A stretch of 64,000 nucleotides of DNA from Nitzschia sp. pyKryTriq1 (taxonomy: Eukaryota; Bacillariophyta; Bacillariophyceae; Bacillariales; Bacillariaceae). The position numbers and the translations under genes are program-made. Shown here piece after piece: positions 1 to 64,000 of the stretch; within the stretch, counting starts at the first letter, position 1; every line of letters starts with the position of its first letter. The notes below the pieces were generated by a model that worked only from the letters and a program-made list of their open reading frames with translations, had not been told where the DNA came from and made no database searches. Location of the stretch: positions 1,582,915 to 1,646,914 of the forward strand of contig OY101126.1 in the NCBI GenBank assembly GCA_956465555.1. Direction: 5' to 3'.

Positions 1-175
1 CGTCGTTCTTCGAGGATCGGACAAATAATACAGTAGTAAGACATGATGCGCAGCGATTCTTCTTCTTGAAACGAAACGAGAAGACTGTCGATGGGAGGTC
101 TCTGTACTGTAGATGGAATTCACTCGCGGCTGGTTCTATTTTCTATTCTCGCCGTCCTCTATCTGTTGGCTATTT

Positions 176-209
<34 letters not shown>

Positions 210-729
210 CGCTGGATCAGCATTCTCCATCAACGCACACACAGAATAGAGAACAACTACACAAACGAGTTCCCTATGTATCCATCATGCAACCGGTAGC
301 TTCTTCACGCAACGCTGTTGCTGTACCTGGTAGAGGCGGATGACGAGAGGACGGAAATGCTAACACATTTAGTTTTCTGTGCTCCTCTTCGGAGAAGCAA
401 TCTCAACAATAACGCGACGCGGCCGGCATATAAGCAACAAAACAACAACAACTACAGTACTACACTACGCCGCCGCTACGGCACGCACACATTATTATTA
501 TTATGATTTCATCGATAGGATGATGATGATGATGATGATGATTCTGCCCATGCATATGTATTTAAAGTTGGTCTTTGGTTCTGTCGTTCTTACTATATTA
601 GGATGAGAAGAGGCGAGGCCGACGAGCTCGTTCACAATAAAGTATATATATACCTCTTCTTTTTCTTCGGTTAGGATTAATGCTGCTGCTGCTGCTGCTG
701 CTGTCCAATTTTACTACTCGGAGGTTTCT
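1..729. other. Intergenic, microsatellite-rich
   Basis: No gene is supported here. The stretch carries a (TTG)n run at about 175-210, an ATT run near 490-503, an ATG/GAT run at 520-540 and a (CTG)8 run at about 680-703. The longest open frames are products of these repeats. It lies downstream of the minus-strand repeat-protein gene and may contain its 3' UTR. Confidence 0.6.
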
Positions 730-3700
730 TCATACAATAACAGTGCACTGATTTCGGTCTGCATAAGATGTGCATGTGGCACTGGCTTGAGCATGACCAT
801 CGTTCCTGTTGTTGGCCTGAGCGCAGCAGGAACAACATTCGTCTGACGGGAAAAAAACACCACTCGCGGTACCAGTGGGCCTTGTAGCCGTCTCACCTTG
901 TGCCAGACCGAACGGGACGCCAGTTGGTGACGTGATGATTGCAGGTGATGAGGGGCTAGCTTTTGTACAAAATCCAGTCGGGGTTGGGGTTGGATATTGT
1001 CTGGGACATGTATTAGTCGGTGCCGGAGTGGGAATTGGAGTTGGAATTCCCGTCGGTAATCGAGTGGGAACTGGAGTTGGTGGTAGAGTTGGACCTGGCG
1101 TCGGAGCCGCAGTGGGAAATGGAGTCGGAAATCCCGTCGTTAGTCGAGTGGGAACTGGAGTCGGTGGTAGATTGGGACCTGGCGTCGGAGCCGAAGTGGG
1201 AAATGGAGTCGGAAATCCCGTCGGTAGTCGAGTGGGGACCGGAGTCGGTGGTAGATTGGGACCTGGCGTCGGAGCGGCAGTCGGGAATTGAGTTGGAGCG
1301 TTGGTCGGTTTCTTGCTCGGTTCGCTGCTCGGCTCTGAGCTCGGTTCCCGGCTGGGACTGCTGCTGGGTGTACTGCTGGGCTTGGTGCTCGGTTCAACGC
1401 TGGGCTCTGAGCTCGGTTCCCGGCTGGGACTACTGCTGGGCTTGCTGCTGGGCTTGCTGCTGGGGGAACCGCTGGGGGAACCGCTCGGCGTACTGCTGGG
1501 CTTGCTGCTCGGTTCACGGCTGGGCTCCGAGCTCGGTTCGGCACTGGGTGTACTGCTGGGCTTGCTGCTCGGCTTGCTGCTGGGAGTGGTGCTGGGCTTC
1601 GTACTCGGAGTGCTACTGGGCTTGCTGCTTGGTTCACTGCTCGGTTCGGCACTGGGTGTACTGCTGGGCTTGGTGCTCGGTTCACCGCTGGGCTCTGAGC
1701 GCGGTTCCCGGCTGGGACTGCTGCTGGGTTTGCTGCTGGGAGAACCGCTCGGCGTACTGCTGGGCTTGCTGCTCGGTTCACCGCTGGGCTCCGAGCTCGG
1801 TTCGGCACTGGGTGTACTGCTGGGCTTGCTGCTTGGCTCGCTGCTGGGAGTGGTGCTGGGCTTCATACTCGGAGTGCTACTGGGCTTGCTGCTTGGTTCA
1901 CTGCTCGGTTATGCACTGGGTGTACTGCTGGGCTTGGTGCTCGGTTCACCGCTGGGCTCTGAGCTCGGTTCCCGGCTGGGACTGCTGCTGGGCTTGCTGC
2001 TGGGAGAACCGCTCGGCGTACTGCTGGGCTTGCTGCTCGGTTCACCGCTGGGCTCTGAGCTCGGTTCGGCACTGGGTGTACTGCTCGGCTTGCTGCTCGG
2101 TTCACGGCTGGGCTCCGAGCTCGGTTCGGCACTGGGTGTACTGCTGGGCTTGCTGCTGGGGGATCCGCTCGGCGTACTGCTGGGCTTGGTGCTTGGTTCA
2201 CCGCTGGGCTCTGAGCTCGGTTCGGCACTGGGTGTACTGCTGGGCTTGCTGCTCGGCTCGCTGCTGGGAGTGGTGCTGGGCTTCGTACTCGGAGTGCTAC
2301 TGGGCTTTCTGCTTGGTTCACTGCTCGGTTATGCACTGGGTGTACTGCTGGGCTTGGTGCTCGGTTCACGGCTGGGCTCCGAGCTCGGTTCGGCACTGGG
2401 TGTACTGCTGGGCTTGCTGCTGGGGGATCCGCTCGGCGTACTGCTGGGCTTGGTGCTTGGTTCACCGCTGGGCTCTGAGCTCGGTTCGGCACTGGGTGTA
2501 CTGCTGGGCTTGCTGCTCGGCTCGCTGCTGAGAGTGGTGCTGGGCTTCGTACTCGGAGTGCTACTGGGCTTTCGGCTTGGTTCGCTGCTCGGTTCTGCAC
2601 TGGGTGTACTGCTGGGCTTGGTGCTCGGTTCAACGCTGGGCTCTGAGCTCGGTTCCCGGCTGGGACTGCTGCTGGGTTTGCTGCTGGGAGAACCGCTCGG
2701 CGTACTGCTGGGCTTGCTGCTCGGTTCACCGCTGGGCTCTGAGCTCGGTTCGGCACTGGGTGTACTGCTGGGCTCGCTGCTCGGCTCGCTGCTGGGAGTG
2801 GTGCTGGGCTTCGTACTCGGAGTGCTACTGGGCTTGCTGCTTGGTTCACTGCTCGGTTCGGCACTGGGTGTACTGCTGGGCTTGCTGCTCGGTTCACCGC
2901 TGGGCTCTGAGCTCGGTTCGGCACTTGGTGTACTGCTGGGCTTGCTGCTGGGCTTGCTGCTGGGGGATCCGCTCGGCGTACTGCTGGGCTGGCTGCTCGG
3001 TTCACCGCTGGGCGTTGAGCTCGGTTCAGAACTGGGTGTACTGCTGGGCTCGCTGCTCGGCTGGCTGCTGGGAGTGGTGCTGGGCTTCGTACTCGGAGTG
3101 CTAATGGGCTTGCTGCTTGGTTCACTGCTCGGTTCGGCACTGGGTGTACTGCTGGGCTTGGTGCTCGGTTCTCCCCTGGGCTCTGAGCTCGGTTCAGAAC
3201 TGGGAGTACTGCTGGGCTCGCTGCTCGGCTCGCTGCTGGGAGTGGTGCTGGGCTTCGTAGTCGGAGTGCTACTGGGCTGGCTGCTTGGTTCACTGCTCGG
3301 TTCGGCACTGGGTGTACTGCTGGGCTTGTTGCTCGGTTCTTTGCTCAACTCAACTATTGATTCCAGAGACTCGTATCCGTTACCGAGCTCACCATTTTGG
3401 CTTTGAGCTAGAATGGCGTCATCTAGTGCATCGGTGAATTCTGCGATCATCTCTGCTTGAGTCAACACAGGTCTCAATTTACGCATATATTGATTTGAAG
3501 GATTTCCTCGCAGGTACCTCCGTCCCTTGTTTTTCTCTTCTATCGTGAATAGTGGTTCTGTTTCGGGACATCCTACACAGTTTACCCACGCCTTGATCTC
3601 GGTAATCAACGTGCCCTGGCTTGTGGCGTTTGCTTGGTCCTTCGCCTCGAACGTTTGCTGGACGATTGTCGAGTTTTGCATTTCCCGATAATATGCATCA

Positions 3701-4195
3701 ACGCACTCGGTGCTATTAACTGTACTTCCACCTGTCACGTCATTATATGCTTTGACGATGAGATCTTCGACCAAATGTTGCTGTTTGTCTGTGAATGTAC
3801 CGTAGAAGCCTACAAACACCAATGTAAGTGATCCTTCACTCTGCTGAGGGTCTTTCGGCAAATCTAGGCCACACGGACTGCTCGGCTTGCTGGTTGGCTT
3901 GCTGGTTGGCTTGCTGGTTGGCTTGCTGGTTGGCTTGCTGGTTCTCTTGCTGGTTGGCTTGCTGGTTCTCTTGCTGGTTGGCTTGCTGGTGGGTGTACTG
4001 CTGGGCTTGGTCTTTTTTTCTCCTTGTCTTTGTTTTCGCCTCGGTCTTGTTTTTGCCCTCTTCTTTTGCACCTGCTTCTTCAGTTGGCTGTGCGGCGAGA
4101 TTCTTTGGCTTTGCGTCGACTCCTGTCATCGGAAACAACAAGAGCCGCCAAAGACAGTCCACGACAATCAAAGTCGTAGGAGTAAATCTCTTCAT
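730..4195 (-). pseudogene. Secreted Ser/Pro/Thr-repeat protein, disrupted
   Basis: The first Met (4195) begins an N-terminal signal peptide (MKRFTPTTLIVVDCLWRLLL, then a short run ending in VDA), followed by a Lys-rich stretch. The frame then shifts at an A7 tract (plus 4013-4019). One base fewer would join it to PTSK repeats, a globular region of about 150 residues (plus roughly 3370-3880, with several Cys and possible N-glycosylation sites) and a very long array of PSSx/PSxE four-residue units. The C-terminus is PTP-rich ([11 protein letters not shown] type) and ends in a short Cys-rich tail. Two in-frame TAA codons interrupt the array (plus 2329-2331 and 1909-1911), while the frame stays open on both sides. 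Such Pro/Ser/Thr arrays are typical of extracellular, probably glycosylated wall or adhesion proteins of diatoms. The frameshift may be a homopolymer sequencing error. The two stops look real because they sit in the same repeat context. Confidence 0.7.
1301..3345 (-). repeat. Coding 12-bp repeat array (PSSx units)
   Basis: The array consists of 12-nt units encoding PSSx or PSxE tetrapeptides, arranged in higher-order blocks. One block of roughly 260 bp is nearly duplicated, for example starting at 2101 and at 2365 (264-bp offset). The same array is open in several frames on both strands, so the long antisense Leu/Gly frames are artefacts. Confidence 0.85.
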
Positions 4196-4679
4196 GATGG
4201 TATGCCGTACTATTATGGAATGGATCGGTGGTGTTGGTGTTCTTGAAAGACTCTCCATACAACAACACAAACCCAAATAATATGAACTGGTCGAGCTTTC
4301 TTTCGGCACGACATTATTTTTGCAGGTCGCGTTTTGGGCCCGTTTTGGATGAAAAGAAGGTTGCGTTTCGGTGAAACCTGTTTCAATATGCCCTTTCGTT
4401 GGGGGTATAATACAGAGTCGATGACTCATCGCTCGGAAAACGCACGAACCACACGGACACAACAACAGGTAAGTCGTAGAATTTCTGCTGTGCAGTTTTG
4501 TTAGGGTTCTCACGTTCGCGATAGTTCTGTACTGCGATAAATGTTAGGTAATATAAGACTGCTCAAGTTAAAATCAGCCAGGTTGGCTAAAAAGGACTAA
4601 AAAATGACTTTTTGGAGGTTGCCAGCATTAGAATATAGATGTTTTGGTTGTCTTCAGATTCGTAGTGATTCGAAAGTTA
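4196..4679. other. Intergenic spacer
   Basis: No supported gene. The segment lies upstream of the repeat-protein start and downstream of the Helitron-like frame. It probably holds the promoter of the repeat-protein gene, but no clear element was recognised. Confidence 0.4.
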
Positions 4680-7600
4680 TCAACAAATTACGACCGTTAT
4701 CAATTCGTATTCAGTGGTAAAACGACCATTGCACAAAAGCATCTGAATCAAAAATGCGGTTTTTCTCCTCGGAAGGACTGGAGTCCACCAGACGACAGGA
4801 AGATGCCTATCCTTTCGCATGTAGAGAAATCTTGATGATAGTGCAGTCCATTCGTTATATTCTTGGGTCGTCAACTGCCTTGATCCTTGTGTTTGCACCA
4901 GATGTAATTGGTCGATTTTTTCCAACAATGAAACCAGTCTACGAATGATGCCGGGTTGCATTCCGGATGGTCGTCCAGTCAATGACGACCGGCTTCGAAG
5001 TAAATCCAAACATGATCTGATAGCATTTACTCGCAGGAGGATCTGGTAGTTGAATCCATCTAACCACATACACTTGTCGATACGTAAGTGTAGATTGGTT
5101 TTCAAAAATGTCAAAGATTTCTCTGGATCGAAGAGAGGGCAGACTGATTTGCGCACAAACCATCGCGTATACTCAATAGGATTGTCAACAAAGAGCAGTT
5201 CCGGTGGCCGCATTGAAAAATGAGTGATCAGATCGGTCTTCAATGGAGCTTCGAGTTCATCACGGATCACATTGAGTTGTGCTGGAGTGAAAAGTCTTGA
5301 GCCGGGGAAACGGAGTTCAAGGCGCATGGTTTGGCCTGTGACTGCGAGTATTGCCTGAAGATCCGCGGGTCGTAGCCTGGCTGCTTTAATGTAGCGAGAA
5401 TACGTAGCAGCTCGGTATTCCCTTGGACATACGGGTAAATGCAAGAAAAGACGGTTCGTAGTGACTAAATTTTGTTGTTGAATCACCGCCAATGCTTCCA
5501 TTTGAGTAAGGGGTCGGCCCACCACCTGAGGACGTTTCTTCTTCTCTTCCTTGTGCTTCTTCTCGTTGTGATGCTTAACGCTAGCAATTTTGGTATTGTT
5601 GAGAACTTCAACCTCGGCTTTGGCTTTATCGGGAGCAGTAGCGGAAGGCGGAAATACATTCATTAATGCTACGGCATCGACAGCTGCAACGTAGTTTGCC
5701 AAGTAGTTTGAAACATGATCTGACGTTGCATATTGCAAATTGGACGATGAGGGATAACGAACGAAGAGATCAATGTTCGTCGGAGAGAACACTCCATCCT
5801 GCTTCGACGATCTAGGAATATGCCGTTGCAATTTCAAGTCTTCGTTGTTGATTTCGATATATCCTTCGCTGTTGGCTTCAGCAAAACCAAGTTCTTCCAG
5901 TATCTCCAACGCTCGTGTGTTGTGTTGCACATGAATCGTTTGAATATAGTGAGAGCCGGGAGTTGGCGATGCCATGAAATTGGACGTCCTTTTACATACG
6001 TAGTATTCATTGCCGTGCTCATCAACTTTAGGAATTTGACAACGGGCATTACAATGATGGGTCAAAAATCGTCTTGCATCTTCCAAGATTTCTCTCAAGC
6101 AATCGAGAGATGAGATAATGCCTTGCTCTTTCAAACGTAGTAGATCTTCGTAACGTGCCAATTCGGCCAAACAGCCGTGGATCTTGTCGAGGACCTTTTC
6201 TCGACCCTCTTCGGTCGTGGTATCGATGCATGTTTTAAGAGCCGAATGGATGTGATCCACGTTCCCAGTCAAATCTTGGAATTCTTTCCGGTACCAAGCC
6301 CAGTCAATCGCCGTCAATGGTTGCTCCGGGCTATATATTATATACTTCATCCAGAGTTCCGAAAATACGTCCCACGACCTTTGCACAAGAGAGGCACTCG
6401 ATTTTCGCAAGATTTCTTCGGCTTCGACGGCATCTACTCCGTATTTCTCGCAAACTTTTCGCTTAGCTGTATCACTGGTGACCCATTCTCGTAAACGTCG
6501 CAACCCTCGACAAGTAGATTGATTACAACTTTGGGTGAAAAAAAAATCCAAACCGTCTTCTTGGATCAACCGAGACAACTTGTGAACATTGGCATGGTTT
6601 TCCACATCATCAGCGTAGAGCTCTTCGGTGTCTTCAGTACCTTTGAATGCGACCCCTTCGTTGGCATCTTGACGTTCAGCGAAACCACGATGTAGAACAA
6701 GACGTGAATCTTGCCCGCGCAGGGCTAAATTGACTAGAGCATCCATCATCGTAAAATGATATCTGCTATCGGTACTTGTGAGCAACGAAGGGTCGTTGAT
6801 TCTAGTCAAGGCATGAGAGTGCATTGACGCTACTCCATACTTAGCCAAAGTGGTCTTGTCCGCCATGAGGGCGGTAGGAATACCTCCTAGTACGTCACCA
6901 TCTTTCGTCGCAAAATAAAAGATGTCTGGGAATAGCGATGCCTCGGCATAGACAAGAGGAATACATTTTCCTTTTACTCTTGAGACAATCTTCTGAAAGT
7001 AATACCGATGTTGCTTACAAAGACGAAGCTTTGCTTTTTTTCTGATTCAGCAATGTCCTTGTCTGTTGAATACAACATGCAGCGGAGCTGAAGCGATCTT
7101 GGGATCATCGGTCACAAGATTGACGGACAAAGGAGCATCATCATCAGTCGCAGCAGTAGATAATAGATTCTGTACCAAGCGTGAACTTCTCTTTCTTTTC
7201 TTGCGTATGTGCTCCGTAGTAGTATTGCGTTGATTGGAACGCAAGGGAGGATTATCATCATCCATGTCATCATCGTCGTCTTCTTCACTACTTTCATCAC
7301 TCGAAGAGTCTTCGTCATCGTCCAAATAGTCATCTTGAAACAAATCCAACATAAATTCGTGCGGTTCGGTAGGGCCGAAAGCAGAATGATTATCAGTGCC
7401 ATCATCTTCTTTGCTTCGTCCTTCAGATGTAGATGACGAGTCGACAGATGAATCATCGCTTTCTTCGTCATCCTTTCCATCTTCATCGATTGCATTTATT
7501 TCGGCAAAGCCGGTCGTTGCCGGATTATCTATACCCGGATTGATTGCTTTCCGGCATGATTGTACATTGAGAAGATAGCATCCATTCGACATTTTTTCTT

Positions 7601-8360
7601 GAAGATGCATTTGGTGGTCCTGACAAGTAGCACTCTTACACCCGTCACGAGGACATATGTATTTGGCCGGTTTTATGCACTTGTTGTTATCCACGGAACG
7701 CCATTCCTTTCTCATCGTAGGCTCTGATGGAACACTTCTGCAGCAGCATTGAGAGGAGTCATCCGGTGCTGTTATAAAAGGAACCAAGTGATCCGAACAA
7801 TAAACAGCTGCCTGCCCACCGAGACATCTTAGATAGCGTTGTTTCATATGTTCAGCTGTAGAATTTCGAGAACGAACGTAGACAGCATATCTAACGTATT
7901 CCGCTTCAATTGAAACACCCGGCTGACATTTCACGAAAGCAGATTTTTTCGATCGCTGCCACCACCAACCAGAATGATGGGTACCTCCATGCCTTGCGTA
8001 GATATATCCATCCCACCTATCTGATTTCTTATCGTTTCGTACTGACCAATCATCAGATCCTACAACCATTCGTAGTTCCCAGTTCACAATGCCTTCTTCT
8101 TGAAGTTGTAAGATTCCTCCTCGTTCATCACTGAAGCGAACCAGAACGATATCGTCCGTTTGAGTAACAAACTCTGGAATGAATGTATTGTCAAAAACAG
8201 ACATGCCGCATTCAGAGGGCCATCTGAAATCGATACCATCGCGTAGACGAAGCTTGATTGGAATTGCTTGAGCTCGACTTTTGTTTGTACTTGGAAAAGA
8301 GAAGAATTTTCGGCTCATCGGAGAATCCCGTGACGTCATGCGGGATTGCTTCAATGCCAT
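4680..8360 (-). pseudogene. Helitron-like rolling-circle Rep protein, decayed
   Basis: One continuous minus-strand frame runs from 8360 to 4680 and is broken only by a TGA at 7045-7047. The residues on both sides (VVFNRQGHC then KLRLCKQHRYYF) belong together. The N-terminal part has a Cys/His cluster (KYICPRDGC followed by CQDH) and a long acidic region. The middle has the features of Helitron N-terminal/Rep proteins: a block ending PLVYAEASLFPDIF, then FFFTQSCNQ, a DHIH pair, a two-Tyr motif NYLANYVA and, near the end, RPPELLFVDNPIEYTRWF. The frame stops at PRRKTAFLIQMLLCNGRF, where related elements continue into a PIF1-type helicase. No helicase is present, so the copy is 3'-truncated. The TGA is one transition from CGA. 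Assignment rests on motif order remembered from algal Helitron proteins. Confidence 0.68.
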
Positions 8361-9755
8361 ATGGCTGTACCAAAAAAGTGGAAACGCTTAGTAGCGTGTG
8401 TAGAACCTGGTAGGAGTCTGTCCTACCACCGAAATTCTGCGCAAAGAAGGGCGTCAAAATCCCGTGTTAATTTGTTTTATTCGTTAACAAACCAATGAAG
8501 GCGAGACAGGAGCATCCGGGGAATTTTCTGAAACAAAAAAAAATCGCGCGTTTTACAGCGCTTTTCGTCGCTCTACTACTAGTAGACTCATTTTGTACCG
8601 AGTTCTCCGATGAGTTTTGTACCATGTAATTGCAACACGTACACTAATTATCATGACACAGACACACACATAGACTCCAATACCGAGCGTACTGTACGTA
8701 CCGGTACTACATCCTTGTGTCAACTCACACAGACAATCAAAATTCGAACACGTACACCAATAATAAAATTAATAGCACAGACATTTACACCGACACACAA
8801 CAAAAAGAACACCACCTAAATACACGCAACTGTTACCGTTTTCCCCCTCAATTTCACATCTCTCGTTCGTCTCAACATCAGGTCGACCAACAACAATAAT
8901 CCACTCATCTCTTCCTTTTATCATACTCTGACGATTGTTGCCAAAGAAATTTGACGCCCGACCGCCATTGTCTCCGTCCACCATTCGACCGTTAAACCAA
9001 CGACTTCGTGAATTACGTAGAACTTGGTACACTTTAACGCCAATCGAATTTATTTTGCGCGCCGGGACTAGCCTTTGCTTTTCCTTCCTTATTAGTTCTG
9101 CCCTCGTCCGGGCTGTTCGTGGCGCGCGCACTGTGGGCCCATCCCCAGCTCGCGCAGGGTCGTGAGGGTCACTCCTCAGGAACGGCACGGACCGTTATCG
9201 AGTCCGAATTGCACCGCGCCTTCGCTCGTGACGACATTACCATGACGCTAGCGCTCTGACTTGGAAGCATACATGTTCCACGTTTTCGTGGACGCCATAA
9301 CATGCCCACCACAATTAGATTATCATTAATGTCCACTAACTTTTGATATATCATGCAGCAGCGTATTATCTACGACCAGGAACATTTTGTGTTCTCTTGT
9401 AGCTTTCTAGTAATAACTGAGTCGTCGTAGAAGATACCGTTTGTACGAATACTCTAGTCATTGTACTAGCGGTATTTCTATCAGTACTACTCACAAGAGA
9501 AAGCGAAGAAGATATTCAGTCGATAGTGCCGTATTTTCAGTCTAAAGTACTGTTTGTTCTTCTTCCTACTACCATGCGATTCTAAAATGCAGGCGTTCAT
9601 TGATGAGTGAGAGTTGTTCTGTTACCTGTACATAATTAAATCATGTTTACACTTCTACATGTTCCTGTACACCGGGGAGGGGAGGGCTCGGCTCGATCAA
9701 GGGTATGCAATCGTAAAGGTGCCCCCTTTTGGAAAGGAATTAGGAATCTCAAAAC
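8361..9755. other. Intergenic, no gene seen
   Basis: This stretch contains degenerate ACAC-rich sequence (8630-8830) and otherwise unique sequence. Open frames are short and show no recognisable domain. Part of it may be flanking sequence of the Helitron-like element; its ends were not identified. Confidence 0.45.
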
Positions 9756-9830
9756 GAATTCAGACATTTGTCTGAATTCAATTCAGACATTTGTCTGAAT
9801 TCAATTCGCAATTCAGACATTTGTCTGAAT
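9756..9830. repeat. Three tandem copies of a 24-bp palindrome
   Basis: The first copy (9756-9779) is a perfect inverted repeat with arms of 11 bp (GAATTCAGACA) and a 2-bp centre. The core recurs at 9781-9800 and 9811-9830, separated by AATTC-type linkers. Each copy can fold into a hairpin on either strand. Function is unknown; it could be a dimeric-protein binding cluster or a remnant of a mobile-element end. Confidence 0.85.
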
Positions 9831-10371
9831 TCCGTCCATGGAAATCAGCCTGTGCAGTTTTCAAACGGGTCGGGGTTGGCTTCCGAATCATCAAAGCCGC
9901 GCGACTCAGCCATGACCGTGACGTCAGCTGCCGGGAGCTCGAACATGATGCACGTATAAATGGCCCGGGCTTGACGGCTCAACGTCAGCAGTTGGCACGC
10001 ATAAGAATGGCTTTGCAGGCGCGAAAACCGTTACTTTTCATGTGTGTTCTTCAAAAAGCCGACAGGATAGAACATCTACACGACAGATGGCTATTGAGTC
10101 GATTGGGTCGATCGCGCAGTCACGTGTATTTACCCCACGTTGCAGGAACATGACACTACGATATGACACTACGACCAGACGCCATGGTCGGTATTATGAT
10201 TATCATTGTTACTATTATGAATGACGATCATCATCATGACGAGGATATGAGTCGTCGTCAAGGAAGAAACGTTGACATTGTCACTGATACTACTACTACT
10301 ACTACTAGTATTATTATGTACTTTCATTCGATTACTACAAGAAAGGGTCGTCAAAGAAGTCTAGTCTTTGA
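9831..10371. other. Intergenic, 3' flank of Cys-rich gene
   Basis: No gene is supported. The segment contains ATC/ACT microsatellites around 10190-10320 and probably the 3' UTR of the minus-strand gene ending at 10372. Confidence 0.4.
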
Positions 10372-12089
10372 TTAGTCGACGTCGCAGCCATTCGGGTCGA
10401 ATGGTGGGAATGTATAACCAACAACCCAACGGCACTGCTCGTTACATTGCACATTGATGGGGTTGATGGTGTCATAGTAACCACACTTGAAACACACATC
10501 ATCGCTATCGCTGCAAATCCCAAGTGCAATATCGATCGGCTGCGTTGAGGAATAACCAAGATAATAGCATCCTTTTCTTCCATACGAGCAGCTCTTCGGA
10601 CCTCGAATGTCAATAGAGGGCGACTTATAACCCACAGAATAGCATTGAAACCTGTCACTGGTGAGGTCGTTGGCCCTACAGCTGTCCGGTCCCACGTAGA
10701 TATCTAATGCAGCTGCTCCGCCCAAGAATCTACAGCTAAAGTCACCATAGCACCCCCCATCTTTAATAACGAGAGAAATGCGCGAATTAGCCGGGTCATC
10801 CCTCTGTTCACGCTCTGGGAAACTGGTAGCGGCAATAAATGAACATGACTGGTCGCCAACGCATGATGCCACACCAATTCGGGCAGTGGCTTGTGGATTC
10901 CCTTCGGCAATATTATAGCAAGCTTGGAATCCCCGACAAGCCTGGGGGCACAGTGTCACCTCGCCAGGGAAGTTGCAGACGGTGGCTTTTGGGATTGGAT
11001 CTTCCCCGTCGACGCAGCACCTATTTTCCGGGTCAAGAAGACCACACCAATCCAAGATGTCTTGGTTGTTTCCTGTTTTGCAAAAAGAACCGGCAAGGCA
11101 AAAAGCACGAGTTTCTTCAGCAGGCGCTTGAGGTGCCGTGAGCTTACAGTAAGCCAACAGGGCTTCGATGGGTCCAGGGCACTTGTCGTTGAGAAAAGTA
11201 TCGTACTCTGTCGCACAAGAAGCATCTGTGGCAAGCCTAGTGGCGAGCTGGCTGCAAGTAGGTGCTTGACAGTAGGCCTCAAGGCCATCCTTGATATCGG
11301 CGTCAAGCGATGCATCACAACAGCCACAAGAGATAAACGTTTTGTCGCCGCCAATGCTTGTGTCTCCGGCTGGATGATTCATCAAGGCCTTATTGACTGC
11401 CGTCTTGTACTCACAACCAGTTTCAGCCTTGCTTGTTTTCTTAGTGTAGCACGTTGGAACCTTGTCAGCACCACAGATATCGCCACCAGTTGAGCATTCG
11501 TCCTGGACCGGCATGAGCTGGCGCTGCTTCTTCGCCTGGTGTCCTTTAACCTTGCTTGGTGAATTCATGAGACGGCCACTCTTATACTCCTTTTTCTTAT
11601 CGTCCATCGCGTCAGTCGTCTTGTTATCTTGCTGCTGTCTCAACAGCACTTGACGAAGAGAAGAGGCGGCAGTAGAAGAAGCTTGGTCGTCGATAAAGGG
11701 CATCTCGTTGGACTCGTCATCCTCTCCTTGCTGCATGGGAATTGGGTGCGTAGTTTGGTTAGTACGGGACGGTGATACTAGAGTACTAGTACCTGGATTG
11801 CTAGTAGGAGTAGTAGCTTACCTCGCCATGTTTGTCGTTGTTTTTGTTCTTCCACTGGTGGTGGCATCATCAAAGTCAAGGGCGGCGGGGAAAGGAAGCG
11901 TTATTGGTGAGAAGTCGACTCCCTCTTGGTTCGAGTAATATCACTGTTCTTCGACCACCCAGGCAACAATAAGAACGATCCAACTCCATTACTTACGCTA
12001 TTCTTCTTCCTCTTCGACAAGCCATCGGCTTTGACGAATGAAGAAGATACAGAAGCCACAAGGAGCGCACAAGCGATGTCGAGTTTCAT
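10372..12089 (-). CDS. Secreted Cys-rich repeat protein (two exons)
   Basis: Exon 1 (12089-11997) encodes a signal peptide, MKLDIACALLVASVSSSFVK, followed by a basic stretch. The intron (11996-11731) has a GTAAGT donor, a TACTAAC branch site (plus 11758-11764) and a CAG acceptor, phase 0. Exon 2 runs 11730-10372. The product is 483 residues. The first third of the mature protein has Cys pairs such as CGCC and CCVD. The C-terminal half has repeated Cys-centred units (GACKSC-like: GGCYGDFSC, PDSCRAND, PKSCSYGRKGC) spaced by Ile/Asp strands, suggestive of a beta-helical Cys-rich repeat seen in many diatom secreted proteins (DUF7640-like). No catalytic motif is recognised. A wall-associated or extracellular role is inferred from the signal peptide and Cys content. 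Confidence 0.85.
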
Positions 12090-12871
12090 GATTGCGAAAG
12101 AAACGGCAGCGTTGTGATGAAAATATTTATTGTGAGAGCGACGCGAGTTTCAGCTCTACCGACCACCGACCTTTAAAATAAACACACAAAACCACAATAC
12201 CGGTATCATAGAACAAGGAGACCTTGATGGGAATCTGTTGGGTTTGAAGAGTGTGAGCTCTAGAGATTACGGTTCTACTTCCTTGCTCTTCATCAATCTC
12301 TTGGCTGTATGTGAGGCTGAGAAGCAATCCTAATGACTGACGTATGCACCATGACGTGTATACTCCGGACAAACGGACAGACGGTGGTCGACAACAGAAT
12401 CCGGTACAGTACGTGTACCGCACTGGTACACAGTGCGAATGAAGATCGGAGAGACCGTAATCTACCTGGTAATAAGTTCATTTAAAGAAAGTTGAACAAA
12501 TCGGGTCTTGGGTTGGACAACTCTCGAAAGGCATGAAAGTTCAGGGGCACATATTTCGGACAACCACAGCCCTTCCGGTTCGGAAAGTCATTGCCGCTTC
12601 ACCTGGGGCTGGAATAGCAAAACATCAAAGGAAATCAATAGTGAACCTTGATCTTTATGTAACCCTTCTATATTCATTAACAACAGTTCTCTCGGCCCGC
12701 TTACAACTTTCAGGCAAAGTTCTCTCATAAAACTGAATACCTACACTTAGGTTCTTGAAAATTGAATCTTGTTCGTCGTATAGACACACTTAACAGCCGG
12801 GATCGAGTGACGCGACGAGCCTTGAAGTATTACGAGGTCTATTTTCCAGTCCTTCGACAATTGTCGAAGGA
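12090..12871. other. Intergenic, promoter side of Cys-rich gene
   Basis: No gene is supported. It includes the upstream region of the minus-strand gene starting at 12089 and then unique sequence. No regulatory motif could be assigned. Confidence 0.4.
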
Positions 12872-12967
12872 ATGAACTGCTCTAACTTCTTGTGCAGTGA
12901 ACTACTACTAGTAGTAGAGCATCTGCTACAATTATCTACTAGATAGTGGTAGTAGTAGTAGTTTAGT
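12872..12967. repeat. Diverged direct repeat, copy 1
   Basis: About 90 bp beginning with GCTCTAACTTCTTGTGC and continuing through CTACTACTAG and TAG runs. It recurs in diverged form at about 13590-13684. The two copies bracket the LINE endonuclease fragment. Confidence 0.65.
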
Positions 12968-12982
12968 AGTACGTTGGCAACG

Positions 12983-13290
12983 ATGACGACAATTCGATTT
13001 GGCACGTACAACATCCAAAGTGGCCGCAATGGCCCCCTTGGCTGAGACCTACCTCCGAGCGATGGGGCAGATGGGGCTCGACTGGGGTATCCTCACGGAA
13101 ACCAAGTTGACCGGTGGCATTCACACCCGATTCTCTTCGGATTATCATGTGTTTGCCACCGATGCAACCAGTGCGAGCCAAGGAGGAGTTGCTCACTTTT
13201 ACCAGGAGTCTTCTTTATTCAGCATTGAATCGGTGTGGCGTCATGGACCATGAAATGGTTGCCGTTCTTGGTGGGTATGAGAACTCAAAG
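12983..13290 (+). pseudogene. LINE endonuclease (EEP) fragment
   Basis: Starting at an ATG at 12983 the sequence reads IRFGTYNIQSGRNGPL, the N-terminal strand of an exonuclease-endonuclease-phosphatase domain. After a frameshift near 13040 it continues in another frame as MGLDWGILTETKLTGG (with the metal-binding Glu) and then DATSASQGGVAHFYQ. A second frameshift near 13252 is followed by MVAVLGG. Nothing like a reverse transcriptase follows. This is a short, decayed 5' piece of a non-LTR retrotransposon. Context: it sits between diverged direct repeats and just before a tandem array. Confidence 0.72.
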
Positions 13291-13589
13291 TCAAGTCTAC
13301 TACCGGTAGTACGACCACTGTGGTACTCGAAGTCAAGTCTTCCGGTATCGGTATTACGGTACTCGTCGTCGTACTATGTAGAATAGTGATGACAGGTACT
13401 ACTATATTTCTATTGTACTAGTAGCTAGAACCGGTAGTTTAGTGGAGAAGAATCGTTAGAAGTACCACTCTACTACTACTACTACTACTACACGAGGTAG
13501 AGCTCTAGAGTAGTAGCTGCGAGGATTGTCTGTTCCCACTACAAAGAGTAGTACTGTACCACCAGTCTAGGTACGGTACTTTTAGTTGG

Positions 13590-13684
13590 AATGGATTGCT
13601 CTAACTTCTTGTGCCGTGAACTACTACTAGAGCAGCTGCTACAAATATCTACTAGCTAGTAGTAGTAGTAGTAGTAGTATAGTA
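13590..13684. repeat. Diverged direct repeat, copy 2
   Basis: This is the second copy of the unit at 12872-12967, with several substitutions and a longer TAG run. It lies downstream of the LINE fragment. Confidence 0.65.
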
Positions 13685-13703
13685 GAGGTAGAGCACTCGA
13701 ACT

Positions 13704-14551
13704 CGAGTCTATTTGTGCAAGCTACTAGTCCAGTAGAGTACAAGAACTGTAGTGAAGAAGAAAGTCTAAAGTTACAGTCATTTGATTCTTTATTCTATAC
13801 TGTAGTAGTACAATGTGAGTAAAGTAGGTTGTATTCGTAGAGGCCTAGTCGGACTGCAATGACAAACAATACCAAGTCTATTTGTGCAAGCTACTAGTCC
13901 AGTAGAGTACAAGAACTGTAGTGAAGAAGAAAGTCTAAAGTTACAGTCATTTGATTCTTCACTCTATACTGTAGTAGTACAATGTGAGTAAAGTAGGTTG
14001 TATTCGTAGAGGCCTAGTCGGACTGCAATGACAAACAATACCAAGTCTATTTGTGCAAGCTACTAGTCCAGTAGAGTACAAGAACTGTAGTGAAGAAGAA
14101 AGTCTAAAGTTACAGTCATTTGATTCTTCACTCTATACTGTAGTAGTACAATGTGAGTAAAGTAGGTTGTATTCGTAGAGGCCTAGTCGGACTGCAATGA
14201 CAAACAATACCAAGTCTATTTGTGCAAGCTACTAGTCCAGTAGAGTACAAGAACTGTAGTGAAGAAGAAAGTCTAAAGTTACAGTCATTTGATTCTTCAC
14301 TCTATACTGTAGTAGTACAATGTGAGTAAAGTAGGTTGTATTCGTAGAGGCCTAGTCGGACTGCAATGACAAACAATACCAAGTCTATTTGTGCAAGCTA
14401 CTAGTCCAGTAGAGTACAAGAACTGTAGTGAAGAAGAAAGTCTAAAGTTACAGTCATTTGATTCTTCACTCTATACTGTAGTAGTACAATGTGAGTAAAG
14501 TAGGTTGTATTCGTAGAGGCCAAGTCGGACTGCAATGACAAACAATACCAA
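13704..14551. repeat. Five copies of a 169-bp tandem repeat
   Basis: Units begin with GTCTATTTGTGCAAGCTACT at 13707, 13876, 14045, 14214 and 14383, exactly 169 bp apart. Copies differ at only a few bases (for example TTTATTC versus TTCACTC in the first copy). No coding frame is conserved through the unit. This is a young minisatellite or small satellite cluster. Confidence 0.93.
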
Positions 14552-14629
14552 CGTCCCCAAATCGAACCGATTGGTAGTAGTAGTAGTAGTGGAGCAGTAG
14601 TAGCAGGAAAGCTGACGCTTGGAGAGTGA

Positions 14630-15109
14630 CTAGTAGTCTTCTCCCAGTCGACTGCTGACAGACTCGACGACTGACTGTTCATCAAAGAGCTTTCCCCGGA
14701 ATTCGTCCACTTGTTGATCCGCTGCTTCGAGCGAGCGAAACAAGTCCGTCAATGCCGATCCCGTCACATATCGCTCCATGACTGCCGATGTCGTTTCATA
14801 TTGAACTTGCTTGTCGCAATAGAGGGTGCAGACACTGCAGTTTTCAATGAGCATTCGATTGCACGCGGCGGCTGCCTTGACCACGAGTTCGGCAAAGCTT
14901 CCCTTTTGTTCAATCATCGCGTCGTCGTCCATCAGCAGGGAGCCTTGATGATTTCGGCCTGGATCATCATGATCATCATCATGGTGTTGTTGGTACTGGT
15001 ACTGGTGGTGGTAGCAGCTGTCCTCTTGTTCATCGTGGGCGTGATCCATCATCAGATGATGTTGCTGTTGCTGTTGCTCGTCTTGGGCTTGCATTAATGA
15101 AGAGCTCAT
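14630..15109 (-). CDS. Hypothetical Gln/His-rich protein
   Basis: A 159-residue frame starts at an ATG (plus 15107-15109). The first 60 residues are rich in Gln, His and Asp. The last 95 form a more ordinary, probably helical region with three Cys (NCSVCTLYCDK) and a stretch ending SALTDLFRSLEAADQQVDEF. No family is recognised. The balanced composition of the C-terminal half favours a real gene, but no intron or conserved motif supports it. Function unknown. Confidence 0.5.
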   Translation of the reverse strand: MSSSLMQAQDEQQQQQHHLMMDHAHDEQEDSCYHHQYQYQQHHDDDHDDPGRNHQGSLLMDDDAMIEQKGSFAELVVKAAAACNRMLIENCSVCTLYCDKQVQYETTSAVMERYVTGSALTDLFRSLEAADQQVDEFRGKLFDEQSVVESVSSRLGEDY

Positions 15110-16943
15110 TGTTGGGAGGAGTGTTGTAGTGTTTGTATTGTGGTGTACGAGTAGTGTGGTGGAAATTATGAACCAACAAACAAAGTAGGCTAGTAGCGAA
15201 CATTGGTTGACACGCTTTGTTCTCGTGTTGTTGTGCGGTTCTCATTTGTTGGAGTGGCTGTGGGCCATCGGCGAAACGCGAAACCTGTTCCCACTCGGGT
15301 CACTCTGTGTCCCGTCGGTGCCGTGTGGCGCCACTCATTCGATTGGCAACGTGGAGCCGTTAGTTTCGTTCAAATCGACAGATCATTCCATTTGCTTAAT
15401 TACTGTACATATCTATAAAAATAATGCACATACAAGAAACATTACCTTTCTACGTCCATGTATGCCTACAAATATCATGTGCCATCGAAAACACACTCTT
15501 GTGACACGACAAAATTCAATTTTTGGAGTGCGCAAAAAACTTCTCCCATATTCAATTCCCGCCCGAGGAACAATCGGTCTGAGAACAATACGATATTGCC
15601 CACCTGTCATTTGTGTCGCACCATTCTTGCGGGCATAAGCAACAGTTGGAGTGGCGACGTGGCGGAGCGAGAGGAGCAAAGCGGGAGGCGGACGGGCGGG
15701 GCACATGGAGAACGGGTCCAAGAAGGACAACAACACGGCCCACGCCCGGACACCGGACCCGGCGTTCGACATTGTTCGTTCACACCCAGTGTCTTCATCG
15801 CATCAATCTACAGTACTACAAGTACATACGTACAAATACAGTGCCAGGAACAGGAACATCCAAGGATCGAGCGATCACGCGCGCTCCACCTTCCTCTACT
15901 GAACTCAAAAGCGCGTTAAATCGAAACCGCGGTGTCTGCTTCGCAGCGTGGCCCACGGTTCTTGGCCTGGGCCAAGAATTCTTGGCCCAGGCCAAGAATA
16001 GGCCAAGAATTCTTGGCCCAGGCCACGAATGGGGGATCTGTGCTTCCCCCCCCCATTTTTTTTAAAAAATCTGTTGGTCATTCGGACCAACAGAGCATAC
16101 GTGCTCATACTGTACGCTCAACACACAATTCATGCTATCGGTGGTCTGGCCGGTCGAAAAAGTAAAGAATTCTTGGCCTGGGCCAAGCGGGCTTTGCCAC
16201 GGAGCGTGGCTAGCGCGAAAGAGCATTGTCCAAGCGTGCCCGTAAAGCGAGTTCCACGTTAGTGCGCGGTGACCCGCACCCTTGGATGTTCCAGTAGTGT
16301 CGTTGCGTGTGCCGGTACCTGGTACCTGTACTTAAAGTGCGTAGCAGGCGTGACGTCGTCGTTTCTCCGGTTGTCCCGCCCGTTGCGTGCGTGGTCGGCT
16401 CAAGGTCGGTGGCAAGCAAGAGTAGAATAGGACCAGAACGATTGTTCGCTTCGTCCGTCCTCTAATAAAAGACTGCCAGAACTTCCGGGATTTCTGTCTT
16501 GACAAAAGGAAGGCTTATCTTTAATTGTCCGACTACCATCGACGTGTTACGACTTCGTTTCCTTCCCCAGATAAACAGAGGCTACTTCGATTCTGACGTG
16601 GTACTCCGATACTTAACGAAAACGATGTTGCAGAAGGTTTCTGAATTCTCCACTCATCGCGAACATCGCGAAGGAAGGTTCCCCCGCCCGCTACAGCAAG
16701 AAAAAATGAGGGTACAAGCCACGCCACCATCCGTTGTTTTTCGTCATTTGGCTGCCAGCGATGCGAAAAGAGAGATGATGCCACGAGAAAAAGGAAACTT
16801 GCAGTATGTATGGCTCTGTTGCATTGAGAAAAAATAAGAGAGATTTTCCACCTCTCGACAACAAGACAAAAGACCACGCACAGCATCTTCTCACAAACAT
16901 CCAACCATCAATTCCCATCACCATCATCATCATCAACATCATC
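15110..16943. other. Intergenic with palindromes, no gene seen
   Basis: Open frames here are short and lack recognisable domains. The notable content is the GGCC/AAGAATTC-rich palindromic cluster at 15959-16030 with a related motif at 16165-16190. The last part lies upstream of the U-box gene and includes CATCAT repeats (16917-16943) just before its ATG. Confidence 0.45.
15959..15998. repeat. Perfect 40-bp palindrome
   Basis: The two 20-bp arms are exact reverse complements; the left arm is TTCTTGGCCTGGGCCAAGAA. A shortened second palindrome follows at about 16001-16024 and a third related half-site occurs at 16165-16190. Such zero-loop palindromes are unstable and often recent. They may represent foldback element ends. 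Confidence 0.9.
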
Positions 16944-17474
16944 ATGTGGTCTCCTTCTTCTTCTTCTTCTTGTTCATCATTTTCCATCCCCGAACACTTT
17001 GTCTGTCCTCTCACTTTGGAAATCATGAAGGACCCGTTATGCTCCAAGTATGGACACAACTTTGAACGAAGTGCCATTTTGGATTGGCTGTCGGAAAACG
17101 ACACGTGTCCCATGACACGAAAGGAACTCTCCATGTCCAAACTCATTCCCAATGCCTCTTTGAGACTTCGTATCAAGGCATGGCAAGGTGCCAATGAGGT
17201 GGATCTCTTACTGCTTCTCAACGATGAGGAAGAAGAAGCAGAAAAAGAAGCAAAAGAAGCAAAAGCCAGCGCTGCTGCTGGAGCCGTCTCATTACGCAAT
17301 GAGGCAGAGATTCAAGTGATTCGTAGACAGGCCAAGGAAGAAATGAATATCCTCTTGAACAACAGCAACATTAACAACAACGCCAACGCCAGCACCACCA
17401 GCACGCGGCGAACCCACTCCGTTGTATTGCCTTCGTCGTCGACTGTTGCTGGTCCACGAACGCGGCGAGCATAA
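16944..17474 (+). CDS. U-box domain protein (probable E3 ubiquitin ligase)
   Basis: I chose the ATG at 16944, which gives 176 residues; an in-frame upstream start at 16806 only adds low-complexity sequence. A U-box spans about residues 14-82. It has FVCPLTLEIMKDPLCSKYGH, FERSAILDWL, TCPMTRKEL and the terminal helix LIPNASLRLRIKAW. U-box domains dock ubiquitin-charged E2 enzymes without zinc. The remainder is an acidic/Ala-rich coiled segment and an Asn-rich tail with no substrate-binding repeats (no ARM or WD40). The protein is short for a plant U-box ligase, so partner proteins may supply specificity. Confidence 0.88.
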   Translation: MWSPSSSSSCSSFSIPEHFVCPLTLEIMKDPLCSKYGHNFERSAILDWLSENDTCPMTRKELSMSKLIPNASLRLRIKAWQGANEVDLLLLLNDEEEEAEKEAKEAKASAAAGAVSLRNEAEIQVIRRQAKEEMNILLNNSNINNNANASTTSTRRTHSVVLPSSSTVAGPRTRRA

Positions 17475-18219
17475 TAATGATAATCAGGAGAGGGGGGGGG
17501 GGGGGGGATATGTTGTTGTACTGTGCCTCCATTACCGCAAACCACATCATGATGATGACATATTGTATTGTTCAATATTATACAAGTAATACCAGTACAT
17601 AATACGCACGACAATTTTGAAACTACTCACACACACATGAACATGAACTATAATGTAGTTGTAGTACTATATTATAGTCTCTCGCACATCAGCACCACTT
17701 ATATGCGGGATCATCTACTAGTACCGACGTATGGATGGGAATAATCTACTAGCTAGCTAAGCTAAGCGAAGCCAAGCTAGAAAACAGAGCAGAGCACACT
17801 GTAATATTAAATGACGAACATATCACCTTTTATACTATTATAACTCTGTTGTTGTGGCATCTTTATTATATTATTCACGAGTGAGTGAGTCGTCTACTAG
17901 TATAATATGGAAGGGAAAGAAGAATCGTGGTCCACCATGATCCGGCCGGTAGTACTGTGTAGTAGTGGTAGTATTGCTGATCATGACTTGTTGCTGGTCG
18001 GGCCAGTACTGTAGTACTACTTTGTACTATTCCTGTAGCACCTCTGCTACCAGTATAGTAGTAGTAGTAGTAGTAGTAGTAGTATTTGATGTGAATGGAC
18101 ATTGGCACTTTACTTGTTGTTCTTGTTCCTGTTCCTGTTCTTGTTCTGTCGTGTCCTTTTCTGGTGTGTTCTTCTTGTTCTTGTACTTCTTGTTCTTGTA
18201 CTTCTTGTTATTTTTCTTT
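17475..18219. other. Intergenic between convergent genes
   Basis: A G17 homopolymer lies at about 17492-17508, with AGCTA-type short repeats near 17745-17775 and a TAG run at 18056-18084. There are CTTGTT-type repeats from about 18113. These are tails of two convergent genes; no gene was seen. Confidence 0.5.
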
Positions 18220-19320
18220 TCAACGAAACATTTTCATCATGGAATTGGCCATGTACCTCCAAACAATCAAGACGCTGGCCGAGTCCACGAGGAACATGGT
18301 ATCGGCCTTGGTCAAAAAGAAAACGTCGGCAGTAACAGCAGCAGCAGCAGCATGATATTCTTGCTGGTTGTTCTGGAATAATCCAAGTAATCCTACCAAT
18401 TCATGACTGCCAAAGGCCAAGAGGATCATGAGGATCATGGTCGTCATCCACGTTTCCAAGGTTTTCCACAAGGCCCGATCGGTCTCACAATCGAGCGAAT
18501 TTTGAAACAAAAAGGCCCGATGGAACCAACCGGCCAAGAGCCAGCACGAACACAATGCGACACATGCCGATCCGGCCGTACTCAACAGCGGTGCTCCTCC
18601 CCCACCACCACCACCACCCCCATAATGATCGAGCAAGGAGTCTTGCGCCTGAATCGTCAAGACATTTTGCAGGACCTGGGTTTGATCGGGAGCGACCCAG
18701 ACGGGACTGGTTTGCAGCAAGGCAACGTCGCCGTTGGGATCGAGCGTATGAATGGCATCTTGGATGGAATTGGCGTTTTCCAAGACGGAATGGACCAACA
18801 TGTTGTTCAAGTAATGACTGGTAAAGGCGTACAGGAAAAGGACCGATATGTCTCCCGTCATGATGAACTGATCCTCCGGTGGGGGCGGTGGCGGTGGTGG
18901 CATCATTCTCATTCGCGATGATTGGATGATGTCTTGCAGCAGGGAAGAAATAATATTAGAGGATGACGATGATGATGATGATGATGGTGACGATGATTTC
19001 TCTGCGTCCCGATCTCGAGGGACATCAGAGTACAGGGAAGTACTGGTAGTACAAGTAGTGGAAGTACTCTTTCGACACTGGTGTTTCGCTATGAGTGTCT
19101 GCGACGTCGGGGATGCCGTAAAAGCAAAGGCATCAGCTGATGATGTCGGTGACATCGTCATCGTCACCATCATCATCACCATCATCATCATCACGTGAGA
19201 TGATGATGCTGTCAACAAAGTGGAAGTGAAAGTATTGGACCGCCGTTTGGGTCTCGGTCGCGTTCTTAGTCGGAGTTCCATGGATAAGCACTGTATGACT
19301 TTCGGTCTTTGTACATCCAT
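18220..19320 (-). CDS. Predicted plastid membrane protein, unknown
   Basis: The frame encodes 366 residues from the ATG at 19320; a second ATG at 19281 is equally possible. The N-terminus has basic residues, a Met/Val hydrophobic core and then SSADAFAF, resembling the bipartite signal-transit presequence of diatom plastid proteins (cleavage before Phe). After a Ser run and a Pro run, the mature part has hydrophobic segments at ISVLFLYAFTSHYLN, ACVALCSCWLLAGWFHRAFL, WMTTMILMILLAFGS and a C-terminal VLIVWRYMANS. The phrase AGWFHRAFLFQNSLDC looks conserved, but I cannot name the family. It probably resides in a plastid membrane. A Gly run reflects a GGT/ACC microsatellite. Confidence 0.7.
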   Translation of the reverse strand: MDVQRPKVIQCLSMELRLRTRPRPKRRSNTFTSTLLTASSSHVMMMMVMMMVTMTMSPTSSADAFAFTASPTSQTLIAKHQCRKSTSTTCTTSTSLYSDVPRDRDAEKSSSPSSSSSSSSSNIISSLLQDIIQSSRMRMMPPPPPPPPEDQFIMTGDISVLFLYAFTSHYLNNMLVHSVLENANSIQDAIHTLDPNGDVALLQTSPVWVAPDQTQVLQNVLTIQAQDSLLDHYGGGGGGGGGAPLLSTAGSACVALCSCWLLAGWFHRAFLFQNSLDCETDRALWKTLETWMTTMILMILLAFGSHELVGLLGLFQNNQQEYHAAAAAVTADVFFLTKADTMFLVDSASVLIVWRYMANSMMKMFR

Positions 19321-20328
19321 TCACAACAACAAAAAACACACAAGAACAACAGAACAAAATAGATGGATGAGATGAGAGATGAAGAGGAGAACGAATTTTG
19401 TTGATTGCGAATTGCGAATTTTCAAAGCAGATGCGATTATTATCGACGATGAGATCGACGATGCATGGTGATGCGCGTGCGTGCGCTACCCATCCAGTAG
19501 CCACAAAAGAATAGATCCGATCGATCGCTGACGCACAAACCATTAAGTAAAAGTAGCTGGGTCATGTCTCATGTGACAAGCAAAGCAGATGCGTGGCCGA
19601 TCGATCGATCGATAGATGCATGCATGGACAGAGGAGGGCAGGAAATAAGGAGCGGTTCAAGCTTGGTTCAAGGAACCCGGAGGAGAATCATCCACCTGTT
19701 GTCGGCGGTCTGTACGTCGGTACCTCCCTACGATGTTGACGCCGTCCGTCCGTCCGTCCGTATGACAGTGAATTTCTACCGGCACACGCACACGAACCAG
19801 AGCAGAGGCGAACCATGCATGCATATCCACCCTCCTGCCTACTAGCTTACATGTAGAATGTCAAAAGCGACCAAAATAATAATCGACGCCAGACTTATTC
19901 GGTGTTTTTACTATCCCGAAACGTCGCGGTTCTCGCAACATACACTCATCACGTACGTATCACTTTCGCCTCTCCCATTACCTCGCATAATAATAATGCA
20001 CATCAATCTCTACTCTCAAAAATACATATCCTACTACTACGGTCTATTCTCTATACATCACAACAGTCTCGCTAATACTCCACTCGTCTACTCTACTCTG
20101 TTGTACAATCTCCAACACAAGCATAGCATAGCATAGCATAGCATCATCAGTCTCATCGGCATCATCATGCCGCTGCTGCTGGCATATTAGTAAAAGAGCC
20201 ACATTATTAATACAACGCATCATACCATCAGCGACGACGACGCTATCATACTGTACGATCGAGATCCATAATATCATCCTTCCGACATCGATCCTATTGT
20301 CCTATACCGAATCATCATCACCACCATC
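19321..20328. other. Intergenic between divergent genes
   Basis: This is a shared upstream region of the plastid protein (minus) and the 7TM receptor (plus). It contains GATC tetranucleotide runs at 19600-19612, CCGT at 19744-19760 and GCATA x4-5 at about 20123-20146. No promoter motif could be defended. Confidence 0.45.
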
Positions 20329-22707
20329 ATGTCTTCCCCTACTCCTCCTCCTCCTCCTCTAACGGAAGCACAAATGAATGCCATTCGAATAGTGCCTCGC
20401 GTCACGGCCGGCCTCAGTATATTCGGCTCGGCCTTTGTGCTCGCGTCGGTGCTGCTTCTCGCCCGAACAAGAAAAAACAACAACAACAACAACAGGAGCA
20501 GCAGGAGCAACAACAACCACCAGCAGCACTATTGTATGCGTACTACTCGTACCAATAATGCTACTACTCATGATGATGACGACGATCAGCATGATCATCA
20601 TCATGGTGGTGGCGGTACTTGCTGTTATTATTCTTGTTCGTGGTGGTGTAGCTGCTGCTACGAATCAAGAACATCACGGCGGCATACTACGAAACGCACG
20701 ACCAGGCGAAAAGTGGTTGGTGCTTCTTTGTTGGCTGGCATGTCGATTGCGGATTTACTGTCGAGTATTTCGTACGTGGTGGGAGACAAAGCGTTTCCAC
20801 AAGAAGAAAGTAGTGGTGGTGGTGCTGCTGCTGGTGGTGGAACTCAAGCAACATGTAACGGTAAGTACTACTACTATTTATATGGTGGGTCGTGATGCGC
20901 GGATGCTGGGTATATGTGCTAGTAGTACTTCACCGCTAGTCAGCTTGTTGTTGCTGTACTCACCACCACCACTATCATTATTCCATCATGTTTTTACTTT
21001 CGTGGCACTTCTTCTTGGTTGTTCGCTCCTCGTCAGCGCAAGGATTTCTTTGCAATTTACAAGTAGGAGCCGCTTTGTACAGTTGTTTTCTCGCGTGGTA
21101 AGTTGTTGCTGGCTTCTTATAATCCTCTCTGGTGGTGGTGCTGCTGCTGCTGCTGCAAGTGCTTCATGGTCATCCTCCAATCAACTCATACTACTATCAT
21201 CCCATCCTCGTACTATACTATCATCCCATTCTCGTATGATGAATGGAATCGAACAACGCCAATACTACATACTACTTTGCTGGACGATGCAACATCGCTT
21301 TATCATCGTCGTCATTACCATCACCATCACCACCACCATCATCAGGTACTTTTGTCTTTACATTCGATATGGTTGGAGCGAACAACGCCTACAACGATGG
21401 TTTGAACCGCTCGCACACTTATTTGTCTGGGCATTTTGTTTGAGCACCGGATCGGTTTCCATTGCCAAGGACCTTTATCATCCACATTTGATCCGATGCT
21501 ATATTTCCGGGCCTGGTACGAATGCCTACTTCTGGGGATTCTTTTATTTTGTAAGTACTACTACTAGCACCAACATTCTTTCGATCAAGCAGCACGCGAT
21601 GATGATCGCCATGAGAAGACGATAACCATTCGATTCACGTTGTTCATTGTTTGCCTTGTCATTCTTCCTTTCTCTTGCATTCTTGTTGCTCTTTCAAATA
21701 CTACACTGCTGCTACTACTACACTACGAGTAGCCTGTTTGGACGAGCATGTTCTTGGGAGCCGTGGCGTTGATTCTGGTTGTTTTAAATGTACGGAATAT
21801 TGAAACTCGATCCGCTCGTTATCGATTCCCAGGACCATCGTCCACATCCGGGGAACAAAAACTTCATTTTCCTCCTTCGGTACATTTTCAAATCAGTAGT
21901 GCTCCTGATGATGATGATGATGATGATGACGATGATGTTCTTCAAGCCCATCATCATCATCATCATACGAGTACTACTACTACTACGAGTACTGCGGCTA
22001 GTTGTATGGCTCATCAAGAAAGTCCACAGCCACGACCAGCACAAAGCTCGTTGGCAAGACCAGCAATAAAGGAGGAAGCGCCTACTACTACTACCAACAA
22101 GAATACTTATACTTCTTCTTCGAATCATCGCATTTCCATGGCCGAACTGCCCAAAACACGACGAGTCGCCTATCAGGCCTTTGGATACACGTCCGTCTTT
22201 TTGTTAGTCTATGTCTTTCCGACGGCCAGTCGAATCATTCAAACTCGAGAAAAGGTCCCACCGTATTGGGTTCGATTGGCAGCCGTGACCATGATCGGAA
22301 GTCAAGGTCTTTGGACGTGGCTCATTTATTTTGTATTGCCACGACTGTACGATCGATTTTTGCTTGCAGAACCACCAACAACACCGAAGAATATTAACAA
22401 CATGACGAGGAGGGTGGATTCTTTTTTGAAAAGTGCAAGTGGTGGCGGAGGAGGAGGAGGAGGAGGAGGACCGTCGTTGAATAGTAAAATGCAACAGCAG
22501 CAGCAGCACCAACAGCAGGACGACTCGATTCGAATGTTGTCTAGCGCGGGAGGGGAATCTGTGAGCACCAATCTATGTGACTCTTCAAGAAACGAACCCG
22601 AGCAAGATCAAGAGGTGGACATAATGATGACCCCATTGCCTTTGATGGAGGAAGACGTCGACCACGATCATGTCACTACTACTACTACTACTACTGAAAT
22701 TTTTTAA
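20329..22707 (+). CDS. Seven-transmembrane GPCR-like receptor (four exons)
   Basis: Exons are 20329-20860, 21037-21097, 21346-21550 and 21733-22707. All three introns (176, 248 and 182 bp) have GTAAGT donors and AG acceptors, and the phases close to one 590-residue protein. TM1 VTAGLSIFGSAFVLASVLLL; TM2 VVGASLLAGMSIADLLSSIS; TM3 spans exons 1-3 (AQGFLCNLQVGAALYSC, then FLAWYFCLYIRY); the second cytoplasmic loop is GWSEQRLQRWFEPLAH; TM5 crosses exons 3-4 (FWGFFYF then PVWTSMFLGAVALI). TM6 and TM7 follow (FGYTSVFLLVYVFPTASRI and GSQGLWTWLIYFVLP). The layout resembles Dictyostelium cAMP-receptor-like GPCRs, a group expanded in diatoms. The cytoplasmic tail and ICL3 carry Asp, His, Gly and Gln runs. 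The ligand is unknown. Confidence 0.87.
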
Positions 22708-22788
22708 GGAAATGGACGGACTGGGGTGGATAATGATCATTCCCGAAAATCTCCTTGATGCTATCTGCTTATGAAGTTTCTAGATACT

Positions 22789-23550
22789 CTAGTGTACAAT
22801 ATGGTCAAAAAGAACACCCACGTAGTAAGCCAAAACACCACCCACGCCGGCAATCACCATATTTTCCAGTGCTGCTGTTAGCCAATTGCCTCTTGTTGCC
22901 CATGTCTTGACTGCTCCAACAATCAACAAGGCGGCGACTGTCGTGAAGCAGGCAATGAGTAGAGATCGAAAAGTTGATTCTTGTTCACCAAAAGCAAAGG
23001 GTATGAGCGAGGGTAGAGAGCCTAAAACGAACAAGATCCCAGATGCGAAAGCTGCAAAGAAAGGTGACCGCTCCTCTCCTTCTACAACACCAAATTCAAG
23101 AGCAATCATCAATTTCAGCAGGGCGTCAGAATCGTTTTGGTAGTGGTAGACAAGCTGCTGTCGGAGCTCTTCTTTTTCTTGTGGAATTCCAATCGTCTCC
23201 AAGAGAACGTCGACCTCTTTCATTTCTTCGGCGATATCTTCACGAATATGTTGTCGTTCGAGGCCGATTTCTCCCTTGAGAACTTCATTTTGACTCTTCG
23301 TCGCAATATATTCTCCCGTCGACATGGACACCGCCCCTGCCAGGGCCCCTGCGATTGCTGTGAGTAAGATATCTGTCCCAGACAAGCCGCTACCAACCAC
23401 GCCGGATACCAAAAGAAAGGTCGATACCAGGCCATCGTTGACACCAAGGATCATGTCTCTCCAGTATTGTCGATGTTTTCCCAGATGCTCGATCCTCCTC
23501 TGGGCTGGTGCTGCTGCTGCTGCTGCGCGAGATATCGAAAACCGCCCCAT
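22789..23550 (-). CDS. VIT/CCC1-family iron-manganese transporter
   Basis: The 253-residue protein starts at a clean ATG. It shows the family's hallmarks: HRQYWRDMILGVNDGLVSTF in TM1, AGALAGAVSMSTGEYIATKS in TM2, and a cytosolic metal-binding helical region rich in Glu (ERQHIREDIAEEMKEVDVLL and ALEFGVVEGEER). Three further membrane segments then end in VIAGVGGVLAYYVGVLF. VIT1/CCC1 proteins move Fe2+ or Mn2+ from the cytosol into vacuoles in exchange for protons. Length is typical. It is intron-free and convergent with the receptor gene 81 bp away. Confidence 0.94.
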   Translation of the reverse strand: MGRFSISRAAAAAAPAQRRIEHLGKHRQYWRDMILGVNDGLVSTFLLVSGVVGSGLSGTDILLTAIAGALAGAVSMSTGEYIATKSQNEVLKGEIGLERQHIREDIAEEMKEVDVLLETIGIPQEKEELRQQLVYHYQNDSDALLKLMIALEFGVVEGEERSPFFAAFASGILFVLGSLPSLIPFAFGEQESTFRSLLIACFTTVAALLIVGAVKTWATRGNWLTAALENMVIAGVGGVLAYYVGVLFDHIVH

Positions 23551-24032
23551 GGTCAGTCGTGTTTTTTTCGTATAGTTGTTTTTTCAGTAGTTATCAGATG
23601 AGGATCCCTTTCCTCCCAACGAAAATTGTGAGCTAGCTATTATGCGAATCACCATGCATACTAGCTACTAGTTGCTTATTTGTTATCATTGGTGAGAAAA
23701 GCGAAGGCGCGTCCCCAATAATGAGAACTCCAAAGAGTTGGTGATGCATTCTCAGTCGTCGTCGTGCGTGGAAGCATATTATTATGGAATAATGAGAGCT
23801 TTCGGTTCATCGATTACGCGGAGTGTCCAAACCATCACTACTGTACCTCTACTGTAGTAGTAGTAGAAGGCAAGTTGTGGGATCATCACACTTTGCATCG
23901 CACCATCATTCGATCGAATTCTCATCTGGGCCCATATGTAAAATTGGCTCGACAGCCAGACAGACGGAGACTGAAGGAGTTTCGTCTGGAAGGCGCCCGC
24001 CTGAACAGACAGAGCAACGGTGACGTAGAGAC

Positions 24033-24231
24033 TATTTCTGATTGGACGAGAAGAAGAGGAAGGAAGTTTGAGTGTGATTGAAGGACCTGCCGACTGAAGA
24101 GTGAAGGACGATGAGAACCGAACAAGATCGAGAAGCGATCGAAATCGGTCGCTCAGTCCTGGCTCACAATTCTGCAATTGATCGCATCAACACGCCTCTC
24201 AATCGACAGATTAGAAGTAGAGTAAAGCTTT
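24033..24231. repeat. 200-bp direct repeat, copy 1
   Basis: The unit begins ATTTCTGATTGGACGAGAAG and ends AGTAGAGTAAAGCTT. It is repeated without visible change at 24299-24497, 266 bp downstream. A 67-bp spacer separates the copies. Confidence 0.93.
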
Positions 24232-24298
24232 ACTTCGTTTCAACTCTCAAGTTTCAAACATCATCAACTGTAAGTGAAACTCGCAAATTCATATCGTA

Positions 24299-24497
24299 TA
24301 TTTCTGATTGGACGAGAAGAAGAGGAAGGAAGTTTGAGTGTGATTGAAGGACCTGCCGACTGAAGAGTGAAGGACGATGAGAACCGAACAAGATCGAGAA
24401 GCGATCGAAATCGGTCGCTCAGTCCTGGCTCACAATTCTGCAATTGATCGCATCAACACGCCTCTCAATCGACAGATTAGAAGTAGAGTAAAGCTTT
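24299..24497. repeat. 200-bp direct repeat, copy 2
   Basis: This is the second, apparently identical copy of the unit at 24033-24231. The sequence diverges at once on the right side, after AAAGCTT. It could be a recent tandem duplication or a miniature element with terminal repeats. Confidence 0.93.
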
Positions 24498-25367
24498 CCC
24501 GGCCCACCCACCCTGGGCAAGGCGAGCACTCCCCGCGCACCATCGGATTCGAGCGAATCGAACGAATCGGATCGGTCGCATGGGGTTCTAGCGCTCTGTT
24601 ATATGCCAAGTACGTGTACCTATGGACTTTGTACTTGAACGACTACTCAGAGAGTGAGAGGCTTCCACGTGTAGATGCGGAGAACAAGGCGTGAGAGAGG
24701 TTGAGTCTGGTAAGAATCCACGATATTCAAGAAAGACTCCGATAATATGATGACGATGATGATGATGATGATTCTTCGTGTTTAGCTTATTTTTTCATAT
24801 GACTCGGAATCTCAGTGCGATGGAATTAATTATTCGGAAGATAACACGACGATATTGTGACACCATGGATGACTCGAACGACTCCACTGAGATTCTGTCT
24901 ATCTGATCATGGTGACGTTCTTGCGGAACTACAGCAGTACTACGACTAGCTAATACTATCTAGTAGTAGTAGACAAATTCGACACCTACTACTAGTAGCT
25001 AGAGTAGTAGTAGTGGTAGTATTATCCCCTTTCTCTACAGTAGTAGTAGACGAATGAAGAATGAATGTGCTCAACGGCAAAGTTCGACCGCTAAGAAACC
25101 CCCATAGTATTACCGAGTTTCCGCACGATCCCAGCAAGTAGTAGTACTACTAATAGCTGGTGTGAGAGCCTCCAGCTGCAAGAGCATGGGGCATGATGCT
25201 GCATCCTGGTGCTTTTGCTGCTAGTAGTTTGCTTACTACGAGTTCGGGCTTAGAGAGAGAGAGAGAGAGAGAGAGAGCTGCCCATGATGATTGCTCCTGC
25301 TCCTGTTGTGGTTTGGTTCTTCGTTTGAGGCACCGTAAGAATAACGATTTATGATTTATTTACTTCT

Positions 25368-27039
25368 TTACAAGGATAGAATTAATTGGGGTGGATCATT
25401 GGTCTCTCGAGAATAGAATCGATCTCCTTCCGCACCTTCGCCTTGTTCGGCTCCTCGATTTTCCAGCATGAGGAACACGTCGTCCGGATTGCCACCATTA
25501 CCATTGTTGATATTTCCTTGTACTACTAGACTGGTAATATCCACTTGGACAATGTCATCACTGGGAGACACGGAAAAGGTCGGTCCAAATGTTCCATCGG
25601 TATCGGTAGGATCGAACAAGCCACCATGAAGGGTTTCAATCGCGAGTGTAGTAGTGGGAAGGAGTCGGACCGTCAAGGTGGCGGCACCTCGATTCCGGTC
25701 GGCGGCTTGATGGTAGAGTTGCAACGTGACTTTGGAAAAGGAGGAGAAGGATGCCGGAACACTGCTCAAATCAAAGGCGATCAATCCAACGGCATCGGGT
25801 ATCTCATTGACTAACAATAAATTTAGGCGAGAGAACAAAAGAGAGAGAAGAACAAAAGCATTTTATATAAGCTCCTCACTCTTTCCAACAAGAAGAACGA
25901 GTGCATTATTAATAGTAGTACTTACCAGCAATGGGCCCATTCTGGACGAGAAATGTCGAATCGGTTCCATAGGCAGCAAATTTACTTCCTTGGAATCCAT
26001 CTCGTTGGACATAGGTATCGGCATAGGGTACAATAATAAATTGAGTCGGACTGGGTTGGAGCAAGGATGTCGGCATGACGACTGGAGCGGGGAGGGGTGC
26101 CAACGTCACTGGCGGTTGAGGAGTTGGTAAGGGAGTCGGCGCAGTTGGGACGTCGTCTTGTGGTGCTTCTTGTTGAGGTGACGTTTGAATCGGTGATTGG
26201 GTGGGAAATCCGTTGGGAAAGGAAGGTGCATTGTTGCTGGGACCACCACCACCACCACCACCACCACTGGAGGATGGGTTGTTGTTGTTGTTGTTGTTCG
26301 CGCTGCTACTACTACTACTACTGGTTGGATTGTCATCCTTGTCGTCCTTTGGAAAGACGACCAATCCCAACACGAGACCCAAAATCAAAAGAAAGAGTAA
26401 ACAAACGATGATACCGATGCATAGGAAACGTCTTCGTTTTTCTGGGTCATCGCCGCCTCCACCACCGCTTCGTTGTCGTTGTTGTTGTCGATCTTTCTTT
26501 TTTTCTTCGGGTGGTTGGATATCAACACTTTTCTTGGTTGTTGTTGTGGAAGCCTTCGTCGGGGGTGGTGCTTCTTCGTCAATCACGGCCGCAGCTGCGG
26601 TCGTGGCTTTCGTGCTGCTTTTGAGTTTGTTGATGCTGCTTTTGCTGCTGCTTTTGTTGCTGCTGCTGTTGGCCGCGACAATAATTGCTCTACTACTACT
26701 ACTAGAAGATGATGGCGGAGATGTGACTGCAGGAGGAGTCGTCGTAGTCGTTGTCGCCTTTTTCTTTTTTTTGGGCGAAGCAGCAGAGGTGCTGGCAATG
26801 GCAGTAGTCGTAGCAGCAGGAGGGGTAGTAGTGCTGAGTTTGGATTTTTTGGTAGGCGATGAGGACGGTGTAGTAGGTGATGCCGGTGTTGGTGCTGGTG
26901 TTGCTGAGGCGGCTGGCTTCTTTTTCTTTTTGGTCGGGCTGCTGCTCTTATTATTATTGGACGACGACGACGACGAGACTTTGGGCTTGTGCTTTTTGGG
27001 GCTAGTAGTAGTTGCTGCTGCTGCTGCGTCGTTGCTCAT
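25368..27039 (-). CDS. Membrane-anchored DNRLRE/CBM96-like protein (two exons)
   Basis: Exon 1 is 27039-25926 and exon 2 is 25810-25368. The 115-bp intron has a GTAAGT donor and TTAG acceptor in phase 1, giving 518 residues. There is no signal peptide. Residues 1-200 are Lys/Ser/Thr/Pro-rich. One TM helix follows at about 204-228 (CIGIIVCLLFLLILGLVLGL), preceded by RRR, so the topology is N-in. A low-complexity Ser/Asn/Gly and Pro-rich stalk leads to a C-terminal beta domain of about 170 residues: PYADTYVQRDGFQGSKFAAY, a splice junction, then VGLIAFDLSSVP, KVTLQLYHQ, VDITSLV and a final DPPQLIL. That pattern is typical of DNRLRE/CBM96 jelly-roll domains, which bind polysaccharide in known cases. 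A surface adhesion or wall-binding role is inferred. Confidence 0.85.
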
Positions 27040-27751
27040 GATGATGGACTGTATCTGTATCTCTCTCTCTCTCTCTCTCTTATACTTCGGAACTGATGAT
27101 GAAGGAAGAGATATATGCGGTATGATTGTATGCGATAGATCGATGATAGATGCAAAAAACATACGTATAACAGACCAACAAAGAATAATGATCATGATAC
27201 CTTTACTTCGATATTATTATCGATCAGAAGTCGTGCCAAAATGGAAGGAATGACCCGTATCCAAGACTGAAAGAAAGAAGAATGACCGGCTCTAGCTAGG
27301 CTCTAGCTAGAAGGAAATGGTCGAAGTGGTCCATTTGCTTCAGATGTTTAATGACGTCACAGTAGGGACTGATTGGATTGGATGATTGGATTGGATTGAA
27401 GCAATGATTGAAGTTGCTGCCGGCCTACTCCGAAATCTCATCATCATCATCATCATCATCTCGCATCCCATCCACCTATCGTTCATCGTTTGGGTTATGT
27501 GCCATGGTGCTTCGGCTACTGCTTTTCGCGCATCTATCATCGTTAGATCATCCTTTCCATCCATCACAGCAACAACCTATGTATTATGCACCTAAGGGCA
27601 AAAGGCAAGGCAATCGAGGCAAGCAAGGCACACACCGACCGCGACCGCATAATATCAGTACCAGTGTATAAAAATACAAAACTCGACCAAAACGTAGTAG
27701 TACAGAAGCAAAAGCATCCGTCGCACTCACTCACTCACTCATCACTCACTC
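27040..27751. other. Intergenic between divergent genes
   Basis: A (CT)n run lies at 27060-27081, CTAGCTAG short repeats at 27291-27311 and (ATC)n at 27440-27460. It serves as the upstream region of both flanking genes. A CACT run (27724-27750) immediately precedes the aspartoacylase ATG. Confidence 0.45.
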
Positions 27752-29245
27752 ATGGTAGCCCTATTTCCCCGCACGGTACAAGTACTGCAACTACCAGCAG
27801 TGTCTCTTCTTGTACTTTTTCTTATTGTTTGTTCCAACATGGCCTCCTCCTCGTGCCATGCCGCCGAGTCATCGTCGTCGTCGTCGGCGTCCAATCACAA
27901 AATCAAATCGATTGTCGTGGTGGGTGGGACTCATGGGAATGAGTATACCGGTGTTTGGATATCCAAAGCGTTGGAACGCAAGCTCGCACGAGAAGGACAA
28001 CCCTATACCAGTTTTCATCTTTCCACCCTTATTGGCAATCCCCAAGCCCACTTGCGCAACCAACGATTTGTCGATCAAGATCTCAATCGACGATTCTCTC
28101 ACAAGGCCTTGATGATGGGAAGTAGTAGTAGTAGAAGTGGCAGTGGCACTACCAGTGACGATGCGGACCATGTGGAGGTACAACGCGCCTTGGAACTCAA
28201 CCGAATCCTGGGTCCCAAGTTTCAAGAAGAGGGAGAAGGACTAGGAGACGCTACAAGCAGCACAAGCAAGACAAGTACAAGTGGTACTACTTGCAGTAAC
28301 AACAACAAAAACAACAACAACAACAACGGTATTATTATTACCCCGAAACCGGACTTGCTCATTGATTTGCATACTACGACGACCAACATGCAAACGACAT
28401 TGATTGTCGCCAAGGGAGATCCCCTCACTACCAAAGCAGCAGCCTATGTCATTCTCAAATGTAACAACAACAACAACAACGGCGGCGGCGGCGGCCACAA
28501 CCACAACAATTCCAACAACAATTCCAACAACAATGTCAACAACAATGTCAACAACAATCGCATTCATATTTTGATGCATACTCATGACAGTCAACACGAA
28601 CGACCTCATTTGTCTTCCATTGCACCGCATTGTTTTTCGATTGAAGCCGGTCCGGTCCCTACCGGGGTCTTGCGTCATGATATTGTCGAACATACCCAAC
28701 AGGCCTTGGATGCGACATTGGAATTTATGGAACGGTACAATTTAGAACCAGATGTCGTCGATGCCGAATTACAAGCCTACTTTGGTAGTAGCAGTAGTAG
28801 TGGAAATGGAAATGGAAATGGTGGAGGTATTATCGATTGTTTTGTATCGGCACCGTCCCAACGCAAGGGTGAAATATCCTCCAAAATTCCTTGGCCGTCC
28901 GATCCGGACAATCCCAATTTTCCATTATGGATGATTCATAAATCGATTCAAGACGAGGATTTTTCCGAAATCCGTACCGGTGATCCATTGTTTGTCGATT
29001 TGGAGGACAATATCATTTCGTATGATGGATCGCATGGATCTCCGGTTACAATCTTGTTTGTCAATGAAGGTGGATATTACTATGCCAGTTCGGGGACGGG
29101 AATCAGTGTCGCCCAACGACGACAATTCCGATACGATACCGCCGAACTATTGCCATTAGTAGTAATGAAACAACAAGAAGGAGAAGAAGAAGAAGAAGAA
29201 GCAAACGACGACGACGACGAAGAAGAAAAAGAAAAAGAACAATAA
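27752..29245 (+). CDS. Aspartoacylase-family zinc amidohydrolase
   Basis: The 497-residue protein starts with a hydrophobic leader (LPAVSLLVLFLIVCSNM, about residues 15-31) that is not typical of cytosolic aspartoacylases. Family motifs are complete: GGTHGNEYTG (zinc His and Glu, about residue 58), GNPQAH, the substrate Arg/Asn motif RFVDQDLNRRF, DLHTTTTNMQ (third zinc ligand, about residue 203), SIEAGPVPTGVLRHD and a C-terminal domain including PLWMIHKSIQ. ASPA hydrolyses N-acyl-aspartate to aspartate plus a carboxylate. Ser/Thr/Asn- and Asn/Gly-rich insertions (about residues 120-195 and 235-270) enlarge it well beyond the usual length of about 310. The C-terminus is Glu/Asp-rich. The leader suggests ER entry or secretion. 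Confidence 0.9.
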   Translation: MVALFPRTVQVLQLPAVSLLVLFLIVCSNMASSSCHAAESSSSSSASNHKIKSIVVVGGTHGNEYTGVWISKALERKLAREGQPYTSFHLSTLIGNPQAHLRNQRFVDQDLNRRFSHKALMMGSSSSRSGSGTTSDDADHVEVQRALELNRILGPKFQEEGEGLGDATSSTSKTSTSGTTCSNNNKNNNNNNGIIITPKPDLLIDLHTTTTNMQTTLIVAKGDPLTTKAAAYVILKCNNNNNNGGGGGHNHNNSNNNSNNNVNNNVNNNRIHILMHTHDSQHERPHLSSIAPHCFSIEAGPVPTGVLRHDIVEHTQQALDATLEFMERYNLEPDVVDAELQAYFGSSSSSGNGNGNGGGIIDCFVSAPSQRKGEISSKIPWPSDPDNPNFPLWMIHKSIQDEDFSEIRTGDPLFVDLEDNIISYDGSHGSPVTILFVNEGGYYYASSGTGISVAQRRQFRYDTAELLPLVVMKQQEGEEEEEEANDDDDEEEKEKEQ

Positions 29246-29622
29246 GAGCAGCAATAAGAACAGTATGAACAAGAACAGTAAGAAGAGTAGACTAGACTAC
29301 TAGACTTGTAGCCGTGGTACTCTAATTACTACTTTTAGAGAGCAGGTAGTACATTAGGAATGAATGAATGAATGAATAACTAACTTGTTGTTTGCTCCAA
29401 TGAGAATTACTAACCGAGCGAAAAAGAAAGGACAACAAGAACAGGCTGCTTGCACCACAGTCAAAGAAAGAATTGTTGGAGTTATACTAGTAGTTTCGTA
29501 ATTTTACTTGTTTTTTCCGTAACGAACAATGCAGGAATGTAGGAATGGATATATTGTACGTACTACTACACAACAACAAAAACACACACATACAGTATCA
29601 CATACTTGATGAAAGGAGAGCA

Positions 29623-29661
<39 letters not shown>

Positions 29662-29664
29662 ATA
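29246..29664. other. Intergenic between convergent genes
   Basis: It contains a GAAT run at 29359-29376 and a (CT)n run at 29624-29654. It holds 3' ends only; no gene was seen. Confidence 0.45.
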
Positions 29665-30768
29665 TTATGTTTGGCTGCTGTTGCTGGTGGCTTCGAGGAG
29701 CTGTTCTCGCGCCAAGGCCCATCGAGCTTGGATTCTTGCTTCAGTAGTAGTAGTAGTAGCAACAGCAGTAGCAACAGCAGCAACAACACCATCATGATTT
29801 TGATTGGGCGATGAGGATCCTGTTATGATTGGAGGTGGGCGAGGATAACCTTCTTCGACCGTAGCGAGTTCTTCTTCGTAAATGTGCACAAAGGGGCATC
29901 CATTGTGGTCCAATCGTTTCTGGGGTTTGAGGTATTGTTCGTGTTGGTGTTGTTGTTGGCGTTGTTGTTGGTGGTATTGTTGCAGAGGTGAAGGTGACAA
30001 TGACGACGATGGAGTCGCACCACGAATTAGATCGTTTAAAACATCCGATGCCGACATGCCGATAGAGGGGATAGTAGTAATCACACCAGCACGAGCAGCA
30101 CCATCATCATGATCGCTGCTGCCCGAAGACTGCTGCTCCTGTAGTAAGGAAACCTCGAAACTTGGCTCTAACACGGATTGCTGGTCTTCACCCGTAGAAC
30201 TAGACGCATTCAGTTGTTGTTGTTGTTGCTGCTCCTGATGTTGCCGCTCTTGTAGTTTTGCCTTGACAAAGTTCAGAACGTCGTCGCCTTCTTCTTCTTG
30301 TTCATCACCACTGCTGCCCGAAGCAGCAGAGGTAGTAGAGCAATTGGAGGCGTGTAACAAAATCATTGGACCAGCAGTATCGTCATCGCCATAGAGTCCC
30401 GATGATTCTTCGTCCTGAAAGAAATGCGGTGAAGATGCTTTTGTGGTTGTTGTATTGTTTCTCATGTTACTCCTCTTTGGACCTCCTCCTGTAGTCGTAG
30501 TCGTTGTCGTCGTCGTCATTGTCATTATCGCACCATGGTGGGGCGAAAGCGGTTCCTCCAACAACAACATGGTGGTGGTGTCATCGTCGTGACTACTACT
30601 ACTAGTAGACTGGTCGGGGTGGTGGTTGCCTTGAGAAGAGGAGGATGCCTTCTCGCCGTACTCTGCGGTGGTAGTCATGGTCAGCCCTTCCTTGAGGCCA
30701 GCACGACGACGGCGCGACTTGAACATGATCCGGCGGAGGCTGGTGAGTTTCTTCGTTAGGACACCCAT
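29665..30768 (-). CDS. Low-complexity protein of unknown function
   Basis: The first ATG (30768) gives 367 residues starting MGVLTKKLTSLRRIMFKSRR, a basic N-terminus that could be a membrane-binding or nuclear signal. Most of the rest is Ser/Gln/Asp/Thr-rich. Short less-biased islands are VLNFVKAKLQERQ, SASDVLNDLIRGA, NGCPFVHIYEEELATVEEGY and the C-terminal ARWALAREQLLEA. No domain is recognised. The ordered islands between repeats favour a real gene. Confidence 0.55.
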   Translation of the reverse strand: MGVLTKKLTSLRRIMFKSRRRRAGLKEGLTMTTTAEYGEKASSSSQGNHHPDQSTSSSSHDDDTTTMLLLEEPLSPHHGAIMTMTTTTTTTTTGGGPKRSNMRNNTTTTKASSPHFFQDEESSGLYGDDDTAGPMILLHASNCSTTSAASGSSGDEQEEEGDDVLNFVKAKLQERQHQEQQQQQQLNASSSTGEDQQSVLEPSFEVSLLQEQQSSGSSDHDDGAARAGVITTIPSIGMSASDVLNDLIRGATPSSSLSPSPLQQYHQQQRQQQHQHEQYLKPQKRLDHNGCPFVHIYEEELATVEEGYPRPPPIITGSSSPNQNHDGVVAAVATAVATTTTTEARIQARWALAREQLLEATSNSSQT

Positions 30769-31760
30769 ACTAATGATCGATCGATTCAAAGATGAAGGAA
30801 TGAGTGCTTTGAGAGAAGGTCAAGTTTATCGTTTCAGGAGTCTTTGCAAATAGGTTGGGTATTTGGTTTATGATCAGGCTACTCTACTAGTCTCTTGTTG
30901 TTCTCGCTGTTTGAGTTCTGTTTACTGTGCGCTTCGTCTTCGGGTTGAATAGTTTGTAGGGCCTTTGGTGGTGGATTGTTTTTTGAATGAGGGCTTTGAA
31001 TTCGGGTTCGAGATGATGGGAGCTAGCTGCTCTGCTTGCCTCCAGTAAACTTTACGAGTAGAGAATGCAGTAATAGGAGCCGAGTGGAGTGGAGTGGAGT
31101 GGAGTTGCATCCGAAAGAAGTTGTTGCGCTCTTTTGCTTCCGACAGGCGAGAGTATAATCTACTACTAGCATTAGTCGTGGACCGCCAAAACGAAAAAGT
31201 GAGAAGCATGCACCTACCGAAGCACAACTTCAGCGAGGATTGGCGAAATTGAATATAAACATATACGGCTTTGTATCCCATATGAAACCGTTTCACTAAG
31301 TAAAGTGTCCGGCCGGATATAAACATCTGCAATCGATTTAATGTTTTGGTCGCTGTTCATCTAAATAAGGATGCTTGCGCAGCTCGCAGTATGGTGGTAT
31401 ACGAGTATTTGGCATGACCGGCGCACAGTATCAGTATCGAAGTTTCGAAATGTGCGAATGACTAATGCGAGCTCCGTCTGCCTTTCATCACGCAGACTTA
31501 CTGCTCTCCGCGTTACTAAAATAATAATGAAAACCTGCGACTTGCTTGCTTGCGCGCACAACACTTTCTTTGGCTATCGCTCGTCGCGCTCCTCCTCCCA
31601 CCGTTGCCCGCGCATCCGCAACAAGACCACCAACATCCATCCCAACAACCAACATCCATCCCAGTGCCGCACAATAATAATTCACAACCTCTTTTCGTGT
31701 TCGAGGCATCCAAATACGACGAGCATATCAAGCATCCAGTAGACTACTAGTAGAAGCACC
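30769..31760. other. Intergenic, upstream of RPS10
   Basis: A GTGGA pentanucleotide run lies at 31080-31104. There are no supported genes. The final 200 bp are the upstream region of the ribosomal protein gene; no defined promoter element was recognised. Confidence 0.45.
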
Positions 31761-32293
31761 ATGTTTATCCCCAAAGCTTCCCGCATCGCCACCTTCTCGT
31801 ACCTCTTCCAAGAGGGAGTGTGCGTCGTCAAAAAGGACCCCAAGCCGGCCACTCACCCTCACATTGAGGGTCCCTCCAACTTGGAAGTCATGATGTTGAT
31901 GAAGTCTTTGGCTTCCAGGGGATACGTCCGCGTCACTTTCTCGTGGCAGTACAACTACTGCTACTTGACCGATGAAGGTAAGAAGACGATGACGACGATC
32001 ATTCATTCATTCATTCATTCATGATGATGATTTTTTGTCATGGAGTGATGTTTTGGCTGATTTTCTCATTCATTTGATTTCCTACCACTACTGCTACTAC
32101 CACTATATTAGGCATTGAGTACTTGCGATCGTATCTTGCGCTTCCCGCCGAAATCGTCCCCGCGACTCACAAGGCGACCAACAAGCGTCCCGATAGCCGT
32201 GATCGCGAGGAGGACAAGTTTGCCGGAGGCGGCCGTCCTGCCTTTAACGACAACAACCGTGCTGGAGGTTTCGGACGTGGAGGCGGTATCTAA
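31761..32293 (+). CDS. RPS10: 40S ribosomal protein eS10 (RPS10), two exons
   Basis: Exon 1 is 31761-31977 and exon 2 is 32112-32293. The 134-bp intron (GTAAGA...TTAG, phase 1) contains an ATTC repeat. The product is 132 residues: MFIPKASRIATFSYLFQEGV, KDPKPATHPHIEGPSNLEVM, RGYVRVTFSWQYNYCYLTDE, then the exon junction GIEYLRSYLALPAEIVPATH, and an Arg/Gly-rich tail ending FGRGGGI. This is the plectin/S10 domain of the small subunit located at the beak. Length is slightly short compared with animal S10 (about 165), as in other algae. Confidence 0.96.
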
Positions 32294-33476
32294 ATATAAT
32301 ATAATATTGATATGATGATATGGATAGAATATGGATATTGATATTGATGATACTGTCTCTCTCTATACTACGTAGGATGAATGGGCTTGATATTATATTA
32401 TTATTAGCACAATACAGCAGCAAACGACGACGATGTTGTAGTATGTAATACTAGCTAACCTCTTTTCCACAAACGACCCACATGTTGTATGGCAGCATGA
32501 TTCCAACAACAAAGCCGTCATCCTTGTTAGTTCTCGTCTTCTCGAGTACTAATAGTACTACTAGCTATGCTTTGTTGTTGTTCTTCCTCCATTGTACTAT
32601 GTCATTCAAGAATATTCTCTCTCTGTAGTAGTAGAGTAGCAGTAGTAATGCATTACTACTACTAGTAGTAGACGACGACGACGATTGCTGGTGGATATAC
32701 AGGAGGAAGTCATCTACTGTACCGTACTACTACTATTTTGACTCTACGTTTCTCCTCTAGAGTACTAATGAGTAGTAGTAGTACGTCTACTCTACTCTAG
32801 CTAGTAGAGTACTATACTGCTCTTTCTACTCTAGTATTAGCTACTAAGACTAGATTAGAGTGCCCCCGCCGCTAGTAGATTTGGAAGAAGACAACAAGAA
32901 CGACGACGACTATTCGAAGAACAACGATGGACTAAAGACATAAGGGGGGAGGGGTTCCGGCTACCTACCCCCCCCCCCTCTCTTCTCTTCTCCCGTTTTT
33001 CTTCTTCATACGTTCCAGCGGCGCGAGGTCGAGAAGAAGAACTCGAGAAAAAAATGTAGTCGCAAATTCCAATTTCAGATTGTTGGCGTTGGATTGGTCG
33101 AAACCGTGTCGTACCAAACCAGCCAAATGCGTCTGGTGTCAGAACCGCCGACCGCGGCTGAAATCACACAAGCATTACCGTACTGTACCGGTATGTACTG
33201 TACACCGCATGCAACAACAACGCGCCAATACCCAAAGGACGACCGAATCCCGCGTGTGGGTTTTGTTCTGTCCGTAATAATACATACATAGCTTTATGTC
33301 ACATCTATCATCGCACATCGAAGATAGATCTAAACTCCTCCCACTCCTCCGTCCTTCATCATCATCATCATCATCTTTGATCTTTGTGGCTCTTCGGAAG
33401 CCGGAAGACAAGAAACACAAATCAAATCAAATCAAATCAAATCAAATCAAATCAATAATAATACAACAACAACACC
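32294..33476. other. Intergenic, no gene seen
   Basis: It contains many TAG/CTA microsatellites (32500-32850), a C-run near 32970-32979 and an AATCA repeat at about 33418-33453 just upstream of the next gene. Short frames near 33080-33290 show no domain. Confidence 0.45.
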
Positions 33477-36400
33477 ATGAATCATCATCATCCTCATCAT
33501 CGAAGTAATAGTGGTACTCCCAGCAGCAGCAAAGACCACCAACAGCAGCAGCAGCAGCAGCAGCACCATCCAGTCAATCGAGTGTCTCACAATCAACAAG
33601 ATTTTGCAGGCTACAATTTGAACTATGGCAGTGATAACAATAACACCAACGACGTTGACAACGACAGCGACATTATCATGGCTCTCCAAGGCAGTACTGG
33701 TGGCGGCGGCGGCGGCGGCGGCGGCGATGGTGATGATGATGCTGTTGGGGACGATCTAGACGACTTTATGGATGCTCAAATGCACATGAGTGCCGAAGAT
33801 TGGAGTCACGAGGAGGAAGCAGAAGCAGAAGCATCGGCAATATTACTTCCATCCTCCCCCATGGAAGCGAGTTTCAACACGACTCTACCGCACATTGTAC
33901 CTCCCGCCATTCTTGTTGATCACCATCCTCACCACCACCACCACCAGCAGCAACAGTACGACGACGATGACGTATCCGAAATGATGATGATGGACACCAC
34001 AGACTGGGCTGTGGCTGGTGCCGCAAGTGTGGCTACCACCAGTACCGATTTTTCCTTTGACCGGTACACAACCACACTCGAGCCGGACGATGTGATTTGC
34101 GCCATCGTGACTACTACTACTACTACGAGTGCTGCGAGTACTACCGGCACGACCACCATGATGAATTCTCATCATCATGATCATGATCATCCTCACCCCC
34201 AGCATTCTCAACATCCAGGAAATGTGAGAATGCAGCACATTGTCGAATATCACATGGTCCAATATGGTTTAGCGACCAAGGAAAGTGAACGGGATGCTAT
34301 CATTGACAGCATATTGTCCCAAGTGCTTCTTCTGTCTGCCACAACAAGTGCGGCGGTAGCTCGTCGTTCTCGTTTTGTCTTTGTGGGCCCTCAATTTACT
34401 ACTCCTAGTAGTAGTAGTGGTGTTGGCGGTGCTGGTGGTGCTGGTGGTGTTGATGGAACAACAACAGCATGGGCCAACAGCAGCAGCAGCAGCATATTAA
34501 TATCTTGTCGGGAAGCCACGGCGCAAGAAACCAAAGATGAAATTGTCCGTGTGATGCGACAACATTTTTATTTGATTCCGACACTGAATTGTGTCATATT
34601 TGGTAGAGGCAAACCAGCCCGGGATCATCCCGGCAACCAAGCCCTACGGGCCTTTATCGAACCCTTGCGTGCCGAATACGCCAACAGTTCCAACAATCAT
34701 GACAAGAAGCGACTGGAACGCTCGGCAAGAGACCATGTGTTACAACAAGCCGGTGGACGGTTCCTTCTTCCGTTTGATAAAAGCCGACCGGCTGACGGAT
34801 GCATAGAAGCCGACGAAGAATCGATTGTCAAAAAAATTGCACACCTGTTTCGACACAAACCGAGGACGAGAGGAAATGAAAAACATCCACATCAACATCA
34901 TCATCATCATGAACATCAGCAACACCAACAACAACAACAACAACGTGATGACGACGACACGAATGGAATTCCTTTTGCACATGCTCTACCCATCATCAAC
35001 CACATGACGGCGACACTCGCAACACCCCACAAATCATCCGGGTATTCTACTAGCAGCAGCAGCAGCAGCAGCATGTCCTCATCCTCGTCAACTACGAGTA
35101 GTTTCTCCGACACCAAGAAACACCACATTCCTACCCCTATTACCTCCAAGACACCTCCTGCTCTGGTCAGTGTGGTCGGGGGACAGTCAGCTCTCTCTTC
35201 CACTCTTGGAATTGAGACTGCTCCTGCTACTACTACGTCGAGTCCCAATCATCAAGCTATCATCGATGCTGATGATTCCAAAGAACAAGAAGACGATTTC
35301 AGTCAGCGATTTCAAAAGTTGGTCCAGAATAAGCGATTCCTTGTGGCGGCGATCATCCTTATTCTGGTTGTCGGGACTATCATTGGTATAGTTGTGGCAA
35401 CATCGGGGGGCAAAGGGACGGATGATGACAACAGTTCGAGTCAGAGTGGCGGCAAAAACCCATCATCATCATCATCCTTGACCATTGACTCCATTTTGGA
35501 TCGAGACTATCTCGTTTGTGGAATTCCTAATCAAGAAGGATATGGTATCCAAAACCCCGAGACGGGTCTATGGGAAGGATTCGAAGTGGATCTTTGTCGA
35601 GCCGTCGCGGCGGCTATTTTTGGAAGGGATCGATTTCGGACTCGGGATGAAGAGCCGGTGCAATTTGTCGATTTGGAGGCCAATGAACGATTCATTGCAC
35701 TCGACAATGAGGAGGTCGATCTGCTCTTGGCCATTACTACGCAGAATATGGAGCGAAGTGTCTATGAGGTGAGCAAGAACAAGATGCCTGAAGAACTACA
35801 GCATAGCAGGGCAGTTCGTCGTCGATCCCACCACCAACAATCACTTACACTGACAACAACATCATCATCATCATTATCATTATTTCTTGCCAGCCGACTA
35901 CTTTGAAGGGATATACATTCTCTACACCTTATCTTGTGAATGGTCTGACGTTTGCTGGGAATCCTGAATACATGGGATGCTTGGAAATGGATCCTACAAA
36001 TATCACCGAAACGTGCGAGGACGCCAAAATCTGCGTCGTAGACGGATCCACGCACAAAGACATTGTTCTCAAAATGCTACCAGATATGGCGGTTGGAAGT
36101 GTCGTTACCCCGTCCACTCTGGAAACATTCTACGATCATTTTATCAGTGGAGGTGTTTGCAATATTCTTGCTGGCGAACAGTTTGATATTGCCGAGACGG
36201 TAGTGCGGAGCCGAAAGTATACAGGGCCCTACCAGGTTAGCGACAGTCTACATTCGAAGGAATTGATTTCCATGGTGACTCGAGATACGGATGCCACCTT
36301 TTCCGATTTCGTAAATTGGATCCTTCAAGCGCTCATTTCGGCAGAGGAATTGAGAATCGTCGGTTCGTCGAATATTTCGCCTTCAGAACTCGAAACATCT

Positions 36401-37801
36401 CTTGCGTTTGGAGAGCGATTCAAGTTCATGTTCCAGGATGCGTTTACCGTTGTTGGAGATTATGGCCAGATGTACTCGAAACATCTTGAACCTATCGTAC
36501 CTCGTTCCCCTGCCAATGAGATCAACTTGGGCGACACGCCGGGAATGTATGCATTTGAGCTGGGTACGTTGGAGACCAATTCGCCGCCACGCAGTACCAA
36601 CAGTCCGAAACTACAGGAAATCAAGGCGCGGGGTCATTTGAACTGTGGAATTACGCAGACTCCCATTTTTGCCGAGCTCGACGTCCAGAACAATGAATGG
36701 GCTGGAATGGACCCAGACGCCTGCAAGGCATTGAGCGCAGCCATTTTTGATGGAAAGATCGAAGTCAAGTTTGAAGTCCTTTCCCCATCCGAACGATTCA
36801 AGGCGTTAAAGGACGGTCGAGTCGATGTTCTTGCCCGAGTTACTACCATTACTCTGGAACGCGATCGCATGGGCCTTTCATTCTCGTACCCCAACTTTCG
36901 AGATCAAATTCGATTCGCTGGAATCCCAAAGTAAGTACTGCTGCTGCTGCTGCTGCTGCCGCCTGTTTTTTTTTAATTAATTTGCCATCCAAAATATTGC
37001 GTTTCTCATATCATGTGTCACTACGAAACTTGTTTTATCCCAACAAGGTTCCGACAATGTGCTGAGAATCTCGACTGGAATTCCGGTGGATGTTCCGGTC
37101 TGATTGTATGCGTTACCGAAGCTACCACCCAGTACGAAGTCTTGTCTGAAGTGTTTCCTCCCGCTCGGCTTCGTGTGACTAATAGCAGCTCTGAAACAGT
37201 GGTAAGTACTTGACTGACTGACTTTGCTGTACTCTAGTAGCCTACTACTCCCGTGTTCCAAGAACTACTCGGTTCCTTCTTGCAATAATCGATAGACTCT
37301 GACCTTGTCCTTGTACGTTTCGCGTTTTTCTACTACTACTACTACTAGGAGTCCTTTTCTCAGTCCAAGTGCAATGTCCTGGCGGGAGGTACCGTGGAGA
37401 CGTCCAATGCGAGCATTGAGAAATGGTACTCGGGACCGTATGATATTGGAACTGATTCGTTTTCCCGAGAGTCCCTGGCACTGGTGACTTTGGAAGACGA
37501 CGTCCTCTGGTCCAAGTTTGTGAATTGGATCGTTGTGGCGACCCTGTACGCGGAAGAAAACGGCATTACCCAAAATACATATTTGCAAATGCCTCGAGTG
37601 GATCTCTTTCGGCCATTGATTGGAGACGAAATGTTCCGAAACGCTATTCGGGCAGTAGGGTCGTACGCGGAAATTTGGGAACGAAATGCGGGAAGCAAAG
37701 GACTGGTACGAGAGGGAAGAAATCTTCTCAATACCTATCCACTCAATCCGCTGTTGCTTTCGGATCAGAATTGGTACCTGCCGATGCGCAACGCCGATTG
37801 A
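33477..37801 (+). CDS. DUF6824 x2 - TM - AapJ-like binding domain x2 receptor
   Basis: Exons are 33477-35768, 35894-36930, 37048-37201 and 37349-37801; GTGAGC/GTAAGT donors and AG acceptors close to one 1311-residue frame. The N-terminal 200 residues are His/Gln/Asp low complexity. Two DUF6824-like units follow. The first (about 202-301) is diverged and split by a His/Asp insert: PDDVICA then HPGNVRMQHIVEYH. The second (about 369-430) has LNCVIFGRGKPARDHPGN and GGRFLLPF. One TM helix lies at about 621-645 (LVAAIILILVVGTIIGIVVA). Beyond it are two tandem type-2 periplasmic-binding modules of the AapJ amino-acid-binding kind. SBP1 starts near 668 (YLVCGIPNQEGYG, GFEVDLCRAVAAAIFG, FIALDNEEVDLLLAITT). 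SBP2 starts near 1005 (HLNCGITQTPIFAELDVQ, FKALKDGRVDVLARVTT, GSYAEIWERNAG). The likely topology puts DUF6824 inside and the binding modules outside. Ligand and signalling output are unknown. Confidence 0.86.
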
Positions 37802-37946
37802 TCGGTCTCCTGGTGACAAAAGTATCTTGCTGTTTATGTTTATAATGATGTTTATAATGGATAGAGAGTTGTTGTTTCTCTCTTGACATCCCTACTATTA
37901 GTAGTAGTGGTGGATCGAACCAACTACTACTAGTAGTAGTGAGTAG

Positions 37947-39461
37947 TTACCGACGTCGGCGCCGCTGACGACCCAAAAAGCCTATTGAATAGATTCCGAA
38001 CAGTCCCAAGATGGTCACGACAAGGCTGCCTTGATCCAACAATCTCATCATTCCAGCGAGTTGGGGAGTATCCAGAATACCTCCTGCTGCTGCTACTACT
38101 ACTATTCCTTTTGTTGTTGTTGTTGCTGTTGTTGCTGTCCCGCCGTCGCCGAATATTTCACTTTTCAGAGCATTGTCATGCATGGCAAATTCATCTGGTG
38201 CATCAGCTTCCACCATGGTTGGATCTTGGTAGTCGTCAGTGTCGTCGTCGTCCTCGAAAGTGCCGTCGCCACCCTCCACAAGCGTTGGATGATTTTCGTA
38301 GTCGTTCTCCTCAGTCTCGATCTCATTCTCAAAAGTGCTGCTGCTGCTGCTGCTCTTGGTAGAAGTAGTAACAGCAGCAGCAGCAGCATCAGTAGTAGTG
38401 GCAGTACTGTTCGACGCCCTCTGCCGACGATATTCCGGTCGACATAGCAAGTCCATTCCAGTCTCATTATATACCTTTTCAATCGCTCGAAAGAACATTT
38501 TGCGACCTGCCTGGTAGAATTGCTGATCGACTCGTGTCATTTCCTCTTGAATGAATTTCAGAGTCGCATTGGAAATCATGTTTATCGAATGCGGTGGTAC
38601 GCTGTGTTTGTCGTGGGTTTGATTCCGAGTAATGAGCAATTTGCCATTGTGATCTTCTTCTCCGTTGTTTTCATCCTCCTCCTCCACACAGACTTGGCAT
38701 TCATGGGTCAAGAATTGTCCGCCACCCACATGATATTCCCAAAGACAAACCGAGGCGGAATAGTATTCCACAATCCCCACGACCTGGAGGGTTTTTAAAT
38801 TTTGAATGGCCAAGTCAATGTTGGGAAAGCGATGGCTGGGTTGGTGGGTACAATGGACCGTTTGGACGCCTACGAAATTGGGAGTCATGGTAAAGTATCG
38901 GCTCATCATGTTGTAGGGATCGTAGCAATTGAACGCTACCCTGGGTCCATAGTGGGGACTTCCTCTTTTTGGAACGTTGTTGGCTTCGGGATGTTGGGCG
39001 TGTGTCACAAAGTGTTGTATCCATTCATCAAAGCCATCCATGACATTTAAGTATCGAAAGTTCCCGGGAAAGTTGGTTCGACGGGTCATATCCATCCCCC
39101 ATTTATCGTACTTGCATTCCAGAAATTGGGACAAGACATGTGCCGTCGGCTCGCGCAAAAATGTCACCATGGGAAACTTGTGCTCTGTCGTGGAGAACGA
39201 TTTTTCCACGTTGCCCTGGAGGCGCATACCGATGGGCATGTGCAATGGAGCGTCTTGCATGAAGGAATCGCCTGCCGTTTTGGGAATATGAATCAACGTC
39301 CACCGACGAGTCGTCGTCGTCGTCGTCGTCAAATTATTTTCTGGCGGAATTCTTGTTGGTAAGGTTCCATTCCAGGGTCTCAAGTCCAATGCGGAGAGAC
39401 GCCGATCATGATGCTCCTGCTCCTGCTCATGAGACGACGACATCATCCTCTGGTGCTGCAT
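37947..39461 (-). CDS. Sulfotransferase-family protein with C-terminal TM
   Basis: The first ATG (39461) gives 504 residues; the frame is open further upstream without an ATG, so an upstream exon is possible. The PAPS 5'-phosphosulfate loop is LIHIPKTAGDSF (about residue 56-67) and the 3'-phosphate-binding segment is VTFLREPTAHVLSQF (about 99-113). NCYDPYNMMSRYF and FVGVQTVHCTHQ follow, and then an acidic low-complexity linker. A C-terminal hydrophobic helix (LVVTILGLFGIYSIGFLG) ends in RQRRRRR. The family transfers sulfate from PAPS to carbohydrates or other acceptors in the Golgi. A tail-anchored arrangement is unusual, since Golgi sulfotransferases are normally N-terminally anchored. Confidence 0.85.
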   Translation of the reverse strand: MQHQRMMSSSHEQEQEHHDRRLSALDLRPWNGTLPTRIPPENNLTTTTTTTRRWTLIHIPKTAGDSFMQDAPLHMPIGMRLQGNVEKSFSTTEHKFPMVTFLREPTAHVLSQFLECKYDKWGMDMTRRTNFPGNFRYLNVMDGFDEWIQHFVTHAQHPEANNVPKRGSPHYGPRVAFNCYDPYNMMSRYFTMTPNFVGVQTVHCTHQPSHRFPNIDLAIQNLKTLQVVGIVEYYSASVCLWEYHVGGGQFLTHECQVCVEEEDENNGEEDHNGKLLITRNQTHDKHSVPPHSINMISNATLKFIQEEMTRVDQQFYQAGRKMFFRAIEKVYNETGMDLLCRPEYRRQRASNSTATTTDAAAAAVTTSTKSSSSSSTFENEIETEENDYENHPTLVEGGDGTFEDDDDTDDYQDPTMVEADAPDEFAMHDNALKSEIFGDGGTATTATTTTKGIVVVAAAGGILDTPQLAGMMRLLDQGSLVVTILGLFGIYSIGFLGRQRRRRR

Positions 39462-40614
39462 TTTCTTTATATCAAATAATTCTTGCAACGTCAACAAGCA
39501 ACACGATAGAGAGTGGTGATGTGGTGATGTGGTGATGTGGTGTGAGATGTGATGTGAGATGAGAGGAGATAACGACAGAGGAGAGCTTATAGGATGTTAT
39601 CCTTGGACCGATTACCGTACTCCAGTGTTACATACAGTTGTTATGATTAGTACGTACCGTACGTGTCGTAGCGGACAGTATTTATTTGCTGTTGTTGTTG
39701 TGTTATCATGATTCTTCATGATGATGTGTCATTGGACCACGAAAATAACGATATTCTACAGTACTAATAGTAGTACCGTGGAGTAATGTACATGCTGTAC
39801 TACACGACGACTTTGGACGGCACTGCCGGTACAGTTACGTGTACAGCACCAGTACTGAACTTCATTCTGTTGTACTACCTGTACAGTACTACTACGTACA
39901 GCACACGCGAGATACGACTCTATCGACCATAAGAGGAAGCAAGCTACCTACCGGTATGTATACGTAGTATGTATGTACCTGTCGACTAGAGATGTTCCCT
40001 CGCTCCTCTCCTTGTGTTATTATTTTTCATTTTCTTCCTTTCATAGTAGATTCGTTCGTTCGTACAGTACAAGTAACGCTAACGGTACGGAAGAGCGCGG
40101 CGAAGAGTGTCATTTTTTCGAAGCATTTCAATAATATTGCGGGGTGTTTTGAGGGCAGTCGTACCAGTCGTTGTGGTCATTTGGGTCCATTCGGCCGACA
40201 GACGACCAGAGCGAGCGAGCGAGATCGGACACAAGAAAAAGTCGCCGTCGTTCTCTCTCTCTCTAGTCTAGAGAGAGGCTACATGAGGACGATGATGTAG
40301 TCTCTCTCTCGTAGAGTAGTAGAAGTATAGCTAATTGAGAAAAGAGAGATCATTAATGGTACTGCACGAATACTGGTACTGTAGGAGTAGCATGGGTTTT
40401 TCAAACGAAAAGCGAAAGCTGTGCTATTGAAAGCGGGGTCCTGTATGTAGTAGGGAGGGACGACTACTGTGTAGTACAGGTACTGTACCGGTATGGCCGT
40501 AGAGCTTTGCTACAGACTATGAATAGACCTATAATAAGCTGCGCTCACATTGCGTACCCGCAATGACAAGTTCCGCTGAACAAGAATATTCTCTGCCTAC
40601 GTAGACTTTCAGAT
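39462..40614. other. Intergenic, no gene seen
   Basis: It has GTGGTGAT repeats (39516-39545), GTAC-rich sequence around 39650-39960 and a CTCT run at 40250-40265. No supported gene. Confidence 0.45.
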
Positions 40615-41058
40615 TTAGACTCCGGCTATTTTCAGTTCCTCCAACGTTAATCGCGGAAGTTGGAAAAGGTCATAGTCTTCTCCGTATCGGTCATGAACTA
40701 TTTGCAAGCGTTCGGTCTTTTCATAGCTCTCGTCTAGCACATTGCCTTGGTTCGAGCCCGTATTATGTCCTTTCTCCTGTGTCGTGGATGCTCTAAATGC
40801 GAGGCCCTTCGGGTACCGTTCTCGCAAGAGCGCCTGATCCTGATCCACCCTGGTTCCTCCCGTCTTGACTACATTCTCAGTCAAATACTCCGATGTGTTT
40901 GAGTCGACTCCTATAATGGAAAAAAGTCGCTTCATATGATCGTGAGTCGTGGACGTCCTGAGTTGGTGGACAAAATCGTAATAGTCCAGGGTGTTCCCGA
41001 TTCCTCCACAAAACTGATGAGCGGGTGCAAAATGCGAATAACTTTCGTAGTGTTAGAT
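40615..41058 (-). pseudogene. Sulfotransferase-like C-terminal fragment
   Basis: A minus-strand frame begins after a TAA near 41060 without its own ATG and reads HFAPAHQFCGG, NTLDYYDFVHQL, HDHMKRLFSIIG and ends LQIVHDRYGEDYDLF followed by LPRLTLEEL. The order HF-x-P-x-H-x-F-C, YDF and terminal Y-x-x-D-Y-x-x-F matches the C-terminal part of Sulfotransfer_2-type proteins. The PAPS-binding N-terminal half is absent. An intact sulfotransferase lies 1.2 kb away on the same strand, but this fragment does not look like a close copy of it. It could be the last exon of a gene whose other exons I did not detect. Confidence 0.5.
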
Positions 41059-41689
41059 TCGCAAACAACAATGAGATCATCATGCAGATGATGCTCATGG
41101 TTGTTTCCTTTATTCTACCACTGTGGTTCCGTCATCGGATGAGCACGAGTGCCAATCTGGATTCGACGTGGTACCGGGCCGATAGAAAGAGTGATCCTAC
41201 TCTAGTACTGTAGAGTAGGGATGGTTACCGCTATACTATCGGTCTGTCCATCAGCCGACGGAATCTCCGGATTCCCGATACTCCTCTTCGACTGGCTGGA
41301 CTAGACCGAACACAACTCGATGAACAGCAGTACTCGTCGTCGTATTGAACAATGCTGACAGTTGCCATTGTCGCAAACACTTGATGGCCAACCATTATTT
41401 GGAGAAGAAACAAGTGAAATAAGAAACGAACAAGATATTATCGGATAGACGCATAAAAATTTAATAATCCGATTTGCATGAAATATCAGATCGCAGTAGA
41501 CTATGATGGGTACCTGAAGGTATGGGCTGCTACCCCCGCCCGTAACTTGCAGTTAAGGCTGGGTTCGATAGAGGGGTTAGTTGGTTCGATAGAGGGGTTA
41601 GTAGTTGGTACCCATCAAGGGGATAAACCATACCCTAGACCCTCAAAAGGGTTAACACCTAAATGCACCGCCCCCAAAACACCCCATTT
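41059..41689. other. Intergenic, short direct repeats
   Basis: It includes two adjacent copies of GGTTCGATAGAGGGGTTAG at about 41562-41600. No gene seen. Confidence 0.45.
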
Positions 41690-41848
41690 GGTTCGATCAC
41701 TAGGAATCAATGCTAGGTTCGATCACTAGGAATAAATGCTAGGTTCGATCACTAGGATTCAATGCTTGGTTCGATCGATTCGACTGAAATCCTTGGTTCG
41801 ATCACTAGGATTCAATGCTTGGTTCGATGGATTCGACTGACTGAAATC
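41690..41848. repeat. Six units of a 26/27-bp repeat starting GGTTCGAT
   Basis: Units start at 41690, 41716, 41742, 41768, 41795 and 41821. Most continue as CACTAGGAnTnAATGCT; units 4 and 6 have a variant GATTCGACTGAAATCCTT body. GGTTCGATC resembles the Pol III B-box core, but no tRNA fold is present. Confidence 0.88.
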
Positions 41849-41899
41849 CTTGAAAAAGAGTGGTCTGGCACCGGTCCTAAAGTAGCAACAATCAACCGA

Positions 41900-42100
41900 T
41901 CATGCTGTGGCATCGGCGCCGGGCTGGACAAATACTTTCTTTTGTTCCTTGCGGACGCGATTATATGCGTAATTCTTTTTAAGAAGAGCAAGACCAGCGG
42001 CGGCCTTTTGTTCTGGGTTCTTGCGGGGACGGCCCATGGTGGTTTGGAGAGCGAGGCTGGTGGCAAGGATGGCGAGCAGCGGCGAATTGAAGAGTTTCAT
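41900..42100 (-). CDS. Small ORF: putative secreted or AT-hook-like peptide
   Basis: A 66-residue frame begins with an ATG and a good hydrophobic leader, MKLFNSPLLAILATSLALQT, then a basic remainder beginning MGRPRKNPEQ. The GRPRK core resembles an AT-hook, which would conflict with secretion. Translation from the internal Met would give a 44-residue basic peptide. It has no homologue I recognise. The combination of a leader and Lys/Arg-rich mature part is coherent, but chance cannot be excluded. Confidence 0.35.
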   Translation of the reverse strand: MKLFNSPLLAILATSLALQTTMGRPRKNPEQKAAAGLALLKKNYAYNRVRKEQKKVFVQPGADATA

Positions 42101-43008
42101 GATTGTCAGGTGGACAATCAGCTACAGTAGATAGATGTACAAATAGAGTAATCAATAGACTTCTATTTGCATTTGTGTTACAATGATGGTGTTGTTGTTG
42201 TTGTTGTTCTTGCGATCGACCGATCGACCGCCGCGCCGCTTTCTTTCGATGTTGTGGTCTCTTGTTGTGTGATGGATAGCCGGCCGGCGTGCGTCGGCAT
42301 CAAATATCCAACCAATCCCGCATGTCCTTGCGACATCAATTTATTAAATATTCTACGGGTCGTGTCCTGCGTCGTCGAGCCAATCAAATATTGAATAAAA
42401 TAGCGTAAACGAACACTGTGACAAAAGTGCGCACAGATCTCGGCCAATCAGAATCGAGAACGCACGAAATCCGAAAATAGACCCCCCGAATGGGATTTTC
42501 AACCAAAAATCTCGCGCATTACATCCACGGCTACGCCGACTAGATAGCTACGCCCCCTGTGATTTTGTAGGGGGGGGTAGCAGATTACAACAATCAAGTG
42601 GATATCTTTATTGGATTCCAGATTCGTCGTAAATAGCTACTTGCTTCAACAAACTTCACGAAAATAAAGATCGAACGAAATATCATACCGGTACGACGTG
42701 TGATGGAAAGATCCGATCGACAGTCTGTCCTTTGTGCGATACAACATGTCGTCGGCGTTCTCAGCGGGCGCTATTATGTTCTTGCATCTATCTTCTTGCG
42801 TTACAATATGCATGTTGCGTTTTTGGAGTTTGACCATGGCACAAAGTTTAGTAGAGTACGAATGTGTAGTATACGTTCGTACTCGTACTCGTACTCGTAC
42901 TCGTAATACAATACTCGTACAAATACTCACTCTTGCTTTACCGTATAAAGAGTCTGTGCAAGTAGTATTTTAGACTACGACGTTCTTCTCGGAACACTAC
43001 CGACCACC
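42101..43008. other. Intergenic, no gene seen
   Basis: It contains a TTG run (42187-42208), a G7 run at 42571-42577 and a CTCGTA hexamer run (42880-42903). It includes the upstream region of the PHD-finger gene. Confidence 0.45.
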
Positions 43009-44775
43009 ATGTCTCACTCTCGGTCGGACGATGTGAAGAAGAAGAAGAATCAACATCATGATCCATCCACTGAAAATACAGCAGCAGCAGTATTACCTTC
43101 CACCCTACATGATAATAATGATATGAATCCTCCTCCTCATCCTTCTCCTCATCCTCCCAATAGTAAATGTGACGTCTGTGGCTATCGAGATGGACACAAC
43201 ACTTTGGTATTGATCCAATGCACCGATTGCAAAGTCTTTGTCCATCGAGACTGTTATGGCATGCCAACCTATAATACCAACACGACGAGATTCTTTCAGT
43301 GCTGGGCGTGTCAAGCGACCGGGAGAAGCTTTGACGTCAACGATGTCAAGACGGGTATACGAATGGAAATTGTTCAAACCGAACGGCCTCGACATTGTGA
43401 TTTATGCGGCTACAACAACTACAAAAGCAAAAGCAAAAAGAAAAGCAAGAAAGATAATGAAGCAAAAGAAGAAGAAGAAGAAGAAGAAGTACATGCTATG
43501 CATCCAGTATATGATAACTATGGCAACAAGGCTCGGCAACTCTATACTACTACTGGTGGTGCTCCTCGATTGGTGTGGGCTCATACGATTTGTGGATTCT
43601 TTTTGGCAACCCGCCAATTAATGTATGCCACGTCCAAAGAAGGAACGACTCATGAAGGAGAAGAATCGGATCCCGAAGATGATCGATCGGTAAATCCCGA
43701 ACTAGAAGAAGACGACGAAGACGAAGACAATGATGACAATGACGAAAAAGACGATCCTTTTCAAGGATTTGCCCCTTCTCATCACTTTGTATGGCATCGA
43801 GAACGACCCTGGACCAAATTAGTTCAAGAACATCAACTCGCCTTGACGTGTGATATATGTCATCAATCGGATTACGTGTCTGGCAGCAACGGCAACAGCA
43901 ACAGCAGCAAGAGTGACAAACGAATCTTTCGTATTGCCGTACAATGCTCGGCCAATGACAAGTCGGAATATCCGCTCTTTCGATCGACGCATAGTACCAC
44001 TTTGCAAGATTCCGAATCCTGCACCATTGCATATCATGTGGGATGTGCTCGATGGGGAGGCGGCGGTGGTGATGGTGGTCATGGCAAGAAGGCAACCAAA
44101 TCGTCGGAACAGGAGACGAACAAGAAGAACAAGAAAGAAGGATTTTTATTACGCCGCGTCTTTTATTTTCCGGGACTTCCCAACGATGAAACACGCGAAC
44201 CGATTCGTTGTATCTACTGTCCTGTCCATGCCCGCGATGTCAATGCCAAGGAACGTCAACAAATAGTCGAGCAGCACGAAGAACAATCGCAACTTGCACG
44301 AAAGAAACGAAAACTTGCCTTGCTCCAGAATCAAGGATTGGCTTGTTTGACATTGGATCAATACAATGTTCATGAGAGTACTGCGGAACAACAACTAGTC
44401 GACGAACACGACGACAATGAGGAGGAGAAAGACAATGATAATGAAAATGAAAATGATGAAAATGATGGGGATGCTACTGGGAAGAACCAACAAGAACAAC
44501 TTTCCTTGTTCTTCGAGCGAATGAAACGTGATTTAGCCGCCAAGGTGATTTTTGTGACGCGAGAGAATTCCAAAGCCTTTATCAAGGAACAAAAGAAAAA
44601 ATGGCAGCGACTACTACAAGTTGAAGTTCCTTTATCCAATGGCAATGATGATGATTCTACTACTACTACTACCTTCGACCAACAATGGAAAGAAGCCAAG
44701 GCTCATGCGAATCAAGTGTGGCTCGAACATCAACAACAAAAAGAACCCGAAAAGAAGAAGGGAGAGCCCAACTAA
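43009..44775 (+). CDS. PHD plus extended-PHD finger protein
   Basis: The intron-free frame encodes 588 residues. A canonical PHD finger lies at about 54-101: CDVCGYRDG, LIQCTDCKVFVHRDCYGM and FFQCWAC. An extended PHD (C2HC-C-PHD) follows, built from CDLCGYNNY, WAHTICGFF, LTCDICHQSD, IAYHVGCARWG and a final IRCIYCPVHA. It is stretched by acidic and Gly/Lys inserts. This PHD-ePHD order is that of BRPF/Jade-type chromatin readers that bind histone H3 tails and DNA in histone-acetyltransferase complexes. No bromodomain or PWWP is present. The C-terminus is acidic and then basic-helical. It is probably nuclear. Confidence 0.88.
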   Translation: MSHSRSDDVKKKKNQHHDPSTENTAAAVLPSTLHDNNDMNPPPHPSPHPPNSKCDVCGYRDGHNTLVLIQCTDCKVFVHRDCYGMPTYNTNTTRFFQCWACQATGRSFDVNDVKTGIRMEIVQTERPRHCDLCGYNNYKSKSKKKSKKDNEAKEEEEEEEVHAMHPVYDNYGNKARQLYTTTGGAPRLVWAHTICGFFLATRQLMYATSKEGTTHEGEESDPEDDRSVNPELEEDDEDEDNDDNDEKDDPFQGFAPSHHFVWHRERPWTKLVQEHQLALTCDICHQSDYVSGSNGNSNSSKSDKRIFRIAVQCSANDKSEYPLFRSTHSTTLQDSESCTIAYHVGCARWGGGGGDGGHGKKATKSSEQETNKKNKKEGFLLRRVFYFPGLPNDETREPIRCIYCPVHARDVNAKERQQIVEQHEEQSQLARKKRKLALLQNQGLACLTLDQYNVHESTAEQQLVDEHDDNEEEKDNDNENENDENDGDATGKNQQEQLSLFFERMKRDLAAKVIFVTRENSKAFIKEQKKKWQRLLQVEVPLSNGNDDDSTTTTTFDQQWKEAKAHANQVWLEHQQQKEPEKKKGEPN

Positions 44776-44949
44776 ATACTTTACGAATAGGCTCGATGCA
44801 ATATACACTGAATGGTGATATTTATTAGATACAACAGACTACTTCTACTACTACTACTAGAGAGACTAGCGATCGACTACTTTGCTGTTACGATAAAGGA
44901 AAGAATACGAGTAATAGTAGAGAGCAGGAGTCGTCAATGGATACAGTAA

Positions 44950-47091
44950 CTATAACGGTCGTGGAGTGCGTCCCAGCTGGAGTAGCGAACCCAAGCAATA
45001 GCCTTCGTAGTTGTTCTCCGTCCATATTCTTGCTAGCCAAGCATGATGATAATGATGATGATGATCACGACCATGAAGATGATGATCAGTCTCGTCCAAA
45101 AGATTACAATTTGATTCGTCATCGTCGTCTTCGCTTTCCACAGCAGCAATATGATCATCGGGCCAGAAATGTTGCCCACTCCTCGTACGAGCAGTGGTCA
45201 CTGCCATGGCAAAACCTTGTGCTGCTAATCGTCGCCCATGACCCATGCCACCGAAAGGGCCATAATGACACTGATCGTGATGATTCGACTTATTGTGATC
45301 CTTCTCTTCCCATTCTTGCTGCTCCAAGATGCCGATGTCACTGGAAGAGATGAGATCATCCGGGGTAAAATTCGTACTACTAGCAGCAGTAGCTGTAGAC
45401 ACAAGTGGTCGTGCGTCCTTTGCTTCGTTCAAGAACGTTTTGGGTGTCACCACCACCACCCCAGCACCATTGTCTTTCACCATCTCTTGGAGGACGTCGT
45501 CACCATGACGAGGATGCATTCTTCTTCTCTTGGCATCAGCAGCATCAGCAGCCGCAGTAGCAGCTCTTTTGGCAATTGCTTGTCGACGTAGTGCAATGAC
45601 TCTTTTATTCTGCCGCAAAGTTTCCGGCTCGTCGTCGTCGTCGTCGTCTTCGTCGTTGTTGTTCCGTAAAGAAGAAGAAGAACCGTCCATGGCAGTAGCG
45701 TCCGTAAACAAAACTCCAGTATAAATACTTCTGTGAGCAGGGAAAGAGGTGATAGAGCTGTAGTCGCCGTGCTCGAAGTTCTGCTGGACGTATGATGCAT
45801 CGTGGTGGCTCCTACTAGTAGTAGTAGAACTACCAATTGTTCTCGTACCTCCTGATGTTTCCATGCTCGTACTGGAGAGCATCATCCTGGGAGGTAGCAA
45901 AAACATGCCTGGATGGAGAAGCCTTCTGGTTGTTGTTGTTGGGAACGAAGAGGTAGACGAAGAAGTAGCTGAAGCAGCAGCAGTAGCAGCACTCGTATTG
46001 CCAACAAATCCTGTTCGCCACCCGGTTGGTGATGGTGGTAGTGGTGATGATGCCCAATGGGACGGATGCGGCGGCATCGACAAAGTGGATAATGATGACT
46101 GATGGTTTGCATTTGGACTACTGTCGGCTGTAGTCTCCGTGCGGCGGTCGATTTCCATTTTCTTCTTCTTCTTCTTCTTCTTCTTCTTCTTTTTGGTTTG
46201 GCTTGCCTGTTTTGACGTGTGTGGCAATGAAGATGAGAATGACGAATCGGAACAACGCTGAATCAATCGCTTGAGATGGGGCTGATCCCTTTGAAAGTGA
46301 GGATGGTAAAATTGCAAACACGACGATACCGGTCTTCCTCTAGTTCTTGCGTTGGCCTTGTTCTTCTTGTTGATTATGCCAAGAGGACTGGTTTTAGAAA
46401 GATTGGTGGTGGTTGTTGTTGGTGTTGTTGGTGTTGTCAGACGCTGAAATCCCCAATTATTGAGTTGCCGTTCCAGTGCTCGAAAGGAAGATTGTTTGGG
46501 AAAGAACTTGCATCCCACTACTTTCATGAATTCTGGAGGCGGCACCCGAATTTCAAAGGATTCACCCTTGGGTTCCGTCCACCCAATATACTCGTCCAGG
46601 TGATTTCGGGTCGCAAACTTGAGCATGTCGAATAGCTTGTTGGGAAAGTTGCAGAGACGCCCCAATTCGGGATGATGAAACTGATGCAAGACGTCTTGGT
46701 CTTCTTGTGGCTGTTGCTGCTGCTGATGTTGCTTCTCCGGTGGCGAGGAGGAATGATGCTCATCATCAGTGCTGCCCGCGTCAGAGCTATTGCTACTATT
46801 GCTGCTGGTGCTGCTGCCACTGCTTCTGCCATTGGTGTCATCATAGGACGCCTCGGTCGTTCCCTTGGCTACCATAGTCGTAGTACTCATAGTGCTGTCA
46901 TTCACAGTGGTCGTCATGCCTCCATCATCATGAGAAGACGATGATTCCGCCGGCTGTTGTTTCGTTTTCTCGACAGTGCCAGCAGCATCACGGCCATGGT
47001 TGTTCTCGACGAGGTGCTGCTGACCATCCGAAGGATTATTAGGTGATGATTGCTGCTGCTTCGTCCACATTGCGATTCGAGGGATCATCAT
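44950..47091 (-). CDS. HSF-type DNA-binding protein 1
   Basis: The intron-free protein has 713 residues. A 140-residue Ser/Gln-rich leader precedes an HSF DNA-binding domain at about 149-282: FPNKLFDMLKFATRN, YIGWTEPKGESFEI, CKFFPKQSSFRALERQLNNW (recognition helix and following strand) and CLQFYHPHFQRDQPHL. A Thr-rich insert splits the wing. No hydrophobic heptad trimerisation region of the usual HSF kind is evident; the rest is Lys-, Ser- and Asp-rich. Diatoms have many HSF-like factors, mostly of unknown targets. The domain start is shifted relative to its neighbour's, and the two are only distantly related. Confidence 0.9.
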   Translation of the reverse strand: MMIPRIAMWTKQQQSSPNNPSDGQQHLVENNHGRDAAGTVEKTKQQPAESSSSHDDGGMTTTVNDSTMSTTTMVAKGTTEASYDDTNGRSSGSSTSSNSSNSSDAGSTDDEHHSSSPPEKQHQQQQQPQEDQDVLHQFHHPELGRLCNFPNKLFDMLKFATRNHLDEYIGWTEPKGESFEIRVPPPEFMKVVGCKFFPKQSSFRALERQLNNWGFQRLTTPTTPTTTTTNLSKTSPLGIINKKNKANARTRGRPVSSCLQFYHPHFQRDQPHLKRLIQRCSDSSFSSSLPHTSKQASQTKKKKKKKKKKKKMEIDRRTETTADSSPNANHQSSLSTLSMPPHPSHWASSPLPPSPTGWRTGFVGNTSAATAAASATSSSTSSFPTTTTRRLLHPGMFLLPPRMMLSSTSMETSGGTRTIGSSTTTSRSHHDASYVQQNFEHGDYSSITSFPAHRSIYTGVLFTDATAMDGSSSSLRNNNDEDDDDDDEPETLRQNKRVIALRRQAIAKRAATAAADAADAKRRRMHPRHGDDVLQEMVKDNGAGVVVVTPKTFLNEAKDARPLVSTATAASSTNFTPDDLISSSDIGILEQQEWEEKDHNKSNHHDQCHYGPFGGMGHGRRLAAQGFAMAVTTARTRSGQHFWPDDHIAAVESEDDDDESNCNLLDETDHHLHGRDHHHHYHHAWLARIWTENNYEGYCLGSLLQLGRTPRPL

Positions 47092-47229
47092 CTTAATGGG
47101 TGCTGGCAGTACAACAATAAAACGAGTCGTCCAAAGGGTTCATCCAGCGGCAAAAGCAGCAACTATACAACAACAGTTGCCGTTCGGTGACTCATTGAAA
47201 GTCATTTCATTATTTTTCAGCCATCCTAC

Positions 47230-47269
<40 letters not shown>

Positions 47270-47719
47270 CACGTTGCATTACGCGTTGCGTATAACGTGG
47301 CGTGGGAGTCAAAAAAAGGAGTCACACCGACCACAATAATAATCAATTATTGACTCCCACCGACGATATGGATCGGATTGAATCACACCGACACTGTATT
47401 GAATCACACGACCATGTTGCTGGTCGTGAAACTCAGCAGAGAGGCTATCCATGCGTTATTGTGCATGCATGGATAATGATGATCATCACCATCATCATCA
47501 TCGAAACACCATCATCGTAGGAAGTATAATAGGTTGGATTTTGTTTTGTGCCCCGACACGATAAAGAAAGCGACATCGTTGCGTGTTGCGAGAGGGAGAC
47601 ACGATAATGATAGGCTGATTGACTACTTGGACTTCTTTAGAGAGTTGGAAGAATAATCATCATCATACTCTATGTGTATGGATACTTGCGTGTTGCATCT
47701 GCAACGATTAGAATGATAG

Positions 47720-47754
<35 letters not shown>

Positions 47755-47761
47755 AATAGTT
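47092..47761. other. Intergenic, HSF promoter region
   Basis: It contains a (GA)n run at 47231-47267 and a GTTA run at 47721-47753. It is upstream of the first HSF gene and downstream of the second. No heat-shock-element array was recognised. Confidence 0.45.
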
Positions 47762-49468
47762 TTAGTATAAAATTGGTGGAGCAAAGCCTTGCTGGAGTGC
47801 AGGGTTGTCGGCATCACCGTCGGCACCATTAGTAGTAGTTGTTGTTGTTGTATCAGCAGTATTAGCCCCAAAGGAAATAGCATCATCATCTTCGTCCGCA
47901 TCCGCATAAATAGTATCGTTACCACCGTCCAGTGTGGACCACTGCAAGAGACGATCGAAATCATCCTCATCATTGTTGTCATCAACAGCAGTAGTAGTAC
48001 TAGTAGTAGTAGTAGTATTCATTTGGATCTCCGCGAGTGGTGGTGGTGGCTGGTGGTTCTGCTGTTGATGGTGGTACTGCTGGGGGTGCTGCTGTTGCTG
48101 ATGGTACTGCTGGGGGTGTTGCTGTTGCTGATGGTACTGCTGATGCTGGTACTGCTGCTGATGGTACTGCTGTTGCTGGTGGTGGTGTTCGTGTTGTTTC
48201 GTTATTACTCCATGAACAGCACCGGATGCTGCTCCTCCTCCAGTTGGCGGAGGGATCATTTGTGGCATTCTTGTTGCTCTTGACGTCATCCCTTGTTGTT
48301 CCATGCCGTTATTCGTATTATTCGAAAACACGGCATTCGGTGTCAGCATAGTGCTACCACCAGCATCATGGTCCTGCTGCTGCTGCTGCCCGCTGCCGCC
48401 CCACAACACTTCGCGTTTGTCAAATATACCAATCGATGTCGCTCGAAGCAAACTCAAGTCGTTGTTGTTGTTGTTGCTGTTGTTGTTTGTTGAATCCATC
48501 ATCATGGACAGAGAGCATCCACTTTGCTGGCGCTGGAGGGAATCCAAGCAAGGCAACGATGCATAGGCATCTCCAGACGGCAGCAAGTTCAACGCATGAT
48601 CAAAAAACTCAGATAACGAATTGTGGCGTTTGCTGGTGGTGTCTCCCGAGGAAGAACACCAAGCAGGCTCGGTGGTATTCATCATCATCATCATCATCGT
48701 TGGTGTTGCTGAAGACGAGGAGTCGGAGATAGTACTGTTGGAAAAGAGGCGGCTGCCGGAAGAAGGCGTTGGGGGCAAGTTGGACATGGAACTTCGCCTC
48801 ATACTAGTATTCGTCGCTGCAGTTGGCCTTCCCGCAACGTAGTCACTCAAGGAATTGCGTCGAAGGGTCTTGATTTGAGTTATGTTGAGAGTAGCATGTT
48901 TGTTCGTAGAAGAAGGAGAGGGACTCGTTACGACAACCCCAGCCGAAGAAGTCGTAGAATGATCGCCGTAGCTCTCGTAAGAACTCGCAGTGCTTACACT
49001 AGAAGTCGATCCTCGTCGACCAGCAGCACCAGGAGTACTGGTGATGGACCCTCGTCGACTGCTGGATCGTCGATCCCCCGCTTGATTGCGTCTCAAGGAA
49101 AAGCAAGATTGCTTGTCATCGCGAATGAATTCACTGTGATAGAAGGCTAACTCGTTGGGTCCACTTGGAATCTTTAAAAAGCCGTAAATGTAGAGCTGCC
49201 GAGTAAAGGACTTGATCTTGCTTTGATTGAAAAAATTGACCATGACCGTATTGACAAAGGCTTCTTCATCGTAGATTTTGAAGGCCTTGCCATCGGGAAG
49301 CCAGGAAACGATATTGTGAAAACCACCGAATGGCGCCTCAGCTTCTTCCAACATTTGGTGAAGTTTCCACGGAAAGGGCATCTTCAACTGATTCATCTTT
49401 TGAACCGTCATGCAGGAGGAGGGACTGTTGCTGTTGCTGTTGCTGTTGTCAGTGACGTGAGGAGACAT
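47762..49468 (-). CDS. HSF-type DNA-binding protein 2
   Basis: I chose the ATG at 49468 (568 residues); a longer frame to 49588 adds no conserved sequence. The HSF DNA-binding domain occupies about 31-127: PFPWKLHQMLEEAE, IVSWLPDGKAFKIYD, FFNQSKIKSFTRQLYIYGF, FYHSEFIRDDKQSCFSLRRN. The recognition-helix segment differs clearly from that of HSF protein 1. The middle is Ser/Thr-rich. The C-terminal third has His/Gln repeats followed by an acidic region (about 500-545) that could be an activation domain. Same strand as the other HSF gene, 670 bp upstream of it. Confidence 0.92.
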   Translation of the reverse strand: MSPHVTDNSNSNSNSPSSCMTVQKMNQLKMPFPWKLHQMLEEAEAPFGGFHNIVSWLPDGKAFKIYDEEAFVNTVMVNFFNQSKIKSFTRQLYIYGFLKIPSGPNELAFYHSEFIRDDKQSCFSLRRNQAGDRRSSSRRGSITSTPGAAGRRGSTSSVSTASSYESYGDHSTTSSAGVVVTSPSPSSTNKHATLNITQIKTLRRNSLSDYVAGRPTAATNTSMRRSSMSNLPPTPSSGSRLFSNSTISDSSSSATPTMMMMMMNTTEPAWCSSSGDTTSKRHNSLSEFFDHALNLLPSGDAYASLPCLDSLQRQQSGCSLSMMMDSTNNNSNNNNNDLSLLRATSIGIFDKREVLWGGSGQQQQQDHDAGGSTMLTPNAVFSNNTNNGMEQQGMTSRATRMPQMIPPPTGGGAASGAVHGVITKQHEHHHQQQQYHQQQYQHQQYHQQQQHPQQYHQQQQHPQQYHHQQQNHQPPPPLAEIQMNTTTTTSTTTAVDDNNDEDDFDRLLQWSTLDGGNDTIYADADEDDDAISFGANTADTTTTTTTNGADGDADNPALQQGFAPPILY

Positions 49469-50904
49469 TGTGATGATAGAAGGATGATTGAGTGGTGGAT
49501 GGCTTATTTGTTTGTTGGGTGCACTCGTATGCAAATCAGACGGAGTGATAGATCTGTGAAGAATCTTGAATCTGTGACGAATCATCACCAGAAATTATGA
49601 GAGAGATGAAAGAATCAACGCCGCGTACTTGTACGGGCCAAAAAAGCCAAAAGGAAGAATCCTCATCATCGCATCTCGCTCGCTCGCCTCTCATCGATCA
49701 TCCCGGAGAAGCCGAAGAGAGATCTTATTCATTCCTCTCACCAATAATACGGCATCTCGTTGGGAGATTCGAACTGACTGTTGTTCCTTTTTGATCCTAG
49801 TAGGAATTCTACCACGCTTCACAGAGCGTTCACGACGGCCGCTTACTCGCGATAAGGAATCCTCGATCCATCCTGCTCTGTACGGTTCCTATGACTTAAT
49901 AATGATTATCGCGAATCCCCTACAACTTCCAACGTTGCGAACAGCATCATCGGCACAGTCATTAATTTGGACATTTTGAGCATTCAATTCCATAAGCCTA
50001 CTACTGCTGGTGCTTTTGTGAATATCAATAGCCCCCTAAATGAGAATTCTATTGGGATGGATAGCGGCAGATGTGGCAGTGGGTGGCTGGCGGCAACCTG
50101 AGACTCCTCCGACTGAATATCTTCTTGTTTGACTGGTTAGACTCACGCAGCTCTCTAATTCTGCCTGCTCCACGCACGAACGATGATACTCTATTAGTAG
50201 CTCTACTCTCTACGGTACTGCTCTAGAGTAGCTACCGAGAGAGTAGAGTAGAGTAGACACGCTCTTCAGAGAGAGTGAGAGAGAGTAGTTGCTACTCTAC
50301 TAGGTAGCTAGCTCTCTAGTATAGTAGTAGTACTACTAGTAGTCTCTACGGTACGGCCCGGCCAGTCAGCCGGTACAGACATAAACATCAAGAACAAACG
50401 ACAGCAGTGACAGATATTCGCATTGAAAGTAGTAGTATCATCATAGTAGTAGACAATGGACAATGGATTTTACATTTTAGAGTACCGGTAAGAGTCACCT
50501 GTGCTGCTGCGGCTGTCTTGCATTGTGTTGTATGCATTGCCTATGCGTAATCTCGTTTGTGGTCTACATACAGACAGACTGTCAGTCGGTTGTTGTTCTT
50601 GTCGTCAATGGTACTGGCAATGAGTGGAAAGGTCCAAAGTGTTGTCGTTGTTATCGATCGATTCCAGGCAGGTAGCCGTTGACGGAAGATCGTGTTCGAA
50701 TAGGAGGGTGGGTTCGGCCAGTCAGCCGGTGTAGACAGTAACATCAAGAACAAACGACAGCAGTAACAGATATTGATATTCACATTGACAGTAGTAGTAG
50801 TATCATCATCAATATTTTCCAAAACTCTTGCCTCCATGCATCATACAAAATTCATTCATTCGTTCGTTCCTTGACATGACTTTCAAGTATTTCAGTCAGT
50901 CTAA
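49469..50904. other. Intergenic with diverged duplication, no gene seen
   Basis: A segment at about 50358-50450 (GGCCAGTCAGCCGGT through ACATCAAGAACAAACGACAG to a TAG/ATC run) recurs diverged at 50711-50811. Between 50190 and 50350 the sequence is dominated by GTAGAG/CTCTAC runs that can pair with one another. No gene seen. Confidence 0.5.
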
Positions 50905-51671
50905 TTAAGCCAACCAGTGCGGTTCCTTTTCGACGACTTCGGCATCAATATAGTTATTGGGTGTTTGAAAGTCGACATGAGGAATGTCATTTTCGTCAAA
51001 GACGACCGTCACCTCCAGAGCCTGTTCCTCAAGAGCAACGGGAGTCGTAGTGTATTTGGCCTTTTCGGCAGCGCGTTCCATGAGAAGCTTATACTCCTCT
51101 GATAATAATGAGTACAAAAAGAGTCACAAGGTGAGATTGCTGTTCCGTCGTTTCATACTTGATCCGTATCCTTCTAGCCTTTTTATGATAGATACAACAA
51201 CATACCTTCTGTACAGTCCGCATACTCATTGAGAGTAAAGGCTTGCTTTCCCGCGGCTAGATTCCATTTGAATTGCGACAGATAATTTCGTTGAAAGACA
51301 ATGAATCGAAAGGAATCCTGTTTGCGATGAAACTTGGCACACCACTCATGGTAGTGCTTTCGAATGGAATCTTCGGAAATGTTCATGTCCAAGATATCCT
51401 CCAAATACGAACTCTGGTAGTGGCGTTGTTCTTCGAGAGAAGTCACAATGTACCGCAACTGAGACGAGGACGACGGGGATGATGAGGAAGAAGAAGAAGT
51501 GCCAGAAGTGTTGGTTCTTCTACGAATACCGCCGCTTGTACTCGTATGGGCAGAAGGACTCCTTCTACCGGTATTGGCCGGAGTCATCAACGGCGAAAAG
51601 GCAGAGGACAAGGTCATCAGCGAGGACGACGACAGGGAGACAGCGGACACGAGAGCAAAGGACTTGATCAT
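50905..51671 (-). CDS. Stand-alone I29 cathepsin-propeptide-like inhibitor
   Basis: Exon 1 is 51671-51206 and exon 2 is 51098-50905; the 107-bp intron has a GTATGT donor and CAG acceptor in phase 1, giving 219 residues. The presequence MIKSFALVSAVSLSSSSLM is followed by SSAFSPL, reminiscent of the diatom plastid cleavage motif. A Ser/Arg spacer precedes an I29-like helical unit at about 100-165: YHEWCAKFHRKQDSFRF, FQRNYLSQFKWNLAAGK, FTLNEYADCTEEEYKLLM across the splice site. I29 domains normally form the propeptide of papain-like proteases and block the active site. No peptidase domain follows here, so the protein may be a free inhibitor. Target and compartment are inferred only. Confidence 0.78.
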
Positions 51672-52666
51672 GGTGACTTTTGACTTGACTTTGACTTCAA
51701 TGGAATGAAATGGAATGGATCGAGCAGTATTAGTCTACCAGTTCTATTGATGTGTCTTTCTCAACCAACCGCAGATGCTTTTGCTGCAGCAGATGGATGT
51801 GCCGATCGATCGGTAGATCGATTGGCGTTGATTTTTTGATTGAAAATACTGAGGCGAGCGCCACTCGTAACTTCTTGTGGTGAGCTATCGGCCGGCAGTT
51901 AGTAGCGAGCGATGGATGAGAGAGCCACTGACGTTCGTTGTTCGTTAGAACCGCATTGTATGTTGCCAGCCAGGCAGGCGCGCGTGTGCTTTTGGTATTC
52001 TGCCGTTCGCTCCAAAAGTCGTATCGACACGCTTAGTTAGACGACGCTAGTCCGTTTCGGACAAGCGACTGTCGCTTTTAACCGTCCAACGACTTTGAAA
52101 TTCCCGTTTAACGTCAATGCAGCGTCAGTGTCGTTTGATTGGACGTTCCGTTAAAAACAAAATCGGTGCGTAACAATGACGCACGAAGCAAGATGCATCG
52201 AAAAATTTCATTTGCTCTGAAATAGTCCTTCTTCAGAGTCGAAAGGGTCGTAAGGATATCGATTCTTAGTATCTTCGCCTCCGTCGGTCGGTCAGTCAGT
52301 CGGGGTCACGCTCCCACGCACTTACACACGCCGCCGCGGAAGTACCTGGTACCGGTACACGTCATCATCCAGCATCGAGAAAGAGAAGATCCTATTTCGC
52401 GTTTCGCGCGCTGTGGCCTTTCTCGCATCTCATATCGCATCTTCCCTCTCTACCTGTACGTTTTATTACAATCCGACCACCGACCTTCGCCCCATTTGCA
52501 TCCAACATCTTCCCATACATATTTACTACGACGAGTAGTATCTTGTGTCCATTGTATTAGCAAGCGGGCAAAGGCATCGTGTCGTACTTGTATTGTCGCA
52601 CTATAGTATAGTACCAAAGCGAAACGAAACGAAGCGAAATAAGCAAGGAATCAAGGAATCACGATC
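51672..52666. other. Intergenic between divergent genes
   Basis: No gene seen. It is the shared upstream region for the I29-like gene and the phosphofructokinase gene, with several GACGT/ACGCTTAG-type motifs but none assignable. Confidence 0.45.
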
Positions 52667-54832
52667 ATGTCTTCTTCTTCTTCTTCCAGCAACAACAGCG
52701 CAGTGTTGGTGCTGACCTTTGCCTTCGCCATGGGCACTACGGCGGCCGCCACTTATTTCTGGACGTCGCAACGAGAACAGCAAAAATATCTCAAGGAAAA
52801 GAAGGAGAACTATGAACGCGAGTTGATGATTAAAGAAAAGACCGTCCAAGCGCGGATCTTGGCCCATGAAAAGCCGGCGAGCGGAACCTTGGTCGCCGAT
52901 GTGTCGATTCAACGCGTGTACTTGTGGGAAGTGGAAGATCTCAAGAAGCGTTTCCAACCCTCGAAACAAATCAATATTATGCACAATGTCGTCGATACCA
53001 ATGTGAATTACTTCTTCCCGACTCTCAAGGTCACGTCGAGTATGCACGAAGACGATGAAGATAGCGGAAAGAAGGTGCACGAAACCAATTACAACAAACT
53101 CATTACCAATCATGAATGCATCTTGGCAAATTTAGTGAGAAAGCCCAATCAAGAAACCTTTACGCATGCCTATGTCCGCGCGGGACCCCGCAAGTATTTG
53201 CATTTTGATCCCACTCATGTCAGTGCGGCCATTGTCACCTGTGGAGGATTGTGTCCCGGTCTCAACAATGTCATTCGAGAAATTGTCAAGGTAAGAAAAG
53301 AAAAGAAAAGCCAAGAAGAGAGACGAACGGACGAATCAATGAATGAATGAACGTACGAATAAAGGAACGATGATGGGATTGACTTGGTTATGACTGACTG
53401 ACTGACTGACTGACGTTTCATTCACATTTCTTCTCTATCCCTTCCTGTTGCTATTGCTGTTCCGAATTCATAGACTTTGAAACAATTGTATGGAATTCAT
53501 GGCAAGGTCTATGGTATTCAAGGTGGATATCGTGGATTTGTCGATTTTGAACAGTATCCTCCGATTGAATTGACACCGGAAATGGTACAAAATATTCATC
53601 ATGAAGGTGGAACCGTATTGGGAAGTTCGCGAGGTGGATTTGACATGGACAAGATTCTCGAGTTTCTCCAAACACGCAAAGTCAATCAACTCTATGTCAT
53701 TGGTGGAGATGGGACTCATCGCGGTGCCTTTAAAATTCATGAAGCGTGCATGGAAAAAGTAAGTACATGAGCTAGTTTGTATTCGTACTACGGTACATGA
53801 ATGCAATATCGATTAACAACACGATGAATGGATTTGGAACAACAACAACGACAACAACAATGACGTTCGATCGATGGAATGAACTCACTGATTCTCTACT
53901 CTACTCTTTCTTTACTCTGCTCTTTCTTTACTCGATTTCTTTCAAAGGGAATGAATGTGGCAGTCGCTGGAATTCCCAAAACGATTGATAATGACGTCGA
54001 TTACATTGATCATTCCTTTGGATTTTCGAGTGCCGTCGAAGCCGCTCAGGTCGCCATTCGATCGGCCAAAATTGAAGCCGTCTGCAACAAACCCAACGGG
54101 ATCGGGATTGTCAAACTCATGGGACGATCGGCAGGATTCATTGCCGCACATGCTACCATGTCCAGTTCCGATGTCGATTTGTGTCTAGTACCGGAAGTGC
54201 CATTGGTCTTGGAAGGACCGAATGGATGTTTGCCACATTTGAGACGTCGCGTGCGAGATCAAGGATATGCGGTCGTGGTGGTGGCAGAAGGAGCCGGAGA
54301 AGAAGTATTGGGAATTTCCGCCGAAGTCGATGCTGGAGGGAATCGAAAGTTGCCACCCATTGGAGAATTCATGAAGGATCAAATTACGGAATACTACAAG
54401 AAACATGGAGATGAAGCGACGGTCAAATATATTGATCCCTCGTACACCGTCCGAAGTGTTCCTGCCAACGCTGCGGATAGTTTGTGTGAGTACCAGCCCC
54501 AGTACTACTGTATGGCACACGAGGACACTCACTCACTCACTCGCTCACAAACCTTCTTTCTTGATCCATCCACCAATATAGACTGTATGCAATTGGCCCA
54601 AAACGCAGTTCATGGCGCCATGGCTGGATTTACTGGCTTCTCGGTCGGCTTGTGCAACAATCGCATGGTCTTTTTGCCCATTCCCGAATTGGTCGCCACC
54701 TCTCCTAGATCCATGAACCCTCGTGGCCGTACTTGGGAACGAATCCTTTCCTTGACGCGTCAACCAAATACCGTCCCACCCAAGGCCGAGGGAGAAGCGT
54801 CCTATCCTTCCACGGAACCCACACTTCGTTAG
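52667..54832 (+). CDS. PFK: ATP-dependent 6-phosphofructokinase (four exons)
   Basis: Exons are 52667-53290, 53474-53758, 53948-54485 and 54582-54832; all junctions close to a 565-residue protein. An N-terminal hydrophobic segment (about 12-32, [19 protein letters not shown]) may anchor or target it. Catalytic motifs: [15 protein letters not shown] (phosphate loop), [42 protein letters not shown] (catalytic Asp pair), [23 protein letters not shown] and a C-terminal [13 protein letters not shown]. The GGDGT plus PKTIDND combination is that of plant/algal group ATP-PFKs, which keep the Gly needed for ATP. It phosphorylates fructose 6-phosphate in glycolysis. Plastid, mitochondrial or cytosolic location cannot be decided from the leader. 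Confidence 0.94.
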
Positions 54833-55075
54833 TCTACTACAGTACGTTCGTACTTACTACTCTATCCACGCGGTGGATGGAGAGAGGGAGGGATAGAGAG
54901 ATGGTGATCCAGACTGAGCGATGGATACTGGTAGTTTATATTGTCGTCATCACGAGAACCTTTTAGTTGTATTCGAGTACAGTATTCTCTATAATATATT
55001 TTCTATATCTTGATTGTCGGAAGAATGTTTCCGATGTTTAGATCATGACTCGGTTAGTGTATAAAAAGAGATTTG

Positions 55076-56889
55076 TCAGACTCCATTATATTCTTCATCG
55101 TCATGGACCCAAGTGGTCATGGGGGCTGGTTCCGAGAGAAAGGCCAAGGTTCGTGTAGGTGTAGAAAGGAGTACATCAGGGTTCAGTGGCTGTTCTGCTA
55201 CCTCCTTCACGGCATAGAACACCACTTCCCCTTCCGTCCGATCGGAGTGAATGCTCCAATCCTCCTCATCCTCATCCCAATTCGAAAACGAATCCTCACC
55301 ATCACTCTGGCTGGTGTTTACAGCCACCATCATGGAAGTAGGCAAATCGTCTTCGTCTTGTTGAGTACAAGTCGCACCAGGTGTTATTGGCGGCTCGTCG
55401 GTCTCCTGGATGCATTCGACATTCGTGTCCTCCTGCTGCGGCTCAACATTTGCCGGAGAATCATCGGTACTGCTACTGCCGGTATTGATCTGATGCGGCC
55501 AGGTCACTTCCATGTCAATTGGAGGTACAGCGCAGTGTTCCAAAGTGAAGACGGCTGGCTTGTTGAGATTGGAATTTCGTCCGTCCATCTCGTAAGAGCC
55601 TGTTTCTGCATTCTGTTTTCGACGCCGTCTCTTCATCAAAGCGAAATACATCATCACAAAAGATAACGCCAAGATCACCGAAAACGCAATTCCCAACTCG
55701 GATGCCAACGAAAGGCTACCCGAAGAAGAGTCGAGGGAGGATTGTGGGTCCTCTTGAGACAAATTATTAGATTGCATGGGTACAGTCGACTCTGGTTCCC
55801 GTTCTCCCAGGAAAACAACTCGTTCCACCGACGATCCACTCGGGGTCGCAATCACTAGTTTGTCTTGAATCATGATGCTTCGAATTTCCTTCAAAATTTG
55901 ACTCGTAATGGCTAGTTCCTCGGCATGGGAAAGAACATCACTACCGACCAGCATGTTGGTCTTTCGATCCACATAGACCATCACTTGTCCTCGAATCTTG
56001 CTACACTCGGCCACGTCTTGAATGCCCTTTTCCACGGGCGATTGGCAAATCTCTTTTTGGGGAAGAAACGAACGATGTAGCAAGGTGGCCGTGAGATTCT
56101 AATCATCATCGTTTCTACGAATCAATCCAGCAGTTTCGATACCACGTTGCTCTTCTTGTTCTTACCTCGACTAGCCTCCACATCGGCCGGCTCAGAAGCG
56201 ATCGCCAACACTTTAAATGATGAAGGCGGATCCCCTTCTTCCTCTACTTCTTCCATCCGCCTCGTTGTTCTTCTTGTTTCCGGGGAAGAGCAGTTGGGCA
56301 AGTCTAGTGCCTGGGCCAGATGGTGCAATAGAAAACCTTGCAAAAAATCCAAGGGCGGATCCTCCACTTGCGTATAATATACCTCATAATCGAACGGAAT
56401 CACCATCCGATCGAGTATCGATGAACTTGTAGTGATCGCTGGCATGGTGGCCCAGTTATTGACGAGGTCCTCTTCCTCCCAGCCGCACAACCCGAATCGT
56501 GTTGGAAAGGGACACAGGATCTTGGAATCATTGCTTTCTTCAAAGGAACAATTGATCGTCCACAGTAGCGAGTTTTCGTCAAAATCTATATCCATATCGC
56601 CAAGTCGTCGTGGGCGTCGTCGAGTTGTCGACTCATTCTCCTCCATGGCGGTACTGGAAACCATACTGCTGAGCGAAGGCCTCAAGAAACCAGGAGCTGG
56701 AGGGGTAGAAAATGAAGAGTCGTCGGCGGTAGTTCGACTCATAGCAAGAGCGCTACTATTCAATCGAATCCTGCTGCTTCTCAAAGCAGCACTTTTCAAT
56801 TGCTCATCGGCTGCCATGAAACGTGAGTCCAGGTGTCCTTCCACTGAATGATGATGGATAGGAGGTTTCATTCTATTGGAAGACAACAT
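55076..56889 (-). CDS. Single-pass membrane protein, paralogue A
   Basis: Exon 1 begins at the ATG at 56889 and exon 2 ends at 55076. It is the tandem paralogue of the gene at 57559-59593; both share PFDYEVYYTQVEDPPLDFLQGF, a Cys after DLPN, the splice position, QVMVYV/EVKVYV, ITSQILKEIRSIM and a TM helix (SELGIAFSVILALSFVMMYF) followed by KRRRRK. The ectodomain-like part has no catalytic motif. The tail is acidic and ends with TPTRTLAFLSEP, also conserved (TPTRKLNYLSEP). The conserved donor (GTAAGA, exon 1 ending at 56166) is phase 1, whereas the only in-frame acceptor (exon 2 starting at 56098) is phase 0. Either another donor is used or the copy carries a one-base defect. Function unknown. 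Confidence 0.65.
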
Positions 56890-57558
56890 TCAAACAGGAA
56901 GGATTGATGCTCGGCTTGTATTTTTTGGCATTTTCGGGCGGAGTAGAGCAAAACGTAAGCAAATCTTCATGCCAGCTGGTGAAATTGTAAATAACGGGAA
57001 ACACATGCATCCGGCAGGCCCGTAGGGATTTTACGTCATTCAGTAGAAAATGATGCAAGTCATTCACGCATGAACGGTTTCGCGACTGCCGAAAGAAATT
57101 AACTGCATAGGTGGTTGGAGTCTCACACATACGCGTGCCAGACCGATGCGTCGCCAAGTTCAAGCGCGTCACACAAAATTGGGGAACCTTGAGGAAATTG
57201 CATCCATAATCCACCACCCCACTTTCTAAATACGAGTAATACTGTAGTTTGAACCTTGTTGAGCGCCTCTACTCGGTGTGTCGTCTCTACAGACAAAAGC
57301 TAGACCACTACTTGGTCTTGCTCCTCCTCTCCTCTCCTCTCCTCTCCTCTCCTCTCCTCTCCTCTCCTCTCCTCTCCTCTCCTCTCCTCTACTACTAGAC
57401 CGAGGTTGATTTCAAAACTTTTCTCATCTCTAGTTGAGTTCGTACAAGTAGTTGTTGCATTCGTGGGCATTCAAAATCAGAAATGTCTCCAATCTTACTG
57501 GTGCTTGTTCCGTCAAGGCAGAAACAACACAGGTCTTCTCGTAGTATTTCTATTTCGT
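56890..57558. other. Intergenic with CTCCT pentanucleotide array
   Basis: Between the paralogues there is a CTCCT pentamer array at about 57322-57388 (roughly 13 copies). A minus-strand frame of 114 residues at 56873-57217 has no recognisable domain and is not annotated. Confidence 0.5.
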
Positions 57559-59593
57559 CTACTTCGATTGGAATTCTTCGTCCATGCTGGCGTCAATCGG
57601 CACCATAACGACATTTTCAGGAATTCTGCATTCGTCTTCTATGGAATCATCTTCCTCTTCGTTGGATGCTTCTTTTTCATGTAGTAGTAGACGCTTATCC
57701 ATCTCCGACGTACGAAGAGAGCAAGCGGCAGCAAAGGACGTGTCCACAATACCCGTATCCTTGGATGATTCTTCCTCGTCATGGGAAAGAACATTCAGAA
57801 AGTTATTAAGATCGTCGTCGTCGTTGGAATTGTCCTCTTCTTCCTCTTCGTCGTCACCAAACGAAGTAATGTGTCCGGGCTCGGACAAATAGTTCAACTT
57901 TCGAGTTGGAGTAGTGGGTGGATCATGATCATGATGATCCCAAGGATGGTTTACATGATCGCAATCTTCCTGATCATGAGGAATAAACAAGCAGCGCCCT
58001 TCGTGACTGTCATGCATGGTAGAAATGTCGTTGCTATCCTGGGATGCCTTGATTTCCAAAATAGTGGGGATGCTGCGGCTAGTAGTCTTTGGGCAACCAT
58101 CCATGTCCAGACGAGTACCGCTATTCTCATTCTTTGGATGTTTCGTTGCGTTTGAATGAACCACTGTCATGACGTGCTCATCGACTTCCTTGTAGCTGTG
58201 GCTATGATCATAGAGGCCGTCTTCGTGCCTAGCCGTACTACTATCCGAAGTCGCTTCAAAGGTAGTGTCAAAGGTAATGTCCAAGGTCGTATCCAGCAGC
58301 TCGCCACTGTCATTTTTCTTCCCGCCTGAAAATTTCTTTTCTTCATGAGGAAATGGTATCGGTGTTGGATAATCATCACCGTCGTCGTCTCCTCCTATGC
58401 CTTCAGAGAACGCATCATCTTGATTGTCGACATCGCATCCATCTTGTACTTTCACCACCGTAAAAGGACCTCTTTTCCGCCGCTGGCTTCGAAACAGACA
58501 AAGAATCCCAAAGAGTACCAATAGAAGGAAGAAAATGATACTCATAAAGGCAATAGTGACACTCGAAATTCCTGGAACTGGCTGCTGCGGAGCGAGGACT
58601 TGATTCAAAGTAGTCGTGGGAGAGTGGTTCATGATATTATCCTCTGGTGGGTCCACCATCACAACCTCGCGTTGTCCCATGAAAATGACTCGTCTGATAC
58701 TGCCCGTAGGAGTGGCTATGATCATCTTATCATCGGACATGATGCTCCGAATTCCTTTCAACACTTGGCTCGTAATGGAGAGCAGCTCGCCTTCTACTGA
58801 TGTTGACGATAACAATGTTTCCTCCTTGACGTATACTTTCACTTCTCCCGAAACTCTTCGACATGATGATGATTCTTTGATCGAGCTTTCCACTGGAGCC
58901 TCGCAGACGGCTAGTGTAGAATATGTGCATAGAAGGAAGGGGAGTGAGACCGCGACGTGGGGCGTGAAATGAAATCCTTGTCTTCTTGTAGTAGTACATG
59001 GCACATCCATACATTCGAGATACCTTACCTTCACTGTCAGCAACGTCAGAAAAATCTGACGAAACGGCCAAAATCAGACTATCATCAGCACCAGTGCTAC
59101 TAGTTCTAGCACCATTAGCATCGCCAACAATTTCTTCTCTTCGTCGTCCTCGAAGTAGCAAAGAGCAGTCGGGCAAGTTCCATACTTGCGCGATATAATA
59201 GAGCAAGAACCCTTGAAGAAAGTCCACTGGCGGTTCTTGCATTTCTGTGTAGTATATTTCGTAGTCGAAAGGAATGAGAATCTCGCGGAGACTAGCGCTA
59301 CTGAAGCTGTCGCCGTCGCTTTTGGTTTCGGAAAGCGCTGGCGAGGATTCGTCAAAATATTCTTTGGCCAAATCACATGAACCATAACGCTTGGAAAAAG
59401 GACACAGTTCCTGCTGGACGCCATCGGTAGGGGTAGTGAAAGTATCGTAAGAACAATCCACATTGATCTTTAGGAATCGATCGCTTTCTCCCCTCGTACG
59501 TTCATTATTTTCGGCCACTTCGGTAGCAGTCATCATAGAAGGAGATTCTTTTCGCCGTAACATCCTCCGTTTAGTAGTATCATCGTTGTTCAT
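57559..59593 (-). CDS. Single-pass membrane protein, paralogue B
   Basis: Exon 1 is 59593-59029 and exon 2 is 58976-57559; a 52-bp intron (GTAAGG...ACAAG, phase 1) closes the frame at 660 residues. The shared core is ILIPFDYEIYYTEMQ, PPVDFLQGFLLYYIAQVWNL, then after the intron a hydrophobic stretch (VAVSLPFLLCTYSTLAVC), VSGEVKVYVKEE, ITSQVLKGIRSIM and MIIATPTGSIRRVIFMGQRE. The TM helix is SVTIAFMSIIFFLLLVLFGI followed by a basic stop (RSQRRKRG). The acidic cytoplasmic tail is about 290 residues, far longer than in paralogue A. The two alpha/beta units before the TM could form one small extracellular fold repeated twice. The family is unnamed to me; function unknown. Confidence 0.75.
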
Positions 59594-59815
59594 CGTTGGC
59601 TACAAGTACCGGAACGAACGAACGGCCTCAAATACCAGAGCTATCAGAAGACGCTTGGTCGTCTAAGCTTGTGGGATGTTATGAATGTGGTTAGGACGAG
59701 ACCGCAGCAGTGGTGTTGGAGGGAATTTATTGTTGTTGTTGTTGTTGTTGTTGTTGTGACGGAAAGACGCATATGGGCCGGCCGGTGTGCCCTAAGGAAA
59801 CCGCTTGACAGGCAA

Positions 59816-59926
59816 TGTCGGAAATCGTGCTGGACAGCTGGCCAGACGTAATGAATCGAATGTGTCGACAGCTCGTGATCGAGTTCCACGTCTCAGTTTG
59901 GATACTCGGAACGACATCGATCTGCT
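59816..59926. repeat. 111-bp direct repeat, copy 1
   Basis: The unit begins TGTCGGAAATCGTGCTGGAC and ends CATCGATCTGCT. It recurs at 59992-60102, 176 bp downstream, with a single mismatch seen (CTCGGAACG versus CTCCGAACG). Confidence 0.92.
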
Positions 59927-59991
59927 GAGTCTCCAAGACCACCAATCTAAAAGCTCAAGAGAAAGGCGAGCGACTCTTTTTGGACATCAGC

Positions 59992-60102
59992 TGTCGGAAA
60001 TCGTGCTGGACAGCTGGCCAGACGTAATGAATCGAATGTGTCGACAGCTCGTGATCGAGTTCCACGTCTCAGTTTGGATACTCCGAACGACATCGATCTG
60101 CT
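59992..60102. repeat. 111-bp direct repeat, copy 2
   Basis: This is the second copy of the unit at 59816-59926. The array of TTGGGG begins 60 bp to its right, so it may be subtelomere-like or insertion-target sequence. Confidence 0.92.
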
Positions 60103-60162
60103 ATTCGATGGTTTCAGTGGTGTCAACAATTCACCCTTTCGTCCGTGAAGAAGAGAAACCCG

Positions 60163-60367
60163 TTGGGGTTGGGGTTGGGGTTGGGGTTGGGGCTGGGGTT
60201 TGGGGTTGGGGTTGGGGTTGGGGTTGGGGTTGGGGTTGGGGTTGGGGTTGGGGTTGGGGTTGGGGTTGGGGTTGGGGTTGGGGTTGGGGTTGGGGTTGGG
60301 GTTGGGGTTGGGGTTGGGGTTGGGGTTGGGGTTGGGGTTGGGGTTGGGGTTGGGGTTGGGGTTGGGG
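60163..60367. repeat. (TTGGGG)n telomere-like array at element 3' end
   Basis: About 34 units of TTGGGG on the plus strand (CCCCAA on the element's sense strand), almost perfect except for GGGGCTGGGGTTTGGGG near 60184-60200. TTGGGG is the ciliate-type telomere repeat; diatom telomeres reported so far are TTAGGG. The array sits exactly where the element's 3' UTR ends. Confidence 0.96.
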
Positions 60368-60420
60368 TATGGTTAGTGGTCGAAGAGTGAGAGTAGTTAT
60401 CCCTAGGGTATACGGTAGTA
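60359..60420. repeat. Terminal direct repeat, internal copy
   Basis: It contains GTATGGTTAGTGGTCGAAGA and TATCCCTAGGGTATACGGTA. It is identical, base for base, to 63939-64000. It represents the 3' end of the element next to its TTGGGG array. Confidence 0.95.
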
Positions 60421-60534
60421 TTGGGTTACATTTGATAAAAACAATTTTATGTGAGGTTACAAGTTGTTTCGCGTTAGCTTCATCAGTTCATCAAAAGTGT
60501 GTGTGGGGCGGCGGAATGGATGGTATTGAGGCGG

Positions 60535-62830
60535 TCAGTCAGTGGTAGGGTGGCTGTCCTGGTTGGTCCGGGGCTGTCCGACATGGCGTTGTTCGCTAGG
60601 TGGTCTGTCCGTCGTCCGTCGTTCGGTCGTCGTCATCCGTCTGTCCGTCGATATGGTGGTCTGACTGTTCAGGGGAGGGGCGGTCGCGTTTCCGGGGATA
60701 TTCGTGGCGATTCCGGGGATATTAGGGGGGTGTATGTCTTGTATTCCAATGCGATTGTCGATGGGCTTGTCTCGGGTAAAGGAAAGGGTACGGCGGGGGC
60801 AAAGTAGTGCTTTGAGGTTGGGGAGGGCATGGAATGCAATTACAAGGCGATGTGGTGCAATTGGCCGGGAAGTGGGCTTGTTGCGGATTTCGTCGAGGCG
60901 AGGCAAGTTTGGTGGGCTTGCTACGGTGCTCGTGAAGGCATCGCGGAGGGCGCGTCGATCGGTATTAGATTCGAAGACGGTATGCAAAAATAGCTGCCGA
61001 AGGGGGCTATCGGATTGCCGGTGGGTAGTGGCGTTGCTAGGTGTCTCGAGAAGGGGAGCGGCATGAGAAAAGGCGAGGCGGAGTTGGGCGGTCGAGTGGC
61101 CGCGTTGGTAGAGGCGGTACCACAAGAGTCGAAGGAATTGGAGGCGGTCACTTTTTTCAGTGCAGAGGCGATGGAGGCGATAGAAAAATCCGTTGACCAT
61201 ACTGGAGAGTAGGCCAGGAGGGTGAATCGACGTCGGTGGTAAGTAGAGATAGAGATTCAGGGATTTTTCGTAGAGGGTGGTACGGATTTTGTCATCTCGG
61301 ATGGAGATGCGTAGGTCGAGGAAGATGGCGGAAGCGGATCTCGGGGAGAAGTCCCAGGTGAGATCGTGGTAGGCGTTGATTCGGTTTTGGAATTGTTGCC
61401 AGTTGGCGTCGTCGTCGGCCGTGCTGCTATTGCCGGCGTCCCAGATACCGAAACCGTCGTCGATGAAACGAGAGTAGTAGAGTAGTTGGGGGGTGCGCGG
61501 TATCACATTTCTTTCGTGGATATAGAAGTAGAGGGTAGCGTAGGCGGGGGCGGGTGGGACTCCCATAGCTGTCCCTGTGAGTTGCAGGAAGTATTTATCG
61601 TCGAATCGGAAGATTGAGAATTTCATAATCGTCCGGAGGCATTCGATCAAAGCGTCGACGTCTAGCCCAATGGTGTTGGGCCAGCGGTGGCGTAGAAAGC
61701 CGCTGATCACTCGGAGTGCTTTGGTCGTGTTGATGTTGGTATACATCGACCTAGCGTCCATGGTGAATAGTCGAAGGGCGCGGTTGCTTGTCGTTTGGTC
61801 CCTGATGGCTGTGACGACGGAGTGGGAGCTCGTCACGATGTAATTCGGGCTGGGGAGGGATTTTAGGACAAGTTGGAGCTGTTGGTCGACCCATTGCCCT
61901 AGATGGTATAGGTTGGAGCCGGGGCATGATGTGATGGGGCGGGACGACCACGGCGATTTGTGGATTTTCGCCGTTACGTAGAAAAAAGAGAATGCCTTTT
62001 TGGGGTCCGTTCCGTTGGTTTGGAACGGTTGAAGGATGTATTTTCCTTCGTCCGTTGGGCTAAGTGACATAGATCCATCCCAGTGGACCTTTTGCTCGGT
62101 GAAGTATTTTTTTACGATGTCGCTTGTGATGGATTTGATGTTCCGTGCGAAGCGGGCGGCGGTAGCATGATCGAGTTGGCGGTAGGTGGTGCCGTCGTTT
62201 AGATGCGCGTAGGCCTTCTGAAGGTATTGTTGTCGAGTAGTGACGACGGGGCCCAGGTTTTTGTCTGAGGGCCAAGCGATGTAGTCAGGGTGATTCCGTA
62301 AGAATCTCAAGCCAGCTTGCTGATGTGGTAGCAGGTTTGGTTGGAGGGGGCGGACTCGGCATAGGTCGTCGATTTTTTTGATGAATTTGTTAGTTCTGTC
62401 GATGACGCTGGGGTGTATTTTGTCGTTTCGGGGAATCCAGTTCGACTTAATTCGGAGAGAGGTAGTCGGTGCTGTTTCAGGCGTGTCCTTTTCAGAGAAG
62501 AAAGCATGCCGGTAGAGGTCGCGGCGTAGTCGTGTGGTGTCGACGGCGTCGGGGCCTTGCGAATGACGCGGGCTCGGTATGAAATTAAGGCCGAGTCCGA
62601 GGAGGCTACGAACGGAAGGTGGGATTCGTTTGCCAGTAAGGTTATGGAATGCCGTGTGACGGGCTTGTTGTTGGATGAGTAGGAGTGGCGTTTGGCGTAG
62701 GAGTATACAGAGGTTGTGAGACGGGGTAAGAGCGGGATTGGCGGTGAAACCATAGGAGTGTTTTATTTTACGTAAAACATCTTTTATGATTTCGCGCTTC
62801 CTTTGTTCCGCCGATCTTTTTTCTTTTGTT
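60535..62830 (-). CDS. Penelope-like reverse transcriptase (no GIY-YIG seen)
   Basis: The frame has no stop from its TGA/TAA end at 60535 up past 62760 and into ORF1; the 62830 limit is approximate and no ATG was assigned. Upstream conserved PLE sequence is NLTGKRIPPSVRSLLGLGLN and WIPRNDKIHPSVIDR. RT motifs in order: WPSDKNLGPVV, YVTAKIHKSPWSSRPITSCP, FTMDARSMYTNINTTKAL, LQLTGTAMGVPPAPAYATLY, LLYYSRFIDDGFGIW (catalytic DD, about 61453-61475), AIFLDLRISI and TLYEKSLNLYLYLPPTSIHP. After the thumb region the protein ends in a Thr/Arg/Pro-rich tail with no GIY-YIG nuclease. RT, IN and YR of other element classes are absent. This assigns it to Penelope-like elements, probably the endonuclease-deficient branch. 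No internal stop or frameshift was seen, so it may be active. Confidence 0.92.
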
Positions 62831-63929
62831 GTCGTCTCTGACCGCGATTTTTCGATTTGTTTGAGTCGGCGTTTCGCGTGTCGTTGTTTGCAGTGTCGGC
62901 TGTATCGTCTTGGGGTTGGGGTTGGGGTTGGGGTTGGGGTTGGGGTTGGGGTTGGGGTTGGGGTTGGGGTTGGGGTTGGGGTTGGGGTTGGGGTTGGGGT
63001 TGGGGTTGGGGTTGGGGTTGGGGTTGGGGTTGGGGTTGGGGTTGGGGTTGGGGTTGGGGTTGGGGTTGGGGTTGGGGTTGGGGTTGGGGTTGGGGTTGGG
63101 GTTGGGGTTGGGGTTGGGGTTGGGGTTGGGGTTGGGGTTGGGGTTGGGGTTGGGTCATCATGGCGTTGATTGCTGTTAACTTGTCATTGGTGGACTGCGT
63201 CTCTTCGTAGCGATAAATCGAATGGGAAATAAGTTGTAGATCCTTCTTAATATCGGCGGCAGTAGCGTGTTGGTCGTCGCTGTCGCTTGCGTTGAGGCAT
63301 TCGGTACCGAATTTGTCGTTCACTATTTTTTTAGCGGCGGTGGTGTCGGTACCGCATTGGCGGCATAACTTCTCGTCCAGGATTCCAAGCGCGATGGTTG
63401 TTAACATCGCCTTGGATGGTGATGTACTGGGGCCCGAGTGCCAGAAGAAGTGGGCACTCGAGTACTTTTCGGTGGCGACTAAGATGTCGGTGAGGAGTTT
63501 ATGTTGCGCATCTTTCAATTCGAGCTGTTGAGTGCCGCGAACGGCGGTGGCGATTGTTTGTTGGCAATCGTTGATAGCTGTTTCCACGGATTGAAGGTAT
63601 TCCTTGAACTTCTTCTCCTCTTGGACGTCCTTCGACGCGCCAAGTTTGAACTTAAAGCGCGCTGGGCGTGGAATGAAATCGGGATGCCCTTCAGGTTTGT
63701 CGATTAATTTTGTGAATTTATCAATGCGCTGAAGGTTGGTGAGAATCTTCTTACCGAGAGTAAGAAGGGTTTCGTTAAGTATCGGAGGGAGCGACGCGGC
63801 TGCGACGGAGAGTAGTTGAACTGCTTCGTTGCTGGGTGAGCGAATGGTCGCTTTCGACGGCGCTGCAAATGTATCGTCGTCGAGTGCGGTTGCTGCTCGC
63901 TTGGGAGGTCGGGCGGTCACGCTACTCAT
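62784..63929 (-). CDS. PLE ORF1 with embedded Pro-Gln repeat
   Basis: The frame encodes 381 residues from the ATG at 63929. Residues 1-255 form a mainly helical region (LPPILNETLLTLGKKILTNL, FKEYLQSVETAINDCQQTI, KLCRQCGTDTTAAKKIV) without a domain I recognise. Then about 41 Pro-Gln dipeptides are encoded directly by (CCCCAA)n, followed by an Asp/Asn stretch and a very basic tail (RGQRRQQKKKDRRNKG) suited to nucleic-acid binding. The TAA stop lies within the upstream extension of the RT frame, which is shifted by -1. It could be a nucleocapsid-like protein. Two-ORF structures are known for some telomeric PLEs. Confidence 0.75.
   Translation of the reverse strand: MSSVTARPPKRAATALDDDTFAAPSKATIRSPSNEAVQLLSVAAASLPPILNETLLTLGKKILTNLQRIDKFTKLIDKPEGHPDFIPRPARFKFKLGASKDVQEEKKFKEYLQSVETAINDCQQTIATAVRGTQQLELKDAQHKLLTDILVATEKYSSAHFFWHSGPSTSPSKAMLTTIALGILDEKLCRQCGTDTTAAKKIVNDKFGTECLNASDSDDQHATAADIKKDLQLISHSIYRYEETQSTNDKLTAINAMMTQPQPQPQPQPQPQPQPQPQPQPQPQPQPQPQPQPQPQPQPQPQPQPQPQPQPQPQPQPQPQPQPQPQPQPQPQPQPQPQPQDDTADTANNDTRNADSNKSKNRGQRRQQKKKDRRNKGSAKS
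62910..63154. repeat. (TTGGGG)n array inside ORF1
   Basis: About 41 perfect units on the plus strand, read by ORF1 as CCC-CAA (Pro-Gln). Because the unit is 6 bp, length changes keep the frame. The sequence is the same hexamer as the 3' tract at 60163-60367. Confidence 0.97.
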
Positions 63930-63938
63930 CTTCGTTGA

Positions 63939-64000
63939 GGGTTGGGGTATGGTTAGTGGTCGAAGAGTGAGAGTAGTTATCCCTAGGGTATACGGTAGTA
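63939..64000. repeat. Terminal direct repeat, edge copy
   Basis: Identical to 60359-60420 to the last base of the window, so the true length is longer. It begins with a single GGTTGGGG remnant, meaning the upstream copy's CCCCAA tail is reduced to about one unit at this junction. Confidence 0.95.

Follow-up and report, generated by a model that had tools for sequence, protein, structure and literature searches.

Organization of the right end of contig C12

The window, that is, the whole 64,000-nt stretch of DNA analysed, ends at the final base of contig C12. Its right-hand part holds a probable Penelope-like element (PLE) with two ORFs on the minus strand, joined to telomere repeats. The features are as follows:

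60162..60368, plus strand: inner tract of telomere repeats, (TTGGGG)n, whose centromere side has variant units; the element sense strand reads CCCCAA
60368..63938, minus strand: element unit, with its 3′ end at 60368 and its 5′ end at about 63938
60431..60495, minus strand: candidate hammerhead-like fold in the 3′-UTR
60535..62742, minus strand: ORF2, reverse transcriptase (RT) with Penelope-like motifs; the frame is open further upstream
62784..63929, minus strand: ORF1, 381 aa as it stands in the window, overlapping the open ORF2 frame
62910..63154, unstranded: (TTGGGG)40 within ORF1, read as (QP)n; probably an assembly or haplotype chimera
63939..63947, unstranded: GGGTTGGGG between the two C12 copies, 1.5 telomere units
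63948..64000, minus strand: 3′ end of the second copy, head to tail with the first, or just the terminal repeat of that copy; contig C12 stops here

The repeat tract at 60162–60368 is 207 bp long (34 units, 98% matches), far beyond chance, and bears out the claim of an earlier note on this DNA that the sense 3′ end of the element runs into (CCCCAA)n. It is the former chromosome end that received the element. At the opposite side, positions 63948–64000 repeat the element's own 3′ end and, therefore, a second copy, or at least a terminal repeat, follows head to tail. This junction (63938–63948) is a single case, in which 53 bp of the second copy are present before the contig ends; the spacing from the element unit to this next copy is 3,580 bp.

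Coding capacity of the element

ORF2, read from its first table-11 start codon (60535–62310, minus strand), is uninterrupted, and its frame is open over 882 codons. The N-terminal third of the frame has no AUG; the first one follows it, 35 codons ahead of a match to the Pfam family RVT_1. This match is weak (E = 1.1e-4; 22.4 bits, under the curated cut-off of 29.6); no other Pfam or NCBIfam family matched ORF2, and a PDB sequence search gave no matches at E values up to 1. Motifs A, B and C, together with an N-terminal DKN-type motif, have an appearance that we take to be Penelope-like. Profile searches found no GIY-YIG domain in ORF1 or ORF2, in agreement with the earlier description of an RT without a GIY-YIG region, and the six GIY-YIG matches in the genome all lie outside the element. 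The idea that the element might itself be a telomerase gene (TERT) was discarded, the only telomerase RNA-binding domain (PF12009) in the genome being that of the host TERT.

ORF1 had no credible match in Pfam or NCBIfam; a single low E-value, to PF05887, falls on the QP repeat, far below the cut-off of that family, and was dismissed. The two ORFs overlap, with ORF2 in the -1 frame. Production of an ORF1-RT fusion through a -1 frameshift at A AAA AAC is slightly favoured. The site lies in the C8 copy and is missing from the C12 copy present in the window, where the (TTGGGG)40 tract removed it.

At the place of this tract the C8 copy has 239 bp of unique sequence, and the exchange leaves the overall length as it was (263 bp between shared anchors in C12 vs 263 bp in C8); the edge at which the C12 ORF1 sequence meets the tract reads GTATCGTC/TTGGGG. 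Given this equality of length, the tract probably reflects a chimera of assembly or of haplotypes. A functional contribution of the QP tract to ORF1 was set aside in view of the exact length match to the unique C8 sequence. The tract could instead be real, if telomerase had capped a 5′-truncated copy and the cap had then served to prime a later RNA within ORF1, or if telomere sequence were coded as (QP)40. A 4-nt telomere microhomology (TTGG) at the left border and a reading frame that continues uninterrupted across (QP)40 agree with this, but equal lengths and near-adjacent break points are hard to expect of independent events, and the tract has eliminated the A AAA AAC site together with the part of ORF1 originally there; a real tract is thus improbable. 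The earlier note had described a complete RT. This holds for the uninterrupted RT ORF, but the stretch as a whole does not represent a single intact element, given that the segment at 62910–63154 is probably chimeric.

A candidate hammerhead-like fold in the 3′-UTR

The 3′-UTR contains a hammerhead-like arrangement with a CTGATGA core at 60486, GAAA at 60470, a 9-bp stem I and a predicted cleavage site after position 60440. Stem III is present, and stem II, which is short, lies out of register. A descriptor, set after the motif had been noticed, matched in the element and not once in 2 Mb of Markov sequence; the folding energy was no better than that of shuffled sequences (z = -0.23). Searching Rfam with 59900–64000 at E values up to 5 gave no matches, and with 60370–60530 at E values up to 10 it returned FTX_2 and GlsR4, both implausible and dropped. 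According to the available part of PMC6155905, Penelope hammerheads are usually minimal, without helix III. Hammerhead processing of the element RNA is tentatively proposed, as the weakest of the steps considered here.

Telomeres of the host

The two diatoms best known have TTAGGG telomeres on record. Inspection of the contig ends of the host genome showed CCCCAA/TTGGGG repeats at 20 of them, and PF12009 had a single match in the genome, at C1:2737838–2738224, which corresponds to the host TERT. The host telomere is therefore TTGGGG. The earlier note had left two options, TTGGGG host ends or a G-rich repeat belonging to the element itself, and these data decide for the former. The genome also gave eight matches to silicon transporters, as befits a diatom. 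A literature search, conducted mostly among papers available without subscription and on partial texts, met no report of plain TTGGGG telomeres in diatoms: the available part of PMC8329260 gives a 12-mer, TTAGGGTTGGGG, not plain TTGGGG, and diatoms are absent from that of PMC9498494. A TTGGGG telomere is now documented in a diatom.

Two further repeat sites were rejected as insertions. The second TTGGGG patch near the right end of C11 is separated from the first by 1 kb of subtelomeric repeat, and in a BLAST search against all 40 contig-end stretches it showed no match to the element tail. The 24-mer found internally at C2:3349524 is an isolated four-unit run whose match to the element is confined to the tract.

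Copies of the element lie at chromosome ends

The earlier note had proposed tabulating the sequence at all 3′ junctions. The 40.65-Mb genome was searched with a 23-mer spanning the junction, allowing up to two mismatches, with the reversed pattern as a control. All six occurrences lie at chromosome ends, in the same orientation (3′ end inward), and run into CCCCAA; the control gave none. They comprise three long copies (C8, C12 and C14), the head-to-tail second copy in C12, and traces within the telomeres of C5 and C16. Protein and DNA searches placed all three long copies at the right ends of their contigs. Telomere repeats flank four of the six occurrences on both sides: those of C8, C14, C5 and C16 are truncated at the 5′ end and then followed by telomere repeats. 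The outer telomeres of C8 and C14 (376 and 426 bp) begin at different 5′ points, and the remnants in C5 and C16 are only 24 and 26–27 nt long. Only the C12 copy, itself probably chimeric, has a complete 5′ end. The inner tracts contain 67 exact TTGGGG units in C8, 33 (5+28) in C12 and 59 (26+33) in C14, and the sequences immediately inside them are unlike one another. Within the element, each pair among C8, C12 and C14 agrees without a difference across 2,214 bp, and C12 and C8 do so across 2,546 bp.

Could the long copies be assembly artefacts, with reads from one end misjoined to several contigs? The C12 ORF1 tract, with its exactly zero length change, is indeed what a colinear switch from one molecule to another would leave. 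A separate error would nonetheless be needed for each of the unlike inner flanks, for the C5 and C16 traces and for the different capped 5′ ends, which makes this explanation highly improbable.

Two diverged internal relics of related RTs were found (C1:1309726 and C14:368096), implying that relatives of the element were once internal, or that chromosome ends became internal by rearrangement. Scans for related loci yielded 10 pattern matches in viral contigs, none of them confirmed, and 23 in genome contigs; the one apparent relative among the latter owed its match to QWVDQQLQ, a word that occurs by chance in a bacterial gene, and was dropped.

Proposed mechanism

The chromosome-end location, the fixed orientation, the uniform 3′ junction, the inner and outer tracts and the variable 5′ ends together make up the published architecture of endonuclease-deficient PLEs. 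The earlier interpretation as an endonuclease-less, telomere-attached PLE is supported, in that no GIY-YIG domain was found in the element and its copies do not lie mostly at internal sites lacking CCCCAA. The locus is best explained, with a probability of roughly 0.87, as an endonuclease-less Penelope-like retroelement that primes on the 3′ G-strand overhang of a (TTGGGG)n telomere. Points that count against it are the sub-threshold RVT_1 match, the poor support for the hammerhead-like fold, the probable chimerism of the one copy with a complete 5′ end, and the two internal relics. Overhang priming and a CCCCAA-bearing RNA are inferred. The element RNA would carry C-strand telomere sequence at its 3′ end, where ACCATA would be followed by at least CCCCAACCC; this tail would anneal to the G-overhang, and the element RT would copy the RNA onto the chromosome end. 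Copying from the annealed 3′ tail would thus leave the 3′ end inward and the 5′ end toward the terminus. Incomplete synthesis or erosion could then cause variable 5′ losses, after which host telomerase would cap the shortened end with new TTGGGG repeats, or another copy would join head to tail.

Alternatively, telomere-tract recombination (break-induced replication), the route taken by yeast Y′ elements, might have carried a single ancestral end-attached copy to other ends, without new retrotransposition. Every inner border is a telomere repeat, a natural crossover zone, and the copies show zero differences. Four stretches, of 739 bp (94%), 658 bp (95%), 229 bp (100%) and 64 bp (100%), are common to the subtelomeres of C8 and C14, so these ends have exchanged DNA. 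The C12 flank, however, has no similarity at E = 1e-5 to that of C8 or C14, each of the five chromosome ends has a different 5′ end of the element, the inner tracts are unequal in length and in variant units, and the 1.5-unit head-to-tail junction fits end-to-end addition. These points are not decisive, because erosion after recombination yields the same picture; on balance, spread by recombination is considered rather unlikely, and telomere-primed addition is preferred.

The element may even be mobile now, with the C12 end existing both in a telomere-capped, 5′-truncated state and in a full-length state followed by a second copy, and with element and telomerase maintaining the ends; this is a tentative and somewhat doubtful suggestion. 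If correct, the chromosome ends of the culture are in flux, and element addition helps to maintain those of a unicellular alga.

Comparison with known systems

The element is probably a further endonuclease-deficient PLE, and its architecture was already known. What the assembled ends add is a view of the whole life history, in a unicellular host that has a telomerase gene: the landing tract, the uniform 3′ junction, 5′ losses from full length down to 24 nt, and re-capping. The identical copies may offer a live system for testing telomere-primed reverse transcription, a proposed link between Penelope elements and telomerase.

The HeT-A, TART and TAHRE elements of Drosophila lie head to tail with the 3′ end inward. 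Like the diatom element they are attached to chromosome ends, but they are non-LTR elements in a host without telomerase (available part of PMC5537684), whereas the diatom host keeps TERT and simple repeats. The brown alga Ectocarpus, also a stramenopile with Penelope-like elements, carries 4,782 copies of PLE/Chlamys according to the accessible text of PMC12477816. The diatom, in contrast, has three long copies, a fourth that is cut off, and two short traces. Chlamys is placed in the permuted-domain clade and has an endonuclease. Coprina is a name among the endonuclease-deficient PLEs of fungi, protists and plants. These elements are portrayed in the available part of PMC3846280 (citing Gladyshev and Arkhipova 2007) as encoding an RT only and as telomere-associated; compared by description, they resemble the diatom element in both respects.

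The accessible portions of PMC6431247 and PMC3846280 describe the Athena/Terminon elements of bdelloid rotifers as having two ORFs without an endonuclease domain, a 3′ end on reverse-complement telomeric repeats, a 3′-terminal hammerhead motif, truncated 5′ ends followed by telomeric repeats, and head-to-tail arrays. As far as these descriptions go, the diatom element shares with them the two ORFs, the absence of an endonuclease, the telomeric 3′ junction, the capped 5′ truncation and the head-to-tail arrangement. It differs in its repeat, TTGGGG vs (ACACCC)n and (TCACCC)n in rotifers, in its compact 3.6-kb unit, in an RT reached via a likely -1 frameshift, and in the position of its candidate hammerhead, which would lie ∼70 nt upstream of the repeats whereas those of rotifers are immediately beside them.

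Host telomeres

The genome assembly comprises 40.65 Mb in 20 contigs. One of these, C12, is 1,646,914 bases long, and the window covers its bases 1,582,915-1,646,914; the last base of the window is thus the end of C12, and the finding therefore sits on a physical contig end. The host is a diatom, and eight matches to PF03842 (silicon-transporter) were detected in its genome. Two contigs are small: that of 123.5 kb has recognisable plastid genes among its ORFs, and that of 49.9 kb looks like a mitochondrial genome, judged on its size. A strong reverse transcriptase (RT) match in the presumed mitochondrial contig (C19:45711-46541; 1.4e-30) is probably a group II intron protein.

For the survey of telomere repeats, the outermost 6-10 kb was read from each end of every contig, which gave 40 stretches; two of them, the start of C11 and the finish of C20, had N at the extremity. 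CCCCAA arrays opened 12 left ends (C3, 4, 5, 7, 8, 9, 10 and 12-16) and TTGGGG arrays closed eight right ends (C2, 8, 10, 11, 13, 14, 15 and 17). The end stretches held 1,014 of the 1,073 forward and 863 of the 875 reverse CCCCAAx4 words counted genome-wide. Of the 71 words outside them, those located belong to short runs within contigs, one at C2:3349524 and one at C4:3330919-3330968. The C4 run is interstitial TTGGGG, and the right end of that contig is ~46 kb away. A TERT gene lies at C1:2736752-2738224. Because of these end arrays and this gene, the host is seen to have TTGGGG telomeres and to carry a telomerase gene as well; of the two options in the earlier note, TTGGGG host ends or a repeat borne by the element, the contig ends bear out the first. 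Excerpts of PMC8329260 give TTAGGG for P. tricornutum and T. pseudonana and a degenerate 12-mer, TTAGGGTTGGGG, for Nitzschia inconspicua; an excerpt of PMC9266582 also gives TTAGGG for P. tricornutum.

The right telomere of C14 (end stretch L047), of TTGGGG type, has one TTAGGG unit in its final 12 bp, perhaps of ancestral type or perhaps caused by an error in the reads. In the subtelomeres of C11 right (L044) and C4 left (L012), degenerate TTAAGTTAAC/CTTAACCC-type repeats merge gradually into telomere, and at C11 right TTGGGG occurs a second time as a short patch, 1.5 kb in from the terminus.

Copies of the element

A search with the RT protein yielded three full-length matches with 100% identity, all close to right contig ends.

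Full-length RT copies (protein search), with the inner tract of TTGGGG repeats on the centromere side of the element's 3' end
C8:2313129-2314901; contig of 2,316,609; inner tract of 67 units
C12:1643452-1645224; contig of 1,646,914; inner tract of 5+28 units, variants between
C14:1329722-1331494; contig of 1,332,194; inner tract of 26+33 units, TTGTGG variants between

The chance of a random copy falling within 4 kb of any of the 34 nuclear contig ends is 0.0034, and that of three doing so 3.8e-8. A 532-bp 3' query found the same three copies plus a fourth match (52 bp) at the extreme end of C12; a 788-bp 5' query matched C12 whole and C8 partly. The bodies of the C8, C12 and C14 copies showed no differences across 2,214 bp, nor did those of C12 and C8 across 2,546 bp and another 488 bp. 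Since the bodies are identical, mismatches and gaps in the long alignments must fall in the inner tracts or at their far border. This identity suggests that the copies are recent enough for present activity.

The RT query also yielded two diverged internal relics of related RTs, at C1:1309726-1310103 (L032:1501-1891) and C14:368096-368329 (L033:1534-1731), with amino acid identities over short stretches of 66-69% and 38-41%, respectively. The C1 relic has ~70% DNA identity to the element across 0.4 kb and no CCCCAA pair within 3.4 kb; at the C14 locus, a 19-bp CCCCAA match overlaps the relic.

Junctions and flanks

On the sense strand, the last bases of every copy are ...CGACCACTAACCATA, and (CCCCAA)n follows at once. 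When CGACCACTAACCATACCCCAACC was searched for, allowing two mismatches at most, six places came up, all exact, at chromosome ends and with the 3' side inward, and a reversed-pattern control found none; the 3' end running into CCCCAA, described in the earlier note, was thus seen at all six junctions. Two of them are remnants in left telomeres: the last 24 nt of the element in C5 (11 telomere units inside, 104 outside) and the last 26-27 nt in C16 (39 inside, 20 outside). At the 5' side, the C8 copy breaks after GACGCGC and the C14 copy after GGTATG, followed by TTGGGG to the contig end for 376 and 426 bp, respectively. Beyond the 5' end of the C12 copy come GGGTTGGGG and then 53 bp of another copy's 3' end, up to the contig end. 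These 53 bp may belong to a complete second copy or to a terminal repeat (pLTR) alone; pLTRs are usual in Penelope elements according to excerpts of PMC11167929 and PMC3846280.

Reverse transcription of the element would be primed by the telomeric overhang. The main rival explanation, on which the flanks bear and with which the sequence is compatible, is that copies may have spread by telomere recombination. The sequence immediately inside the inner tract is unlike among C8, C12 and C14, and the ~6 kb C12 flank shared nothing with the C8 and C14 flanks at E 1e-5. The latter two share four stretches (739, 658, 229 and 64 bp), that of 229 bp at 100% identity (L041:4757-4985, L047:5744-5972) and the two longer ones at 94-95%.

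Immediately inside the inner tract of C12, a ~115-bp stretch occurs twice (window 59800-60150); it adjoins a gene-bearing region, whereas several other contig ends have subtelomeric repeats. Other observations in the window were:
55076-56889 and 57559-59593, minus strand: adjoining gene regions alike in layout (membrane-protein-like, acidic), perhaps tandem paralogues beside the telomere
730-4071: long protein of PSS/PSSEPSS repeats, with nested tandem repeats in its DNA
13706-14551: 169-bp tandem unit, five times, nearly identical (99% matches)

A telomere tract within ORF1 of C12

Identical anchors stand 263 bp apart in C12 and C8 alike, enclosing (TTGGGG)40 in C12 and unique ORF1 sequence in C8. 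Exact conservation of length is not what independent insertions should produce, which makes them unlikely. The tract likely stems from a colinear switch between a molecule end-capped at this point and one with the full element; the two could come from homologous chromosomes or from different cells. C12 would then preserve one further 5' end state. The (QP)n-bearing ORF1 seen in the window is not to be read as the real protein.

Coding regions and predicted frameshift

The sole family match of ORF2 was RVT_1, at 22.4 bits, under its cut-off of 29.6; the motifs TMDARSMYTNI, GTAMGVPPAPAYA and FIDDG we take to be Penelope-like in look. All six GIY-YIG matches in the genome lie outside the element, as the earlier note's endonuclease-less reading implied. 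ORF1 gave no convincing match in the protein-family search; PF05887 (1.6e-7) was rejected, with 31.8 bits against a cut-off of 100 and the match falling on the QP repeat.

ORF2 is in frame -1 relative to ORF1; the overlap between the frames is 235 nt long in the C8 copy. The first AUG of the C8 ORF2 is codon 317 of 827, 35 codons ahead of the RVT_1 match (352-522); a protein started there would therefore keep the RT core and lose the N-terminal third. From ATGATGACC to its stop, the C8 ORF1 frame contains one slippery heptamer, A AAA AAC, within the overlap and 183 nt ahead of the stop. A AAA AAC is an efficient heptamer for slippage. A 6-bp hairpin lies 9 nt downstream (z -1.3 for 60 nt, -0.6 for 80 nt and -1.8 for a trimmed 44 nt). 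About 0.3 general-form heptamers are expected by chance in 78 codons. In C12, a single different heptamer of this form, GGGCCCC, stands in the ORF1 frame at codon 166, where ORF1 and ORF2 do not overlap. On sequence grounds, we lean slightly towards A AAA AAC as a predicted -1 frameshift site.

A tentative hammerhead

In the 3' UTR, a 9-bp stem I accompanies the motif CTGATGA-AGCTAACGC-GAAA-CAA...TTG-TT. A descriptor, tuned only once the motif had been seen, matched once in the element, gave six weaker matches in 609,206 bases of other DNA (both strands counted; all one repeat sequence) and had none in 2,000,000 Markov bases. The strict stem II count was 0, an Rfam search of the region returned nothing credible, and the folding energy was ordinary (z -0.23). 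Excerpts of PMC6155905 describe Penelope hammerheads as mostly lacking helix III. The fold is a possible, rather doubtful, hammerhead candidate.

Comparison with known elements

The element belongs to a known kind, here in a diatom with TTGGGG telomeres, and the earlier note was right in its observation and, in substance, in its interpretation. Endonuclease-deficient Penelope elements are described in excerpts of PMC3846280 as using exposed chromosome ends as primers, their truncated 5' ends gaining telomeric repeats. Excerpts of PMC6431247 describe such elements as arranged head to tail in arrays and truncated at the 5' end; they have two ORFs, and after the hammerhead at the 3' side come telomere repeats in reverse complement. 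Those features in these accounts that concern position are seen in the diatom element as well.
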